Shown in pieces: positions 1 through 64,000 of a DNA stretch of 64,000 nt. Position 1 is the stretch's first letter, and each line of letters begins with the position of its first letter. Under the pieces are notes generated by a model. The model saw only the letters and a program-made list of their open reading frames with translations, was not told where the DNA came from and made no database searches. Source of the stretch: Pseudomonas anuradhapurensis (GTDB taxonomy: Bacteria; Pseudomonadota; Gammaproteobacteria; Pseudomonadales; Pseudomonadaceae); the NCBI RefSeq assembly GCF_014269225.2, contig NZ_CP077097.1:1804001-1868000 (forward strand). Reading direction: 5' to 3'. A program made the translations under genes and the position numbers.

Positions 1-138
1 TGATAAGTTCGGTTTGCCGAATGCGGCTGTCGGCATTCTCACTTATTTTCCATGTACAGGCCACAAGCGTCCGGCCAAGTCAATGAAGGCAGGCGGGCGC
101 CCTTGAGCTTTTCCAACACAGTTAGTGGAGAGATCACC
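1..138 (+). promoter_or_regulatory. Upstream region of ppsA
   Basis: This is the leader and probable promoter region of ppsA. No coding frame I trust lies here; frames that extend ppsA upstream to position 52 have no ribosome binding site. A GGAG at 126-129 lies about 9 bases before the TTG at 139 and decides the ppsA start. In other pseudomonads the PEP synthase regulator gene is divergent from ppsA, which would put it just outside the window; that is inference. Confidence 0.4.
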
Positions 139-2514
139 TTGGTAGAGTACGTAGTTTCCCTCGATAAGCTCGGCGTCCATGATGTGGAGCATGTGGGGGG
201 CAAGAACGCATCCCTGGGCGAGATGATCAGCAACCTCGCAGGTGCTGGTGTATCGGTGCCGGGCGGCTTTGCCACTACGGCGCAGGCGTACCGCGATTTT
301 CTCGAACAGAGTGGTCTCAACGACCGTATCCATGCGGCGCTCGACGCACTGGACGTGGATGACATCAATGCCCTGACCAAGACCGGCGCGCAGATTCGCC
401 AGTGGGTCATGGAAGCCGACTTCCCGCCGCGCCTTGACAGCGAGATCCGCGCGGCCTTCGCCGCCATGGCCGCCGGCAATGACAACATGGCCGTGGCCGT
501 GCGTTCCTCGGCCACCGCCGAAGACCTGCCGGACGCCTCGTTCGCCGGCCAGCAGGAAACCTTCCTCAACATCCGCGGCGTCGACAACGTGATCCGCGCC
601 GCCAAGGAAGTGTTTGCCTCGCTGTTCAACGACCGTGCCATCGCCTACCGCGTACACCAGGGCTTCGACCACAAGCTGGTCGCCCTGTCGGCCGGCGTGC
701 AGCGCATGGTCCGCTCGGAAACCGGCACCGCTGGCGTCATGTTCACCCTCGACACCGAGTCGGGCTTCCGCGACGTGGTGTTCATCACTGGCGCCTACGG
801 CTTGGGTGAGACCGTGGTGCAGGGTGCGGTCAACCCCGACGAATTCTATGTGCACAAGAGCACCTTGCAGGCAGGCCGCCCGGCCATCCTGCGCCGCAAC
901 CTGGGCAGCAAGGCGATCAAGATGGTCTACGGCGACGAAGCCAAGGCCGGCCGTTCGGTCAAGACCGTGGAAGTGGACCGCGCCGAGCGCGCGCGCTTCT
1001 GCCTGACCGATGCCGAAGTCAGCGAGCTGGCCAAGCAGGCGATGATCATCGAGCAGCACTACCAGCGCCCGATGGACATCGAGTGGGCCAAGGACGGTGA
1101 CGACGGCAAGCTGTATATCGTCCAGGCCCGCCCTGAAACGGTGAAAAGCCGCTCCAGCGCCAATGTCATGGAACGCTACCTGCTGAAGGAAAAGGGCACC
1201 GTCCTGGTCGAAGGCCGCGCCATCGGCCAGCGCATCGGCGCCGGCAAGGTCCGGGTGATCCACGACGTCTCGGAAATGGACAAGGTCCAGCCGGGCGACG
1301 TGCTGGTTTCCGACATGACCGACCCGGACTGGGAGCCGGTGATGAAGCGCGCCAGCGCCATCGTCACCAACCGCGGCGGGCGCACTTGCCACGCGGCGAT
1401 CATCGCACGTGAGCTGGGCATCCCGGCCGTGGTCGGTTGCGGCAACGCCACCCAGGTGCTGAAAGACGGCCAGGGCGTGACCGTATCCTGCGCCGAAGGC
1501 GACACCGGCTTCATCTTCGAGGGCGAGCTGGGCTTCGACGTCAAGCAGAACTCGGTCGATGCCATGCCCGACCTGCCGTTCAAGATCATGATGAACGTCG
1601 GCAACCCGGACCGTGCCTTCGACTTCGCCCAGCTGCCCAACGCCGGTGTCGGCCTGGCGCGCCTGGAATTCATCATCAACCGCATGATCGGCGTGCACCC
1701 CAAGGCGCTGCTGAACTACGCCGGCCTGCCTGCCGACCTGAAGGACAGCGTCGACAAGCGCATCGCCGGTTACAACGACCCGGTCGGCTTCTATGTCGAG
1801 AAGCTGGTCGAGGGCATCAGCACCCTGGCGGCAGCCTTCTACCCGAAAAAGGTCATCGTGCGCCTGTCGGACTTCAAGTCCAACGAGTACGCCAACCTGA
1901 TCGGCGGCAAGCTGTACGAGCCGGAAGAAGAGAACCCGATGCTGGGCTTCCGCGGTGCCTCGCGCTACATCAGCGAGTCGTTCCGCGACTGCTTTGAGCT
2001 CGAGTGCCGTGCGCTGAAGCGTGTGCGCAACGAGATGGGCCTGACCAACGTCGAGATCATGGTGCCGTTCGTGCGCACCTTGGGCGAAGCCAGCCAGGTC
2101 GTCGACCTGCTCGCCGAAAACGGCCTGGCCCGCGGCGACAACGGCCTGCGCGTGATCATGATGTGCGAACTGCCGTCCAACGCCATCCTCGCCGAAGAAT
2201 TCCTCGAGTACTTCGACGGCTTCTCGATCGGTTCCAACGACCTGACCCAGCTGACCCTGGGCCTGGATCGCGACTCGGGCATCATCGCCCACCTGTTCGA
2301 CGAGCGTAACCCTGCGGTGAAAAAGCTGCTGGCCAACGCCATTGCCGCGTGCAACAAGGCTGGCAAGTACATCGGCATCTGCGGCCAGGGCCCCTCGGAC
2401 CACCCGGACCTGGCCAAGTGGCTGATGGAGCAGGGCATCGACAGCGTGTCGCTGAACCCGGATTCGGTACTCGAAACCTGGTTCTACCTGGCCGAGGGCC
2501 AGGGCGAGGCCTGA
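139..2514 (+). CDS. ppsA: Phosphoenolpyruvate synthase
   Basis: Converts pyruvate and ATP to phosphoenolpyruvate, AMP and phosphate, the entry step of gluconeogenesis from pyruvate or lactate in the cytosol. The product is 791 residues, matching the family length of about 790. The ATP/pyruvate-binding N-terminal domain covers roughly residues 1-350 ([10 protein letters not shown] near the start). The phosphohistidine swivel domain carries [17 protein letters not shown] with the catalytic His near residue 420. The C-terminal PEP-utilising barrel ends with [12 protein letters not shown], holding the catalytic Cys. I chose the TTG at 139 because a GGAG lies at a good distance and the protein then begins [12 protein letters not shown], as in Pseudomonas homologues. 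It stands alone and is followed by a strong terminator. Confidence 0.97.
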
Positions 2515-2525
2515 CGCAGTAGAAC

Positions 2526-2562
2526 GCGGGGGGACGTCTGGCGTACCCCCGCCTGGTTTTTC
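2526..2562 (+). terminator. Rho-independent terminator of ppsA
   Basis: GCGGGGG (2526-2532) pairs with CCCCCGC (2546-2552), enclosing a small inner ACG/CGT pairing, and is followed within a few bases by a T tract at 2556-2561. It lies 11 bases after the ppsA stop. Confidence 0.75.
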
Positions 2563-2615
2563 CAGGGCGAGTTCCAGCAATGGATCCCGCCCTTTTTTAT
2601 GCACCAAGCAAAATT

Positions 2616-3608
2616 ATGCAAAGCAGCAGCACTCTATTCCCCGTGGCCCTGCTCAGTGCCGAACGCCGCGGCGACCTCAGCGAAGACGTGTATCGGATCA
2701 AGGCCGGCAACGGCCCCGACCCCAGCGTCGAGTTGGCGGTGACCCGCCTGGGGTTGGCCGACCAGGGGCAGGCCCAGGGCGCACCGGTCATCCTTCTACA
2801 CGGCAGTTTTTCCAACCGTCGCTTCTGGTACTCGCCCAAGGGCGTCGGCCTGGGGGCCTTTCTCGCCCGCGCCGGTTTCGATGTGTGGATCCCGGAAATG
2901 CGCGGCCACGGCCTGTCGCCGCGCAATCGCGAGTGGAAGCACAACAACGTCGCTGCCTATGCCCGTGATGACCTGCCGTTGATTGCGGCGTTCGTGCGCG
3001 AGCAGTCGGGCGAGGCGCCACATTGGGTCGGTCATTCGCTGGGCGGCACGACCCTGGTGGCCGCCCTTGGCGGTGGCTTCCTGGAGGCCGGGCAGGTGGC
3101 CAGCGTGGCCTTGTTCGGCACCCAGGTCAGCCGTGTGTACTGGCCGTTGAAGGTCCCGCCGCTGACCTGGGGAGCGAAGCTGTTGCTCAAGCGCTGGGGG
3201 CAGATCTCCGGGCCGCGTTTCAAGCGTGGGCCGGAGGACGAGCCGATTGGCCTGGCCCTGGAGAGCATGCGCTGGCATGGCCTGTTCGGGCGCTTTGGCG
3301 ACAAGCACAGCGACTGGTGGGCCGGGCTTGCCGAGGTGGATGTGCCGCTGCTGGCAGTGGCCGGCGCAGGCGACTTCCAAGACCCGGTATGGGCCTGCCG
3401 CAAGCTGTTCGAGCAGTTGGGCGGGGAACGCAAGCAGTTTCTGCGGCTGGGCCGCGAGGAAGGCTTCGAGGCCTTCGGGCATGTCGACATGCTGGTGAGC
3501 AAGGCCGCACAGGTGCAGGTGTGGCCGCTAGTGGAGCGCTGGTTGCGTGACCCGTTGCTGCCGGTGCATGCCTCCACGGTGGCGGTGCAGCCTGTACCTG
3601 CTGGTTGA
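2616..3608 (+). CDS. Alpha/beta hydrolase (lipase/esterase-like)
   Basis: A 330-residue alpha/beta-hydrolase fold protein of unknown substrate. Visible features are the oxyanion strand VILLHGSFSNRRFW, the nucleophile elbow GHSLGG (Ser near residue 145) and a late FGHVDM supplying the catalytic His. There is no clear signal peptide, so it is probably cytosolic. The start is uncertain: ATG 2616 gives MQSSSTLFPV, whereas ATG 2580 would add 12 residues and overlap the end of the ppsA terminator region. Neither has a strong ribosome binding site. Homologues sit next to ppsA in P. putida-type genomes, but nothing in the context shows a shared pathway. Confidence 0.85.
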   Translation: MQSSSTLFPVALLSAERRGDLSEDVYRIKAGNGPDPSVELAVTRLGLADQGQAQGAPVILLHGSFSNRRFWYSPKGVGLGAFLARAGFDVWIPEMRGHGLSPRNREWKHNNVAAYARDDLPLIAAFVREQSGEAPHWVGHSLGGTTLVAALGGGFLEAGQVASVALFGTQVSRVYWPLKVPPLTWGAKLLLKRWGQISGPRFKRGPEDEPIGLALESMRWHGLFGRFGDKHSDWWAGLAEVDVPLLAVAGAGDFQDPVWACRKLFEQLGGERKQFLRLGREEGFEAFGHVDMLVSKAAQVQVWPLVERWLRDPLLPVHASTVAVQPVPAG

Positions 3609-3702
3609 TTCGGCTGACTGCTCAGTCCTGGATGACTGCGACAGCCTCCAGGGTGTAGCCTTGGCCGATAACCGCTTTCGTTGTGACTGACAGGAGCTTC
3701 CC

Positions 3703-4194
3703 ATGCAGCATTACGTAACGCCCGACCTGTGTGACGCCTACCCGGACCTGGTGCAGGTACTGGAACCGATGTTCAGCAATTTCGGTGGCCGCGATTCCTT
3801 CGGTGGCCAGATCGTCACCATCAAGTGCTTCGAGGACAACTCGCTGGTCAAGGAGCAGGTCGAGCTCGATGGCAAGGGCAAGGTCCTGGTGGTCGATGGC
3901 GGTGGCTCGCTACGCCGTGCCTTGCTTGGCGACATGCTTGCGGAAAAGGCCGCGAAGAACGGCTGGGAAGGCCTGGTGATCTATGGCTGCGTGCGTGACG
4001 TCGATGTGCTGATCCAGACTGACGTTGGCGTGCAGGCCCTGGCCAGCCACCCGATGAAGACCGACAAGCGCGGCATCGGCGACCTCAATGTGCCGGTGAC
4101 CTTCGCCGGGGTGACCTTCCGCCCGGGTGAGTATGTGTATGCCGACAACAACGGCGTGCTGGTCTCGCCAAGCCCGCTGGAAATGCCGGCGTAA
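3703..4194 (+). CDS. rraA: RraA-like protein (RNase E activity regulator family)
   Basis: A 163-residue member of the RraA/HMG-CHA aldolase family. In E. coli RraA binds RNase E and inhibits its endonuclease action; related proteins are class II aldolases acting on 4-hydroxy-4-methyl-2-oxoglutarate, so the fold alone does not settle function. The hallmark stretches [18 protein letters not shown] and [15 protein letters not shown] are present, including the G-x-R-D type motif found in the aldolase members. A good AGGAG precedes ATG 3703. The ZntB-like gene follows 27 bases later, so the two may be co-transcribed. Confidence 0.9.
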
Positions 4195-4221
4195 TGCGCC
4201 AGCCGCGCTGATGGAGCTTTG

Positions 4222-5217
4222 ATGTTCGAGGAAGACAACGCGCAGTGGGGGCTGGTCCATGCCCTGGTGCTCGATGGCAAAGGCGGCGCGCGCTCGATTG
4301 CCCGTACCGAACTGGACAGCCTGCAGCTGCAACCCGAGCAGAGCCTGTGGCTGCACTGGGACCGCAGCCATCCGCAAACCCGCACCTGGCTGTTGCACGA
4401 CAGCGGGCTGAGCGAGTTCGCCTGCGAGCTGCTGCTGGAAGAAAACACCCGCCCGCGCCTGCTGCCCCTGGCGCAGGAGCAGCTGTTGCTGTTCCTGCGT
4501 GGGGTCAACCTCAACCCCGGTGCCGAGCCTGAGGACATGGTCTCGGTGCGCATCTTCGCCGAGGCGCAGCGGGTCATCTCGCTGCGCCTGCGGCCCTTGC
4601 GTGCCAGTGACGAGATTCTGCAGCAGCTCGAAGAGGGCAGGGGGCCGAAATCGGCCTCCGAGCTCTTGCTGCTGATGGGTGAGCTGCTGACGGAAAAGGT
4701 TCAGGCCCTGGTCAGCGACCTGTCCGAACAGGTCGACCTGGAGGAAGAAAAGGTCGAATCCGACGAGCGGTACACCCCTGAAAACGGTTGCCTGCAGCAT
4801 ATCCGTCGGCGCGCTGCCAGCCTGCGCCGTTTCCTCGCCCCGCAGCGGGAAATCTACGCCCAGCTGTCGCGCAGCAAATGGAGCTGGTTCGCCAATGCCG
4901 ACGCCGATTACTGGAACGAACTGAACAACAGCCTGATCCGCTACCTCGAAGAGCTGGAACTGGCCCGCGAACGTGCCGCGCTGGTACTGGAAAGCCAGGA
5001 CCGCCGGCGCAGCGAGCGGATGAACCGCACCATGTACCGTTTCGGCATCATCACCTGCATCTTCCTGCCCATGAGCTTCATCACCGGGCTGCTGGGCATC
5101 AATGTCGGTGGGATACCGGGCGCGGAAAACCCCTACGGCTTCCTGTTTGCCTGCATCGTGGTGCTGGGCCTGGCGGTGGGGCAGTGGTGGCTGTTCCGAC
5201 GGTTGCGGTGGGTGTAG
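4222..5217 (+). CDS. ZntB/CorA-family metal ion transporter
   Basis: A 331-residue inner-membrane protein of the CorA superfamily. The large cytosolic N-terminal domain (about residues 1-265) is rich in acidic helices. Two transmembrane helices close the C terminus (about 270-290 and 302-324), joined by the periplasmic loop GINVGGIPG. That loop is of the ZntB type rather than the Gly-Met-Asn signature of classical CorA, so zinc or cadmium transport is more likely than magnesium; this is by family analogy. GGAG at 4213 sets the start at ATG 4222 rather than the TTG one codon upstream. Confidence 0.88.
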   Translation: MFEEDNAQWGLVHALVLDGKGGARSIARTELDSLQLQPEQSLWLHWDRSHPQTRTWLLHDSGLSEFACELLLEENTRPRLLPLAQEQLLLFLRGVNLNPGAEPEDMVSVRIFAEAQRVISLRLRPLRASDEILQQLEEGRGPKSASELLLLMGELLTEKVQALVSDLSEQVDLEEEKVESDERYTPENGCLQHIRRRAASLRRFLAPQREIYAQLSRSKWSWFANADADYWNELNNSLIRYLEELELARERAALVLESQDRRRSERMNRTMYRFGIITCIFLPMSFITGLLGINVGGIPGAENPYGFLFACIVVLGLAVGQWWLFRRLRWV

Positions 5218-5234
5218 ATGTTGATTGACCTGCA

Positions 5235-5330
5235 CCGGCCGCTTCGCGGGCATGCCCGCTCCCACAGGAACAGCACAGGTTTGAGGGCGAGTGGCACTCC
5301 GGTGGGAACGGGCGTGCTCGCGAAAAAGCC
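5235..5330. repeat. Short REP doublet (family B)
   Basis: Two inverted copies of a P. putida-type REP: one at 5235-5268, in which GCGGGCATGCCCGC forms the stem before CTCCCACAGG, and a diverged partner in opposite orientation at 5302-5330. They lie in the 205-base gap between the ZntB-like gene and crfX. Other copies of the family are at 42641-42672 and 60216-60314. Confidence 0.8.
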
Positions 5331-5422
5331 AGCGCGCATGCATTTTGAAACATCCGTCCCAGTGCGATGTGTGACCCATCGCCCGGCCATCTCGTCTCTG
5401 ACTGACACTGCGCGAGGTGCCC

Positions 5423-5695
5423 ATGCACGATCCGTTTGAAGAATCCCTGCGTGACCTGCTCAAGGCGTCACCCTCCGGCAATGACCGGGACGACCGGGAT
5501 GACGCCGCCTGCCTGGGTCGCGTGCTGAAAACCGCCAACCGCCAGGTTGGCGCCGGTGATCTGTTCAGCCTGCTTGGCCGCTGGAGCCAGGCGCTGCTGA
5601 TCGCCGTGAACAATGGCGCGGCGCATGTTGCGCCGGTGCGCCGACATTCTTCCCGCAACGCTGCCAATGGCAGCAAAGCAGATAAGGCCGATTGA
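5423..5695 (+). CDS. crfX: CrfX-like small protein
   Basis: A 90-residue, charged and mostly helical protein with no recognisable catalytic motif. It is called CrfX by position and size: in Pseudomonas crfX, cmpX, sigX and oprF lie in this order and belong to the SigX cell-envelope stress response. GAGG at 5414-5417 lies five bases before ATG 5423. The stop at 5695 is two bases before the cmpX ATG, so the two genes are translationally close and surely co-transcribed. Its biochemical role is not known. Confidence 0.75.
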   Translation: MHDPFEESLRDLLKASPSGNDRDDRDDAACLGRVLKTANRQVGAGDLFSLLGRWSQALLIAVNNGAAHVAPVRRHSSRNAANGSKADKAD

Positions 5696-5697
5696 AT

Positions 5698-6522
5698 ATG
5701 GAACTCGATCTCTGGACCCAGAGCCTGGTCACTGCCATGACCGCCCTTTGGACCAAGGTAGCGAACTTCATCCCCAACCTGTTTGGCGCGCTGGTCGTGG
5801 TGCTGCTCGGTTTCGTGGTGGCCAAGCTGCTCGACACGTTGTTGTCCAAACTGCTGGCCAAGTTCGGCCTGGACCGCCTGATGGCCGGCACCGGGCTGAC
5901 CAAGATGCTCGGCCGGGTCGGCATTCAGGTGCCGATCTCGACCCTGATCGGCAAGGTGGTGTACTGGTTCGTGCTGCTCATTTTCCTGGTCTCGGCGGCG
6001 GAGTCGCTGGGCCTGGAGCGGGTCTCGGCGACCCTCGACATGCTCGCCCTGTACCTGCCGAAGGTATTCGGCGCGGCCCTGGTGCTGCTCGCCGGCGTGC
6101 TCCTGGCCCAGGTCGCCAACGGCCTGGTGCGTGGCGCTGCCGAAGGCATTGGCCTGGAATACTCGGCAGGCCTGGGGCGTATCACCCAGGGCCTGGTGAT
6201 CATCATCAGCATCTCGGTGGCCATCAGCCAGCTGGAGGTGAAAACCGACCTGCTGAACCACGTGATCGTGATCGGGCTGATTACCGTTGGTCTGGCCGTT
6301 GCGCTGGCGATGGGCCTTGGCAGCCGTGAAATTGCCGGGCAGATCCTGGCCGGCATCTACGTGCGCGAGCTGTACCAGGTAGGCCAGCAGGTGCGGATTG
6401 GCGAGGTCGAAGGGCAGATCGAGGAGATCGGTACGGTGAAGACCACGCTGCTGACCGATGATGGCGAACTGGTGTCGCTGTCCAACCGCGAGTTGCTGGA
6501 ACAGCGAGTCAATAGCCGCTAA
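5698..6522 (+). CDS. cmpX: CmpX, small-conductance mechanosensitive channel-like protein
   Basis: A 274-residue inner-membrane protein with several hydrophobic segments (about 20-50, 78-98, 118-142, 160-180 and 186-208) followed by a short MscS-like beta domain (VGQQVRIGEVEGQIEEIGTV). It is a member of the MscS superfamily; in Pseudomonas CmpX is linked to membrane and cell-wall stress and to SigX activity. ATG 5698 gives MELDLWTQSL. It lies between crfX and sigX. A TTG at 5692 in the same frame is a possible alternative start overlapping crfX. Confidence 0.88.
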   Translation: MELDLWTQSLVTAMTALWTKVANFIPNLFGALVVVLLGFVVAKLLDTLLSKLLAKFGLDRLMAGTGLTKMLGRVGIQVPISTLIGKVVYWFVLLIFLVSAAESLGLERVSATLDMLALYLPKVFGAALVLLAGVLLAQVANGLVRGAAEGIGLEYSAGLGRITQGLVIIISISVAISQLEVKTDLLNHVIVIGLITVGLAVALAMGLGSREIAGQILAGIYVRELYQVGQQVRIGEVEGQIEEIGTVKTTLLTDDGELVSLSNRELLEQRVNSR

Positions 6523-6611
6523 CCGCACAAAAGCTGTTAATGTATGCCGCCGCGAAAATCGACCCACGGGGTCACGCGGCGACATTGACCTGACTGTCGG
6601 CCAGATCCGTT

Positions 6612-7202
6612 TTGAATAAAGTTCATTCGCCGCCCATGCGCTATGACCCCCGCGAGCTCACCGACGAAGAGTTGGTGGCGCGTTCGCATGAGGAGCTGTA
6701 CCACGTTACCCGCGCCTATGAGGAGCTCATGCGGCGCTATCAACGGACCCTGTTCAACGTCTGTGCGCGTTATCTGGGGAACGACCGTGACGCGGACGAT
6801 GTCTGTCAGGAGGTCATGCTGAAAGTGCTCTACGGGTTGAAGAACTTCGAGGGCAAGTCCAAGTTCAAGACCTGGCTCTACAGCATCACCTACAACGAAT
6901 GCATTACCCAGTACCGCAAGGAGCGCCGCAAGCGGCGCTTGATGGATGCCTTGAGCCTGGACCCGGTGGAAGAGGCGTCCGAAGAAAAGGCGCCGAAGCC
7001 GGAAGAAAAAGGCGGGCTGGACAAGTGGCTGGTGCATGTGAACCCGATTGACCGGGAAATTCTGGTGCTACGTTTTGTCGCAGAGCTGGAATTTCAGGAA
7101 ATTGCCGACATCATGCACATGGGCCTGAGCGCGACGAAAATGCGCTACAAGCGCGCGCTAGACAAGCTTCGGGAGAAATTTGCCGGCCTTGATGAAACTT
7201 AG
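6612..7202 (+). CDS. sigX: ECF sigma factor SigX
   Basis: A 196-residue extracytoplasmic-function sigma factor. Region 2 (about 40-105) contains NVCARYLGNDRDADDVCQEV and the DNA-melting segment; region 4 (about 135-190) contains the helix-turn-helix around FQEIADIMHMGLSATKMRYK. It is almost identical to P. aeruginosa SigX in sequence and length. SigX controls oprF transcription and fatty-acid/membrane composition. The translation start appears to be TTG 6612, giving MNKVHS; an in-frame ATG at 6636 is the alternative. There is no anti-sigma gene beside it, as usual for this locus; cmpX is the candidate upstream signal partner. Confidence 0.95.
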   Translation: MNKVHSPPMRYDPRELTDEELVARSHEELYHVTRAYEELMRRYQRTLFNVCARYLGNDRDADDVCQEVMLKVLYGLKNFEGKSKFKTWLYSITYNECITQYRKERRKRRLMDALSLDPVEEASEEKAPKPEEKGGLDKWLVHVNPIDREILVLRFVAELEFQEIADIMHMGLSATKMRYKRALDKLREKFAGLDET

Positions 7203-7236
7203 GGGCGTGCAAATATCTCTAACGAACCGGCGAGTT

Positions 7237-7246
7237 CTGCTAGACT
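7237..7246 (+). promoter_or_regulatory. Candidate extended -10 of oprF
   Basis: TCTGCTAGACT contains an extended -10 (TG-N-TAGACT; hexamer at 7241-7246), about 65 bases before the oprF ATG. The hexamer 17 bases upstream (TCTAAC) is a poor sigma-70 -35, so the promoter may instead be read by SigX, the known activator of oprF; I cannot separate the two from sequence. Confidence 0.35.
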
Positions 7247-7313
7247 TGCCGTCGAGTTGTCCCCCTTGTTTGTGGTGGGACTGCTTAACTATCACCAGAT
7301 GGGGATTTAACGG

Positions 7314-8348
7314 ATGAAATTGAAAAACACCTTGGGCTTGGCCATTGGTTCGCTTGTAGCCGCCACTTCGATTGGCGCTATGGCGCAAGGCCAAGGCGCC
7401 GTCGAAACTGAAGTCTTCTACAAGAAAGAGTTCTTCGACAGCCAGCGCGACTTCAAGAACGACGGCAACCTGTTCGGCGGTTCGATCGGTTACTTCCTGA
7501 CCGACGACGTTGAGCTGCGTCTGGGCTACGACGAAGTTCACAACGCTCGTGGCGAAGACGGCAAGAACATCAAGGGCTCGAACACCGCCCTGGACGCCGT
7601 TTACCACTTCAACAACCCGTACGACGCTATCCGTCCGTACGTTTCCGCTGGTTTCTCGCACCAGTCGCTGGGCCAGACCGGCCGTGGCGGTCGTGACCAC
7701 TCCACCTTCGCCAACGTTGGCGCTGGCGCCAAGTGGTACATCACCGACATGTTCTACGCCCGTGCTGGCGTTGAAGCTCAGTACAACATCGACCAGGGCG
7801 ACACCGAGTGGGCCCCGAGCGTTGGCGTTGGCCTGAACTTCGGCGGTAGCCCGAAGCAAGCTGAAGCTGCTCCGGCTCCTGTTGCTGAAGTCTGCTCCGA
7901 CTCCGACAACGACGGCGTTTGCGACAACGTTGACAAGTGCCCGGACACCCCGGCCAACGTTACCGTTGACGCTGATGGCTGCCCGGCTGTTGCCGAAGTC
8001 GTTCGCGTTGAGCTGGACGTCAAGTTCGACTTCGACAAGTCGGTCGTCAAGCCAAACAGCTACGGCGACATCAAGAACCTGGCTGACTTCATGAAGCAGT
8101 ACCCACAGACCACCACCACCGTGGAAGGTCACACTGACTCCGTCGGCCCAGACGCTTACAACCAGAAGCTGTCCGAGCGTCGTGCCAACGCTGTCAAGCA
8201 GGTCCTGACCCAGCAGTACGGCGTAGAAGCTAGCCGTGTTGACTCGGTAGGCTACGGCGAAACCCGTCCGGTTGCCGACAACGCCACCGAAGAAGGCCGC
8301 GCTATCAACCGTCGCGTTGAAGCTCAGGTAGAAGCCCAGGCCAAGTAA
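7314..8348 (+). CDS. oprF: Major outer-membrane porin OprF
   Basis: A 344-residue OmpA-family porin that links outer membrane to peptidoglycan. Residues 1-24 are a signal peptide ending at AMA. An eight-strand beta-barrel follows (about 25-180). A proline/alanine linker then leads to a cysteine-containing, thrombospondin-3-like calcium motif (DSDNDGVCDNVDKCPDTP), and a C-terminal OmpA domain carries the peptidoglycan-binding residues in VEGHTDSVGPDAYNQKLSER. Codon use is visibly biased to GCT, GTT and CGT compared with all neighbours, as expected for one of the most abundant proteins in the cell. It lies directly downstream of sigX and ends at a strong terminator. Confidence 0.98.
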   Translation: MKLKNTLGLAIGSLVAATSIGAMAQGQGAVETEVFYKKEFFDSQRDFKNDGNLFGGSIGYFLTDDVELRLGYDEVHNARGEDGKNIKGSNTALDAVYHFNNPYDAIRPYVSAGFSHQSLGQTGRGGRDHSTFANVGAGAKWYITDMFYARAGVEAQYNIDQGDTEWAPSVGVGLNFGGSPKQAEAAPAPVAEVCSDSDNDGVCDNVDKCPDTPANVTVDADGCPAVAEVVRVELDVKFDFDKSVVKPNSYGDIKNLADFMKQYPQTTTTVEGHTDSVGPDAYNQKLSERRANAVKQVLTQQYGVEASRVDSVGYGETRPVADNATEEGRAINRRVEAQVEAQAK

Positions 8349-8365
8349 TTGGTTTGAAGCTTCAC

Positions 8366-8393
8366 GAAAAACCCGGCCTCGGCCGGGTTTTTC
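8366..8393 (+). terminator. Terminator of oprF
   Basis: The perfect stem AACCCGGCC/GGCCGGGTT with a run of A before and T after lies 20-45 bases past the oprF stop. It could work in both directions, but cobA on the other strand ends about 100 bases further on. Confidence 0.9.
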
Positions 8394-8428
8394 TTTGCCA
8401 GGATTTCCGCGCAGGTGCACAAGTCGCT

Positions 8429-8472
8429 GGGGCTGCCTTGCAGTCCTTTCGCGACGCAAGGCCGCTCCTACA
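8429..8472. repeat. Single REP element (family A), unpaired
   Basis: A lone arm of the family whose doublets occur at 12315, 21057, 36677 and 61335. It has the conserved end CGCAAGGCCGCTCCTACA, but its inner stem is diverged and there is no inverted partner within reach. It lies between the convergent ends of oprF and cobA. Confidence 0.75.
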
Positions 8473-8484
8473 ACGGACCGTGTT

Positions 8485-9225
8485 TCAGCCGGCTGCTGCC
8501 ACCAATGGCTGAACCGCCTGTTCCCCAACCACCTCGCCAATCACCAATATCGCCGGGCTACGCAAGCCAAACCCCCGCGCAGCCTCCACCATCCCGCGCA
8601 CATCGCTCCAGCATGCCCGCTGTTGTGGCAACGAGGCATTCTCGATCATCGCCACCGGCATTCCCGGTGCCATGCCGCCGTCCAGCAGCCCCTGGCGCAC
8701 CTGCTCCAGTCGTGCCACGCCCATGTACACCACCAACGTGGTTCCGCCCTGGGCCAAGGCCGCCCAGTTCAGTTCGCTGTCGTCCTGGGTATGCGCCGTG
8801 ACCAACGTCACGCCCCGGCTCACACCCCGTGAGGTCAGGGAAATGCCACACTGCGTGGCGCCGGCCAGGCCGGCGGTGATGCCGTTGATCACTTCCACCT
8901 CGATGCCATGCCCCTGCAGCCACAGCGCCTCTTCGCCACCACGGCCAAAAATGCACGGGTCGCCCCCTTTCAGGCGTACCACGCAACGCCCTTGCCGGGC
9001 ATGGCGCAACATCAGGCGCTGGATGAACGCTTGCGGCGTGGAGCGGCAGCCACCGCGCTTGCCCACGGCAATCACCCGGGCCTGGGGGCAATGCTCCAGC
9101 ACTGCCGGGTTGACCAGGTCGTCGATCATCACCACGGCGGCCTGCCGCAGGGCGCGCACGGCCTTGAGGGTGAGCAACTCAGGGTCACCAGGGCCGGCAC
9201 CGACCAGCCAGACTTTCGCATTCAT
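8485..9225 (-). CDS. cobA: Uroporphyrinogen-III C-methyltransferase
   Basis: Methylates uroporphyrinogen III twice with S-adenosylmethionine to give precorrin-2, the branch point to siroheme (nitrite and sulfite reductase cofactor) and cobalamin. The 246-residue product has the SUMT signatures VGAGPGDPELLTLKAV at the N terminus and RLKGGDPCIFGRGGEE. A GAGGAA lies six bases before ATG 9225. It is last in the nasA transcription unit, 27 bases after the kinase gene, which fits a role in siroheme supply for assimilatory nitrite reductase. Unlike CysG it lacks the dehydrogenase/ferrochelatase domain. Confidence 0.94.
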   Translation of the reverse strand: MNAKVWLVGAGPGDPELLTLKAVRALRQAAVVMIDDLVNPAVLEHCPQARVIAVGKRGGCRSTPQAFIQRLMLRHARQGRCVVRLKGGDPCIFGRGGEEALWLQGHGIEVEVINGITAGLAGATQCGISLTSRGVSRGVTLVTAHTQDDSELNWAALAQGGTTLVVYMGVARLEQVRQGLLDGGMAPGMPVAMIENASLPQQRACWSDVRGMVEAARGFGLRSPAILVIGEVVGEQAVQPLVAAAG

Positions 9226-9252
9226 CAGCATTTCCTCTTTGGCGTCGAGCAT

Positions 9253-10923
9253 TCAGCCCTTGAGCAGGGTGAGCAGCAAGATCAGGTTGAACAGCAAGGA
9301 CAGCAGGGCCAGGGTGCGCCACACCTTCAGTGGCTCGCGCTCCAGCAGTGGGCGTGGCCGGTCCGGCAGTTCCTGGCGGTCGCCGCGCTCGAGCAGCAGC
9401 AACCAGTGTTCGGCGGTTTCGAAACGTTGCGCCGGGTCGGCCGCCACTGCCTGCTGCAGGTTGTGCTGCAGCCATTCCGGCAGGTCGGGGCGATAGCGCG
9501 CGGCGCTGACCGGCTGGCCGAAGCGCGGGCGCTGGAAGGCCTCGACCTCGCCGTACGGGTAATGCCCGGTCAGCAGGTGATACAGCGTAACGCCTACGGC
9601 ATACAGGTCCTGGCGCGGGCTCGGCGGTTGGCCATCGAACGCTTCCGGGGCAATGTACGAGGGCGTGCCCGGCAGCTCGTGCAGCGCGTCTTCGGACAGC
9701 CCCGGGCAGTAGGCCAGGCCGAAGTCCAACAGGCGTAGCTGGCCGTCGCTGCCCAGGTGCAGGTTCTGCGGCTTGATGTCGCGGTGCAGCAGGTTGCGCC
9801 GGTGCAGCACGCCGACCGCCTGCAGCAGTTGCCGGGCCAGCTCCAGCCACTGCGACAGGGGCAGTGGGCCGTGCTCGGCGAGCAGCGCCGCCAGGCTCTG
9901 GCCGGGGTATTCGCGCATCACGTAGTACAGGTGCTGGCGTTGGCTGGCCGGGTGCAGCTCGGGGAAGTGGCGGCCGGCGACCCGGCGCAGGAACCACTCC
10001 TCCAGCAGCAGGCCTTGCGCCGCGCCGGGCGCCTGCTCGCGCGCGGCGGGCAGGGTCTTGAGCAGCCAGGGCTGGCCGTGGCCATCGCGTACCCGGTACA
10101 GCAGCGACTGGCGGCTGTGGGCGAGCAGCTTTTCGGCCTGCCAGCCATCGATTGCCTGGCCCTCGCGCAGCGGGCCAGGTAGCGGCCATTGCTGCAGTTG
10201 GGCCAGGGTGTCGCCGAGGTTGGCCGTGCCCAGCTGCTCGACCTGCACCAGCAAGGCACTGGCGTTGTCCTGGCTGCCGTTGAGGTGCGCGCTGGCAACC
10301 AGGGTATCGACGGCCAGTTGCAGGTCGGGTTGCTCGCGCAACACCGCCTGGATGTGCTGGTCGCCCAGGCTGGCCCAGACCCCGTCGCTGAGCAGCAGGA
10401 AGCATTCACCGGCCTGCAGCTCGCCTTCCAGATAATCCACCAGCAGGTGCTGGTCCAGGCCCAGCGCACGCTTGAGCACATGTTGCATGCCGGGCTGGTC
10501 CCACACGTGGTCTTCGCTCAGGCACTGCAGGCGCCCGGCGTGCCAGCGGTACACCCGGCAATCGCCGACGTGGGCAAGGGTAAAGCGCCGGCCACGCAGC
10601 ACCAGCGCGCTGAGGGTGGTCAGCAACGGCTGGCCGCTGCCTTGGGCACGCAGCCAGCGATTCTGCGCCAGCAGCAGGCGGTCGAGGGCCTGGGCCACGC
10701 TCCAGGTCGCGGGGGTGGCGTAGTAGTCCAGGGCCAGCGCCTGCAGGCTGGCGCGTGCCGCCAGGCCACCATCGGCGCATTGGCTGACGCCGTCGGCGAG
10801 GGCGAACAGGTAGCCCTTGCTGGCGGCCAGCTCTGGCGCCGGGGTGACCAGGCGCAGGGCATCCTGGTTTTCCTCGCGCGGCCCGGTGGCGCTGGCCTGG
10901 GCAAAACTCAGTTGCAGGCTCAT
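9253..10923 (-). CDS. PP2C phosphatase - Ser/Thr kinase fusion with C-terminal membrane anchor
   Basis: A 556-residue two-domain signalling protein. Residues about 1-240 form a PP2C-type phosphatase (REENQDAL, LADGVS, AHVGDCRVYR, LLSDGVW, SQDNASALL). About 260-515 form a Hanks-type kinase: lysine in WLLKTLP, catalytic HRDIKPQN near residue 380, a DFG motif, and GTPSYIAPE. The usual glycine-rich ATP loop is not recognisable. A hydrophobic segment at about 530-552 would tail-anchor the protein. It lies 9 bases after nasA, between the nitrate transporter and cobA, so it is presumably made during nitrate assimilation; in P. aeruginosa a homologue occupies the same operon. Its substrate is unknown. 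Confidence 0.9.
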   Translation of the reverse strand: MSLQLSFAQASATGPREENQDALRLVTPAPELAASKGYLFALADGVSQCADGGLAARASLQALALDYYATPATWSVAQALDRLLLAQNRWLRAQGSGQPLLTTLSALVLRGRRFTLAHVGDCRVYRWHAGRLQCLSEDHVWDQPGMQHVLKRALGLDQHLLVDYLEGELQAGECFLLLSDGVWASLGDQHIQAVLREQPDLQLAVDTLVASAHLNGSQDNASALLVQVEQLGTANLGDTLAQLQQWPLPGPLREGQAIDGWQAEKLLAHSRQSLLYRVRDGHGQPWLLKTLPAAREQAPGAAQGLLLEEWFLRRVAGRHFPELHPASQRQHLYYVMREYPGQSLAALLAEHGPLPLSQWLELARQLLQAVGVLHRRNLLHRDIKPQNLHLGSDGQLRLLDFGLAYCPGLSEDALHELPGTPSYIAPEAFDGQPPSPRQDLYAVGVTLYHLLTGHYPYGEVEAFQRPRFGQPVSAARYRPDLPEWLQHNLQQAVAADPAQRFETAEHWLLLLERGDRQELPDRPRPLLEREPLKVWRTLALLSLLFNLILLLTLLKG

Positions 10924-10932
10924 TGGTGTGCC

Positions 10933-12144
10933 TCAGACCCGCGCCGCGGTAACGGCTGCCGAGCCCCAGGTGGTGCGCCAGCGCTGTTTGACGCCATGCA
11001 GGCCGAACCAGGCCAGCAGGCCCAGGCTGGCGAACAGCCACAAGCCCAGTTGGTAGTCACCGGTGTGCTGCTTGATGGTGCCGAGACCGGCCGCCAGCAG
11101 GAAGCCACCGATGCCGCCGGCCATGCCGATCAGCCCGGTCATCACGCCGATCTCCTGGCGGAAGCGTTGCGGCACCAGCTGGAACACTGCGCCATTGCCG
11201 GCACCAAGGCCCAGCATCGCACTGACGAACAGCGCCAGGGCGGCGGCCGCGCTGGGCAGGTTGAAGCCGACCGCAGCGATGCAGATGGCCGCCACGCTGT
11301 ACATGCCCAGCAGGGTGCGGATGCCGCCGAAGCGGTCGGCAAGCGCGCCGCCGAGCGGGCGCATCAGGCTGCCGGCGAACACGCAGGCGGCGGTGTAGTA
11401 GCCGGCGGTGACCGGGCTCAGGCGGTACTGGTCGCTGAAGTAGCCGGGCAGGGCGCTGGCCAGCCCAATGAAGCCACCGAAGGTGACACTGTAGAAGAAC
11501 ATGAACCACCAGCTGTCGCGGTCGCCCAGGGCCTTGAGGTAGTCGGCCATGGCTTTCGGCTTGGGCCGCTGCGGAGCATTGCGTGCCAGCAGGGCGAACA
11601 CCAGCAGTGCCAGCGACAGCGGTATCAGCGCGAAGCCGAACACGTTGTTCCAGCCAAAGCCTGCGGCCAGCGCCGGTGCCAACAGGGCGGCGAACACCGT
11701 GCCGGAGTTGCCGGCCCCGGCAATACCCATGGCCTTGCCCTGATGCTGCGGTGGGTACCACTGCGAGGCCAGCGGCAGCGACACGGCGAACGAGGCGCCG
11801 GCAAAGCCGAGGAACACGCCCAGCAGCAGCGCCTGTTCATAGCTGCGCACGCCCAGGTGCCAGGCTGCCGCAAGCGCGACGATGACCACCACCTGGCCGA
11901 TCAACCCGGCGGTTTTCGGCGACAGGCGGTCGACCAGCACGCCCATGGCGAAGCGCAGGATCGCCCCGGCCAGGATCGGTGTGGCCACCATCAGGCCCCG
12001 TTGTTGTGCGCTCAGTTGCAGGTCGGCGGCAATCTGCACCGCCAGCGGGCCGAGCAGGTACCAGACCATGAAGCTGAGGTCGAAGTACAGGAACGCGGCG
12101 AACAGGGTGGGCACATGCCCGGATTTCCAGAAGCTGGTACTCAT
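10933..12144 (-). CDS. nasA: Nitrate transporter, MFS (NarK/NasA type)
   Basis: A 403-residue major-facilitator protein of the nitrate/nitrite porter branch, with about twelve hydrophobic segments. It takes up nitrate for assimilation across the inner membrane. The N-terminal half has FDLSFMVWYLLGPL and the loop FAMGVLVDRLSPK; a nitrate-signature-like glycine-rich helix appears as GIAGAGNSGTVFAALL, and a second one as GMAGGIGGF. GAGG seven bases before ATG 12144 sets the start. It is the first gene after a sigma-54 promoter and a terminator-containing leader, and heads the nasA-kinase-cobA unit. Confidence 0.93.
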   Translation of the reverse strand: MSTSFWKSGHVPTLFAAFLYFDLSFMVWYLLGPLAVQIAADLQLSAQQRGLMVATPILAGAILRFAMGVLVDRLSPKTAGLIGQVVVIVALAAAWHLGVRSYEQALLLGVFLGFAGASFAVSLPLASQWYPPQHQGKAMGIAGAGNSGTVFAALLAPALAAGFGWNNVFGFALIPLSLALLVFALLARNAPQRPKPKAMADYLKALGDRDSWWFMFFYSVTFGGFIGLASALPGYFSDQYRLSPVTAGYYTAACVFAGSLMRPLGGALADRFGGIRTLLGMYSVAAICIAAVGFNLPSAAAALALFVSAMLGLGAGNGAVFQLVPQRFRQEIGVMTGLIGMAGGIGGFLLAAGLGTIKQHTGDYQLGLWLFASLGLLAWFGLHGVKQRWRTTWGSAAVTAARV

Positions 12145-12175
12145 CGAACACCTCACTTGGCAATGCAGCGGAACG

Positions 12176-12225
12176 AAAAAGACGCCGCTTCCCGCTCCAC
12201 GGGTGTGGAGGGGAGAGCGACGTCT
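12176..12225 (-). terminator. Attenuator terminator in the nasA leader
   Basis: Read on the minus strand, AGACGTCGCT pairs with AGCGGCGTCT over ten positions (one G-U), with an inner CTCCAC/GTGGAG stem, followed immediately by a T run. It sits 31 bases upstream of the nasA ATG. Its 5' arm overlaps the second ANTAR-type hairpin, so the two structures exclude each other. Confidence 0.85.
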
Positions 12226-12261
12226 TTGTCGGGATCAAGTGGGCAACCGCCGTTGGTTACC
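12218..12261 (-). promoter_or_regulatory. ANTAR (NasT) target: tandem hexaloop hairpins
   Basis: Two hairpins lie in the transcribed nasA leader. Hairpin 1 (12242-12261) has a 7-bp stem GGTAACC/GGTTGCC with loop AACGGC. Hairpin 2 (12218-12231) has stem CGAC/GTCG with loop AAAGAC. Both loops are six bases with A at position 1 and G at position 4, which is the recognition pattern described for ANTAR antiterminators such as NasR and EutV. A 10-base linker separates them, and hairpin 2 shares bases with the terminator arm. Confidence 0.8.
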
Positions 12262-12275
12262 GGTGCAATTCGTTC

Positions 12276-12292
12276 AGCAAGAGATGGGCCAA
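12276..12292 (-). promoter_or_regulatory. Sigma-54 promoter of nasA
   Basis: On the minus strand TTGGCCCATCTCTTGCT matches the -24/-12 consensus closely, with GG and GC exactly 10 bases apart. Transcription would begin near 12265, giving a leader of about 120 bases that contains both hexaloop hairpins and the terminator. No clear NtrC palindrome was seen in the short gap up to nasT. Confidence 0.8.
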
Positions 12293-12314
12293 CTTTGCCA
12301 AGCGACCGGGTATT

Positions 12315-12427
12315 TGTAGGAGCGGCCTTGCGTCGCGATGGGCTGCGCAGCAGCCCCGAATTTCAGCCTGCAGCACAGATTGCCGGGGCTGCTGCGCAGC
12401 CCATCGCGACGCAAGGCCGCTCCTACA
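12315..12427. repeat. REP doublet (family A), perfect arms
   Basis: Two 43-bp arms (12315-12357 and 12385-12427) are perfect reverse complements, separated by 27 bases. Each arm begins TGTAGGAGCGGCCTTGCG and contains its own GGGCTGC/GCAGCCC hairpin. The doublet sits in the nasT-nasA gap, 22 bases upstream of the sigma-54 promoter, in the space where an activator site would be expected. Confidence 0.95.
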
Positions 12428-12450
12428 GGGGGGCCGCGTGAAGCAGGTTG

Positions 12451-13026
12451 CTAACCGAGCATCTCGTGCATGGCGATGATCTGCTCGGCTACCTGGATCA
12501 GCTTCTGCTGGCGGCTCATGGCCTGCCGGCGCATCAGGGTGTAGGCCTGTTCCTCGTTGCAGTCCTTCATTTTCATCAGCAAGCCCTTGGCCTGCTCGAC
12601 ACGCTTGCGCTCGGCCAGTTGCTGGTCGCGCGCCTGCAACTGCGCCTTCAGCGCCTGGTCACTTTCGAAGCGGGCCATGGCCACATCCAGGATCGGCTGC
12701 AGCCGTGCGGCATGGATGCCTTCGACGATGTAGGCGCTGACGCCGGCCTGGATCGCCTGGCGCATCACTGCGGGGTCGTGTTCGTCGGTAAACAGCACAA
12801 TCGGGCGTGGCTGGTCCCGGCTGACCAGTACCACCTGCTCCATCACGTCACGGTCTGGTGAATCGGTATCGATCAGCACCACGTCCGGGCGCACTGTTTC
12901 GACGCAGGCAGGCAGGTCGATGGTCAGGCCTGGGGCTTCGATCACCTCGAAACCGGCCTCGCTCAGTGCCGCCTTGAGACGGCCGAGTTTGTTCTGGGTA
13001 TCGTCGATCAGCAGGATACGCAACAT
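12451..13026 (-). CDS. nasT: NasT, ANTAR-domain antiterminator
   Basis: A 191-residue regulator that binds leader RNA and allows transcription into nitrate-assimilation genes. Residues 1-120 are a receiver-like domain (LRILLIDDTQ, with DTDSPD at the usual phosphoacceptor region). The C-terminal coiled-coil and ANTAR domain covers about 130-190 (ERKRVEQAKGLLMKMKDCNE, AYTLMRRQAM). AGGGGG six to seven bases upstream favours ATG 13026 over the ATG two codons before it. It lies 11 bases after nasS. In the known NasS-NasT systems NasS holds NasT inactive until nitrate or nitrite binds. Confidence 0.95.
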   Translation of the reverse strand: MLRILLIDDTQNKLGRLKAALSEAGFEVIEAPGLTIDLPACVETVRPDVVLIDTDSPDRDVMEQVVLVSRDQPRPIVLFTDEHDPAVMRQAIQAGVSAYIVEGIHAARLQPILDVAMARFESDQALKAQLQARDQQLAERKRVEQAKGLLMKMKDCNEEQAYTLMRRQAMSRQQKLIQVAEQIIAMHEMLG

Positions 13027-13037
13027 GCTCATCCCCC

Positions 13038-14252
13038 TTACGCGCCGACGCGAGCATCGGGCAGCTCGCCCAGGGCATGCAGGCGGAAACTGCGGGCATA
13101 GGCGTAGGGATCGCTGCCATCCCAGCGGGTACCGTCGATCAGCAGGCTGCTGCGCATGGGCTGCTCGGGGCAGGCCACGCCCAGGCTCTGTGCCGCTTCA
13201 CGGTACAGGGCCAGTTGCTGCACCTGGCTGGCCACGCCGAGGTAGTCGGGGTCTTCGCGCAGCAGGCCCCAGCGGCGGAATTGGGTCATGAACCACATGC
13301 CGTCGGACAGGTAGGGCAGGTTGGCCTGGCCATGGTCGTGCAGGCGCAGGGCGTGCGGGTCTTGCCAGTGATTGCCCAGGCCGTCCTGGTAATGGCCGAG
13401 CAGGCGCGGTTCGATGCGCTCCAGCGGGGTGTCCAGGTAGGCGCTGCCACTGAGCAGCTGTGCGGTGCTGCGGCGGTTCTCCGGGCTTTGCTCGATGAAG
13501 CGGCTGGCGGCGAGGATCGCCTTGATCAAAGCGCGGGCGCTGTTGGGGTACTGTTCGGCGAAGGCACGGGCACAGGCCAGGACCTTTTCCGGGTGGTCCG
13601 GCCAGATCGACTGGCTGGTGGCCAGGGTGAAGCCCTGGCCCCTGGCCACCGCATCGGCGGCCCAGGGTTCGCCCACGCAGAAACCGTCGATGCGCCCGGC
13701 CTGGATGTGCGCAGCCATCTGCGCTGGCGGCACCACTACGCTATCGACGTCGCGCAGCGGGTGGATGCCCTGGCTGGCCAGCCAGTAATACAACCACATG
13801 GCATGGGTGCCGGTGGGGAAGGTCTGGGCGAAGGTCAGTCGTGCGCCATGCTGGTGCACCAGGCGCGCCAATGCCTCGGGGTTGGTCACGCCCTTGCGTT
13901 GCAGGGCCGGCGACAGGTTGATCGCCTGGGCGTTCTGGTTCAGCCCCATGAGCACGGCCATGGCGCTGGCCGGTACGCCGCCGATGCCCAGGTGCACGGC
14001 ATAGGCCAGGCCGTACAGGCAATGTGCGGCATCCAGCTCGCCGCTGACCAGTTTGTCACGCAGCCCAGCCCAGGAACCCTGGCGCTTGAGGTTCAGGGTA
14101 AGGCCATGCTGCTGGGCAAAGCCCTGGGTGGCGGCGACCACCACCGAGGCGCAGTCGGTCAGGGCCATGTAGCCGATGTTCAGGCTGGGCTTTTCCGGCG
14201 CGTCGCTGCCGTTGACCCAGGCCAGGGGCATTGCTCGGGGTGCTGTGTTCAC
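13038..14252 (-). CDS. nasS: NasS, nitrate/nitrite-sensing binding protein
   Basis: A 404-residue protein of the CmpA/NrtA nitrate-binding family that works in the cytosol: it has no signal peptide. Typical stretches are NIGYMALTDCASVVVA, the ligand loop LKRQGSWAGLRDKLVSGELD and GFCVGEPWAADAV. It binds NasT and releases it when nitrate or nitrite is present. I place the start at GTG 14252, which has AGGA six bases upstream; the open frame continues to 14354 but without a better site. It is divergent from pyrD. Confidence 0.92.
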   Translation of the reverse strand: MNTAPRAMPLAWVNGSDAPEKPSLNIGYMALTDCASVVVAATQGFAQQHGLTLNLKRQGSWAGLRDKLVSGELDAAHCLYGLAYAVHLGIGGVPASAMAVLMGLNQNAQAINLSPALQRKGVTNPEALARLVHQHGARLTFAQTFPTGTHAMWLYYWLASQGIHPLRDVDSVVVPPAQMAAHIQAGRIDGFCVGEPWAADAVARGQGFTLATSQSIWPDHPEKVLACARAFAEQYPNSARALIKAILAASRFIEQSPENRRSTAQLLSGSAYLDTPLERIEPRLLGHYQDGLGNHWQDPHALRLHDHGQANLPYLSDGMWFMTQFRRWGLLREDPDYLGVASQVQQLALYREAAQSLGVACPEQPMRSSLLIDGTRWDGSDPYAYARSFRLHALGELPDARVGA

Positions 14253-14409
14253 AAGGTTCCTCGCCCGTACTGATAAGGCTGTGGGCTTGTCTGGTGCAAC
14301 CGATGTGCCATCTGGCGGCAGCACTGGCGCAGTTGCCCCACGATTTGCTGTCATGCCGGCTGCGCGCTGGCTATAATCGCCCCCTCATTCACCCCGAGCC
14401 TCGCCGCCC

Positions 14410-15432
14410 ATGTATACCCTGGCCCGCCAGCTGCTGTTCAAGCTTTCTCCGGAAACCTCCCACGACCTTTCCCTGGACCTGATCGGTGCCGGTGGCCGGC
14501 TTGGCCTCAACGGCGTGCTGTGCAAGCAGCCGGCGGCATTGCCGGTCACGGTCATGGGCTTGAACTTCGCCAACCCGGTAGGCCTGGCGGCCGGCCTGGA
14601 CAAGAACGGCGCGGCCATCGACGGTTTCGCCCAGCTGGGCTTCGGCTTTGTCGAGATCGGCACGGTCACCCCACGCCCGCAGCCGGGCAACCCCAAGCCG
14701 CGCCTGTTCCGCCTGCCGGAGGCCACCGCGATCATCAACCGCATGGGCTTCAACAACCTGGGCGTCGACCACCTGCTCGGCCGGGTGCGCGCAGCACGTT
14801 ACAAAGGCGTGCTGGGCATCAACATCGGCAAGAACTTCGACACCCCGGTCGAGCGCGCTGTGGATGACTACCTGATCTGCCTGGACAAGGTCTACACCGA
14901 CGCCAGCTACATCACCGTCAATGTCAGCTCGCCAAACACCCCTGGCCTGCGCAGCCTGCAGTTCGGCGATTCGCTCAAGCAACTGCTCGACGCCCTGGCC
15001 GAGCGCCGCGAGCAACTGGCTGGTGCGCATGGCAAGCGTGTGCCACTGGCGATCAAGATTGCCCCGGACATGAGCGATGAAGAAACCGCCCTGGTGGCCG
15101 CCGCGCTGATGGAGTCGGGCATGGATGCGGTGATCGCCACCAACACCACGCTGGGCCGTGAAGGTGTCGAAGGGCTGCCATACGGCGGCGAGGCCGGCGG
15201 CCTGTCGGGCGCGCCGGTACTGGAGAAGAGCACCCATATCGTCAAGGTGCTGGCGGGCGAGCTGGGCGGCAAGTTGCCGATCATCGCTGCCGGCGGCATT
15301 ACCGAAGGCCGCCATGCTGCGGAAAAGATCGCTGCCGGTGCAAGCCTGGTGCAGATCTACTCGGGCTTCATCTACAAGGGGCCGGCGCTGATTCGCGAGG
15401 CGGTCGACGCGATCGCCGCGATGCCGCGTTGA
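14410..15432 (+). CDS. pyrD: Dihydroorotate dehydrogenase (quinone), class 2
   Basis: Oxidises dihydroorotate to orotate with electrons passed to ubiquinone, the fourth step of pyrimidine synthesis, at the inner membrane. The product is 340 residues, normal for class 2. The N-terminal amphipathic helix ([18 protein letters not shown]) is the membrane/quinone-binding part. FMN and active-site motifs include [11 protein letters not shown] with the catalytic Ser, NTTLGR and [14 protein letters not shown]. It is monocistronic, divergent from nasS and convergent with rmf. Confidence 0.97.
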
Positions 15433-15492
15433 CCTGACGGGCCCATTTGCCGGGGAACCGCAAAAGCCAGCGTGGATACCGAATCGAAGCCA

Positions 15493-15521
15493 TAAAAAAG
15501 GGCCCCATCAAGGGGCCCCTG
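15493..15521 (-). terminator. Terminator of rmf (convergent with pyrD)
   Basis: GGGCCCC/GGGGCCC stem around a short ATCAA loop, with a run of six A on the plus strand, that is T on the minus strand. It lies about 60 bases past the rmf stop and the same distance from the pyrD stop. Confidence 0.75.
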
Positions 15522-15579
15522 GGCCTTCGCCCGCCGCCCGGATAGGGCGTGCATGGTAAATCGAATTCAGTGTCCTCGT

Positions 15580-15795
15580 TCAGCCAACGGCGTGATTTTC
15601 GTTGAGTCTATGGATGCCAGCGGTGCCAGTCATTCCGTCCCAGTTATCACCGCGACCTTCACGCCAGCCGTTGATCCAGGCTTGGCGAACAGAAGGAAGA
15701 TTGAAGGGGCAAAGTTCGCGGGATTTGCCGGTGACCCCGTATTGGTAGCCACGTGAATATGCTCTTTCCAACGGATCACGCTTAAGTCTTCTCAT
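15580..15795 (-). CDS. rmf: Ribosome modulation factor
   Basis: A 71-residue basic protein that binds 70S ribosomes and drives their dimerisation into inactive 100S particles in stationary phase. It begins MRRLKRDPLERAYSRGYQYG and has the family signature around PSVRQAWINGWREGR. A GAGGG lies about ten bases before ATG 15795. It stands alone, ends at a strong terminator and has a 560-base upstream gap, in line with complex growth-phase control. Confidence 0.95.
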   Translation of the reverse strand: MRRLKRDPLERAYSRGYQYGVTGKSRELCPFNLPSVRQAWINGWREGRGDNWDGMTGTAGIHRLNENHAVG

Positions 15796-16355
15796 AGGGT
15801 GTTGCCCTCACTTGTTGACTGTAATGTCCCGTCGGCCTCTCCGAGGCCGGGCAGAGTCTTTCTGCCGGTGTGCGCTCGCTGCCGGCGTGGCGAGCTGAAA
15901 GTGCCGCCTCGTTGCGAAGCGGCCTGAGACCAGTTCTATCGAATGCGGGTCACGGTGTGAATGATCGATTTGTCATAAGGACGTAACCTTTCCAAGGGTG
16001 ACGGGATAAGTAAATAAATGCGACTCAACCTTGTTTAGCGTTGAGCCCGCTATGATCAGGGTTTGCCGAACCTTGACGCCATTTCGCCAGCGTTGCTGGC
16101 GGATGACGGAAATAATTTGAAATGCGACGAAGGGTCACATTGGCCCCGCCGTCACCAGAATTTTACGTACTGCCTGATGATCTAAGCTGTCCTTGCCGCT
16201 GGGCCAGGCGCAGATTGGTCAGGCGGCCCGGCCGTTCACCGCACGCTCGCGTGCCGGGGAAGGCCACCCGCACACCTGCTGGAAAGGGGTGCGGCAAACA
16301 TCGCGGGGCGATGCGTTGCCCCGTCAGTCAAATAGCCCAAGGCGCTGGATTACTC
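15796..16355. other. Divergent intergenic region rmf / rlmL
   Basis: 560 bases without a gene I trust. It holds a GGCCTC/GAGGCC hairpin near 15837-15855, a CTCAAC...GTTGAG inverted repeat at 16024-16045, a TATGAT hexamer at 16051-16056 that could be a -10 for rlmL, and a tight CGCCAGC/GCTGGCG hairpin at 16085-16101. An open frame running from 16122 into rlmL has no ribosome binding site and no homology to the methyltransferase. Confidence 0.5.
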
Positions 16356-18548
16356 ATGTCGGACCGTTTCGAACTTTATCTCACTTGCCCCAAAGGCCTG
16401 GAAGGCCTGCTTGCCGAAGAGGCGCGCAGCCTCGGCCTGGATGAGGTGCGTGAGCACACCTCGGCCATTCGCGGCGCCGCCGACATGGAAACCGCCTACC
16501 GCCTGTGCCTGTGGTCACGCCTGGCCAACCGGGTGCTGCTGGTGCTCAAGCGCTTCTCCATGAAGAACGCCGACGATCTCTACGACGGCGTGCACGCGGT
16601 CGACTGGGCCGACCACCTGGCTGCCGATGGCACCCTGGCGGTGGAATTCAGCGGCCACGGCTCGGGCATCGACAACACCCACTTCGGTGCGCTGAAGGTC
16701 AAGGATGCGATCGTCGACAAGCTGCGCAACCGCGAAGGCCTGCGCCCGTCGGTGGAAAAGATCGACCCTGACGTACGCGTGCACCTGCGCCTGGACCGTG
16801 GTGAAGCCATCCTCTCCCTCGACCTTTCCGGGCACAGCCTGCACCAGCGTGGCTACCGCTTGCAGCAAGGCGCCGCGCCGCTGAAGGAAAACCTGGCGGC
16901 GGCGGTGCTGATCCGTGCCGGCTGGCCACGCATTGCCGCCGAAGGGGGCGCGCTGGCCGACCCGATGTGCGGTGTCGGTACCTTCCTGGTCGAAGCCGCG
17001 ATGATCGCCGCCGACATCGCGCCCAACCTCAAGCGTGAACGTTGGGGCTTCAGTGCCTGGCTCGGCCACGTGCCGGCGCTGTGGCGCAAGGTGCATGAAG
17101 AAGCGCAGGCACGGGCCGAAGCCGGCCTGGCCAGGCCGCCGCTGTGGATCCGTGGCTACGAGGCCGACCCACGCTTGATCCAGCCCGGCCGCAATAACGT
17201 CGAGCGTGCCGGCCTGGGCGACTGGGTGAAGATCTACCAGGGCGAGGTCAGCACCTTCGAGCCGCGCCCGGACCAGAACCAGAAAGGCCTGGTCATCAGC
17301 AACCCGCCCTACGGCGAGCGCCTGGGTGACGAAGCCAGCCTGCTGTATCTCTACCAGAACCTCGGCGAGCGCCTGCGCCAGGCCTGCATGGGCTGGGAGG
17401 CCGCGGTATTCACCGGCGCGCCGCAGCTGGGCAAGCGCATGGGCATTCGCAGCCACAAGCAGTACGCGTTCTGGAACGGCGCCTTGCCGTGCAAGCTGTT
17501 GCTGTTCAAGGTGCAGCCTGACCAGTTCGTGACCGGCGAGCGCCGCGAGCTGCCCGCGCAAGGCGCAGACCTCGATGCGCAGGCGCCGGTGGCCAGCGAG
17601 CCGGCGCGCCTGTCGGAAGGGGCGCAGATGTTCGCCAACCGCCTGCAGAAAAACCTTCGGCAACTGGGCAAGTGGGCGCGTCGCGAGCAGGTCGATTGCT
17701 ACCGCCTGTACGATGCCGACATGCCCGAATATGCCCTGGCAGTCGACCTGTACCAGGACTGGGTGCACGTGCAGGAGTACGCCGCGCCACGTTCGGTCGA
17801 CCCGGACAAGGCCCAGGCACGCCTGCTCGACGCGCTGGCAGCCATCCCCCAGGCGCTGGGCATTGCCCCGCAGCGGGTGGTGCTCAAGCGCCGTGAACGG
17901 CAGAGCGGTACGCGCCAGTACGAGCGTCAGGCCACCGAAGGGCGCTTCCAGGAAGTGCGCGAAGGCGGCGTCAAGCTGCTGGTCAACCTCACCGATTACC
18001 TCGATACCGGGCTGTTCCTCGACCACCGCCCGATGCGCATGCGCATCCAGCGCGAGGCCGCCGGCAAGCGCTTCCTCAACCTGTTCTGCTACACCGCCAC
18101 GGCCACCGTGCACGCCGCCAAGGGCGGGGCGCGCAGTACCACCAGCGTCGACCTGTCGAAAACCTACCTGGACTGGGCGCGGCGCAACCTGGCGCTCAAC
18201 GGTTTCTCCGAACGCAACCGCCTGGAGCAGGGTGATGTGATGGCCTGGCTGGAAGGCAACCGCGACAGCTACGACCTGATTTTCATCGACCCGCCGACCT
18301 TCTCCAACTCCAAGCGCATGGAGGGTGTGTTCGACGTGCAGCGGGACCACGTGCAACTGCTGGACCTGGCCATGGCCCGCCTGGCTCCGGGCGGTGTGTT
18401 GTACTTCTCCAACAACTTCCGCAAGTTCCAGCTCGACGAGCACCTGATGACGCGCTACGCCGTGGAGGAAATCACCGCCCAGACGCTGGACCCGGATTTC
18501 GCCCGCAACAACCGCATTCATCGCGCCTGGCGTTTGCAGCTGCGGTGA
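16356..18548 (+). CDS. rlmL: Bifunctional 23S rRNA methyltransferase RlmKL
   Basis: A 730-residue fused enzyme that methylates two guanines of 23S rRNA (m2G2445 by the RlmL half, m7G2069 by the RlmK half, E. coli numbering). A THUMP domain covers about 45-155. The RlmL methylase has DPMCGVGTFLVEAAMIA and the NPPY motif in ISNPPYGERLG. The RlmK half, from about residue 420, has FLNLFCYTATATVHAA and LIFIDPPTF. The start at ATG 16356 (MSDRFELYLTCPKG) gives the normal family length. Confidence 0.96.
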   Translation: MSDRFELYLTCPKGLEGLLAEEARSLGLDEVREHTSAIRGAADMETAYRLCLWSRLANRVLLVLKRFSMKNADDLYDGVHAVDWADHLAADGTLAVEFSGHGSGIDNTHFGALKVKDAIVDKLRNREGLRPSVEKIDPDVRVHLRLDRGEAILSLDLSGHSLHQRGYRLQQGAAPLKENLAAAVLIRAGWPRIAAEGGALADPMCGVGTFLVEAAMIAADIAPNLKRERWGFSAWLGHVPALWRKVHEEAQARAEAGLARPPLWIRGYEADPRLIQPGRNNVERAGLGDWVKIYQGEVSTFEPRPDQNQKGLVISNPPYGERLGDEASLLYLYQNLGERLRQACMGWEAAVFTGAPQLGKRMGIRSHKQYAFWNGALPCKLLLFKVQPDQFVTGERRELPAQGADLDAQAPVASEPARLSEGAQMFANRLQKNLRQLGKWARREQVDCYRLYDADMPEYALAVDLYQDWVHVQEYAAPRSVDPDKAQARLLDALAAIPQALGIAPQRVVLKRRERQSGTRQYERQATEGRFQEVREGGVKLLVNLTDYLDTGLFLDHRPMRMRIQREAAGKRFLNLFCYTATATVHAAKGGARSTTSVDLSKTYLDWARRNLALNGFSERNRLEQGDVMAWLEGNRDSYDLIFIDPPTFSNSKRMEGVFDVQRDHVQLLDLAMARLAPGGVLYFSNNFRKFQLDEHLMTRYAVEEITAQTLDPDFARNNRIHRAWRLQLR

Positions 18549-18642
18549 GGCGACGAGGTACATTGCGCGGCTGATGGCCAATAGCTATAAATGACAGCAG
18601 GGCAAGATAATCCGCAGGACGCTGGCTTGACGAGACGGGTGT

Positions 18643-21033
18643 ATGTCGAAGGGTGGCGTGCGTGCGCGGTTGCTTGGCCTGAGCACAGAGGGGGTGCCCG
18701 CCTGGGCTGTCGCGCTGGTCGCCCTGCTGGTGGGCGGCCTGCTGACCGCCGTGCTGGCGCTTGCCGCGCAAACTTTCTACAAGCAGCAGCTGCGCCAGCG
18801 CTTTGAGCTGCTGGCCAGCGAGCGCTTCAGCCGTATCGCCGAGCGCCTTGACCAACAGCAGCAGCGCCTGGACGGGCTGCGGCGGTTTTTCAGCTTGGCC
18901 GAGGCTGTCACCCCGCAGGCATTCAACGCCTACGCCCGGCCATTGTTGCAGCGGACCCTGGCCTATGCCTGGGCGCCGCGTGTGGAAGCTGCACAACGCG
19001 CCGAGTTCGAGCGCCAGGCCAGCGTGTACCTTGGCCCGGGTTATGTAGTGCGGGACCAGGACGAACATGGCCAGTGGCACCCCGCCCCGCTGCGTGACCA
19101 TTACTTCCCGGTGTTCTATACCCAGTCGGGCGAATTGCCTGGGTTGCCCTATGGGCTCGACCTCGCCGGCCAGGCCACGTTCCGGGCGGCACTGGCGCGG
19201 GCGCTCGGGCCAGGCAGCATGGCGGTTTCCGGATCACTGGCCCTGTTCGATGGGCGCTCGGACGCACGCGGCCTGCTGATGGTGGCGCCGGTGTTTGCCG
19301 ATTCCGCGCCCAGTGGCGCAGCAATCGGCTACGTGGTGGCCTTGCTGAGCATGCTTGAGCTGGTCAGTGACGGGCAACCGGCGGTGGCAGACGACAACCT
19401 GGTCGTGCGTATCGTCGATCCCGCCGGCTCGCGTGGCCCCGAAGTGCTGTTCGATTCGCAGAACCCGGTAGCCCCCCTGGCGCTGGCCAGCAACCAACTG
19501 CTGCACCTGGCCGACCACCACTATCAGCTGGGCATCAGGCCGAGCCTGGCGTTCATGCAGGCCAACCGTTCCTCCGCAGTGCTGGCGGTGAGCTTGCTGG
19601 GTGGCTTGTTGAGCCTGCTGCTCAGCGTGCTGTTCCACAGCCTGTTCAGCCAGCGCCAGCGTGCCCTGGCCCTGGTCGAGCAGCGCAGCGCCGAGCTGCG
19701 GGTCAGCGAGCAAGCCCTGCGCGGCACCCATAATCAGCTGCGCAGCGTGCTGGATGCCGCGACCCAGGTGGCGATCATCGCCACCAACCTCAAGGGCGTC
19801 ATCAGCACCTTCAACGCGGGTGCCGAGCGCATGCTCGGTTACCCGGCCAGCGAGGCGATTGGCCAACTGCACCTGGAAGACCTGGTACTGGCCGAGGAAT
19901 TGAGCCAGCGCGCCCACGCCTTGAGCCTGCGTTACGGCCGACCGATCGCCGGCGGCCAGGCCATGTTCGCCGAGACGGTGCAGGCGCATGGTGCCGAGCC
20001 GGGGGAGTGGACCCTGTTGCGCGCCGATGGCAGCCAGCTGGTGGCCAACATGCTGGTCACCGCCATGCTCGATGAACAAGGCTTGTGGACGGGCTACCTG
20101 GCGATCTGCATCGATGTCACCGAACGGCGTCGGGTACATGAGGCGCTGGCGGCGCGTGATCGCCTGCTGGAAAAGCTCAGTGCTGAAGTGCCGGGTGGTA
20201 TCTACCAGTACCGCCTGGATAGCGATGGCCATTCGTGCTTCCCCTACGCCAGCATGGGCCTGTACGACATCTACGAAGTCGACCTGCAGCAGTTGCGCGA
20301 GGATGCCACGGCGGTGTTCGAGCGCATCCACCCCGATGACCTGGAGCGGGTACGCCGTTCAGTGCGCTACTCGGCCGAGCACCTGTCGCCCTGGCGCGAG
20401 GAGTACCGGGTCTGCCTGCCGCGTGCCGGGTTGCGCTGGGTGCGTGGCGAGGCGACGCCGGAGGTGGGCGAGCAGGGCTGCACCCTGTGGCATGGCTACC
20501 TGACCGATATCTCCGACCTCAAGAGCGTGGAAGAGGAGTTACGGACGCTGTCGGTGACCGATTCGCTGACCGGCATTCACAACCGCCGCTATTTCCAGGA
20601 GCGCTTGAAGTCCGAGCTGGAACGGGCCCAGCGCGATGGCCAGGCGCTGGCGGTGATCATGCTCGACATCGATCATTTCAAACGCATCAATGACCGCTTC
20701 GGCCACGCCGTCGGTGACCGTGTGCTGCGCAGTTTGTGCCTGCGCATTGCCCAGCGTCTGCGGCGTACCGATGTGTTCTGCCGGCTGGGTGGCGAGGAAT
20801 TCATGGTGCTCTGCCCAGGCAGCGATGCCGAGCAGGCGCGGCAACTGGCGCTGGAGCTGTGGCAGGGGGTGCGCAATGTGCCGGTGGAGGGTGTGGGCAG
20901 GGTGACTGCCAGCTTTGGGGTAGCGGGTTGGCGGCGGGGAGAAGGTGCCGATGCCTTGCTGCTGCGCGCCGATGCCGGGGTGTACGCGGCCAAGCAGGCC
21001 GGGCGCGACCGGGTGGAGGGGGAGTCGGCCTGA
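18643..21033 (+). CDS. CHASE-PAS-PAS-GGDEF diguanylate cyclase
   Basis: A 796-residue membrane-bound enzyme expected to make cyclic di-GMP. A first membrane helix (about 22-44) precedes a periplasmic CHASE-type sensor (about 45-300). A second helix (about 308-332) leads to two PAS domains (about 365-490 and 505-625). The C-terminal GGDEF domain has DSLTGIHNRRYFQERL and an intact active site GGEEF near residue 716. The product-inhibition I-site RRTD lies exactly five residues before GGEEF. There is no EAL domain, so it is a synthase only. The ligand of the CHASE domain is not known. It follows rlmL by 94 bases and is convergent with dacB. Confidence 0.9.
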   Translation: MSKGGVRARLLGLSTEGVPAWAVALVALLVGGLLTAVLALAAQTFYKQQLRQRFELLASERFSRIAERLDQQQQRLDGLRRFFSLAEAVTPQAFNAYARPLLQRTLAYAWAPRVEAAQRAEFERQASVYLGPGYVVRDQDEHGQWHPAPLRDHYFPVFYTQSGELPGLPYGLDLAGQATFRAALARALGPGSMAVSGSLALFDGRSDARGLLMVAPVFADSAPSGAAIGYVVALLSMLELVSDGQPAVADDNLVVRIVDPAGSRGPEVLFDSQNPVAPLALASNQLLHLADHHYQLGIRPSLAFMQANRSSAVLAVSLLGGLLSLLLSVLFHSLFSQRQRALALVEQRSAELRVSEQALRGTHNQLRSVLDAATQVAIIATNLKGVISTFNAGAERMLGYPASEAIGQLHLEDLVLAEELSQRAHALSLRYGRPIAGGQAMFAETVQAHGAEPGEWTLLRADGSQLVANMLVTAMLDEQGLWTGYLAICIDVTERRRVHEALAARDRLLEKLSAEVPGGIYQYRLDSDGHSCFPYASMGLYDIYEVDLQQLREDATAVFERIHPDDLERVRRSVRYSAEHLSPWREEYRVCLPRAGLRWVRGEATPEVGEQGCTLWHGYLTDISDLKSVEEELRTLSVTDSLTGIHNRRYFQERLKSELERAQRDGQALAVIMLDIDHFKRINDRFGHAVGDRVLRSLCLRIAQRLRRTDVFCRLGGEEFMVLCPGSDAEQARQLALELWQGVRNVPVEGVGRVTASFGVAGWRRGEGADALLLRADAGVYAAKQAGRDRVEGESA

Positions 21034-21056
21034 TCGGCCATGGCGGGCGCGATCGA

Positions 21057-21172
21057 TGTAGGAGCGGCCTCGTGTCGCGATGGGCTGCAACGCAGCCCCA
21101 GGATCCAGCTTCGCAATACCAAATGGCTGGGGGCTGCTGCGCAGCCCATCGCGACACGAGGCCGCTCCTACA
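21057..21172. repeat. REP doublet (family A)
   Basis: Arms at 21057-21099 and 21130-21172 in inverted orientation; the outer 30 bases are perfectly complementary and the inner part (GCAACGCAGCCCC versus GCGCAGCAGCCCC when aligned) has a few changes. It lies between the convergent ends of the diguanylate cyclase gene and dacB. Confidence 0.93.
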
Positions 21173-21213
21173 CCGACCGGGTCAGCCGGCCCTTTGTTGC
21201 CGGGCCGCTGCGG

Positions 21214-22671
21214 TCAATTGGCCGCAGTGCTGCCGGCCAGCTTCGGCTGGCGGTACAGGTCCAGCAGCACCTGGTCGAGCACCTGCGATGCGCCCCATGG
21301 TTTCGGGTCGTTGAGGATTGCCGCCACCGCCCAGGTATGGCCATTGCTGTCGCGGCTGAAGCCGGCGATCGCCCGCACGGTGTTCAGGGTGCCGGTCTTG
21401 ATGTGCCCTTCACCCGACATCGCCGTACGTTTCAGGCGCTTGCGCATGGTGCCGTCCATGCCCACCAGCGGCATCGAGCTGATGAACTCGGCGGCGTACG
21501 GGCTTTTCCAGGCGGCCTGCAGCATTGCCGCCATTTCCCGCGTGCTGACCCGCTCGGCGCGCGAGAGGCCGGAGCCGTTTTCCATGACCAGGTGCGGTGC
21601 GGTAATGCCCTTCTTCGCCAGCCATTGACGCACCACGCGCTGGGCGGCGCGGGCATCGTCGCCATCGGCATCGGTGCGGAACTGCGCGCCAAGGCTCAGG
21701 AACAGTTGCTGGGCCATGGTGTTGTTGCTGTATTTGTTGATGTCGCGGATCACTTCCACCAGGTCTGGCGAGAAGGCCCGGGCCAGCAGACGCGCACCTT
21801 TTGGCACGTTCTCGAAGCGGTCGCCCCCCTGGATGCTGCCACCCAGCTCGTTCCAGATCGCGCGCACGGCACCGGCGGCGTAGGTCGGGTGGTCAAGCAG
21901 CGACAGGTAGGTCTGCGAGTTGCAGCCTTCACCCAGCTGGCCGCTGACCGTCACGCTGATGCCATCGGCCTGCGGCACCGGGTTGTAGCGCACATCACCC
22001 GCGCACTGCCGGGAGGCTACCGCCTTGACCTGGTTGTCGATGCGGATACTGGCAATCGGCGGCTCGACCGCAATGGTGACCTTGCCGCCATCATTGCGGG
22101 CCACGAAGCGCAGGGCCTTGAGGTTGATCATCAGCGAGTCCGGCTTGACCAGGAACGGCTTGTTTTCATCGCCGCCATCATCGTTGAATTGCGGCAGGTT
22201 GGGCTGCACGAAGTGGCTGCGGTCCAGCACCAGGTCGCCGGTGATGGTGCGCACGCCATTGGCACGCAGGTCACGCATCAGCAGCCACAGCTTTTCCATG
22301 TTCAGTTTCGGGTCGCCGCCGCCTTTGAGGTACAGGTTGCCGTTGAGCACCCCGTTGCTGAGCGTGCCATCGGTGTAGAACTCGGTCTTCCACTGGAAGG
22401 TCGGGCCAAGCAGTTCGAGGGCGGCGTAGGTGGTGACCAGTTTCATGGTCGAGGCCGGGTTTACCGACACATCTGCGTTGAACACGGTCGGTGTACCAGG
22501 GCCGTCCAGCGGCAGCATCACCAGCGACAGCGCCGAGTCCTGCAGCTTGCTGGCCTTGAGGGCCTGCTGCACTTTGGGGGGCAGGGTGGTATTGACGGCG
22601 GCGGCCTGGCTGGGCAGGGCGAATGGCAGCAGCAGGCCGGCAAGCATGAGGGGACGAAGCTTTTTGATCAT
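21214..22671 (-). CDS. dacB: D-alanyl-D-alanine carboxypeptidase/endopeptidase (PBP4)
   Basis: A 485-residue periplasmic penicillin-binding protein of class C that trims peptidoglycan stem peptides and cuts cross-links. The signal peptide is MIKKLRPLMLAGLLLPFAL with cleavage near AAA. The three active-site motifs are visible: SxxK as STMK in NPASTMKLVTTYAAL, SxN as SNN in KYSNNTMAQQL, and KTG in HIKTGTLNTVRA. ATG 22671 starts the signal peptide; the open frame continues upstream to 22815 without a reason to use it. Confidence 0.95.
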   Translation of the reverse strand: MIKKLRPLMLAGLLLPFALPSQAAAVNTTLPPKVQQALKASKLQDSALSLVMLPLDGPGTPTVFNADVSVNPASTMKLVTTYAALELLGPTFQWKTEFYTDGTLSNGVLNGNLYLKGGGDPKLNMEKLWLLMRDLRANGVRTITGDLVLDRSHFVQPNLPQFNDDGGDENKPFLVKPDSLMINLKALRFVARNDGGKVTIAVEPPIASIRIDNQVKAVASRQCAGDVRYNPVPQADGISVTVSGQLGEGCNSQTYLSLLDHPTYAAGAVRAIWNELGGSIQGGDRFENVPKGARLLARAFSPDLVEVIRDINKYSNNTMAQQLFLSLGAQFRTDADGDDARAAQRVVRQWLAKKGITAPHLVMENGSGLSRAERVSTREMAAMLQAAWKSPYAAEFISSMPLVGMDGTMRKRLKRTAMSGEGHIKTGTLNTVRAIAGFSRDSNGHTWAVAAILNDPKPWGASQVLDQVLLDLYRQPKLAGSTAAN

Positions 22672-22823
22672 AGTGCGTAAATACCCTACGGCGAGGGGAA
22701 AGGGCATTGGGGCTGTAAAGGATGATGGCCCCAGGATGAAAGAATGCGCATTATGCCCCAAGCGCAGCGACGATGCGCCACGTTCGACAGAAAAGCACCA
22801 CCCATGGAAAACCACTGGCCATG

Positions 22824-22851
22824 AAAAAGGCCACCATGAAGGTGGCCTTTT
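22824..22851 (-). terminator. Terminator of yggL
   Basis: AAAAGGCCACC/GGTGGCCTTTT, a perfect 11-bp stem with a five-base loop, 18 bases past the yggL stop. A/T runs on both flanks make it bidirectional in principle; the divergent-side neighbour is the dacB start, so it serves yggL. Confidence 0.9.
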
Positions 22852-22868
22852 CAGCGATCGGGCCGGTA

Positions 22869-23213
22869 TTACTCGGCCTTGTTGATCGGCTTTTCCGGGT
22901 ACCAGGCGTCCAGCAGCGGGCTGACTTCGATCTTGGTCAGTTCGCTGCGGCCCTTGAGCCAGGCTTCAACGGCTGCACGCTGTTCTTCGCTGACCGAGCC
23001 GCGTTTGACCGAGCACACCAGGCCGAAATCGTCACCGCCTACATAGTCCAGGCCGTTGGCGTCCATGGCTTCTGCCAGGAACGCGTCGAGGAAAGCATCG
23101 ATTGCCTGGTCATCCAGATCTTCCTTGAATTCCAGGTTCAGCTCGAAGCCCAATTCCTGAAACTCGTCGACACACAGCTTCTTGCGCAGACGACGGGAGC
23201 GGTTTGTGGCCAT
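22869..23213 (-). CDS. yggL: YggL-family (DUF469) 50S ribosome-associated protein
   Basis: A 114-residue acidic protein of the YggL family, reported in E. coli to associate with the 50S ribosomal subunit. The basic N terminus (ATNRSRRLRKKLCVDEFQ) and the family core LGFELNLEFKED and LDAFLAEAMDANGL are present. An AGAGGA lies shortly before ATG 23213. It is single, with its own terminator; the exact role is unknown. Confidence 0.88.
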   Translation of the reverse strand: MATNRSRRLRKKLCVDEFQELGFELNLEFKEDLDDQAIDAFLDAFLAEAMDANGLDYVGGDDFGLVCSVKRGSVSEEQRAAVEAWLKGRSELTKIEVSPLLDAWYPEKPINKAE

Positions 23214-23254
23214 GAAACAATCCTCTTAGGTAATAACGCCGCGCAGTCTACCAG

Positions 23255-26881
<3,627 letters not shown>

Positions 26882-26889
26882 GACCATCC

Positions 26890-27507
26890 TCAGACCAGTG
26901 CATTGCGCTTGGCCATCTCGATCAGGTCGACAAGCGTATCGACCTGAAGTTTGTGCATCAGGCGCTTCTTGTAGGTGCTGACGGTCTTGCTGCTGAGGAA
27001 CATGCCCTTGGCGATTTCCTTGTTGCTGCGGCCTTGGGCGAACAGCTGCAGCACCATCAGTTCGCGGTCGTTCACCTGCCGGAAAAGTTGCAGGTCGGTA
27101 TCCGCCGCCTGGTTGTGCTTTATCGCCTGGCTGGGGAAATAGTTATAACCGGCCAATACTGCCTTGATTGCACTGAGCAATTCGCTCAGGTCTTCCTGCT
27201 TGCACACATAGCCGGCGGCACCCGAGTGCATGCAGCGTACGGCAAACAATGCCGGCGATTGTGCGGTCAATACCAGAACCTTCAACGGCAATGCCATGGC
27301 CTGGAAGCGGGACAGCACCTCCAGCCCGTCCAGCTTGGGGATGCTGATGTCGAGAATGACCAGGTCGGGGTTGGTTTCGCGGACCATCTGCATGGCGTCC
27401 ACACCGTTGTCCGACTCGCCGACAACCTTGTAATTCTGGTTCTCCAGCAACATACGGACAGCCAGGCGGATGACAGGATGGTCGTCGACAATAAATATGG
27501 ATTGCAT
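26890..27507 (-). CDS. BvgA-like LuxR-family response regulator
   Basis: A 205-residue response regulator and cognate partner of the downstream BvgS-like kinase. The N-terminal receiver has the acidic pair in FIVDDHPVIR and the phosphorylated Asp in VILDISIPKLDG. The C-terminal NarL/LuxR helix-turn-helix covers about 140-200 (NDRELMVLQLFAQGRSNKEI, SSKTVSTYKKRLMHKL). AGGAAG precedes ATG 27507. The stop lies a few bases before the kinase start, so the pair is one operon. Target genes are unknown; the kinase-regulator pair lies between the housekeeping genes yggL and dgt. Confidence 0.93.
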   Translation of the reverse strand: MQSIFIVDDHPVIRLAVRMLLENQNYKVVGESDNGVDAMQMVRETNPDLVILDISIPKLDGLEVLSRFQAMALPLKVLVLTAQSPALFAVRCMHSGAAGYVCKQEDLSELLSAIKAVLAGYNYFPSQAIKHNQAADTDLQLFRQVNDRELMVLQLFAQGRSNKEIAKGMFLSSKTVSTYKKRLMHKLQVDTLVDLIEMAKRNALV

Positions 27508-27650
27508 GTTCAACTTCCTGCGGGCGATTGAGGTGACAGGCGGCACCTTATCGCAGTTGGAAGTGATCGGGGATGCGAGGAAGGGCTGTTAGACCTATAT
27601 GGGAAATGGCTTACAAGATAAAACAAATCTGTCTACGAAATAGGGGGATT

Positions 27651-27705
27651 CAACACGATGTCAAAACAAATTTGGTAACCAATCATTTTGTTTTTAATCG
27701 TGTTG
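27651..27705. repeat. AT-rich nested inverted repeat
   Basis: CAACACGAT (27651-27659) is repeated inverted as ATCGTGTTG (27697-27705), and inside it AAAACAAA pairs with TTTTGTTT. The region 27590-27730 is far richer in A and T than its surroundings. It lies between the dgt stop and the bvgA-like start, both on the minus strand, so it could be a dgt terminator, an operator for the two-component genes, or both. Confidence 0.6.
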
Positions 27706-27784
27706 TTTAGTTTGTCGTGCGTATATGTAGGAAGTTTCCTTCAAGCAGGATGGTAGCACCGGGGGCGGGCTGCACCTGCCAGGT

Positions 27785-29116
27785 TCAGACCGGGCTGGAG
27801 CGACCGGTCATCTCGCGAGCCATTTCGCTGGCATAGCTGTCGGTCATCCCGGCGATGAAGTCGATCATGCGCAGGAAGGCACTGTGCAGGGAGCCGTGCG
27901 GGTCGGGGGCATTGTTGCCGATCAGGTCCAGCACCCGGCGGCTCTTGAACGAGGGCGTGCGCCCGCCGTGCTGTTCGAGGGCTGCGCCACAGAAGGTGTT
28001 CAGCAGAATCTCCAGGGTGGTATAGGCGCCGATCTCGTGCAAGGTCTTGCGCTTGTCCTGGAAGATCTTGTTGCGCGCCATGGCCTTGGCCTGCAGCACG
28101 CAGCGTTTGGCCGGGCCATGCATGTGTTCGACCAGGTCGCCCGCCAACTGGCCGGCCAGCAGGGCTTGCTGTTGCTCGACGAAAGCACGGGCGGCGGCGT
28201 TGGTCAGGTGTTCGATGGCCTTGCCACGCAGGATGGCCAACTTGCGCCGCCGGGAATCGCCCGGGCCGAGCTGGCGGTAGGTTTCCGGCAGATCGTCGCC
28301 GACCAGGTCGAGCAGCAGCGCTTCGACTTCGGCGTATTGCAGCAACTCCATTTCCAGGCCGTCTTCCAGGTCGATCAGCGCATAGCAGATGTCATCGGCG
28401 GCCTCCATCAGGTAGACCAGCGGGTGGCGTGCCCAGCGTTGGTGTTCCAGCTGCGGCAGGCCAAGCTTGCGAGCGATCTGCTCGAGCAGGGGCAGTTCGC
28501 TCTGGTAGCTGCCGAACTTGTGCTTCTTGTAGCCCAGGGCGTCGGCGTGGCGCGCGCTCCACGGGTATTTCAGGTAGGTGCCGAGGGTGGCGTAGGTCAG
28601 CCGGGTACCGCCGTCGAACTGGTGATATTCCAGCTGGGTGAGTACCCGAAAGCCCTGGGCGTTGCCTTCGAAGTTGAGGAAGTCGGCGCGTTCGTCGTCG
28701 TTCATGTCATCCAGCCAGCCGCGCCCGGCGGCCTGCTGGAACCAGTGGCGGATGGCATCTTCGCCGGAGTGGCCGAACGGTGGGTTGCCGATGTCATGGG
28801 CCAGGCAGGCCGACTGCACGATCATGCCAAGGTCGCTGGGGGCGCACCAGTCCGGCAGGCTGTCGCGCAGGGTTTCGCCGACGCGCATGCCCAGTGAGCG
28901 ACCGACGCAGCTGACCTCCAGCGAGTGGGTCAGGCGTGTGTGGATATGGTCGTTGCTGGAAACCGGGTGCACCTGGGTCTTGCGCCCGAGGCGGCGGAAG
29001 GCTCCGGAGAAGATGATGCGGTCGTGGTCTTTGTGAAAGGGGCTGCGCCCGAGCTCATCGGCGCTGTACAGCGCTTTGCCCAGGCGTTCGCGGGTGAGCA
29101 GGGTGTGCCAGTCCAA
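27785..29116 (-). CDS. dgt: dGTP triphosphohydrolase-like protein
   Basis: A 443-residue HD-domain nucleotide hydrolase, releasing triphosphate from dGTP (or other dNTPs in this subfamily). The metal-binding residues are visible in [11 protein letters not shown] and in the HD pair of [18 protein letters not shown]. The N terminus carries the family stretch [20 protein letters not shown]. The start codon is TTG 29116 with AGGAGA about nine bases upstream. It is probably involved in dNTP pool control or phage defence, as for other Dgt proteins; there is no direct evidence here. Confidence 0.93.
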
Positions 29117-29218
29117 GGCGCGGTCTCCTGTGCATCGAGGGGTATAGCTTCGGGTGTCCGAAGGGTCAGCGCAAGGGGCAAAGCCTGCGATGAGACCATC
29201 GCAGGCGGCATAAAACGC

Positions 29219-29548
29219 TCAAGGACGGCGGCTGGCTTGCAGATACAGGCGCAGCAGCGGTAGCACGCTGGTGCTCAGGCGCAGCAGCCGCGCGAGGTTG
29301 CCGCTGCGTACGCCCTTGCCGGTGAGGAAACCCAGTGCCACCACGGCGCCGATCCCCCACAGCGGTGCATGCTTGATGCCCAGGCCGTCCTGTAGCGAGT
29401 TGCCCATGCCACGCACGCGGCGCAACGGTTCCAGCAGCTGCGCGGATTCGTGGCGGATTTCCTGGCGGTGCATTTCCATGCGCAGGCGCAACAACGCCTT
29501 GCGCAATTCCCGCGGGTTACGCGTGTCTGGCAGTTCTGGCAGGCTCAT
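29219..29548 (-). CDS. Small membrane protein, third gene of DUF883-YqjE cluster
   Basis: A 109-residue protein with a long charged N-terminal helix (RKALLRLRMEMHRQEIRHES) and a hydrophobic stretch at about 62-80 (PLWGIGAVVALGFLTG). ATG 29548 overlaps the stop of the YqjE-like gene as ATGA, so they are translationally coupled. In enterobacteria yqjD-yqjE-yqjK have the same order and similar sizes, making this a YqjK-position protein, but I see no sequence signature to prove it. Confidence 0.75.
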   Translation of the reverse strand: MSLPELPDTRNPRELRKALLRLRMEMHRQEIRHESAQLLEPLRRVRGMGNSLQDGLGIKHAPLWGIGAVVALGFLTGKGVRSGNLARLLRLSTSVLPLLRLYLQASRRP

Positions 29549-29919
29549 GGCAACAGGCGCTCCCGGTCCTTGGCGAGTTCCTCGAGGGTGGCACCGAACG
29601 GTGACGATTCGTCGAATACTGCGGCCTTGAGACGCAGCCCGCAGTACAGTGCGGCGATGCCGTAGAACACACAGAGGCCGATGATGCCGGCCAGGCGATA
29701 ACTGTCCCACAGCAGCACCAACAACAGCCCGGACAAGGCGGTCAGCAGCAGCAAGGCGAACACCAGGGCCAGGCCGGCGAACAACAGCAGGCTCAAGGTG
29801 CGGCCCTTCTGTTCCTGCAACTCGATGCCGAACAGTTCGATATGGCTGTGCAGCAGCCCCAGCGCAGCTGCGCCCAGGCGCTTGCCTGAAGCGCTGGCGC
29901 CGTTGGCGTCGTTATCCAT
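29545..29919 (-). CDS. YqjE/phage-holin-3_6-like membrane protein
   Basis: A 124-residue inner-membrane protein with two adjacent hydrophobic helices (about 44-72 and 76-98) flanked by an N-terminal amphipathic region and a charged C-terminal tail. It is the middle gene of a three-gene unit behind the DUF883 protein. The architecture matches the YqjE (putative holin superfamily III) family; function is not established. Confidence 0.8.
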   Translation of the reverse strand: MDNDANGASASGKRLGAAALGLLHSHIELFGIELQEQKGRTLSLLLFAGLALVFALLLLTALSGLLLVLLWDSYRLAGIIGLCVFYGIAALYCGLRLKAAVFDESSPFGATLEELAKDRERLLP

Positions 29920-29928
29920 GGTATCCCC

Positions 29929-30243
29929 TCAGTGGCGGTTGGCCAGCAGGCCGATCAACAGCCCGACGCCCGCCGCGATGCCGATCGCCTGCCACGGGTT
30001 TTCCTGCACGTACTGCTCGGCGCTGCCCAACGCAGCCTGGCCGCGCTCGCGCACCGAGTCCTGGGTCAGTTGCAAGGTTTCGCGGGCCTGGGCCAGGCGC
30101 TCGTGAATCTGTCCGCGCAATTCGTCCGCCTGGTCGCCGGCCAGGTTGGCGGTGTCGGCCAGCAGCTTCTCGGTGTCGCGCACCAGCGCCTGGAAGTCAG
30201 CCATCAATATCTCTTGTGCAGTCTTTGCCGATTTGCTGGCCAT
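29929..30243 (-). CDS. ElaB/YqjD (DUF883) family membrane-anchored protein
   Basis: A 104-residue protein: a long amphipathic, probably coiled-coil segment (about 5-80) and a single C-terminal transmembrane helix (AIGIAAGVGLLIGLLANRH). In E. coli the relatives YqjD, ElaB and YgaM are tail-anchored, bind ribosomes and accumulate in stationary phase. GGGAGACACCC shortly upstream supports ATG 30243. It heads the three-gene minus-strand unit and is divergent from amtB. Confidence 0.88.
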   Translation of the reverse strand: MASKSAKTAQEILMADFQALVRDTEKLLADTANLAGDQADELRGQIHERLAQARETLQLTQDSVRERGQAALGSAEQYVQENPWQAIGIAAGVGLLIGLLANRH

Positions 30244-30312
30244 GGGTGTCTCCCTGTCGATGAATGTTGGTAGTTCGAGTGATAGCACACGCGGAAGGTT
30301 CAAGTGCCGGCG

Positions 30313-30329
30313 CTGGTATGGGCCTTGCT
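30313..30329 (+). promoter_or_regulatory. Candidate sigma-54 promoter upstream of amtB
   Basis: CTGGTATGGGCCTTGCT has GG and GC at the required spacing and the strong TTGCT half; the TGGTATG half departs from TGGCACG at two positions. It lies about 230 bases before the amtB start within a 312-base divergent gap (30244-30555). Confidence 0.45.
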
Positions 30330-30485
30330 TGAGGCTTTGCCACGTTGCGGGGCGTTCGTGGCAGGTTTTGCGCCGATTCAGGGCGCCGACGCAGCGGCTA
30401 CCGATAAACCTTAACCCAATCCACGACAAACCCAAGAAAAAACCGCGCAGGCCCGCCCGGCTCACCGAAACAGGGCAGGGGGGGG

Positions 30486-30500
30486 GCACCGATTCGGTGC
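30486..30500. promoter_or_regulatory. NtrC-type palindrome upstream of amtB
   Basis: GCACCGATTCGGTGC is a perfect GCACC-N5-GGTGC palindrome, the NtrC recognition form. It lies 56 bases before the amtB ATG and, unusually, downstream of the best sigma-54 candidate. Confidence 0.5.
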
Positions 30501-30555
30501 AGGGATGCAGGTTCTTGAACTGTCCTGGTGCCTTTTCAGCAGGTCTGCCTACTTC

Positions 30556-31764
30556 ATGGAAAACATGCACAGCGCGATGGATTCTCTGGTCCACGGTTCC
30601 AATACCCTGTTCATCCTCATGGGCGCCATCCTGGTGCTGGCCATGCATGCCGGCTTCGCGTTTCTCGAAGTGGGTACGGTGCGCCACAAGAACCAGGTCA
30701 ATGCCTTGTCGAAGATTCTCAGCGATTTTGCCATCTCGGCGCTGGTGTACTTCTTCATCGGCTACTGGATCGCCTACGGGGTCAACTTCCTGCAGCCGGC
30801 AGCCGCACTGGCGGCCGACCAGGGTTACGCGCTGGTCAAGTGCTTCTTTCTGCTGACCTTCGCCGCAGCGATCCCGGCAATCATCTCCGGGGGCATTGCC
30901 GAGCGGGCGCGCTTCGTGCCGCAGCTGTGCGCCACGGCGTTGATCGTGGCGTTCGTCTACCCGTTCTTCGAGGGGGTGGTGTGGAACGGCAACCTCGGCC
31001 TGCAAGCCTGGTTGCAGGCACGCTTTGGCGCGCCATTCCATGACTTTGCCGGCTCGGTGGTGGTGCATGCCATGGGCGGCTGGCTGGCCTTGGCAGCGGT
31101 GCTGCTGCTGGGCGCGCGTCGAGGGCGCTATCGCGATGGCCGGTTGGTGGCGTTTGCGCCGTCGAGCATCCCGTTCCTGGCGCTGGGGTCGTGGATCCTG
31201 ATCATTGGCTGGTTCGGCTTCAACGTCATGAGTGCGCAGACCCTGCAGGGTGTCAGCGGCCTGGTGGCGATCAACTCGTTGATGGCCATGGTCGGTGGCA
31301 CCCTGTCGGCGTTGCTGGCCGGCCGTAACGACCCGGGCTTCCTGCACAACGGTCCGCTGGCCGGCCTGGTGGCGGTCTGTGCGGGCTCCGACCTGATGCA
31401 CCCGGTTGGCGCACTGGTTACCGGCCTGGTCGCCGGTGCACTTTTCGTCTGGACCTTCACGGCGGCGCAGAACCGCTGGAAGATCGACGACGTGCTGGGC
31501 GTGTGGCCGTTGCATGGCCTGTGCGGCGTGTGGGGCGGCCTGGCTTGTGGTGTGTTCGGCCAGGCGGCCTTGGGCGGTGTGGGCGGTGTCAGCCTGGTCA
31601 GTCAGTTGCTGGGCAGCCTGTTGGGCGTGCTGGTGGCACTGGCCGGCGGCTTTGCCGTGTACGGTGCGATCCGCGCGTTGCATGGCCTTCGCTTGAGCCA
31701 TGAGCAGGAGTTCCAGGGCGCCGACCTGTCGTTGCACCGTATCGGCGCAACCAGCCAGGATTGA
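30556..31764 (+). CDS. amtB: Ammonium transporter (AmtB family)
   Basis: A 402-residue inner-membrane ammonium channel with about eleven hydrophobic segments. Family landmarks include FILMGAILVLAMHAGFAFLE, FAAAIPAIISGGIAERA and WFGFNVMS, with the pore histidines in VVHAMGGW and WPLHGLCGVWGG. There is no signal peptide, unlike the longer glnK-linked AmtB. Also unlike that one, no glnK lies beside it. The start at ATG 30556 is chosen for length; an in-frame ATG at 30505 directly after the NtrC palindrome would add 17 residues that do not look like a membrane-protein leader. Confidence 0.9.
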   Translation: MENMHSAMDSLVHGSNTLFILMGAILVLAMHAGFAFLEVGTVRHKNQVNALSKILSDFAISALVYFFIGYWIAYGVNFLQPAAALAADQGYALVKCFFLLTFAAAIPAIISGGIAERARFVPQLCATALIVAFVYPFFEGVVWNGNLGLQAWLQARFGAPFHDFAGSVVVHAMGGWLALAAVLLLGARRGRYRDGRLVAFAPSSIPFLALGSWILIIGWFGFNVMSAQTLQGVSGLVAINSLMAMVGGTLSALLAGRNDPGFLHNGPLAGLVAVCAGSDLMHPVGALVTGLVAGALFVWTFTAAQNRWKIDDVLGVWPLHGLCGVWGGLACGVFGQAALGGVGGVSLVSQLLGSLLGVLVALAGGFAVYGAIRALHGLRLSHEQEFQGADLSLHRIGATSQD

Positions 31765-31836
31765 GCCAGGTCAGGTGCGCGCTGGGCAGGAGCGGCCTAG
31801 AATAGGCTTCTGTGCATGTCAATCCGGAACCTGCCC

Positions 31837-32076
31837 ATGCTGCCTGAATGCCAACTGTTCGGCACCCTCGGCTGCCACCTGTGCGAAGTGGCCGAGGCTG
31901 TGCTGATGCCCTTCGTCGATCACGGCCTGTTGGTGGAACTGGTCGATATTGCTGAAAGCGAGGCGATGGTCGAGCGCTACGGCCTGATCATTCCGGTGTT
32001 GCGGCGCTGCGACAATGGCGCCGAGCTGCATTGGCCGTTCGATTCCGAGCAGGTCGTGGCGTTTCTCGCGCAATGA
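31837..32076 (+). CDS. Glutaredoxin-like (DUF836) thiol protein
   Basis: A 79-residue thioredoxin-fold protein with the redox motif CHLC close to the N terminus (FGTLGCHLCEVAE) and the cis-Pro region LIIPVLRR. It resembles the small glutaredoxin-like DUF836 family of proteobacteria; its partner is unknown. ATG 31837 has a GGAA eight bases upstream; ATG 31816 is an alternative that adds seven residues. Confidence 0.8.
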   Translation: MLPECQLFGTLGCHLCEVAEAVLMPFVDHGLLVELVDIAESEAMVERYGLIIPVLRRCDNGAELHWPFDSEQVVAFLAQ

Positions 32077-32184
32077 CGGCACCAGGGGAGGTGCCTCCCT
32101 GCTCCATGTGGCGCGCTGCGTCGTGATGATCACTTGCCGGCACACTGAGGCCGGCATTTGCCACCAATCATCAGGACCCCAAGC

Positions 32185-32616
32185 ATGCTTATTACCCCCC
32201 ATTTCTCCCTCGATGAAATGACCGTTTCGCAGCTTGCCGCCAGGGAAGGGCTCGACAACGACCCGCCAGCCGAGGCGCGGACCAACCTGCAACTGCTGTG
32301 CAATGTCCTGGAGCAGGTACGCGCCCTGTTCGGCGCGCCGGTCATCGTCAGCAGTGGCTATCGCAGTCCGGCGGTCAACAGCCGCATTGGCGGGTCGATG
32401 GCGAGCAAGCATTTGCAAGGGTTGGCCGCCGACTTCACGGTGATCGAAGTCAGCCCGCGCGAAGTCGTGCGGCGCATCAGCGAAAGCGCCATTCCCTTCG
32501 ACCAGCTGATCCTCGAATTCGACCAATGGGTACACCTGGCGGTGACCCCAGGCAGGCCGCGACGACAGGTACTGACGATTCGCAGAGGCAGCGGCTACGA
32601 GGAGGGGCTGCAATGA
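32185..32616 (+). CDS. M15-family zinc peptidase, endolysin-like
   Basis: A 143-residue protein of the peptidase M15_3 family, which includes phage L-alanyl-D-glutamate endopeptidases and D-Ala-D-Ala carboxypeptidases that cut peptidoglycan peptides. Zinc ligands and catalytic residues appear as SKHLQGLAADF (His and Asp) and WVHLAV (second His); VIVSSGYRSPAVNSRIGG is the family signature. There is no signal peptide, as in phage endolysins that need a holin. AGGA ten bases before ATG 32185 supports the start. No other phage gene is adjacent. The next gene, 65 bases on, is under a LexA box. Confidence 0.88.
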   Translation: MLITPHFSLDEMTVSQLAAREGLDNDPPAEARTNLQLLCNVLEQVRALFGAPVIVSSGYRSPAVNSRIGGSMASKHLQGLAADFTVIEVSPREVVRRISESAIPFDQLILEFDQWVHLAVTPGRPRRQVLTIRRGSGYEEGLQ

Positions 32617-32650
32617 AGCGCATTGACGGCAGCAAGGGGATGTTCGTATG

Positions 32651-32666
32651 CTGTATATAAATACAG
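32651..32666. promoter_or_regulatory. LexA (SOS) box
   Basis: CTGTATATAAATACAG differs from the 16-base LexA consensus CTGTATATATATACAG at one position. It lies 16 bases before the ATG of the small gene at 32682 and includes TATAAA, so LexA binding would cover the promoter -10 or the start region. Confidence 0.9.
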
Positions 32667-32681
32667 TATCGAGGTAAAGCC

Positions 32682-32990
32682 ATGCTCAATGTCGAGCAAC
32701 TCAAGTACAGCGTCAACCGCATGCCCGTCGAACGGGTGGCCGACGCTGTTCTGGAACTGCGCCTCGAAGGCCTGGTAACCGACGACCGCACGCCGTTCGG
32801 CAAGGTCCACTTCAATACCTGCTTCGCCGAGATAGAGGCCTTGTTCCAGCGTGCCGGCTACCACCGCGGGCTGGATGTGGTGGGTTACCAGGGGTTGCTG
32901 TATGCCCTGTACGACCCTGGCCGCTGGGAGCCGGTGCAGGTACTGCGTTGGTTGAAGGAGCGCAGCGAAGCGATGGCCAAGGCTGGTTGA
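32682..32990 (+). CDS. SOS-regulated protein of unknown function
   Basis: A 102-residue soluble, mixed alpha/beta protein that I do not recognise. It has no signal peptide or membrane helix and has notable aromatic/charged runs (YHRGLDVVGYQGLLYALYDP, WEPVQVLRWLKER). Control by the LexA box directly upstream is the only functional clue and implies a role in the DNA-damage response. It is followed 51 bases later by a pseudouridine synthase gene, which could be read from the same promoter. Confidence 0.85.
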   Translation: MLNVEQLKYSVNRMPVERVADAVLELRLEGLVTDDRTPFGKVHFNTCFAEIEALFQRAGYHRGLDVVGYQGLLYALYDPGRWEPVQVLRWLKERSEAMAKAG

Positions 32991-33041
32991 GGGCGCGGGC
33001 TTGGAGGATAATGCGCGGCCGTGACTGTTTCGAGCCCTGCC

Positions 33042-33926
33042 ATGACCACGCCGTTCGACCCCGCCCGCCAGCAAGCCAGCACGGTGTGCCTGCCACCCGG
33101 TAACTGGGCGACGGTACTCGACTGCCTGTGCGACCATTTCAAGGCCATCGACCGAGCCCAATGGCTCGATCGCTTTGCCCGTGGCCGGGTGCTGGATGCC
33201 GAGGGGCGAGCAGTCGCGGCCGAGCTGCCGTACAAACGGGGCATGCGCCTGCATTACTTCCGCGAGGTGCCGAATGAGCGGCCGATCCCGGTGCAGGAGG
33301 CGGTGTTGCATGTGGATGAACACCTGGTGGTGGCGGACAAGCCGCATTTCCTGCCTGTGACGCCGAGCGGAGAATACGTCGAGCAAACCTTGCTGCGCCG
33401 GTTGATTCGCCACCTGGGCAACCCGCACCTGGTGCCGTTGCACCGAATCGACCGGCATACCGCCGGGCTGGTGCTGTTTTCCGCCAACCCGCAGAGCCGC
33501 AGTGCCTACCAGCGGCTGTTTCCCGAGCGGCGCATCGATAAACGCTACCAGGCCATTGCCGCGGCCATGCCGCAACACGATTTCCCGCTGGTGCATAAAA
33601 GCCGCCTGGTGCATGGCGAGCCGTTTTTCCGCATGCATGAGGTCGAGGGGGAGGCGAACAGCGAAACGTGGGCTGAGGTGTTGGAAAAGCATGGCGACCT
33701 GTGGCGTTACGGGTTGTCGCCAGTGACCGGCAAGACCCACCAGCTGCGCGTGCACATGGCGGCACTGGGCGCAGGGATCAGCAATGACCCGTTTTACCCG
33801 CAGTTGCTCAAGGAAGACGATGACTACCAGCGGCCGTTGAAACTGCTGGCGCAGAGCTTGCGTTTCGAGGACCCACTGAGTGGCGAAGAGCGTTATTTCG
33901 AGAGCCGCTTGCACCTGGATTGGTAA
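33042..33926 (+). CDS. RluA-family pseudouridine synthase
   Basis: A 294-residue RNA pseudouridine synthase. The catalytic Asp lies in LHRIDRHTAGLVLFS, and KRYQAIAAAM and GKTHQLRVHMAALG complete the family motifs. The target is uncertain: RluA-type enzymes modify 23S rRNA or tRNA, and this branch has an unusual N-terminal domain rather than a clear S4 domain. ATG 33042 gives MTTPFDPARQ; a GTG at 33021 is possible. Neither has a strong ribosome binding site. Confidence 0.88.
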   Translation: MTTPFDPARQQASTVCLPPGNWATVLDCLCDHFKAIDRAQWLDRFARGRVLDAEGRAVAAELPYKRGMRLHYFREVPNERPIPVQEAVLHVDEHLVVADKPHFLPVTPSGEYVEQTLLRRLIRHLGNPHLVPLHRIDRHTAGLVLFSANPQSRSAYQRLFPERRIDKRYQAIAAAMPQHDFPLVHKSRLVHGEPFFRMHEVEGEANSETWAEVLEKHGDLWRYGLSPVTGKTHQLRVHMAALGAGISNDPFYPQLLKEDDDYQRPLKLLAQSLRFEDPLSGEERYFESRLHLDW

Positions 33927-33947
33927 TCTGGAGGCTGGCACCGGCGG

Positions 33948-34071
33948 TGCCGGTGATCGCGGCTGAAGCCGCTTCTACAGAAATAGCGTCAACTGTAGAA
34001 GCGGATTCATCCGCAAAGCAGGCGGTACGGTGGATGGCACAGGCTTTGCCGGTGATCGCGGCTGAAGCCGC
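33948..34071. repeat. REP-like repeats (family C)
   Basis: A 25-base unit (GCCGGTGATCGCGGCTGAAG followed by CCGCT) occurs at 33948-33972 and identically at 34047-34071. Between them CTTCTACAG (33971-33979) and CTGTAGAAG (33992-34000) form an inverted pair. They fill the gap between the convergent ends of the pseudouridine synthase and aer-2 genes. Confidence 0.8.
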
Positions 34072-34088
34072 TCCCAGCGGAAACGGCC

Positions 34089-35654
34089 TCAGCGGTTGAA
34101 ACGCTCCACCAGTGAGTACTGAGTACCTGCGGTGCTGGTCAGCTCCTCGCTGAGCAGCGCCGAATGCTGGGCCTGTTCGGCAGTCTGGTCGGCCAGCTGG
34201 GCGATGGTGCTGATGTTGCGGCTGATCTCGTCCGCTACCGCCGTCTGTTCTTCTGTCGCTGCCGCAATCTGGGTCGCCATGTCGGTGATGTTGGCCACCG
34301 CTTCGCTGATGCCCACCAGCGCTTCGTCGGCCTGCATCACGCGGTCCACGCCTTCCTGTGCCTGGCGGTGGCCGGTTTCCATGGTCAGCACGGCGTTGCT
34401 GGCAGTTTGTTGCAGCTTGGCGATCAGCCCATGGATCTGCCCGGTGGATTCAGCGGTGCGCTGTGCCAGCTGGCGCACTTCGTCGGCCACCACGGCAAAG
34501 CCACGGCCCATTTCACCCGCACGCGCCGCTTCGATGGCTGCGTTCAATGCCAGCAGGTTGGTTTGATCGGCGATGCCCTTGATCACATCGACCACGCCAC
34601 CAATCTCGTCACTATCCTTGGCCAGCTGGGTGACCGTCTGGCCGGTTTCGCCCACCGCAGCCGACAGGCGCTCGATGGCTTCCCGGGTTTCCCCGGCGAT
34701 CTGCCGGCCCTGGCTGGTCAGGCGGTTGGCTTCCTGGGTGGCATCGGCCGTGCGCTGCACGTGGTTGGCCACTTCCTGGGTGGTGGCGGCCATCTGATTG
34801 ACAGCGGCGGCGACCTGTTCGGTTTCCACGCGCTGGCGTTCCAGCCCCGAGGAGCTCTTGTGCGCCAGGGCGTCGGACTGGCGTGCCTGTTCGCTGAGGT
34901 GTTCGGCGCTGTCCTGCAGGCGGGTCAGGCAGGTTTTCATGCGCGCGTCCTGGCTGAGCATGGCCATTTCCAGGCGCGCCTGCACGCCGCGGCTGTCGGT
35001 GTACATCTGTGCGATCAGCGGGTCGGAGGTGGTCTGTTCGGCCAGGCGCAGCAGGCGCTTGAGGCCGCGCTGCTGCCAGCCCAGGCCGAGCAGGCCCAGG
35101 GGGACGGAAAGCCCGGCGGCCAGGGCGAAGCCCCAGGAATGGCCGAGCCAGTTGCCGATCAGGAAGCCCACCTGGCTGATCAGGATGAACGGCAGCCAGT
35201 CCTGCAGCACCGGTAGCCACTTGTCGCGGCGTGGTACGGGCGGCTTGCCTTGGTTGATGCGTTGGTAGAGCGCCTCGGCGCGACGAATCTGTTCGGCAGT
35301 GGGTTTGACCCGCACCGATTCGAAGCCAACCACCTGGTTATTGTCGAAGATCGGCGTGACGTAGGCGTTGACCCAGTAGTGGTCGCCGGACTTGCAGCGG
35401 TTCTTGACGATGCCCATCCATGGCTGGCCCTGCTTGAGGGTCTGCCACATGTGCGCGAACACGGCAGGCGGCACGTCCGGGTGGCGCACCAGGTTGTGCG
35501 GCGCGCCAGTCAGTTCCTCGCGGGTGAAACCACTGATCTCGATGAAAGCATCGTTGCAGTAAGTGATCACACCTTTGGCATTGGTGGTGGAGATCAACCG
35601 CTGCTGGGCAGGGAAAGTCCTTTCTCTCTGGGTAATCGGCTGGTTGTTACGCAT
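34089..35654 (-). CDS. aer-2: Aerotaxis/energy-taxis receptor, Aer-2 type
   Basis: A 521-residue chemoreceptor that senses redox or oxygen state through an N-terminal cytosolic PAS domain (about 10-120, with [12 protein letters not shown] and NLVRHPDVP), expected to bind FAD. A hydrophobic hairpin at about 155-200 anchors it without a periplasmic domain. The signalling domain has the universal tip [20 protein letters not shown] and ends in a methylation helix. Length and layout match P. putida Aer-2. It is preceded by a clear FliA promoter. Confidence 0.93.
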
Positions 35655-35684
35655 GGGTTGATAGTCCGCAGGGCTTTCCAAAGC

Positions 35685-35710
35685 TATCGGCAAGGCCCTG
35701 GTTTTATTGA
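35685..35710 (-). promoter_or_regulatory. FliA (sigma-28) promoter of aer-2
   Basis: On the minus strand TCAAT (35706-35710), a 14-base spacer and a perfect GCCGATA (35685-35691), about 31 bases before the ATG. The same arrangement with TCAAG is found before cheV. Confidence 0.75.
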
Positions 35711-35852
35711 GTGAATATTTGCAAGGCTTGATCTATGGCAATGAGCCATTATGCAATCTGGGGTAGTCGCCGGGCACGTTCAAGCTTGTTTGCGTCATTA
35801 TTGCGTTTTTACTGCGGATTAATGACGTAGAAGTCAGATGATGACCGATTAG

Positions 35853-36629
35853 CTAGCCAAGAGCCAGCATTGGGTAGCTGAACAGCGCGAAATGCACCAG
35901 GTTCAGGCCGAAATGGCAAAGCACGGCTGCCGCCAAGCCGCCCCAGCGGTACGCCAAGCCGTAGCCCACTCCGGCAAGCGTGGCCAGGTATACCCACTGC
36001 CAGCCAGCCCCCAGGTGGGCCAGGCCGAACAGCGTGGCGGCGGCGAGCAACGCCAGCCCCTGATGGCGCAGCAGGCGTTGCAGGCCGCCTTGCAGATAAC
36101 CGCGAAACAGCAGCTCTTCGGTCAGGCTGACCAACAACAGGTTGTTCAGCAGCCACAACCAGGCTTGTTCGGGCCATTTCGGCGCCCATGCAACCATGCC
36201 CAGGGCCCAGGCCCCGCCCAGGCAGGCCAGCAGGGTCAGGGGCAGGGCGCACAGCAGACTGGCCGGCAGGCCCTGGCTGCGCCACAGGATCAGCCAAGGG
36301 CAGGCCAGCAGCAGCCAGGCGCCGATCAGCGGTTTGTCCAGGTTCAGGTACATCGTGAAAGGTTGGGCGCCGGGGCTGAAAGTGGTGCTGTCGATGACCT
36401 TGGCTGCGTTGAAACCGGGCAGCCAGTGCAGTGCCAGGGCGATAGCCAGCAGGATGAACATCCCATGGCCCAAGGCTTGTAGCCAGCGCTGCGGGCGACC
36501 AGCAAGCAGGGCGCTGGTGAGCAGGGCGAGGAAGGTGGGCAGGCTGGCGATGCCGAGCTTGCCGTGGCTCAGGGCGAGCGTGTAACCGAGGGCCAGGAGT
36601 AGGAGAGCGATCAGCTGGAGGCGAGGCAC
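35853..36629 (-). CDS. CPBP-family intramembrane metalloprotease (Abi family)
   Basis: A 258-residue polytopic membrane protein with about seven or eight hydrophobic helices. The CPBP motifs are present: EELLFRGYLQG with the catalytic Glu pair and Arg, FGLAHLGAG with His, and CHFGLNLVH. Relatives act as prenyl-protein-type proteases; some are linked to bacteriocin immunity. I place the start at GTG 36629 with GAGAAGG about eight bases upstream. The substrate is unknown. Confidence 0.85.
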   Translation of the reverse strand: MPRLQLIALLLLALGYTLALSHGKLGIASLPTFLALLTSALLAGRPQRWLQALGHGMFILLAIALALHWLPGFNAAKVIDSTTFSPGAQPFTMYLNLDKPLIGAWLLLACPWLILWRSQGLPASLLCALPLTLLACLGGAWALGMVAWAPKWPEQAWLWLLNNLLLVSLTEELLFRGYLQGGLQRLLRHQGLALLAAATLFGLAHLGAGWQWVYLATLAGVGYGLAYRWGGLAAAVLCHFGLNLVHFALFSYPMLALG

Positions 36630-36676
36630 GAGTGGTCCTTCTCGGGTAAATGGAAATGGGCCGCTGCCCATCGCTG

Positions 36677-36789
36677 GTAGGAGCGGCCTTGTGTCGCGAC
36701 GGGCCGTATAGCGGCCCAAGATTTCAGCTTCGCCGCTACTATCGAGTGGGGGCGCTATGCGCCCCATCGCGACACAAGGCCGCTCCTAC
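36677..36789. repeat. REP doublet (family A)
   Basis: Inverted arms at 36677-36717 and 36749-36789. The outer GTAGGAGCGGCCTTGTGTCG is conserved; the inner hairpins differ between arms (GGGCCGTATAGCGGCCC versus GGGGCGCTATGCGCCCC), each keeping its own complementarity. It lies between the acnA stop and the CPBP protease start, both on the minus strand. Confidence 0.92.
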
Positions 36790-36810
36790 AGCGGCCCAAG
36801 CATACCCGGT

Positions 36811-39552
36811 TCAGCCCGCGATCAATTGACGCAACACGTAATGCAGGATTCCCCCGGCCTTGAAATACTCCACCTCGTTCAAGGTATCGATCCGGCACAG
36901 CACCTCGATCTGTTCCTGTTGCCCGTCTTCGCGGGTGATGCGCAAGGGCAGGCTCATGCCTGGGTGGAGCTCCGCACCGGTCAGGCCCAGGACGTCGATC
37001 TGTTCCTTGCCGGTCAGCCCCAGTTGCTTGCGGTTGTGCCCGGCCTTGAACTGCAGCGGCAGCACGCCCATGCCCACCAGGTTTGAGCGGTGAATGCGTT
37101 CGAAGCTTTCTGCCAGCACCGCCTTGACTCCCAGCAGGTTGGTGCCTTTGGCCGCCCAGTCGCGGCTCGAGCCGGTGCCGTACTCCTGCCCGGCGATCAC
37201 CACCAGCGGGGTGCCTGCCTGCTGGTAGCGCATGGCGGCGTCGTAGATCGACAGTTTCTCGTCGCTGGGCACATGCAAGGTGTTGCCGCCTTCCTCGCCC
37301 GCGAGCATTTCGTTGCGGATACGGATGTTGGCGAAGGTCCCGCGCATCATTACTTCGTGGTTGCCACGCCGCGAGCCATAGGAGTTGAAGTCACGTGGCT
37401 CCACGCCTTGGGCACGCAGGTAGCGCCCGGCCGGGCTGTCGGCCTTGATGTTGCCTGCCGGGGAAATGTGGTCGGTGGTCACCGAGTCGCCGAGCAACGC
37501 CAGTATCCGCGCGCCGCGGATGTCGGTGACCTGCGGGGGTGGCCCGCCGATGTCATCGAAGAATGGCGGGTGCTGGATGTAGGTCGAGTCGGCCTGCCAC
37601 ACGTAGGTGGCCGCCTGCGGTACCTCGATCGCCTGCCACTGCGCATCGCCGGCGAACACTTCGGCGTATTCCTTGTGGAACATCGCCGTGTCGACCTTGG
37701 CCACGGCAGCGGCAATTTCCTGCTGGCTGGGCCAGATGTCGCGCAGGTACACCGGTTGGCCGTCGTTGCCGATACCCAGCGGGTCGCAGGTCAGGTCCAG
37801 GCGCACCGTGCCGGCCAAGGCGTAGGCCACGACCAGCGGTGGCGATGCCAGCCAGTTGGTCTTCACCAGCGGGTGCACGCGGCCTTCGAAGTTGCGGTTG
37901 CCCGACAACACCGAGGCTACGGTGAGGTCGGCGCTGCCGATGGCCTTTTCGATCGCGTCATCCAGCGGACCGGAGTTGCCGATGCAGGTGGTGCAGCCAT
38001 AGCCGACCAGGTCGAAGCCCAACTGGTCGAGGTAAGTGCTGAGCCCGGCGGCTTTGAAGTAGTCGGTGACGACCTTGGAGCCCGGTGCCAGCGAGCTCTT
38101 GACCCAGGGTTTGCGTTGCAGGCCTTTTTCCAGGGCCTTTTTCGCCACCAGCCCGGCGGCCATCATCACGCTGGGGTTGGAGGTGTTGGTGCAGGAGGTG
38201 ATCGCAGCGATCACCACCGCGCCATCGCGCAGGGTATGGGTCTGGCCTTGATGGCTGTAGTCGATTTCTCCTGCCTGGTCGGCGTTGCCCACCGCCACGC
38301 CGCCGCCACCTTCGCTTTCCAGGCGGCCGACTTCCTTGGCCAGGGGTTTGGGTTGCAGTTCGATGAAGTGGTCGAAGGCCTGGCGCACCTGGCCCAGGGC
38401 CACGCGGTCCTGCGGCCGCTTGGGCCCGGCCAGGCTGGCCTCGACCTCGTGCATGTCCAGCGCCAGGCTGTCACTGAACAGCGGTTCCTGCCCTGGCATT
38501 CGCCACAAACCCTGGGTTTTGCAGTACTGCTCGACCAGTTGCACGGTCGCCTCGGGGCGGCCTGACAGGCGCAGGTAGTCCAGGGTCACCTGGTCGACCG
38601 GGAAGAAACCGCAGGTGGCGCCGTATTCCGGGGCCATGTTGGCGATGGTTGCGCGGTCGGCCAGGGGCAGCTCGGCCAGGCCATCGCCATAGAACTCGAC
38701 GAACTTGCCCACTACGCCTTTCTTGCGCAGCATCTGCGTCACCGTCAGCACCAGGTCGGTGGCGGTGATGCCTTCGCGCAGCTTGCCGGTCAGCTTGAAG
38801 CCGATCACTTCCGGAATTAGCATCGACACCGGCTGGCCGAGCATGGCCGCCTCCGCTTCGATGCCGCCCACGCCCCAGCCGAGCACGCCCAGGCCATTGA
38901 TCATGGTGGTGTGCGAATCGGTACCGACCAGGGTGTCCGGGAAGGCGTAGGTGCGGCCATCGGCTTCACGGGTCCAGACGGTGCGGCCCAGGTATTCCAG
39001 GTTGACCTGGTGGCAGATTCCGGTACCTGGGGGTACCACGCGGAAGTTGTCGAAGGCGCTCTGGCCCCAGCGCAGGAACGCGTAGCGTTCGCCGTTGCGC
39101 TGCATTTCGATGTCGACGTTCTCGCTGAAGGCTTGTGGTGTGCCATAGCGGTCGACCATCACCGAATGGTCGATCACCAGGTCCACCGGCGACAGCGGGT
39201 TGATCCGCTGCGGGTCGCCACCGGCCTTGGCCATGGCAGCGCGCATGGCGGCCAGGTCGACCACGGCCGGTACGCCGGTGAAGTCCTGCATCAGTACCCG
39301 TGCCGGGCGGTACTGGATCTCACGGTCGGAGCGCCGCTCAACCAGCCATTGGGCGAGGGCACGCAGGTCGTCACCGGTAACGGTCTTGCCGTCCTCCCAG
39401 CGCAGCAGGTTTTCCAGCAGCACCTTCAGCGACATGGGCAGGCGCTGCAGGTCGCCCAGCTGTCGGGCGGCTTCGGTGAGGCTGTAGTAGTGGTAGGTCT
39501 GGTCGCCGACCTTGAGGGGCTTGAGTGTGTTCAGGCTATCGAGCGAGGGCAT
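36811..39552 (-). CDS. acnA: Aconitate hydratase A
   Basis: A 913-residue iron-sulfur enzyme of the TCA cycle interconverting citrate and isocitrate. The cluster ligands are visible: the first Cys in [11 protein letters not shown] and the pair in [30 protein letters not shown] and [13 protein letters not shown] are family signatures. The start is ATG 39552 with GGAG about seven bases upstream; a TTG two codons earlier is unlikely. It is single, with the REP doublet beyond its 3' end. Confidence 0.97.
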
Positions 39553-39772
39553 TGCCAACTCCTTCTGCGCCGGTGCCCGGTACGACTCAGGGTTGCCGGG
39601 GGCACCGCTCTGTATCGGTCCGCACGCTACGGACCTGGCTGAAAAGTCAGGTTAGACCGCTTTGCGCCACCTGACCCTTTTCTGGACCGGCGGGGCATGT
39701 CGCAGGTTCCGATCTTCCTTTATCATCGCCGCCCTGCCGGCGCCTGTGGCGCCCGCCGTAGTGGAGTGAGAG

Positions 39773-40837
39773 ATGAATACCCTGTTCATGCATTGCCGGC
39801 CCGGTTTCGAGGGCGAGGTGTGCGCCGAAATCAGCGAACATGCCGCCCGCCTGGGCATTGCCGGCTATGCCAAAGGCAAGCCGCACAGTGCCAGTGCCGA
39901 GTTTGTCTGCAGCGAGGAGGGCGGTGCCGAGCGCTTGATGGGGGAAATGCGCTTCAATCAGCTGATTTTCCCGCGGCAATGGGCCCGTGGCGGTTATGTC
40001 GAGTTGCCGGAGAACGACCGCATCAGTGTGCTGCTGGCGCACCTGGCGGGGTTACCGGTGTTCGGCAGCCTGTGGCTGGAGGTGCTGGACAGCAACGAAG
40101 GCAAGGAACTGTCCACGTTCTGCCGCAAGTTCGAGGTACCGCTGCGCAAGGCGCTGGAAAAGGCCGGTCGCCTGGTCGACGATGCCAGCCGTCCGCGCCT
40201 GCTGCTTACGTTCATCAGTGGCCGGCGAGTGTTCGTCGGCGTTGCCCCGGCCAACAACAGCGCGCTGTGGCCCATGGGCATCCCGCGCCTGAAATTTCCT
40301 CGCGAAGCTCCCAGCCGCTCGACGCTCAAGCTGGAAGAGGCCTGGCACCAGTTCATCCCGCGCGAGCAATGGGCGCAGCGCCTGGGTGACGACATGACCG
40401 GTGTCGACCTGGGGGCCTCGCCGGGCGGCTGGACCTACCAGCTGGTGCGTCGGGGCATGCTGGTGACGGCCATCGACAACGGGCCGATGGCTGAAAGCCT
40501 GATGGATACCGGGTTGGTTCAGCACCTGATGGCCGATGGTTTTACCTGGCAGCCGAAGCAGCCGGTAGACTGGATGGTATGCGACATTGTCGAGAAGCCG
40601 GCGCGCACTACCGCGCTGATCGAGACCTGGCTGGGCGAGGGCTTGTGCCGCGAAGCGGTGGTCAACCTGAAATTGCCGATGAAGCAGCGCTATGCCGAGG
40701 TGCGGCGGCTGCTCGAGCGCATGGAGGCGACATTCAAGGCACGCAAGATCAAGGTGTCGATTGCCTGCAAGCAGCTGTACCATGACCGAGAGGAAGTGAC
40801 TTGCCACCTGCGTCGAATGGACTTGAAACCGCGTTGA
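39773..40837 (+). CDS. rlmM: 23S rRNA 2'-O-ribose methyltransferase
   Basis: A 354-residue SAM-dependent methyltransferase acting on C2498 of 23S rRNA (E. coli numbering). An N-terminal THUMP-like domain is followed by a Rossmann-fold methylase with GVDLGASPGGWTYQLV, DWMVCDIVEKP and the catalytic Lys/Glu residues near VVNLKLPMK. GGAG about nine bases before ATG 39773 and the 354-residue length match the family. It is divergent from acnA. Confidence 0.95.
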   Translation: MNTLFMHCRPGFEGEVCAEISEHAARLGIAGYAKGKPHSASAEFVCSEEGGAERLMGEMRFNQLIFPRQWARGGYVELPENDRISVLLAHLAGLPVFGSLWLEVLDSNEGKELSTFCRKFEVPLRKALEKAGRLVDDASRPRLLLTFISGRRVFVGVAPANNSALWPMGIPRLKFPREAPSRSTLKLEEAWHQFIPREQWAQRLGDDMTGVDLGASPGGWTYQLVRRGMLVTAIDNGPMAESLMDTGLVQHLMADGFTWQPKQPVDWMVCDIVEKPARTTALIETWLGEGLCREAVVNLKLPMKQRYAEVRRLLERMEATFKARKIKVSIACKQLYHDREEVTCHLRRMDLKPR

Positions 40838-40895
40838 GCACGGCCCGGTAATTGCCGTTGCTTTTAAGCGCGCGGTAGTGCAGGCGCCGCCGATT

Positions 40896-41073
40896 GCGAC
40901 TTCAGGAGGCCTCACTCCGGCCTTGCTCCCGGGAGGACGCGCTGCAGGCCCCATCCATGGGGCCTCAGCGCTTGACGGGCATCCATGCCCGTCACCTCCC
41001 TCCGCAAGGCCTGCGTTCGGCCTCCTGAAGTCGCGAAGATCAAGATCAAGATCAAGATCAAGATCAAGAGCAA
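40896..41073. repeat. Nested palindromic element with GATCAA tandem tail
   Basis: Perfect 16-bp outer inverted arms (40896-40911 and 41019-41034) enclose further symmetrical parts: GGCCTTGC (40919-40926) with GCAAGGCC (41004-41011), the palindrome CTCCCGGGAG (40926-40935), the hairpin GGCCCC/GGGGCC (40947-40964) and the perfect hairpin GACGGGCAT/ATGCCCGTC (40974-40993). Directly after the right arm come five exact GATCAA units (41038-41067) and a sixth GAGCAA. The whole fills the rlmM-tusA gap (40838-41151), which has no gene I trust. Confidence 0.9.
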
Positions 41074-41151
41074 GAAGAGCGAGTGGGGCGTGTGGTGCTT
41101 GGACCGCGTCGCGCTATGCGCGACAATAGCGCATCATTTGCGGAGCCCCCC

Positions 41152-41394
41152 ATGACCGAATTCACCCCCGACGCCATCCTCGACGCCACCGGCCTGAACT
41201 GCCCGGAACCGGTGATGATGCTGCACCAGCACGTACGTGACCTCGCCGCTGGCGGCCTGCTCAAGGTCATCGCCACCGACCCCTCGACCCGTCGCGATAT
41301 CCCCAAGTTCTGCAACTTCCTCGGCCACGAACTGCTGCAGCAGCAGGAAGACGCCGGCACCTTCCTGTACTGGATTCGCAAGAAAGCCGACTGA
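41152..41394 (+). CDS. tusA: Sulfur carrier protein TusA
   Basis: An 80-residue sulfur-transfer protein. The active Cys lies in [15 protein letters not shown], and the family stretch [20 protein letters not shown] follows. It accepts persulfide from IscS for tRNA 2-thiouridine synthesis and molybdenum-cofactor sulfur routing. GGAG about eight bases before ATG 41152. It is followed 60 bases later by pdxB, with no proven link. Confidence 0.95.
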
Positions 41395-41454
41395 AGCGCT
41401 CTGGAACACGCCCCGCGTTGCGCCTACACTGCGTTCCCCAGACAGGAGAGCGCC

Positions 41455-42597
41455 ATGCTGATAGTTGCCGACGAGAACATCCCGCTGCTCGATGCCTTCT
41501 TCCAGGGCTTCGGCGAAATCCGCCGTTATCCGGGCCGAAGCCTCGATGCCGCCAGCGTCAAGGACGCCGACATCCTGCTGGTGCGCTCGGTGACCAAGGT
41601 CGATCGCCAGTTGCTCGAAGGCAGCCGCGTGCGCTTTGTCGGCACCTGCACCATCGGCACCGACCACCTCGACCTCGACTACTTTGCCGAGGCTGGCATT
41701 CGCTGGAGCAGCGCGCCGGGCTGCAATGCCCGTGGCGTGGTGGATTACGTGCTGGGGAGCCTGCTGACCCTGGCCGAACTGGATGGCGTCGCATTGCCCG
41801 AGCGGGTGTATGGCGTGGTGGGTGCTGGTGAGGTAGGCGGGCGCCTGGTGCGGGTACTGCACGGCCTGGGCTGGAAGGTGCTGGTGTGTGACCCGTTGCG
41901 CCAGGCCGCCGAAGGCGGCGACTACGTCAGCCTCGATACCCTCCTGCAACAATGCGATGTGATCAGCCTGCATACGCCCTTGCAGCGCGGCGGCGAGCAC
42001 CCGACCTGGCACTTGCTGGGCCAGGCACAGCTGGCACAACTGCGCCCCGGCGCCTGGTTGATCAATGCCAGCCGCGGCCCGGTGGTGGACAACAGCGCCC
42101 TGCGCGAACTGCTGCTCGACCGTGAAGACGTGCATGCGGTGCTGGACGTGTGGGAGGGCGAGCCACAAGTCGACCTACAACTGGCCGACCTGTGCACCCT
42201 GGCCTCACCGCACATTGCTGGCTATAGCCTCGACGGTCGCCAGCGTGGCACGGCGCAGATCTACCAGGCGCTGTGCCGCTTCCTCGGCGTGGAGGCACAG
42301 GTGCAACTGGCCGACCTGCTGCCACGCCCGCCGCTGGCACAGATCGAGCTGGACGCCGATGCCGACCCCGCCTGGGCCTTGGCCACCCTGTGCCGCGCCG
42401 TATACGACCCGCGCCGTGACGATGCCGATTTCCGCCGCAGCCTCAGCGACGACCCGCAGCAGCAGCGCGCGGCATTCGATCAGTTGCGCAAACAGTACCC
42501 GCCACGGCGCGAGATCGAAGGCCTGGCGGTGCGCTTGCGCGGTGAGTCGCCGCAGTTGGCGCAACTGGTGAGTGCCTTGGGTGGGGTGCTGGTTTGA
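41455..42597 (+). CDS. pdxB: Erythronate-4-phosphate dehydrogenase
   Basis: A 380-residue NAD-dependent enzyme, the second step of the DXP-dependent pyridoxal phosphate pathway. It has the D-2-hydroxyacid dehydrogenase layout: a split substrate domain, the nucleotide loop [25 protein letters not shown], and the PdxB-specific C-terminal dimerisation domain from about residue 285. ACAGGAGA lies just before ATG 41455. Confidence 0.95.
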
Positions 42598-42640
42598 CAG
42601 CCTGTTGACCGCTGCCACTGCGCTGGGCAGCTGTGCGGTC

Positions 42641-42672
42641 CCTGTGGGAGCGGGTTCACCCGCGAAGAGGCC
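42641..42672. repeat. Single REP element (family B)
   Basis: CCTGTGGGAGCGGGTTCACC followed by CGCGAAGAGGCC, the classic short P. putida REP with a GCGGGT/ACCCGC stem. It is unpaired, between the convergent ends of pdxB and the PA1571-family gene. Confidence 0.85.
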
Positions 42673-42691
42673 AGTGCAGGATTCAGGCAAA

Positions 42692-42720
42692 TAAAAACCC
42701 GGCGCGAGCGCCGGGTTACA
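42692..42720 (-). terminator. Terminator of the PA1571-family gene
   Basis: AACCCGGCGC/GCGCCGGGTT stem with a five-A run on the plus strand (T on the minus strand), 14 bases past the stop of the minus-strand gene. Confidence 0.85.
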
Positions 42721-42733
42721 AGGGATTCGCCGA

Positions 42734-42907
42734 TCAACCTTTGCGTACGCGCTCGACCCGGCTTTGTTCCAAGGCCTTGCAGGCCTGCTGGATCATCTGC
42801 TCGGTAATCGGTACCTCGCGCCCCTGGGCGTCGATGATCGAGCCGCACACCTGCGTGGGCGGGATGGGGCGGGGCTTCTGGTTGTCGCTGCCATGCTGCA
42901 AACTCAT
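42734..42907 (-). CDS. PA1571-family small protein
   Basis: A 57-residue protein conserved among pseudomonads and named after its P. aeruginosa member. It has a basic, proline-rich N-terminal half (KPRPIPPTQVCGSIIDAQGR) and a helical C terminus (ITEQMIQQACKALEQS). A perfect AGGAGG seven bases before ATG 42907 shows it is translated. Function is unknown. Confidence 0.8.
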   Translation of the reverse strand: MSLQHGSDNQKPRPIPPTQVCGSIIDAQGREVPITEQMIQQACKALEQSRVERVRKG

Positions 42908-43119
42908 GTAGTGCCTCCTTATCAGGTTCAAGCTCAGGGTAACCCTGCGCCGTGACTGGCCTGTGAAACCTACCGCCGCGTCCCGGCAGAAATACTCCAG
43001 CAGAAACGGCGACAAAGCTCCAGCGTCTGGTTAGACCGATAGGCTATAGCGACCTGCAAGGGTTCCCTGGGCGCCGATGAGTGGTAGGCTGCGGTTTCCC
43101 CGCTCTTGTGGTCGCCGCC

Positions 43120-44883
43120 ATGCCTGAATCGGTTTCCCCGCGTCAACGCCGCGCCTTGCGCCTGGGTTGGCAGTTCCTCCGTCCATACCGTCGACAGATG
43201 CTGCTGGCGTTGCTGGCCCTGGTGGTCACGGCTGCCATTACCTTGTCCATGGGGCAGGGCATCCGCCTGCTGGTCGACCAAGGCTTCATGACCCGCTCCA
43301 CACACCAGCTCAACCAGACCATCGGCCTGTTCCTGCTGCTGGTGCTGGCCCTGGCGGTGGGTACCTTCAGCCGCTTCTACCTGGTGTCATGGATCGGCGA
43401 GCGCTGCGTGGCCGATATCCGACGGGCTGTGTTCGACCACCTGATCGGCCTGCACCCCGGCTTTTTCGAAGACAACCGCAGCTCCGAGATCCAGTCGCGG
43501 CTGACCGCCGACACCACCTTGCTGCAGTCGGTAATCGGTTCGTCGCTGTCGATGTTCCTGCGCAACGCGCTGATGGTCATCGGCGGTGTGGTGTTGCTGT
43601 TCATCACCAACCCCAAGCTCACCAGCATCGTGGTCGTGGCCCTGCCGCTGGTGCTGGCGCCGATCCTGCTGTTCGGCCGCCGGGTACGCCGCCTGTCGCG
43701 GCAGAGCCAGGACCGTGTAGCCGACGTGGGCAGTTACGTAGCCGAGACCCTCGGCCAGATCAAGACCGTGCAGGCCTACAACCACCAGGCACATGACCGC
43801 AAGTTGTTCGCAGGCGCAGTCGAGGCGGCGTTCGCCGTGGCGCGGCAACGCATTGCCCAGCGTGCCTGGCTGATCACCCTGGTGATCGTGCTGGTGCTCG
43901 GCGCGGTGGGAGTGATGTTGTGGGTCGGCGGCATGGATGTGATCGCCGGGCGAATCTCGGCGGGCGAACTGGCCGCCTTCGTGTTCTACAGCCTGCTGGT
44001 CGGCAGTGCCTTCGGCACCCTCAGTGAAGTGATCGGCGAGCTGCAGCGTGCGGCCGGCGCAGCCGAGCGCATTGCCGAACTGCTGGCGGCACGCACGGCG
44101 ATCCTGGCGCCCAGTGTGGCGCGGGTGCTGCCACAGCAACGGGCCAGTGGGCGTATCGAGCTGCAGGAACTGCTGTTCGCCTATCCGTCACGGCCCTCGG
44201 TCGCGGCTGTCGATGGCCTCAGCCTGACCATCGAGCCGGGGCAGACCGTAGCGCTGGTGGGCCCTTCGGGGGCGGGCAAGTCGACCTTGTTCGATCTGTT
44301 GCTGCGCTTCTACGACCCGCAGCAAGGGCGCATCCTGCTCGACGGCGAGGCGATTACCGAACTGGACCCCGAGCAATTGCGCCGGCAGTTCGCCCTGGTG
44401 GCGCAATCCCCCGCGCTGTTCCGCGGCACGGTCGAGGCCAATATCCGCTATGGGCGGCCCGAGGCCACCTTGGCCGAGGTCGAGGCGGCGGCCCGTGGTG
44501 CTCATGCCGATGCGTTCATCCGGCAACTGCCCCAGGGTTACCAGACCCCGCTGGGCGAGGGGGGCATCGGCCTGTCTGGCGGCCAGCGGCAACGCCTGGC
44601 CATCGCCCGGGCGTTGCTGGTCGATGCGCCGATCCTGTTGCTGGACGAAGCCACCAGCGCCCTCGACGCGCAGAGTGAACACTTGATCCAGCAGGCACTG
44701 CCCAGCCTGATGGCCGGGCGCACCACCGTGGTGATTGCTCATCGCCTGGCCACGGTACAGCATGCCGACCGTATCGCCGTCATCGACAAGGGCCGGCTGG
44801 TGGCGATAGGCACGCATCGCCAGTTGATCGAAACCAGCCCGCTTTATGCGCGCTTGGCAGCCTTGCAGTTCACCACCGGCTAG
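43120..44883 (+). CDS. ABC exporter (MsbA/LmrA-like half transporter)
   Basis: A 587-residue fused permease-ATPase. Six membrane helices lie in about 25-300 and the nucleotide-binding domain in about 345-585: Walker A GPSGAGKS, signature LSGGQRQRLAIARA, Walker B ILLLDEATSALD and the switch His in VVIAHRLATV. Such half transporters dimerise and export lipids, peptides or drugs; sequence alone does not fix the cargo. The start is ATG 43120 for MPESVSPRQRR. It ends before a strong terminator. Confidence 0.9.
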   Translation: MPESVSPRQRRALRLGWQFLRPYRRQMLLALLALVVTAAITLSMGQGIRLLVDQGFMTRSTHQLNQTIGLFLLLVLALAVGTFSRFYLVSWIGERCVADIRRAVFDHLIGLHPGFFEDNRSSEIQSRLTADTTLLQSVIGSSLSMFLRNALMVIGGVVLLFITNPKLTSIVVVALPLVLAPILLFGRRVRRLSRQSQDRVADVGSYVAETLGQIKTVQAYNHQAHDRKLFAGAVEAAFAVARQRIAQRAWLITLVIVLVLGAVGVMLWVGGMDVIAGRISAGELAAFVFYSLLVGSAFGTLSEVIGELQRAAGAAERIAELLAARTAILAPSVARVLPQQRASGRIELQELLFAYPSRPSVAAVDGLSLTIEPGQTVALVGPSGAGKSTLFDLLLRFYDPQQGRILLDGEAITELDPEQLRRQFALVAQSPALFRGTVEANIRYGRPEATLAEVEAAARGAHADAFIRQLPQGYQTPLGEGGIGLSGGQRQRLAIARALLVDAPILLLDEATSALDAQSEHLIQQALPSLMAGRTTVVIAHRLATVQHADRIAVIDKGRLVAIGTHRQLIETSPLYARLAALQFTTG

Positions 44884-44895
44884 CTTGTCGTGGCT

Positions 44896-44913
44896 TTGTA
44901 ACATTTCTGTAGT
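44896..44913 (+). promoter_or_regulatory. Possible Pho box upstream of the chemoreceptor gene
   Basis: TTGTAAC-ATTT-CTGTAGT resembles two direct 7-base PhoB repeats with the correct 4-base spacing; the second half is good, the first weaker. A TATCTG about 14 bases further could be the -10. The call is tentative. Confidence 0.35.
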
Positions 44914-44956
44914 ATTTGCCTGAGAGTATCTGTCTCAACTGTTGCGCGCTTGACCT

Positions 44957-44987
44957 GGCTGCCATTGCTTGATGGCAGCCTTTTTTT
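44957..44987 (+). terminator. Terminator between ABC exporter and chemoreceptor genes
   Basis: GGCTGCCA/TGGCAGCC stem with an eight-base loop and seven T, 73 bases past the exporter stop and 65 before the chemoreceptor ATG. The 64 bases from here to that ATG are G+C-rich and show no promoter, so the hairpin may lie inside the chemoreceptor leader. Confidence 0.85.
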
Positions 44988-45051
44988 GGCCTGCCAGTAA
45001 CCGGGGCTGCGTCGTCGGCCCCAGCCTTCCCCCTGGTTTCCGAGATCCAAG

Positions 45052-46668
45052 ATGTTGCGTAAATCACTCAGAGTGCAAATTCTCTCGCTGCTCGGTGGCA
45101 GCCTGTTGGCCATGCTGCTGATCGCCCTGGTGTGCTTCCAGGTCCTCTCGTCCAGCGTGCGTGGCTATGCCGAGCTGGTGGACGGGCCGCTGCGGGCCTC
45201 GCAATTGATCGACGAAGCCAACCTGCAGTTCAAGATCCAGGTGCAGGAATGGAAGAACGTGCTGTTGCGCGGGCGCCAAACCGCTGACATGGACAAGTAC
45301 TGGCAGCAGTTCCAGGCCCGCGAGCAGCAGGTGCAGCAACTGCTCGGGCAATTGATCGAAAGCAGCGACGCGCGTCTCAAGGCACCGCTGCAGCAACTGC
45401 GCGACAGCCACCGGCAGCTTGGCCAGGCCTATGCGCAGGGCCGCCAGGCGTTCCTGGCGGCGGGGGGCGACCCGGTTGCCGGCGACCAGGCGGTCAAGGG
45501 CGTGGACCGTGCCGCCAGCGAGCAGATGAGCGAGCTGGTCGAGCAACTGCGGGGCGATGCCCGCCAGCGCGCCGCCAGCCTCAGCGCCGGCGCCGAACGC
45601 ACGGTATGGCTGGGCCTGTTGGTGATGCTCGCCTCGGCGGTACTGGTGGGGCTGTTCAGCCTGTGGCTGGTCAACCGCAGCCTGATCGAGCCGATCCGCC
45701 AGTTGATCGACTATGTCGCACAGCTCAGCCAGGGCCGCTTTGCGGCGCGGGTAGACAGCCGCCGCGAGGATGAACTGGGGCGCCTGGCGCGGGCGGCCAA
45801 CACCTTGCGCGATTTCCTCGCCGATACCGTCGGCCGCCTGCAGGACAACGCCCAGGAGCTGGAGGGTGCCAGCGGCCAGCTGCGCAACATCGCTGGCGAC
45901 ATGGCCCGTGGCACCCACGACCAGTTCCAGCGCACTGACCAGGTGGCCACGGCCATGCACGAGATGTCTGCCACCGCCCAGGAAGTCGCACGCCACGCCG
46001 CTGAGGCGGCCCGCGCCGCGGACGATGCCGACCACAGTGCCCAGGCAGGCGAGCAGGTGATGCAGCAGACCATCGACATCATCGGCGTGGTCAACCGCGA
46101 GATTGCCGGCACGGCGGCGGTGATTCGCGACCTGGAGCATGACAGCACGCGCATTGGCAAAGTCCTCGAAGTGATCCGTGGCATAGCCGAACAGACCAAC
46201 CTGCTGGCGCTCAACGCGGCCATCGAGGCGGCTCGCGCTGGCGAGGCCGGTCGTGGCTTTGCCGTGGTCGCCGATGAAGTGCGCAGCCTCGCCCAGCGCA
46301 CGGCGGCGTCGATTGCCGAGATTCAGCAGATCATCGAAGCGGTGCAGTCCGGGGCAGTGGAAGCGGTCAAGGCCATCGAAAGCGGCCAGCAGCGCAGCGA
46401 GGAGGGCGCCGCGCAGGTGCAGCAGGCCGGGCAGATGCTGCAGCGCATCACCCTGGCAGTAGAGGCTATCCGCGACATGAACCGGCAGATCGCCACGGCG
46501 GCCGAGGAGCAGACCAGCGTGGCCGAAGACATCTCGCGCAACCTGATCGAGATCACCCGCATCGCCACGGCCAACCAGGAGGCGGTGCAGCATACCGAAC
46601 AAGCCGGGCAGCGCCTGCATGGCTTGTCGGGGCAACTGGGTGAGGTCACCTCACGCCTCACTGCTTGA
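45052..46668 (+). CDS. Methyl-accepting chemotaxis protein
   Basis: A 538-residue transmembrane chemoreceptor. Membrane helices at about 12-34 and 184-208 bracket a roughly 150-residue periplasmic helical-bundle sensor ([18 protein letters not shown] is characteristic). HAMP is at about 210-262 and the signalling domain carries [20 protein letters not shown]. The sensor resembles the CtpL-type receptors, which in P. aeruginosa mediate phosphate taxis; that assignment is by general resemblance and by the possible Pho box. No FliA promoter is present, unlike aer-2 and cheV. Confidence 0.88.
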
Positions 46669-46725
46669 GGCGTTCCAGCGTTCATGCGGTCCCTGCAGAA
46701 GCGGGGACCCTTTCTCGGATGCAAC

Positions 46726-46753
46726 AAAAAGCCCGCACAATGGCGGGCTTTTT
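46726..46753. terminator. Bidirectional terminator
   Basis: AAAAAGCCCGC/GCGGGCTTTTT with a six-base loop. It serves the chemoreceptor gene (plus) and the tRNA-Pro gene (minus), whose 3' end is 11 bases away. Confidence 0.92.
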
Positions 46754-46763
46754 GATCAGGATT

Positions 46764-46840
46764 TGGTCGGAGAGACAGGATTCGAACCTGCGGCCTTCTC
46801 GTCCCGAACGAGACGCGCTACCTGGCTGCGCTACACTCCG
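46764..46840 (-). tRNA. tRNA-Pro (anticodon CGG)
   Basis: A 77-base tRNA on the minus strand with encoded CCA. The acceptor strand begins CGGAGTG, the anticodon arm is TCTCG-TTCGGGA-CGAGA with anticodon CGG (reads CCG), and the T loop is TTCGAAT. The 3' acceptor strand CTCTCCG leaves a T-T mismatch at 6-67, the only non-pair in the stem. Confidence 0.95.
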
Positions 46841-46849
46841 ATGAAGGAA

Positions 46850-46878
46850 ATCCTACTGCATCCTGTTTTTGCACGCAA
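46850..46878 (-). promoter_or_regulatory. Promoter of tRNA-Pro
   Basis: On the minus strand TTGCGT, a 17-base spacer and TAGGAT, ending 9 bases before the mature 5' end of the tRNA. This is a good sigma-70 arrangement for a stable RNA. Confidence 0.65.
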
Positions 46879-46921
46879 CCCCTTGTTGTTAAAAGGGCGT
46901 TTGCAAAAAAGCATGCTGCAA

Positions 46922-47143
46922 TCAGAGCTCTTTCACGGTGCGAATCTGGTCCTTGTTCAGGCGCGTGCGCTTGCCATCCAGTTGCTCGAATTCGTAGAAG
47001 CCGGAGTCTTCATCGAATTTTGGGGTGTCGGTGGCCTGGATTTCGCGACCGTCGTTCAGGGTAATGACGGTTGGCGATGCGCAGCCTGCCAGGGCGCCCA
47101 GGCCCAGGGCGAGCAGGAAGGCGGGTAGGGTCCGTTGAATCAT
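46922..47143 (-). CDS. YgdI/YgdR-family lipoprotein
   Basis: A 73-residue small lipoprotein. The signal peptide ends in the lipobox LAGC with Cys 21 as the lipidated residue. The mature SH3-like domain has TVITLNDGREIQATDTPKF and GFYEFEQLDGKRTRLNKDQI, typical of YgdI/YgdR. It is presumably anchored in the outer membrane; function is unknown. Confidence 0.9.
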   Translation of the reverse strand: MIQRTLPAFLLALGLGALAGCASPTVITLNDGREIQATDTPKFDEDSGFYEFEQLDGKRTRLNKDQIRTVKEL

Positions 47144-47331
47144 CGTGTTTCTCCAGTGCGATGGTGCTAGATGACATTAAGACGCAGCGCGTCCGCGCAA
47201 GTTCCTTCTACAGTGCAGCATAGCCGCTCAGCCAAGGCATTGACCAAGCGCAACAGCCACGGGTGTCACGCTGTGATGGGGGCGCGCTGTGTTATAACTG
47301 CGGCCATCCCATCTTGTTGTGACGGACGTCC

Positions 47332-47871
47332 ATGAAAGCCAAGGCAGATACCCCCTTCGTGCCGCTGAACATCGCCGTGCTCACGGTCAGCGACACCCGT
47401 ACCTTCGACACCGATACCTCCGGCCAGCTGTTCGTTGACCGCCTGAATGCAGCCGGCCACCGCTTGGCCGAGCGTGTGCTGCTGAAAGACGACCTGTACA
47501 AGATCCGTGCGCAGGTTGCCACCTGGATTGCCGATGACAACGTGCAAGTGGTGCTGATTACCGGCGGCACCGGCTTCACCGGGCGTGACAGCACGCCAGA
47601 GGCCGTGGCGTGCCTGCTGGACAAGCAGGTGGAAGGCTTTGGCGAGCTGTTCCGGCAGATTTCCGTGGCCGATATCGGCACCTCCACCGTGCAGTCGCGC
47701 GCCCTCGCCGGGCTGGCCAACGGCACCCTGGTGTGCTGCCTGCCGGGGTCGACCAATGCGGTGCGCACCGGCTGGGACGGTATCCTCGCGGAGCAGCTGG
47801 ATGCCCGCCATCGCCCGTGCAACTTCGTCGCGCACCTGAAGCAGGCTGCGGCCTGTGACAGCCGTGGCTGA
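47332..47871 (+). CDS. moaB: Molybdenum cofactor biosynthesis protein MoaB
   Basis: A 179-residue MogA/MoaB-type protein that adenylylates molybdopterin. The substrate loop is ITGGTGFTGRDSTPEAV and the family start NIAVLTVSDTR is present. It overlaps moeA by 17 bases in another frame, so both are one operon. Together with MoeA it completes the cofactor used by nitrate reductase and other molybdoenzymes. Confidence 0.94.
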   Translation: MKAKADTPFVPLNIAVLTVSDTRTFDTDTSGQLFVDRLNAAGHRLAERVLLKDDLYKIRAQVATWIADDNVQVVLITGGTGFTGRDSTPEAVACLLDKQVEGFGELFRQISVADIGTSTVQSRALAGLANGTLVCCLPGSTNAVRTGWDGILAEQLDARHRPCNFVAHLKQAAACDSRG

Positions 47872-49081
47872 GGTCCACCAGGCCCGGCCGCTGATGCCGG
47901 TGGAACAGGCCCTGGCGCAACTGCTGGCATTGGCCGAGGCCGCCCCGATCGGCGACTCCGAGAGCCTGCCGCTGGCGGAGGCCGAGGGCCGTGTGCTGGC
48001 CAGCGCTCTGCTGGCCCCGCTCGACCTGCCGCCTTGGCCGAACAGCGCCATGGACGGTTATGCCCTGCGCCTGGCCGACTGGCAGGGCGAGCCGCTGCCG
48101 GTCAGCCAGCGGATCTTCGCTGGCCATGCGCCGCAACCGCTGCAACCCGGCACCTGTGCACGGATCTTCACCGGCGCGCCGCTCCCTGACGGCGCCGACT
48201 GCGTCGAGATGCAGGAAAACACCGCCGACGTGGAACAGGGCCGGGTCCGCTTCCTCGAACCGTTGAAAGCCGGGCAGAACATTCGTCCCCAAGGCCAGGA
48301 AACCCGCAAGGGCGAGCAGGTGATGAATGCCGGCACCCGGCTGGGGCCGATCGAGCTGGGCCTGGCCGCAAGCCTCGGTTACGACCGCCTGCAGGTGGTG
48401 CGCAAGGTGCGGGTGGCAGTGCTGTCCACGGGCGACGAACTGGTCGAGCCCGGCCTGCCGCTGGGGCCGGGGCAGATCTACAACAGCAACCGCCAGCTGC
48501 TGGTCAGCTGGTTGCAGCGGCTGGGCTGCGAGGTGGTCGATGCGGGTATCCTGCCGGATGACCTGGCGCGAACCCGCGCCTGCCTGGCCGAGCTGGTCGC
48601 TGTCGACCTGATCCTGTCCACGGGCGGCGTTTCGGTGGGCGAAGCCGACTACCTCGGTGCCGCCCTGCGCGAAGCGGGCGAGCTGGCCTTGTGGAAGCTG
48701 GCAATCAAGCCGGGCAAACCGTTGACCTTCGGCCACTACCAGGGTGTGCCGGTGATCGGCCTGCCTGGCAACCCGGCGTCGACCCTGGTCACGTTTGGCC
48801 TGCTGGCCCGGCCGTATCTGTTGCGGCGCCAGGGCGTGGCCGACGTCACGCCGCTACGTTTCGACATGCCGGCAGGCTTCGACTGGCCCAAGCCCGGCAC
48901 CCGTCGCGAATACCTGCGTGCCCGCATCGAGCAGGGCCAGGTGCGCATCTACAAGAACCAGAGCTCTGGCGTGCTGCGCAGTGCGGCCTGGGCCGAAGGG
49001 TTGGTGGAGGTGCGCGAAGGCAGCACGCCGAAGCAGGGTGACTGCGTGCCGTTCATCCCATTCAGCGAGCTACTTGGCTGA
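47855..49081 (+). CDS. moeA: Molybdopterin molybdenumtransferase MoeA
   Basis: A 408-residue enzyme that inserts molybdate into adenylylated molybdopterin. Landmarks are the NSAMDGYALR motif near the N terminus, STGDELVEPG, STGGVSVGEADYL and LPGNPASTLVTF. The start is GTG 47855 inside the end of moaB, consistent with translational coupling. Its 3' end overlaps the convergent glycosyltransferase gene by 12 bases. Confidence 0.95.
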   Translation: MTAVAEVHQARPLMPVEQALAQLLALAEAAPIGDSESLPLAEAEGRVLASALLAPLDLPPWPNSAMDGYALRLADWQGEPLPVSQRIFAGHAPQPLQPGTCARIFTGAPLPDGADCVEMQENTADVEQGRVRFLEPLKAGQNIRPQGQETRKGEQVMNAGTRLGPIELGLAASLGYDRLQVVRKVRVAVLSTGDELVEPGLPLGPGQIYNSNRQLLVSWLQRLGCEVVDAGILPDDLARTRACLAELVAVDLILSTGGVSVGEADYLGAALREAGELALWKLAIKPGKPLTFGHYQGVPVIGLPGNPASTLVTFGLLARPYLLRRQGVADVTPLRFDMPAGFDWPKPGTRREYLRARIEQGQVRIYKNQSSGVLRSAAWAEGLVEVREGSTPKQGDCVPFIPFSELLG

Positions 49082-50317
49082 CCGGCCCAGCCAGGCGCTG
49101 GGCAGCGGCGCGGCCTCGGCCGCTGCCGCCTGGGCCAGGCGCATGTGTACATTCTCCAATTGCTGGGCAGCCACCCGCCAATCATGGCGCTGGCGGGCGA
49201 ACTGGCGCCCGGCAGCGCCCAGCTGGCTCATGCGCCAGGGCTGGTTGAGCAGCTGTGTGATCAACAAGGCCAGCTGGTCGCCGTCGTCACTGCCCAGGTA
49301 ATGCTCGCCGTTGTTCGCCGCCAGGCCGGAAACGCCTTTGCCAGTGGTGATGACCGGCAAGCCGGCGGCCATCGCTTCGAGTATCTTTACCTTGGAGCCA
49401 CCGGCATAACGCAGCGGCGCAAAGAACAGTGCCGAGCGCCGCTGCAGCTCACGCAGGTCCGGGCAATAGCCCAGCCATTCGATGCGCGGGTCGTTCCAGT
49501 GCAGCTTCCAGCTGGCCGGCATGGCATGCCCGGCGATGGCCAGGCGCACCGCCGGATTGCTCATCCACACTTGTGGCAGGATGTCTTCCAGCGCCCATTC
49601 GATTGCCTCCAGGTTGGCGCCGCACTCGAAGTTGCCAACGAACAGCAGGCGCTGGCTGTGCAGCGCCGGTTCCACGAACTGGTAGAAATCGCAGTCCACG
49701 CCATTGACCACCACGTTCACCGGGCGCCCGCTGGCCTGCGCGATCAACTCGGCGTCGTGGCTGCTGACCGCCACCAGTTCGGTGGGCTGGCGCAGTACCC
49801 GCTGTTCCCAGCGCCGGTAGCGCCACCGGTCGAAGGCATTGAACGGGCGCAGCCACAGCGGCAGGCGGTCGTGGTTGGCACCGCCTGTCAGCGACTCCAG
49901 GGTGTGTTCGCTGAGCATATACGGCAGCCTGCGGGTCTGCAGGGCCTTTTCGAAGGGCTGGAAACTGTAGCTGTGCTCGATCTGGATCACGTCCCACGGC
50001 TCGTCCAGCAATTGCTCGAAGCGGTGCCGCAGGCGGGGCGCCAGGCCATTGATGATCGCCCGCATGGGGTAGTCGAGGATGGGCGAGGCCAGCAGGTTGA
50101 GCGGGCTGTGCAAGGGCCGGCGGGGCAGTACGATCAGGCGTTCGAGCAACGGCTCCAGGACCTCGCGGGCCGCCTCGTCGAGAGGAATTTTCGATTGCAC
50201 CAGCAGGGTGATCCGGTGGCCGCGCTGGGCCAGTGCGCGCAGTAGATGGTATTGCCGGGTCTTGCTGCCGCTGGTGGTCGGCCAGGGCAGGTAAGGCAGC
50301 GTCCAGAGAATGCGCAT
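49070..50317 (-). CDS. Glycosyltransferase, GT4-like
   Basis: A 415-residue GT-B fold glycosyltransferase (MRILWTLPYLPWPTTSGSKT at the N terminus). The nucleotide-sugar-binding C-terminal half contains FFAPLRYAGGSKVKILEAMA, with the Glu of the E-x7-E type motif, and LPVITTGKGVSGL. It resembles the family often found in exosortase/PEP-CTERM exopolysaccharide clusters, but no such cluster is near. It stands alone, so acceptor and sugar are unknown. The longer open frame to 50479 lacks support. Confidence 0.85.
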   Translation of the reverse strand: MRILWTLPYLPWPTTSGSKTRQYHLLRALAQRGHRITLLVQSKIPLDEAAREVLEPLLERLIVLPRRPLHSPLNLLASPILDYPMRAIINGLAPRLRHRFEQLLDEPWDVIQIEHSYSFQPFEKALQTRRLPYMLSEHTLESLTGGANHDRLPLWLRPFNAFDRWRYRRWEQRVLRQPTELVAVSSHDAELIAQASGRPVNVVVNGVDCDFYQFVEPALHSQRLLFVGNFECGANLEAIEWALEDILPQVWMSNPAVRLAIAGHAMPASWKLHWNDPRIEWLGYCPDLRELQRRSALFFAPLRYAGGSKVKILEAMAAGLPVITTGKGVSGLAANNGEHYLGSDDGDQLALLITQLLNQPWRMSQLGAAGRQFARQRHDWRVAAQQLENVHMRLAQAAAAEAAPLPSAWLGRSAK

Positions 50318-50629
50318 GACCCGGAGTCCTCGCTGAAGGTCACGGTTGACAAGGCACGCGCGTCGGCAGGCGTGCACACCACTGCCGGTGGGGCGCGTCC
50401 TTGGCCAGGGTTGAGGCAGGCCCGGGCAAACAGGCGTCAATAGGCTGACTGGCCTGGAAAGACTCCCTGCTCGGGTCAAAAACTTGTCGATGCATCAGCC
50501 AAGCATAGCCGGGCCTGTGCGATGCTGTGAAAAAACACCGGTTGAGCCGATCAATTGCACAGCGGCATGCAACGATCCTGGGCTGCCGAGGGTCGAGATC
50601 TGGGTTGATCCATTCATGGAGGGGCGCAC
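50318..50629. other. Divergent intergenic region, glycosyltransferase / lipid kinase
   Basis: 312 bases separating two divergent genes. Apart from the GGAGG at 50618-50622 that serves the lipid kinase, I see no convincing promoter, repeat or small gene. Confidence 0.4.
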
Positions 50630-51517
50630 ATGCAAGGGCGCAAGGCAATGCTGATCCTGCACGGCAAGCAGGCGATGAACGAAGAGGTGCGCAGCGCCGT
50701 GCGCGGCCTGCGCGACAGCGGCTGGGTGCTGGATGTGCGGGTTACCTGGGAGGCCGGTGACGCCCAGCGCCTGGTTACCGAAGCGCTGGCCGCCGGCTAC
50801 AGCCATATCGTTGCAGGGGGTGGGGACGGCACGCTGCGCGATGTCGCCGAGGCCATGGGGCTGGCGGGTACCGAGGCCAGCCTGGCGTTGCTGCCGCTGG
50901 GCACGGCCAACGACTTTGCCAAGGCCGCCGGCATCCCCCTGGAGACCGCCACGGCGCTGGCCTTGCTCAACGTTCCTGCGCAGCCGATAGACCTGGGGCA
51001 GGCCGGCGAGCAGTTGTTCCTCAACATGGCCACAGGCGGTTTTGGCAGCCAGGTCACGGCCAACACCTCCGAAGACCTGAAGAAAGTCCTGGGCGCTGCC
51101 GCCTACCTGTTCACCGGGCTATCGCGCTTCAGCGAACTGCAGGCCGCTTCGGTGGCGTTGCAGGGGCCAGGTTTTCACTGGCAAGGGGACTTGCTGGCGC
51201 TGGGTATCGGCAATGGCCGCCAGGCCGGGGGCGGGCAGGTGCTGTGCCCCGAGGCGGTGGTCAACGACGGCTTGCTCGACATCGCCATCCTGCCGGCTCC
51301 GCAGGAAGTGGTCGGGACCTTGCGTGACCTGTTGGCCGGAGACGGCCTGTTCGTCCGGGCCAGGTTGCCCTGGGTCGAGATCAAGTGCTCGCAGGGGCTG
51401 GACATCAACCTCGATGGCGAGCCGTTGCAGGCCGACAAGCTGCGCTTCCAGGCCAGGGCCGCAGCACTGCGCCTGCACCTGCCAGCCGGGTCGCCGTTGC
51501 TCAGTCGTCCAGGCTGA
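50630..51517 (+). CDS. yegS: YegS-like lipid kinase
   Basis: A 295-residue member of the diacylglycerol-kinase catalytic family, related to E. coli YegS, which phosphorylates phosphatidylglycerol. The nucleotide-binding motif is VAGGGDGTLRDVAEAM, followed by LPLGTANDFAKAAGIP and NMATGGFGSQVT. The start has a perfect GGAGG eight bases upstream. It overlaps the convergent regulator gene by 17 bases at the 3' end. Confidence 0.9.
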   Translation: MQGRKAMLILHGKQAMNEEVRSAVRGLRDSGWVLDVRVTWEAGDAQRLVTEALAAGYSHIVAGGGDGTLRDVAEAMGLAGTEASLALLPLGTANDFAKAAGIPLETATALALLNVPAQPIDLGQAGEQLFLNMATGGFGSQVTANTSEDLKKVLGAAAYLFTGLSRFSELQAASVALQGPGFHWQGDLLALGIGNGRQAGGGQVLCPEAVVNDGLLDIAILPAPQEVVGTLRDLLAGDGLFVRARLPWVEIKCSQGLDINLDGEPLQADKLRFQARAAALRLHLPAGSPLLSRPG

Positions 51518-52160
51518 TGATTTTCTCGCGCACGGCGAACAGCACCAGGCCAGCCACGTCATGGATCTGCAGGCGTTTCATGATTTGCGAACGGTGGGTT
51601 TCCACCGTCTTGATCGACAGGCCCAGGCCGCTGGCGATCTCCCGGGTCGATTTGCCACGCACGATCAGGCGCAGGATCTCCAGTTGCCGCGCGGTGAGGC
51701 TGTGGCGCTCGCCCGTGGCTTGCTTGCCCTGCCTGGTGTGCTGCAGCGCCTGGTTGATGACCGTGTGGGCGATGGCCGGGCTGAGGTAGCGTTCGCCGTT
51801 GCGCACCGCGGCCAGGGCCTGCTCCAGCTCGGTGGCGCTGGTGTCCTTGAGCAGGTAGCCGTGGGCGCCGCTTTCCAGGGCACGCATGATCAGGTCCGGG
51901 TCGGTGTGCATCGACAGGATCAGTACCTTGCAGTTGTTGCCGCTGGCGCGTAGCTGGGTAAGCGCATCCAGGCCGCTGGTCGAGCGCATGGAGATGTCCA
52001 GCAAGACGATATCCGGCGCCAGCATGCGCACCCGTTCCAGCAATTGGCTGCCATCGTCGGCTTCGCCGATAACGTCATAACCGGGGATGTCGCAGACCAG
52101 GGCACGCACCCCGGCGCGGATCAGCGAATGGTCGTCTACCAACAGCAGTCTACAGGTCAT
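51501..52160 (-). CDS. NarL/LuxR-family response regulator
   Basis: A 219-residue response regulator. Receiver: LLLVDDHSLIRAGVR and the phosphoacceptor Asp in IVLLDISMRSTSGLDA. DNA-binding LuxR domain at about 150-210: LTARQLEILRLIVRGKSTRE, LSIKTVETHRSQIMKRL. The upstream kinase gene overlaps its start by 11 bases. Signal and targets are unknown. Confidence 0.93.
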   Translation of the reverse strand: MTCRLLLVDDHSLIRAGVRALVCDIPGYDVIGEADDGSQLLERVRMLAPDIVLLDISMRSTSGLDALTQLRASGNNCKVLILSMHTDPDLIMRALESGAHGYLLKDTSATELEQALAAVRNGERYLSPAIAHTVINQALQHTRQGKQATGERHSLTARQLEILRLIVRGKSTREIASGLGLSIKTVETHRSQIMKRLQIHDVAGLVLFAVREKIISLDD

Positions 52161-53046
52161 GGGTGTCGGTATTCCTGGCGCGTTGCTGAGTACGCGGTGG
52201 CCATGGGAACACCGCCTCGATGTGCGTGCCCTGGCCGGGCTGGCTGGTGATGGCGAGGCTGCCCTGCAGCGCGGTGACCCGCTCCAGCATGCCGGCCAGG
52301 CCGCGTTGGCCTGCCTCGGCCGGGTTTCTCGCCGGCACAAAGCCATGGCCGTCATCACGGATCGACAGCGCCAGCCCTACGGGGGTGCGTTGCAGGCCGA
52401 TGACCAGGTTGCGTGCCTGGGCATGGCGCAGCATGTTGGTCACGGCTTCCTGGGTAATACGAAACACTGCCATGGTCACCGCCTCGTCAATGCCGCCCAG
52501 GCGCTGGTTGCAAGCCAGGCTCCAGTGCACGTCGCTGTTGGCCAGGGTGCGCACCAGGTGCGCACGCAGGCTGGCTTCCAGGCCAAGGCTGGCCAGCTGC
52601 CGCGGGTTGAGCAGGGCGGACACGTTGCGCACGTTGCCCAAGGTGTCATCCAGCGTACTGCGCAGCGCCTCGCAGTGGCCCTGCAGCTCCTCAGGCATGC
52701 GTTTTTGCAGCCATTGCAACTGCAGCTTGGCGGCGGTGAGCAACTGGCCGATGTCGTCGTGCAGTTCACGGCCCAGGTGCTGGCGTTCGTCTTCCTGGAC
52801 CTTGAGCATGCGCTCGGCCAGTTCCGCCGGGCGCAGGCTGATCGACCTTGCGCTCAGGCCCAGTTGCACGGCAGTGCCCAGGGTGGCGGCCAGCTGTAGC
52901 AGCAGCAGGCTGGTCGGGATCGCCTGGTTGCCCAGGTACAGCACCAGGTTGGCGACCAGCGAGGCCACGCACAGCCCGACCGTTGCCCAGCGCAGCAGGG
53001 CGGCGCGGGAGCGGCAGCGCAAAGAAGTCTTCAAGCGTGGGAGCAT
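52150..53046 (-). CDS. DegS/NarX-type sensor histidine kinase
   Basis: A 298-residue kinase with two adjacent membrane helices (about 20-68) and almost no periplasmic part. A HisKA_3 domain has the phosphorylated His in RELHDDIGQLL, and a C-terminal HATPase has AVTNMLRHAQA and DDGHGF. The tiny sensor region points to sensing within the membrane or through a partner. ATG 53142, preceded by AAAGGTTGGAAG, would add 32 residues and is a real alternative start. It is the partner of the overlapping response regulator. Confidence 0.88.
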   Translation of the reverse strand: MLPRLKTSLRCRSRAALLRWATVGLCVASLVANLVLYLGNQAIPTSLLLLQLAATLGTAVQLGLSARSISLRPAELAERMLKVQEDERQHLGRELHDDIGQLLTAAKLQLQWLQKRMPEELQGHCEALRSTLDDTLGNVRNVSALLNPRQLASLGLEASLRAHLVRTLANSDVHWSLACNQRLGGIDEAVTMAVFRITQEAVTNMLRHAQARNLVIGLQRTPVGLALSIRDDGHGFVPARNPAEAGQRGLAGMLERVTALQGSLAITSQPGQGTHIEAVFPWPPRTQQRARNTDTHDL

Positions 53047-53401
53047 AGGTAGGGAAGCCACTGAAGTATTGCTGATGAAGGGCCTTGCACAATGCTGGTC
53101 AGAAGCTTGGGCGCAGTTCTTTCGATAGGTTTTCGAGCACATGAGCTTCCAACCTTTCAGTAGGTTGCAAGCGTTTATGGGTGCGCATATTACCACTTCG
53201 TACTGCCGCGGTCGCGGCTGGGTAGCGCTTTGAAACGCCGGCCGGTTGCGCCCTGCCGGCCAGCAAAGTGCCACCCGTTGAGGCGCGTAATGGGTAACTT
53301 GTGCGGTAATGATCCGACCTTGCTCCGGCAACTTCGGGCACCTTCCAGGCTCGACCATGGTGGGGCTTGAATCAACGAGGCCAGTTGCACGTTGTGCCGG
53401 G

Positions 53402-53914
53402 TCAATACGAGGACGGCGAGCGGTCGGGTTGTGTGCTGTCTGCCGCTTTGTCATGCGGGTGGATGCACACGCTGCCTTGTTCGTCACAGGACGTGCAGGT
53501 TCGGGCCAAGGGCTGCTGCACGACCTTGGCCAGTTCACCCAGCAGCACCAGCTGCTCGCCGATGTCCAGGTTAAGCCGGCCTGTCAGGGGGTCGACCAGC
53601 TCCAGCTGCCAGGCGAGCAGGGTCAGGCATGCCTCCACGGCCGGCAATGCTTCGCGCTGCAGGCAGCCGTCGTGGCAGGCCGGGGCGAGCAACTGTTGCA
53701 GGGCAGTGGTGTAATGGGCGACTTCGCGCAGGCCCAGGTGCATGGCCTGGCGGGCGAGGCTATCGAGCGCGTTGTCCAGGCAGCGGCAGGCATCCGGGTC
53801 GTTGTCGATCAGTTCCAGATGCTGCAGGCACTCCTGCGCCTGGGTCAGCTGTACCTGAGCGTCCAGCAGAAACCGCTGCAGCGCGTCATCGAACGATAAG
53901 GCACTGTCCTTCAT
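53402..53914 (-). CDS. HPt-like protein lacking the phosphorylatable His
   Basis: A 170-residue helical protein. The segment CLDNALDSLARQAMHLGLRE aligns with the CheA-P1/HPt pattern H-S-x-K-G-x-A-x-x-x-G, but Asp stands where the phosphorylated His should be. The C-terminal tail is rich in Cys and His (CTSCDEQGSVCIHPH), suggesting metal binding, and another C-x3-C lies in ACHDGCLQ. It is divergent from cheV, 348 bases away. I do not recognise an established family; a role in chemotaxis or phosphorelay signalling is inference from the fold and neighbour. Confidence 0.7.
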   Translation of the reverse strand: MKDSALSFDDALQRFLLDAQVQLTQAQECLQHLELIDNDPDACRCLDNALDSLARQAMHLGLREVAHYTTALQQLLAPACHDGCLQREALPAVEACLTLLAWQLELVDPLTGRLNLDIGEQLVLLGELAKVVQQPLARTCTSCDEQGSVCIHPHDKAADSTQPDRSPSSY

Positions 53915-54188
53915 GATGCCCCCGCGCGTAAGGCAGGCGCAGAGGACGGGCACGCCGATACGATAGCTAGCAAAAGCCTGACTCCATTCATGCAATGAGA
54001 ATGGCGTCACATTAATGGCTAAAGGATAGCGCGAACATCAGGTTGCACCCGATTGTCGCTAAGGGTTTCCCTTATCCGAGCCTCAGGTAGGGAACTTTTT
54101 GCCGGGCTGCCGATTTGCTCGGCGGTGCCCGCAGTAAAGCATGATGTTAAAGTGATATCAATTGTTTCGGCGCATTTTCCGGCAAGGG

Positions 54189-54214
54189 TCAAGCTGGGCG
54201 TGAAGCCGCCGATA
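54189..54214 (+). promoter_or_regulatory. FliA (sigma-28) promoter of cheV
   Basis: TCAAG (54189-54193), a 14-base spacer and a perfect GCCGATA (54208-54214), 48 bases before the cheV ATG. The rest of the 348-base gap (53915-54262) shows no other clear feature. Confidence 0.85.
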
Positions 54215-54262
54215 CAAGGTGGATGATCTCAATTTTTTCGACTCAAGCCTGGGGGTTTTCCA

Positions 54263-55198
54263 ATGGCTGGCATTCTCGACACGGTAGACCAACGTACGCA
54301 ACTGGTGGGTGAGAACCGCCTGGAAATCCTGATGTTTCGCCTGGCTGGTCGCCAGCTGTTCGCGATCAACGTGTTCAAGGTCCAGGAAGTGCTCCAGCTG
54401 CCCAAGCTGACCCTGATGCCCCAGCGCCACGCCTTCGTCTGCGGGGTGGTCAACTTGCGTGGCCAGACCCTGCCAGTGATCGACCTGTCCCAGGCGATCG
54501 GCATGCGCCCGCTGCAGCCGGGGCCTGACAGCACCATCATCGTGACTGAGTACAACCGTTCGGTGCAGGCCTTCCTGGTGGGCGGTGTCGACCGCATCGT
54601 CAACATGAACTGGGAGGCGATCATGCCGCCGCCGACCAGCGCCGGGCGCCAGCATTACCTGACCGCCATCACCAAGGTGGATGACAAGCTGGTCGAAGTG
54701 ATCGACGTGGAGAAGGTGCTGGCCGAGATCGTGCCGTACAACGCCCGGGTTTCCGGCGACAAGCTCGCTGACCCGGTGCTGGCGCGGGCGCGTGGCCGCG
54801 AAGTGCTGCTGGTGGACGACTCCAGCGTGGCCCTGGCGCAGTTGCGCGACACCCTGTCCCAGCTGGGGGTGAAGCTGCACGTGGCCAGTGACGGGCTGAA
54901 GGCGTTGCGCCTGCTCAAGGGCTGGGCCGATGCCGGCGAGGATGTCTGCAAGAAGTTGCTGATGGTGTTTACCGACGCCGAGATGCCGGAAATGGACGGC
55001 TACCGGCTGACCACCGAGATTCGTGGCGATGCCCGTTTGCGCCAGCTTTACGTGGTGCTGCATACCTCGCTGTCGGGCAGCTTCAACGAGTCGATGGTGA
55101 AAAAAGTCGGCTGCGACAACTTCCTGTCCAAGTTCCAGCCTGATCGCCTTGTCGATGTGGTCAAGCAACGCCTGTTGCTGGATGCCGCTACTGCGTGA
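54263..55198 (+). CDS. cheV: Chemotaxis coupling protein CheV
   Basis: A 311-residue CheW-receiver fusion that couples chemoreceptors to CheA. The CheW domain covers about 15-165 (NVFKVQEVLQ, GVVNLRGQTLPVIDLS). The receiver covers about 180-305, with acidic residues in VLLVDDSSVA and phosphoacceptor Asp in VFTDAEMPEMDGY. It is under a clear FliA promoter, so it is expressed with late flagellar genes. It is separate from any che operon, as often in Pseudomonas. Confidence 0.95.
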   Translation: MAGILDTVDQRTQLVGENRLEILMFRLAGRQLFAINVFKVQEVLQLPKLTLMPQRHAFVCGVVNLRGQTLPVIDLSQAIGMRPLQPGPDSTIIVTEYNRSVQAFLVGGVDRIVNMNWEAIMPPPTSAGRQHYLTAITKVDDKLVEVIDVEKVLAEIVPYNARVSGDKLADPVLARARGREVLLVDDSSVALAQLRDTLSQLGVKLHVASDGLKALRLLKGWADAGEDVCKKLLMVFTDAEMPEMDGYRLTTEIRGDARLRQLYVVLHTSLSGSFNESMVKKVGCDNFLSKFQPDRLVDVVKQRLLLDAATA

Positions 55199-55254
55199 TC
55201 CAGGCCCCTGCCGGGTATAAGCTTGGCGTTTTTGCATGACGCGAGGCGGCAGGG

Positions 55255-56058
55255 ATGTTTCTCAGTGAGCTGTATCGGTACCCGGTGAAGTCGGGGCAGG
55301 CGCAACGCCTGCGGGCTTCAGCGGTGGGGTTGTTGGGGTTGCAGGGTGATCGGCGCTGGATGGTGGTGGAGGAGGAGAACGGACGCTTCCTCACCCAACG
55401 TGCCTGGCCGCGGCTTGGCCAGCTCCGCGCCAGCGAAGACGACTGCGGCCAGTTGCTGCTGCAGGCGCCGGGGCAGGCTGCGTTGCGGGTGTCGGTGCCG
55501 GCGGCCGATGACGCACTGCGGGGCGTGACCATCTGGCGCGATACCTTGCGCGTGCCGGATGCCGGTGATGCGGCGGCGGCCTGGCTCAGCGAGCTGCTGG
55601 GCAAGCCCGTACGCCTGGTGCATTGCCCCGAACAGCGCGCGCGCTACCTGCCCAATGGCTATGGCTTGAACAGTGACCGGGCGGCGTTTCCGGACGGTTT
55701 TCCGTTGTTGCTGATCGGCCAGGGCTCGCTGGACGAACTCAACCGGCGGATCGGCCGGCCGATGGAAATGCTGCGCTTTCGCCCCAACCTGGTGGTGCAA
55801 GGCGCGGCGCCCTTTGCCGAGGATGGCTGGAAGCGGATTCGCATCGGCAGCCTGGAGTTCCGCGTGCTCAAGCCCAGTGTGCGCTGCATCTTCACCACCA
55901 TCGACCCGGCGACTGGCGAGCGCAGTGCCGACCGCGAGCCGATGGCCACGCTCAGGACCTTCCGCGAAAAGGAAGGGGATGTGTTGTTCGGGCAGAATCT
56001 GGCGGTGGATGGTGGTGGGCAGCTTGAAGTAGGGATGGAAGTCGAAATCCTGCAATGA
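55255..56058 (+). CDS. MOSC-domain protein (YcbX-like)
   Basis: A 267-residue protein with an N-terminal MOSC_N beta-barrel (FLSELYRYPVKSGQAQRL) and a C-terminal MOSC domain with RFRPNLVVQG and the conserved Cys in KPSVRCIFTTIDPATGER. Relatives carry molybdenum cofactor or handle sulfur; E. coli YcbX reduces N-hydroxylated bases. GGCAGGG just before ATG 55255 sets the start. It is convergent with slt. Confidence 0.9.
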   Translation: MFLSELYRYPVKSGQAQRLRASAVGLLGLQGDRRWMVVEEENGRFLTQRAWPRLGQLRASEDDCGQLLLQAPGQAALRVSVPAADDALRGVTIWRDTLRVPDAGDAAAAWLSELLGKPVRLVHCPEQRARYLPNGYGLNSDRAAFPDGFPLLLIGQGSLDELNRRIGRPMEMLRFRPNLVVQGAAPFAEDGWKRIRIGSLEFRVLKPSVRCIFTTIDPATGERSADREPMATLRTFREKEGDVLFGQNLAVDGGGQLEVGMEVEILQ

Positions 56059-56067
56059 CCGGTTGCC

Positions 56068-56111
56068 TGCACCGGCCTCTTGGCGGGGTTATCCACCAAG
56101 AGACCGGTGCA
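56068..56111. terminator. Long hairpin between convergent MOSC and slt genes
   Basis: 19-base arms TGCACCGGCCTCTTGGCGG (56068-56086) and its inverted partner (56093-56111) pair with two mismatches around a six-base loop. There is no T run, so it may act as a bidirectional barrier or be a REP relative rather than a classical terminator. Confidence 0.6.
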
Positions 56112-56124
56112 GTTTCAGCAACCC

Positions 56125-58050
56125 TCACATGTCGTCAAAGTACCGCTCATGCCAATCCACCAACGGCTGCGGCGAGTTGAGCTTCTGCCCGTAGATCACC
56201 GAATACGACAGCACGTTCTGCACGTACTGGCGGGTCTCGTCGAACGGGATGGATTCCACCCACACATCGAAGCTCAGGTGCTTGGCACCTTTGAGCCACT
56301 GCCGCACCCGCCCTGGCCCGGCGTTGTAGGCCGCCGACGCGAGTACCCGGTTGCCGTTGAACTGGCTGTGCACCTGGCTCAGATAGGCGGCGCCGAGCTG
56401 GATGTTCTTGTCCGGGTTGAGCACCTGTGCCGGCGATGCCAGGGGAATGCTGAACTTGCGCGCGGTTTCCTTGGCGGTGGAGGGCATCAGCTGCATCAGG
56501 CCGCTGGCGCCCACCGGGGAGCGTGCATCCTCCATGAAGGCACTCTCCTGGCGGGTAATGGCGAATACCCAGCTCGAGTGCAGGCCGCGGACCTTGGCTT
56601 CACGCACCAGGGTGTCGCGGTGGGCCATCGGGAAGCGGATGTCCAGGTCGTCCCAGTACTGTGCCTGGCTGATGGTACGAATGGCCGGGAAGTACCAGCG
56701 CAGGTCGTAGCCCAGGCGCGCCTGGGCGACCATTTCGTCACGGTTGAAGTGGCGGCTGACGTGGTACCACTCGCGGCGGCCTTCGACGATCTGGCCGCGG
56801 GCATGGAACTCCAGCGCGCGGCGGATGCCCGGAGTGTTGCGCACCTTGTTGACCAGCTGCGGGCTGAGTACCAGCGGCTTGTTGTTCAGCTGGTAGGGGG
56901 TCTGTGCCCGGTCGGCGGCGAGGAAGCCGTAGAAGTCACGCTCGCGCGCCACGTTCTTGTACAGCAACGGCACTTGCGGGTTGTTCGGCTGCGCCAGCTC
57001 CAGGCTGCGGGCTTGCCAGTACTTCCAGCGGCTGCTGCTGGCCAGGTCCTGCGGCAAGCGCTTGGTCAGCTCGTAGGCGTCCTCCCAGCGGCCCAGGCGC
57101 AGCAGCAGGCGCAGGCGCCACTCGCTGACGGTGTTATCGCGCAGCTCCGGGTCGTAGCGGGTCATCAGGTCGAGTGCGCGCGGGTCGTAGCGACGGGCCA
57201 GGGTAAGGCCGATCTCACGGGCGATCGCCACCTTCTCGTCGCGGGAAAAATGCATGCGCTGGGCGTAGTCGTCGAGCAGCGCCATGGCCCGTTCCGGGTC
57301 CTGCCGGGCCAGGCGACGCAGGCCGAGGCTGACCACGTCGGACATGGCTTCGTTGGCCGGGGTGAAGCGCGACGGCTGATTGAGCAGTTCGGGCTTTTGC
57401 GCCACGTCGACCAGCAGGCGCCCTTGCGGGCCGAGGGTGGTCAGGGTCTGGACCAGATTGTTGGCCAGGCTGTAGTTGCGCGCCTGGGCCGCCAGCTTGG
57501 TGCGTTGCCAGCGCTTGGCCTCGGTCAGCTGGCCTTCGGCTGCCCACATGGCGAACAGCGTGTCGCAGGTGGCCGGCTGCGACTTGCCGACGTTCCATAG
57601 CTTGTCGGCGGTGGCGTAGCCCTCGGCACGCAGGCCATGGCTGAGCTGGTACTGGCCGTTGAGGCAGTCCAGTTCGGTGAAGTTGAGCTTGGGGTCGTAG
57701 TACTTGACGAAGGTATCCCAGTCGCCGCGTTCGGCCAGCCAGCGCAGCCAGCGCAGCTTCATCCAGTTGGCCTGGGGCAGGTCGCCATGCTTGGCGAGGA
57801 AGTCTTCGATTTCCTGGTTGCTGGCGCTTTTCAGGCGCGCGGTGAGTTCGTCATAGGCCAGGTAGGGCGTCAGCGGGTAGTCGCTGAGGGCCTGGGCATA
57901 GCGCAGGTACGGGCCCTTGTCGCCCTTGGCCAGCGCGCGCTTGGCCTCGTCATAGTATTGGCGTTGCAGGGTAAGGTCGGCGGCCTGCGCCGCGCCGGTG
58001 GCGGCGGTGAGCAGCAGGCAGGATGCAATGTGTAACAGGCGGCTGCGCAT
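56125..58050 (-). CDS. slt: Soluble lytic murein transglycosylase
   Basis: A 641-residue periplasmic enzyme that cleaves peptidoglycan glycan strands with 1,6-anhydro product formation. The signal peptide is MRSRLLHIASCLLLTAATGA with cleavage after AQA. A long superhelical U/L domain covers about 30-450. The C-terminal catalytic domain has the active Glu in ITRQESAFMEDARSPVGASG followed by LMQLMPSTAKETA, as in Slt70. ATG 58050 is taken for the signal peptide; ATG 58074 would add eight residues. Confidence 0.94.
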   Translation of the reverse strand: MRSRLLHIASCLLLTAATGAAQAADLTLQRQYYDEAKRALAKGDKGPYLRYAQALSDYPLTPYLAYDELTARLKSASNQEIEDFLAKHGDLPQANWMKLRWLRWLAERGDWDTFVKYYDPKLNFTELDCLNGQYQLSHGLRAEGYATADKLWNVGKSQPATCDTLFAMWAAEGQLTEAKRWQRTKLAAQARNYSLANNLVQTLTTLGPQGRLLVDVAQKPELLNQPSRFTPANEAMSDVVSLGLRRLARQDPERAMALLDDYAQRMHFSRDEKVAIAREIGLTLARRYDPRALDLMTRYDPELRDNTVSEWRLRLLLRLGRWEDAYELTKRLPQDLASSSRWKYWQARSLELAQPNNPQVPLLYKNVARERDFYGFLAADRAQTPYQLNNKPLVLSPQLVNKVRNTPGIRRALEFHARGQIVEGRREWYHVSRHFNRDEMVAQARLGYDLRWYFPAIRTISQAQYWDDLDIRFPMAHRDTLVREAKVRGLHSSWVFAITRQESAFMEDARSPVGASGLMQLMPSTAKETARKFSIPLASPAQVLNPDKNIQLGAAYLSQVHSQFNGNRVLASAAYNAGPGRVRQWLKGAKHLSFDVWVESIPFDETRQYVQNVLSYSVIYGQKLNSPQPLVDWHERYFDDM

Positions 58051-58271
58051 GATACGTCCGGGCAGTTGAACCATGGGGAAGTGACGGCGGAGCCAGCACT
58101 GTTGGAAGCTATAGCCTTAGCTTAGCCGTTTGCCGGCGGCGGGTGAAAGCACTGTGCTTGTATCGGGATATTAAGTTCGACCAGTTGTCGCCCAACCCTG
58201 GTCTACCGGCCAGGCAGATGCCGTCCGGGGCCAAGTCAGGTAGAATGCGCGCCCGATTTATGGAGACCAAC

Positions 58272-60200
58272 ATGACCCTGCTCAAATTCAGCGATGTGTC
58301 CCTTGCATTCGGCGCCATGCCGCTGCTGGACCACGTGTCCTGGCAGATCGCTCGTGGCGAGCGGGTGTGCATCATCGGCCGCAACGGCACCGGCAAGTCG
58401 AGCATGCTGCGCCTGGTCAAGGGCGAGCAGAAGGGTGACGACGGCGAGATCTGGCGTGCCCCGGGGCTGAAGATCGGTGAGCTGCCACAGGAGCTGCCGG
58501 TGGCCGACGAGCGCACGGTGTTCGACGTGGTGGCCGCCGGCCTGGATGGCGTCGGCGAGTTGCTGGCGCAGTTCCATCACCTGAGCCTGAATATCCAGGG
58601 CGATGAAGACCTGGAAAAACTCATGCACGTGCAACACGAGCTGGAAGCCCGTGACGGCTGGCGCCTGCAGCAGGTGGTGGAAAGCACCCTCAGCCGCCTG
58701 CAACTGCCGGCCGACAAGACCCTGGCCGAGCTGTCCGGTGGCTGGCGCCGCCGTGTGCTCCTGGCCCAGGCACTGGTGTCGGAGCCGGACCTGCTGCTGC
58801 TCGATGAGCCGACCAACCACCTGGACATCGGTGCCATCGCTTGGCTCGAAGAGGCCCTGCGCGGCTTCAACGGCGCGGTGCTGTTCATTACCCACGACCG
58901 GTCCTTCCTGCAGAACCTGGCCACCCGCATCCTCGAGCTGGACCGTGGCGGCCTGATCGACTGGAACGGTGACTATGCCAGCTTCCTGGTGCACAAGGAG
59001 GCCGCGCTGGCCGCCGAGGAAACCGCCAACGCGCTGTTCGACAAGCGCCTGGCCCAGGAAGAGGTATGGATCCGCCAGGGCATCAAGGCCCGCCGTACGC
59101 GCAATGAAGGCCGGGTGCGCGCACTCAAGGCTTTGCGTGTGGAGCGCAGCGAACGCCGCGAGCGCCAGGGCAAGGCCAACATCCAGATCGAGGCGGCGGA
59201 AAAGTCTGGCAAGCAGGTGATGGTGCTGGAGAACGTCAGCTTCCATCACCCGGACGGGCCGATGCTGGTGAAGGATTTTTCCATGGTCCTGCAGCGCGAG
59301 GACCGCATCGGCCTGCTGGGTGCCAACGGTACCGGCAAGACCACCTTGCTCAAGCTGATGCTCGGCGACCTGCAGCCGACCTCGGGCAAGGTCGAGCGCG
59401 GGACCAAGCTGGAAGTGGCCTACTTCGACCAGATGCGCCACCAGCTCGACCTGGAAAAGACGGTGATCGACAACCTGGCCGAAGGCCGCGACTTCATCGA
59501 GATCGATGGCCAGAACCGCCACGTGCTGAGCTACCTGGGCGATTTCCTGTTCAGCCCGCAGCGTGCCCGTACGCCGGTCAAGGCGCTGTCCGGTGGCGAA
59601 CGCGCACGGCTGTTGCTGGCCAAGTTGTTCAGCAAGCCGGCCAACCTGCTGGTGCTGGACGAACCGACCAACGACCTGGACGTGGAAACCCTCGAGCTGC
59701 TCGAAGAGGTGCTGTCCAACTACAAGGGTACCGTGCTGATGGTCAGCCACGACCGGGCCTTCCTCGATAACGTCGTCACCAGCACCCTGGTGTTCGAGGG
59801 CGAGGGCAAGGTGCGCGAGTACGTGGGGGGTTATGAAGACTGGATCCGCCAGGGTGGTTCGCCGAAGTTGCTGGGCGTGACCGAGAGCAAGGGCGGCAAG
59901 TCCGAGCTCAACAGCGCGGTGGTCGAAAAGGTCGAGGCCAAGCCTGCACCGGCGCCGGTTGTTGCGGCGGCCGATGCCTCGAAGAAGAAGCTCAGCTACA
60001 AGCTGCAGCGCGAGCTGGAGATGCTGCCTGGGCAGATCGACGAACTGGAGCAGCGCATGGCCGAAGCTCAGGAAGAGGTGAATGCGGCGGGCTTCTATCA
60101 GCGGCCGATTGCGGAAACCTCGGCAGTGCTGGCGAAGATCGAGAAGCTACAGGCCGAGCTGGATGTGCTGGTCGAGCGCTGGGCCGAGCTGGAAGGCTGA
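58272..60200 (+). CDS. uup: ABC-F ATPase, Uup type
   Basis: A 642-residue soluble protein with two ATPase modules and no membrane domain. Module 1: GRNGTGKS, LSGGWRRRVLLAQA, LLLLDEPTNHLD. Module 2: GANGTGKT, LSGGERARLLLAKL, LVLDEPTNDLD. The C-terminal extension (about 560-640) is the charged coiled coil typical of Uup. ABC-F proteins act on ribosomes; Uup has also been linked to transposon excision and branched-DNA handling. GGAG nine bases before ATG 58272. Confidence 0.94.
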   Translation: MTLLKFSDVSLAFGAMPLLDHVSWQIARGERVCIIGRNGTGKSSMLRLVKGEQKGDDGEIWRAPGLKIGELPQELPVADERTVFDVVAAGLDGVGELLAQFHHLSLNIQGDEDLEKLMHVQHELEARDGWRLQQVVESTLSRLQLPADKTLAELSGGWRRRVLLAQALVSEPDLLLLDEPTNHLDIGAIAWLEEALRGFNGAVLFITHDRSFLQNLATRILELDRGGLIDWNGDYASFLVHKEAALAAEETANALFDKRLAQEEVWIRQGIKARRTRNEGRVRALKALRVERSERRERQGKANIQIEAAEKSGKQVMVLENVSFHHPDGPMLVKDFSMVLQREDRIGLLGANGTGKTTLLKLMLGDLQPTSGKVERGTKLEVAYFDQMRHQLDLEKTVIDNLAEGRDFIEIDGQNRHVLSYLGDFLFSPQRARTPVKALSGGERARLLLAKLFSKPANLLVLDEPTNDLDVETLELLEEVLSNYKGTVLMVSHDRAFLDNVVTSTLVFEGEGKVREYVGGYEDWIRQGGSPKLLGVTESKGGKSELNSAVVEKVEAKPAPAPVVAAADASKKKLSYKLQRELEMLPGQIDELEQRMAEAQEEVNAAGFYQRPIAETSAVLAKIEKLQAELDVLVERWAELEG

Positions 60201-60215
60201 TCGGCGTCAGCCTGG

Positions 60216-60314
60216 GCCGGCGTCTTCGCGGGCTTGCCCGCTCCCACAGGTCCTCCACAGATTTTCAGCTCTGTGCAGTCCCTGTGGGAGCGGGCAAGCC
60301 CGCGAAAGGGCCGG
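60216..60314. repeat. REP doublet (family B)
   Basis: Inverted copies at 60216-60250 and 60281-60314, each with a GCGGGCTTGCCCGC-type stem and the CTCCCACAGG end. They lie between the convergent uup and universal-stress genes, 16 bases past uup. Confidence 0.92.
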
Positions 60315-60325
60315 TACAGGTCAAA

Positions 60326-60766
60326 TCATTCTTTTTTCTGCAGCCTTACCGCCAGCACATCGCACGGCGCGCCATGCAGCACATCATTGGCCGTGGAACC
60401 CAGCAGCAACGCCAGGCCATGGCGGCCGTGGCTGCCGACCACGATCAGGTCGCACTTCTGGTCCTTGGCCAGCTGGTGGATTTCCTGGCGCGGCTGGCCA
60501 TAGGTCAGGTGCGAGTCGCCGCGGTGGATGTCCGGGTACTTGTTGAACAGGCGTTCCATGCGCTCCTTGGCCTGGTCGAACTGCTGCTGTTGCAGTTGCG
60601 ACAGGTCCATGGGTACGTCACCGCCGAACGCCATGGCCATCGGCTCGACGATATGTACCAGTGAAACCTTGGCATTTGACGGTGTCGCCAGCGCCATGGC
60701 GCGTTTGATCACCGGGTCGCATTCTTCGGTCAGGTCGACGGCGACCAGAAGATGTTCGTATTGCAT
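60326..60766 (-). CDS. Universal stress protein (UspA family)
   Basis: A 146-residue UspA-fold protein. The N-terminal strand is EHLLVAVDLTEE and the nucleotide-binding motif near the end is VVGSHGRHGLALLLGSTAND, the G-x2-G-x9-G-S/T pattern of ATP-binding Usps. AGGAG eight bases before ATG 60766. It is cytosolic and presumably induced under stress or low oxygen; no specific site seen. Confidence 0.93.
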   Translation of the reverse strand: MQYEHLLVAVDLTEECDPVIKRAMALATPSNAKVSLVHIVEPMAMAFGGDVPMDLSQLQQQQFDQAKERMERLFNKYPDIHRGDSHLTYGQPRQEIHQLAKDQKCDLIVVGSHGRHGLALLLGSTANDVLHGAPCDVLAVRLQKKE

Positions 60767-60876
60767 GAGCGGAACTCCTGACAATCGCGATAGAAGAAGT
60801 ATGGTCGCTTTCGGGCGGGTCTTCCGTGAAAAATGGCTAACCGGCTCATTTGCAACGTTTTATGGGAACTACTGAT

Positions 60877-61314
60877 ATGACGGTATTGCTGGTGGTGTCA
60901 ATCCTTGCGCTGATTCTCAGCCCGCTTTCCTGGTTGCGCACCTCGCGCAAGCAGAGCGAGCAGATGAAGCTGCGCCTGGAGGCGCGGCGCATGGGCCTGG
61001 CCATGCAGTTGGCGCCGCAGCAGTGGCCGCACTGGCTGGAAAGGCCAGCGCCAAGCCCATGCCCGCAATACCATCGGGCGCGCCGTCGCGGGCATGAGGA
61101 CAGCTTCAGCTTCTGGCAGATCAGCCCCGGGGTGTGGTGGAACCAGTGGCGCGAGCCATGTGAAGACCCACGGTTCATGGAGCCCTTGGCGCGCTTGCCC
61201 GCGAGCGTCTACAAGGTCGAAGCCGATGCGCGGATGATTGCCCTGTACTGGACCGAGCGTGGCGATACGGCTGTGTTGCAGGATGTTGCCTACGTCCTCG
61301 AAACGCTGGCCTGA
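60877..61314 (+). CDS. Conserved small membrane-anchored protein, function unknown
   Basis: A 145-residue protein with an N-terminal membrane helix (TVLLVVSILALILSPLSWL), then a basic helix and a soluble domain rich in Trp and Pro (WQISPGVWWNQWREP, YKVEADARMIALYWTERG). I recognise no family. GGGA ten bases before ATG 60877; an ATG at 60850 in frame is less likely. It is divergent from the universal stress gene. Confidence 0.75.
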   Translation: MTVLLVVSILALILSPLSWLRTSRKQSEQMKLRLEARRMGLAMQLAPQQWPHWLERPAPSPCPQYHRARRRGHEDSFSFWQISPGVWWNQWREPCEDPRFMEPLARLPASVYKVEADARMIALYWTERGDTAVLQDVAYVLETLA

Positions 61315-61334
61315 GGCCTGTCATGCACGGGCCC

Positions 61335-61448
61335 TGTAGGAGCGGCCTTGTGTCGCGATGGGGCGCGCAGCGGCCCCGGTTTTTTGCGCCATAGCTGAAA
61401 TTGCCGGGGCCGCTCTGCGGCCCATCGCGACACAAGGCCGCTCCTACA
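61335..61448. repeat. REP doublet (family A)
   Basis: Inverted arms at 61335-61377 and 61406-61448 with the outer TGTAGGAGCGGCCTTGTGTC conserved and inner hairpins slightly different (GGGGCGCGCAGCGGCCCC versus GGGGCCGCTCTGCGGCCC). It follows the small membrane-protein gene by 20 bases. Confidence 0.93.
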
Positions 61449-61481
61449 AGGCTATGCGGCGCTGTGGAACCTCTGTAACGA

Positions 61482-61536
61482 CAAAGCGGCGGCTTGGCAT
61501 TCCCCTGAAGGGATAGGGTGCCAAGTCGCCGCTTTG
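61482..61536. repeat. 18-bp-stem hairpin
   Basis: CAAAGCGGCGGCTTGGCA (61482-61499) pairs with 61519-61536 at 17 of 18 positions around a 19-base loop that itself contains CCC...GGG. There is no T run. It begins 33 bases after the REP doublet. Confidence 0.75.
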
Positions 61537-61655
61537 CGTTCTGCTGCGCAGAAAAGGCCAGGCAGGCCGGGTATTCATCAAGCAAGTGGCAGTGTAGCCG
61601 CCAGGCATTGTCGCGCAAGCTGAAAAACACCGCGCTTCACCGTCGCCTATGGTCA

Positions 61656-61716
61656 ATCGCTGACATGAATGGTCAGCGATCACTGTCATCATGTTTTGTA
61701 CCTGAGCGATACAAAA
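61656..61716. promoter_or_regulatory. Two operator-like inverted repeats upstream of fadB
   Basis: ATCGCTGAC-N7-GTCAGCGAT (61656-61680) and TTTTGTA-N9-TACAAAA (61694-61716), both perfect and separated by only 13 bases. Such symmetry in a fatty-acid-oxidation promoter region suggests regulator binding; no known consensus is matched. Confidence 0.4.
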
Positions 61717-61953
61717 TGACTGGAAAGTCGCGTTTTCACCCGGCTCGTGAGCATTTGACAACGCCGATCTTTTCGGAGAATGTGTGCACACCCAAATCAA
61801 ACGGGCGTATGAATTGAGCGTTTGTATGTCAGCGCGCCAAGCCATACTTCCGAATAGCGCGCTGACGGGTGTGCCTGGGGCAGGGCAGCTAGGCCTGCTT
61901 TTGCTGCAGCGATCGGCGTGTACGTTCAGCTTCCATATCGTGGAGATCAGTTG

Positions 61954-64000
<2,047 letters not shown>

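Follow-up and report, generated by a model that had tools for sequence, protein, structure and literature searches.

The 64-kb stretch of DNA analysed here, hereafter called the window, carries a regulatory gene pair, a promoter with a leader, and the genes that follow them. In the direction of transcription, the features are:

13038..14354, minus strand: nasS, encoding an NMT1-like sensor of 438 aa (Pfam PF13379, 305 bits)
12451..13032, minus strand: nasT, encoding a protein of 193 aa with a receiver and an ANTAR domain (Pfam PF03861, 62 bits; PF00072, 36.5 bits)
12277..12291, minus strand: sigma-54 -24/-12 promoter TGGCCCATCTCTTGC, read from the sequence, with GG at 12290-12289 and GC at 12278-12277 (GG-N10-GC)
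12145..12265, minus strand: predicted leader transcript up to the nasA ATG, its start placed from the -12 element
12242..12261, minus strand: ANTAR hairpin 1, GGTAACC-AACGGC-GGTTGCC, 7 pairs (12261-12255 with 12248-12242; RNA fold)
12218..12231, minus strand: ANTAR hairpin 2, CGAC-AAAGAC-GTCG, 4 pairs (12231-12228 with 12221-12218; RNA fold)
12176..12227, minus strand: intrinsic terminator AAAGACGTCGCT...AGCGGCGTCTTT and the rest of the T run (RNA fold)
12142..12144, minus strand: nasA start codon (ATG 12144-12142)
10933..12144, minus strand: nasA, encoding a NarK-family nitrate/nitrite MFS transporter of 403 aa (TIGR00886, 317 bits, above cut-off)
9253..10923, minus strand: gene for a PP2C phosphatase / Ser-Thr kinase fusion (Pfam PF13672 and PF00069), next after nasA in the predicted operon
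8485..9252, minus strand: gene for a cobA-type uroporphyrinogen-III C-methyltransferase (TIGR01469, 296 bits), third gene of the predicted operon

A NasS-NasT pair is present, the gene for the NMT1-like sensor adjoining that for the receiver-ANTAR protein, as identified by Pfam domains; from its position and from what we know of the family, we take the former to be nasS. By NasT protein, the closest named records are from Pseudomonas, namely P. inefficax and P. hunanensis (98% identity) and P. monteilii (97%), all presumably members of the P. putida group. To judge by spacing, nasA, the kinase fusion gene, and cobA probably constitute one operon. The position of a PP2C-phosphatase/protein-kinase fusion between a nitrate transporter gene and cobA is recorded here as a separate observation.

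According to the preliminary description of this DNA, nasT and nasS lie immediately upstream of the leader. They do lie upstream, but not immediately: approx. 160 nt separate nasT from the promoter, and most of this spacer is filled by an inverted repeat (12315-12427) with 32-base arms that are identical to each other, presumably an element of the REP type. In the same gap of near relatives, the repeat is missing in one (L142) and present in another (L133), and thus it may be an insertion. Nine Rfam matches at 12312-12427, all weak and under their cut-offs, fall on this repeat and were dismissed. Similar pairs of the repeat occur elsewhere in the window (21057-21172 and 61335-61448), as does a lone arm (36759-36790).

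The two hairpins with hexaloops AACGGC and AAAGAC, both described earlier as having A at position 1 and G at position 4, are confirmed by base reading and RNA folding. The loop of hairpin 1 spans 12254-12249, with A1 at 12254 and G4 at 12251, and that of hairpin 2 spans 12227-12222, with A1 at 12227 and G4 at 12224. The terminator and its T run (12180-12176) are likewise present, but the ten pairs first counted are replaced in the RNA fold by an outer stem of 12 pairs (12227-12216 with 12189-12178), inside which lies a bulged stem of 10 pairs; the outermost three pairs join A to the first three T. The 5' arm of the terminator (12227-12216) contains the loop and the 3' arm of hairpin 2, and the sharing of bases proposed for these two structures is therefore real. 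RNA folding of growing chains agrees with the proposal: both hairpins are predicted in chains ending at 12217, 12210, 12200, and 12190, whereas at 12180, once most of the terminator 3' arm has been made, the terminator has displaced hairpin 2. The folding energy falls from -14.2 kcal/mol at 12217 to -44.8 kcal/mol at 12180; as hairpin 2 alone is worth about -3.8 kcal/mol, it would not be expected to win without help. In this folding model, approx. 30 nt of synthesis would provide the interval in which a protein could seize hairpin 2.

This arrangement exceeds what chance would give. When both strands of the 64 kb were scanned for a composite, defined as an A1/G4 hexaloop hairpin of at least 4 pairs that is preceded by another at a distance of 18-40 nt and overlaps a terminator (no fewer than 7 contiguous pairs from the loop-2 G4, at least 4 T in 8), single A1/G4 hairpins numbered 165 (92 on the plus and 73 on the minus strand), whereas the composite was found once, at 12227. 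None of 20,000 dinucleotide-shuffled versions of the leader contained it. A simple search for terminators at 12100-12500 returned none, because it demanded loops of 3-8 nt and an unbroken stem followed by 5 T, while the stem in question is longer and bulged.

Conservation was assessed in 112 Pseudomonas leaders, comprising that of the window, the second copy in the same genome, the 30 best loci of the genus, and 80 picked for spread among the matches listed; the set is non-random, and no two of its members are the same over the first 100 nt taken. Of these leaders, 90 stand before nasA and 22 before nasC (nitrate reductase). Hairpin 1 with an A1/G4 hexaloop is found in all 112 leaders and hairpin 2 in 111, the exception (L148) having GAAGAC, an A-to-G change in loop 2. 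Loop positions 3, 5, and 6 are variable, as in AACGGC, AACGTC, AACGCA, and AAAGGC. A terminator with 6 or more contiguous pairs inward from the loop-2 G4, followed by 8 nt of which 5 or more are T, is kept in 112/112, and the same test at seven shifted starts gave 20 positives in 784 (19/630 for nasA, 1/154 for nasC). This explicit pairing replaced a cruder first pass, which found the terminator in 107/112 and judged the overlap present in 101/106; the leaders that it missed have a T run broken by other bases (5) or lying within the loop (5). Moreover, hairpin 1 has compensatory changes: among its 31 distinct forms, 96.3% of pair cells are standard, compared with a mean of 86.7% and a maximum of 89.9% when the 3' letters are shuffled (n = 1000), and sliding the arms by one lowers the value to 41.9% and 35.5%. 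Hairpin 2 gives no evidence of this kind, since its pairs hardly vary.

Part of the conservation among the 112 leaders follows from how they were chosen and scored, 111 having been located through the RNA model and the script rules demanding A1 and G4. Therefore, a set of 80 loci was also picked by NasT protein; these are the best 80 of 513 and near relatives of each other. The promoter and two hairpins were found in 75 of them by a script that omits the terminator, and all 75 have the loops AACGGC and AAAGAC. At L093, L094, and L122, hairpins are seen further downstream, past the 900 nt scanned, and no leader motif was found in the stretch available at L066 (134 nt after nasT) and L082 (approx. 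740 nt).

The -24/-12 promoter claimed earlier can be read at 12291-12277 as GG-N10-GC, and by the usual 12-nt rule transcription would be expected to start near 12265. Alone, the motif is weak evidence, because the genome contains 165 copies of TGGCNCN5TTGC (and 47 of the reversed control pattern); the call gains its weight from conservation among relatives. GG-N10-GC is kept in 112/112 leaders, with a -12 element of TTGC in 83 and another NNGC in 29, whereas an earlier pattern missed 7. No NtrC-like site with up to 3 mismatches was found at 12051-13191, i.e., to 0.9 kb upstream of the promoter, and the role of NtrC as activator thus remains presumed. In relatives, such sites (up to 3 mismatches, 248-nt upstream stretches) were found at 24/88 nasA and 16/22 nasC leaders, compared with 10.5 and 3.3 in mononucleotide shuffles; the count is without L016 and L031, which are too close to a contig end. 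There is thus some excess, and the position of the sites is not fixed. P. protegens Cab57 is likewise reported to have no NtrC site at nalA (PMC3973561).

From its -24/-12 element onward, the leader belongs to a catalogued family, an identity absent from the preliminary description. Rfam RF03032, 'narK RNA', matches 12217..12290 on the minus strand along the full model (1-72) with 73 bits, against a gathering cut-off of 43.2. In the alignment, model positions 1-15 correspond to the -24/-12 element from its GG onward, and hence approx. a fifth of this RNA model is promoter DNA. Hairpin 1 is the sole stem of the model, while CGACAAAGACGUCG (hairpin 2) is modelled as unpaired and the terminator lies outside. 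RF03032 thus appears, from this alignment, to combine an ANTAR target with promoter DNA. Since the family already covers the element, the composite is not a new type. The family reportedly goes back to Weinberg (2017); in the literature searched, no paper on a 'narK motif' RNA or 'narK RNA' was found, the presumed source paper lying outside that scope. We claim no priority for connecting RF03032 with ANTAR proteins, which the authors of the family may have proposed. Of 149 Pseudomonas genomes, 125 have a match over the cut-off; in a search across the class, RF03032 was matched in 13 of 274 genomes, this one included, with 3 above the cut-off.

A second leader of the same genome (G000:C1:1412862-1412940; RF03032, 48.9 bits) is located 0.4 Mb from that of nasA. 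It is followed by a gene for a nitrate reductase-like/CysJ-like fusion (1341 aa), whose matches to the NasC and CysJ models are under the curated cut-offs, and by nirB, which is above its own. Loss of nirBD-nasC from the genome, with the gap between the kinase gene and cobA as its trace, was considered and rejected, as the nasC-cysJ fusion and nirB are present 0.4 Mb away, preceded by a leader of their own, and as the description of P. putida also places nasST apart from the reductase genes; in strain KT2440, the two loci are given as PP_2093/2094 and PP_1703-1706, respectively (PMC7261876). In all 22 nasC leaders, the second pair of hairpin 2, counted from the loop, is an A-C mismatch, where the terminator pair is C-G in 22/22 (L003, about 7863-7980; others among L177-L202). 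Due to this mismatch, the reductase genes may have a weaker antiterminator hairpin than nasA.

The second leader also bears on another reading of the nasA upstream region, according to which the terminator does no more than end transcription of nasST (and of a small RNA) constitutively, nasA transcription starts inside or after it, and the hairpins are incidental. A terminator between nasT and nasA would indeed serve nasST as well, and the operon leader of P. aeruginosa is described as a small RNA, NalA (PMC3973561). However, a consensus scan of 12100-12500 found no sigma-70-like promoter, both hexaloop hairpins accompany the terminator in 111/112 leaders, and the same composite precedes nasC, 0.4 Mb away, where there is no nasT, given that the genome has one ANTAR match only. 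We therefore consider a constitutive nasST terminator very unlikely and favour an attenuator read by NasT.

That single ANTAR match, obtained in a search of the whole genome, is NasT itself, inside the window. In 149 Pseudomonas genomes, the leader (RF03032, E ≤0.001; 129 genomes) and NasT (E ≤1e-20; 127 genomes) occur together in 126, the leader alone in 3, NasT alone in 1, and neither in 19 (Fisher p approx. 6e-20, with genomes taken as independent of shared ancestry). A more permissive RNA search in the 23 genomes without one or both left this table the same. The nasC of the genome with NasT and no RF03032 match (G041) shows only 47% identity, and no composite was found in the 1.5 kb upstream of this gene. 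The leader could, in principle, be a riboswitch or be read by a protein without an ANTAR domain; Rfam types RF03032 just as Cis-reg, and 3 of the 129 genomes with an RF03032 match have no NasT match. Nevertheless, two of these exceptions (G043 and G068) carry a NIT-ANTAR protein, and in the third (G086), which has no ANTAR match, nasC is not matched at E ≤1e-60, the frame behind the leader starting as nasC and then running into other sequence. Furthermore, loop positions 1 and 4 obey the ANTAR rule as it is described in PMC3369931 and PMC8934654. It is hardly credible, then, that a ligand or a non-ANTAR protein reads this leader.

The anatomy of the leader, its conservation, the covariation of hairpin 1, the co-occurrence with nasT, and the finding of no other ANTAR protein all fit, and thereby support, an attenuator controlled by NasT downstream of a sigma-54 promoter; the elements, their overlap, the conservation, and the co-occurrence are direct observations. 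Several points count against it: hairpin 2 has 4 pairs and no informative covariation, G041 has NasT and no leader that was found, no NtrC-like site was detected, and in Paracoccus mutation of the second hairpin had little effect on nitrate (see below). We are confident that the nasA-operon leader of this Pseudomonas, a relative of P. putida, combines a sigma-54 start with NasT-dependent antitermination on nitrate, and the mechanism given in the preliminary description is, on sequence grounds, very probably right. From relatives, we infer release of NasT by NasS, RNA binding, antitermination, and dependence on NtrC, in the following order. Under nitrogen limitation, sigma-54 RNA polymerase would start near 12265, presumably with NtrC as its activator. 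Without nitrate, NasS would hold NasT, hairpin 1 and the terminator would fold, and a transcript of approx. 90 nt would be released. With nitrate or nitrite, NasS would let go of NasT, which would bind both hairpins as soon as these are made and keep hairpin 2 closed. The 5' arm of the terminator would then be occupied as the polymerase crosses the T run, allowing transcription of nasA, the kinase gene, and cobA. The nitrate uptake (nasA) and nitrate reduction (nasC-nirB) genes of this bacterium would thus be placed under one ANTAR protein, and an Rfam family labelled merely as cis-regulatory gains a likely mechanism.

The core mechanism is established, and the leader type is widespread and already catalogued in Pseudomonas; what is added here is that the leader is a member of RF03032, that this model can be dissected into its parts, that the genome has a second leader, and that NasR may in places have replaced NasT as reader (see below). 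Among the closest known systems is NalA, the nirBD leader, which Romeo (2012) and Nie (2024) are said to have described in P. aeruginosa and P. putida, respectively. As described in PMC12830290 and PMC3973561, NalA is alike in its sigma-54 promoter, its terminator leader, its NasT-dependent antitermination, and the pathway served. In particular, a review citing Nie 2024 states that NasT releases the NalA terminator, that the sigma-54 promoter needs NtrC, and that c-di-GMP weakens the release (PMC12830290). Deletion of nasT is reported to abolish growth of P. putida on nitrate (PMC7261876). NalA precedes a reductase operon, whereas the leader in the window precedes nasA, and the likeness is drawn from descriptions.

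In Paracoccus denitrificans, nasTS is likewise directly upstream of nasA, there too a nitrate transporter gene. NasS and NasT are reported to part on nitrate, and the nitrate-activated complex to shift the nasA leader RNA (PMC3795266). Mutation of the first hairpin, HI, severely lowers expression of a leader-lacZ fusion, and a strain with HI mutated in the chromosome no longer grows on nitrate; in contrast, mutation of the second, HII, is described as hardly altering expression on nitrate (both PMC5424462). The counterpart of HII in the window may be hairpin 2 or the terminator. The Enterococcus eutP leader, read by EutV, also has dual A1/G4 hexaloops with the second hairpin overlapping a terminator (according to PMC3369931 and PMC8934654), but differs in responding to ethanolamine via a histidine kinase, whereas here the signal would be nitrate-dependent release of NasT from NasS. 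The Klebsiella nasF leader, read by NasR, is alike in nitrate-responsive ANTAR antitermination of nitrate assimilation genes, as presented in PMC3369931 and PMC5424462. NasR is a one-component NIT-ANTAR sensor, in contrast to the NasS plus NasT of the window, and this likeness is also drawn from descriptions.

Proteins of the NasR type are encoded by 7 of the 149 Pseudomonas genomes, five without a NasT match (G001, G018, G043, G068, and G147) and two with it (G069 and G080). The leader-only genomes G068 and G043 are among the former, their NasR-type NIT-ANTAR proteins being recognized by domains in G068 and by 65% identity in G043. Both leaders of G068 (L216 and L219) are complete, and the first base of loop 1 is still A in its nasA leader, while the nasC leaders of G068 and G043 (L218) have G at this position (GACGCA and GATGCC). 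It is possible, although we put it forward only tentatively, that RF03032, promoter included, serves Pseudomonas generally as the ANTAR leader for nitrate assimilation and that its readers can change: in at least one lineage (G068), NasT would have been lost and a NIT-ANTAR protein of the NasR type would have taken over both leaders. The G at loop-1 position 1 may then reflect a shift in recognition after the swap, two cases being too few for a rule. Alternatively, these leaders may be read by the second ANTAR protein of each genome, which has an AmiR-type N-terminus (at the cut-off in G068, clear in G043). If true, a change from NasT to NasR would be a natural experiment on recognition by ANTAR domains.

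No composite was found by script within 1.5 kb upstream of nasC at L238, L240, and L242-L245. In G018 and G147, with NasR-type proteins and no NasT match, two-hairpin terminator leaders lie approx. 1.3 kb upstream of nasC-like genes (L239, about 75-195; L241, about 80-175); their hairpin 2 is GGAC-AAAGGC-GTCC, and RF03032 does not match them. Two further RNA elements were seen on the minus strand of the window: a TwoAYGGAY RNA (Rfam RF01731), for which we know of no function, at 40893-41037 (60.9 bits against a cut-off of 43), and the rmf cis-regulatory RNA (RF01755) at 15814-15943 (124.7 bits).
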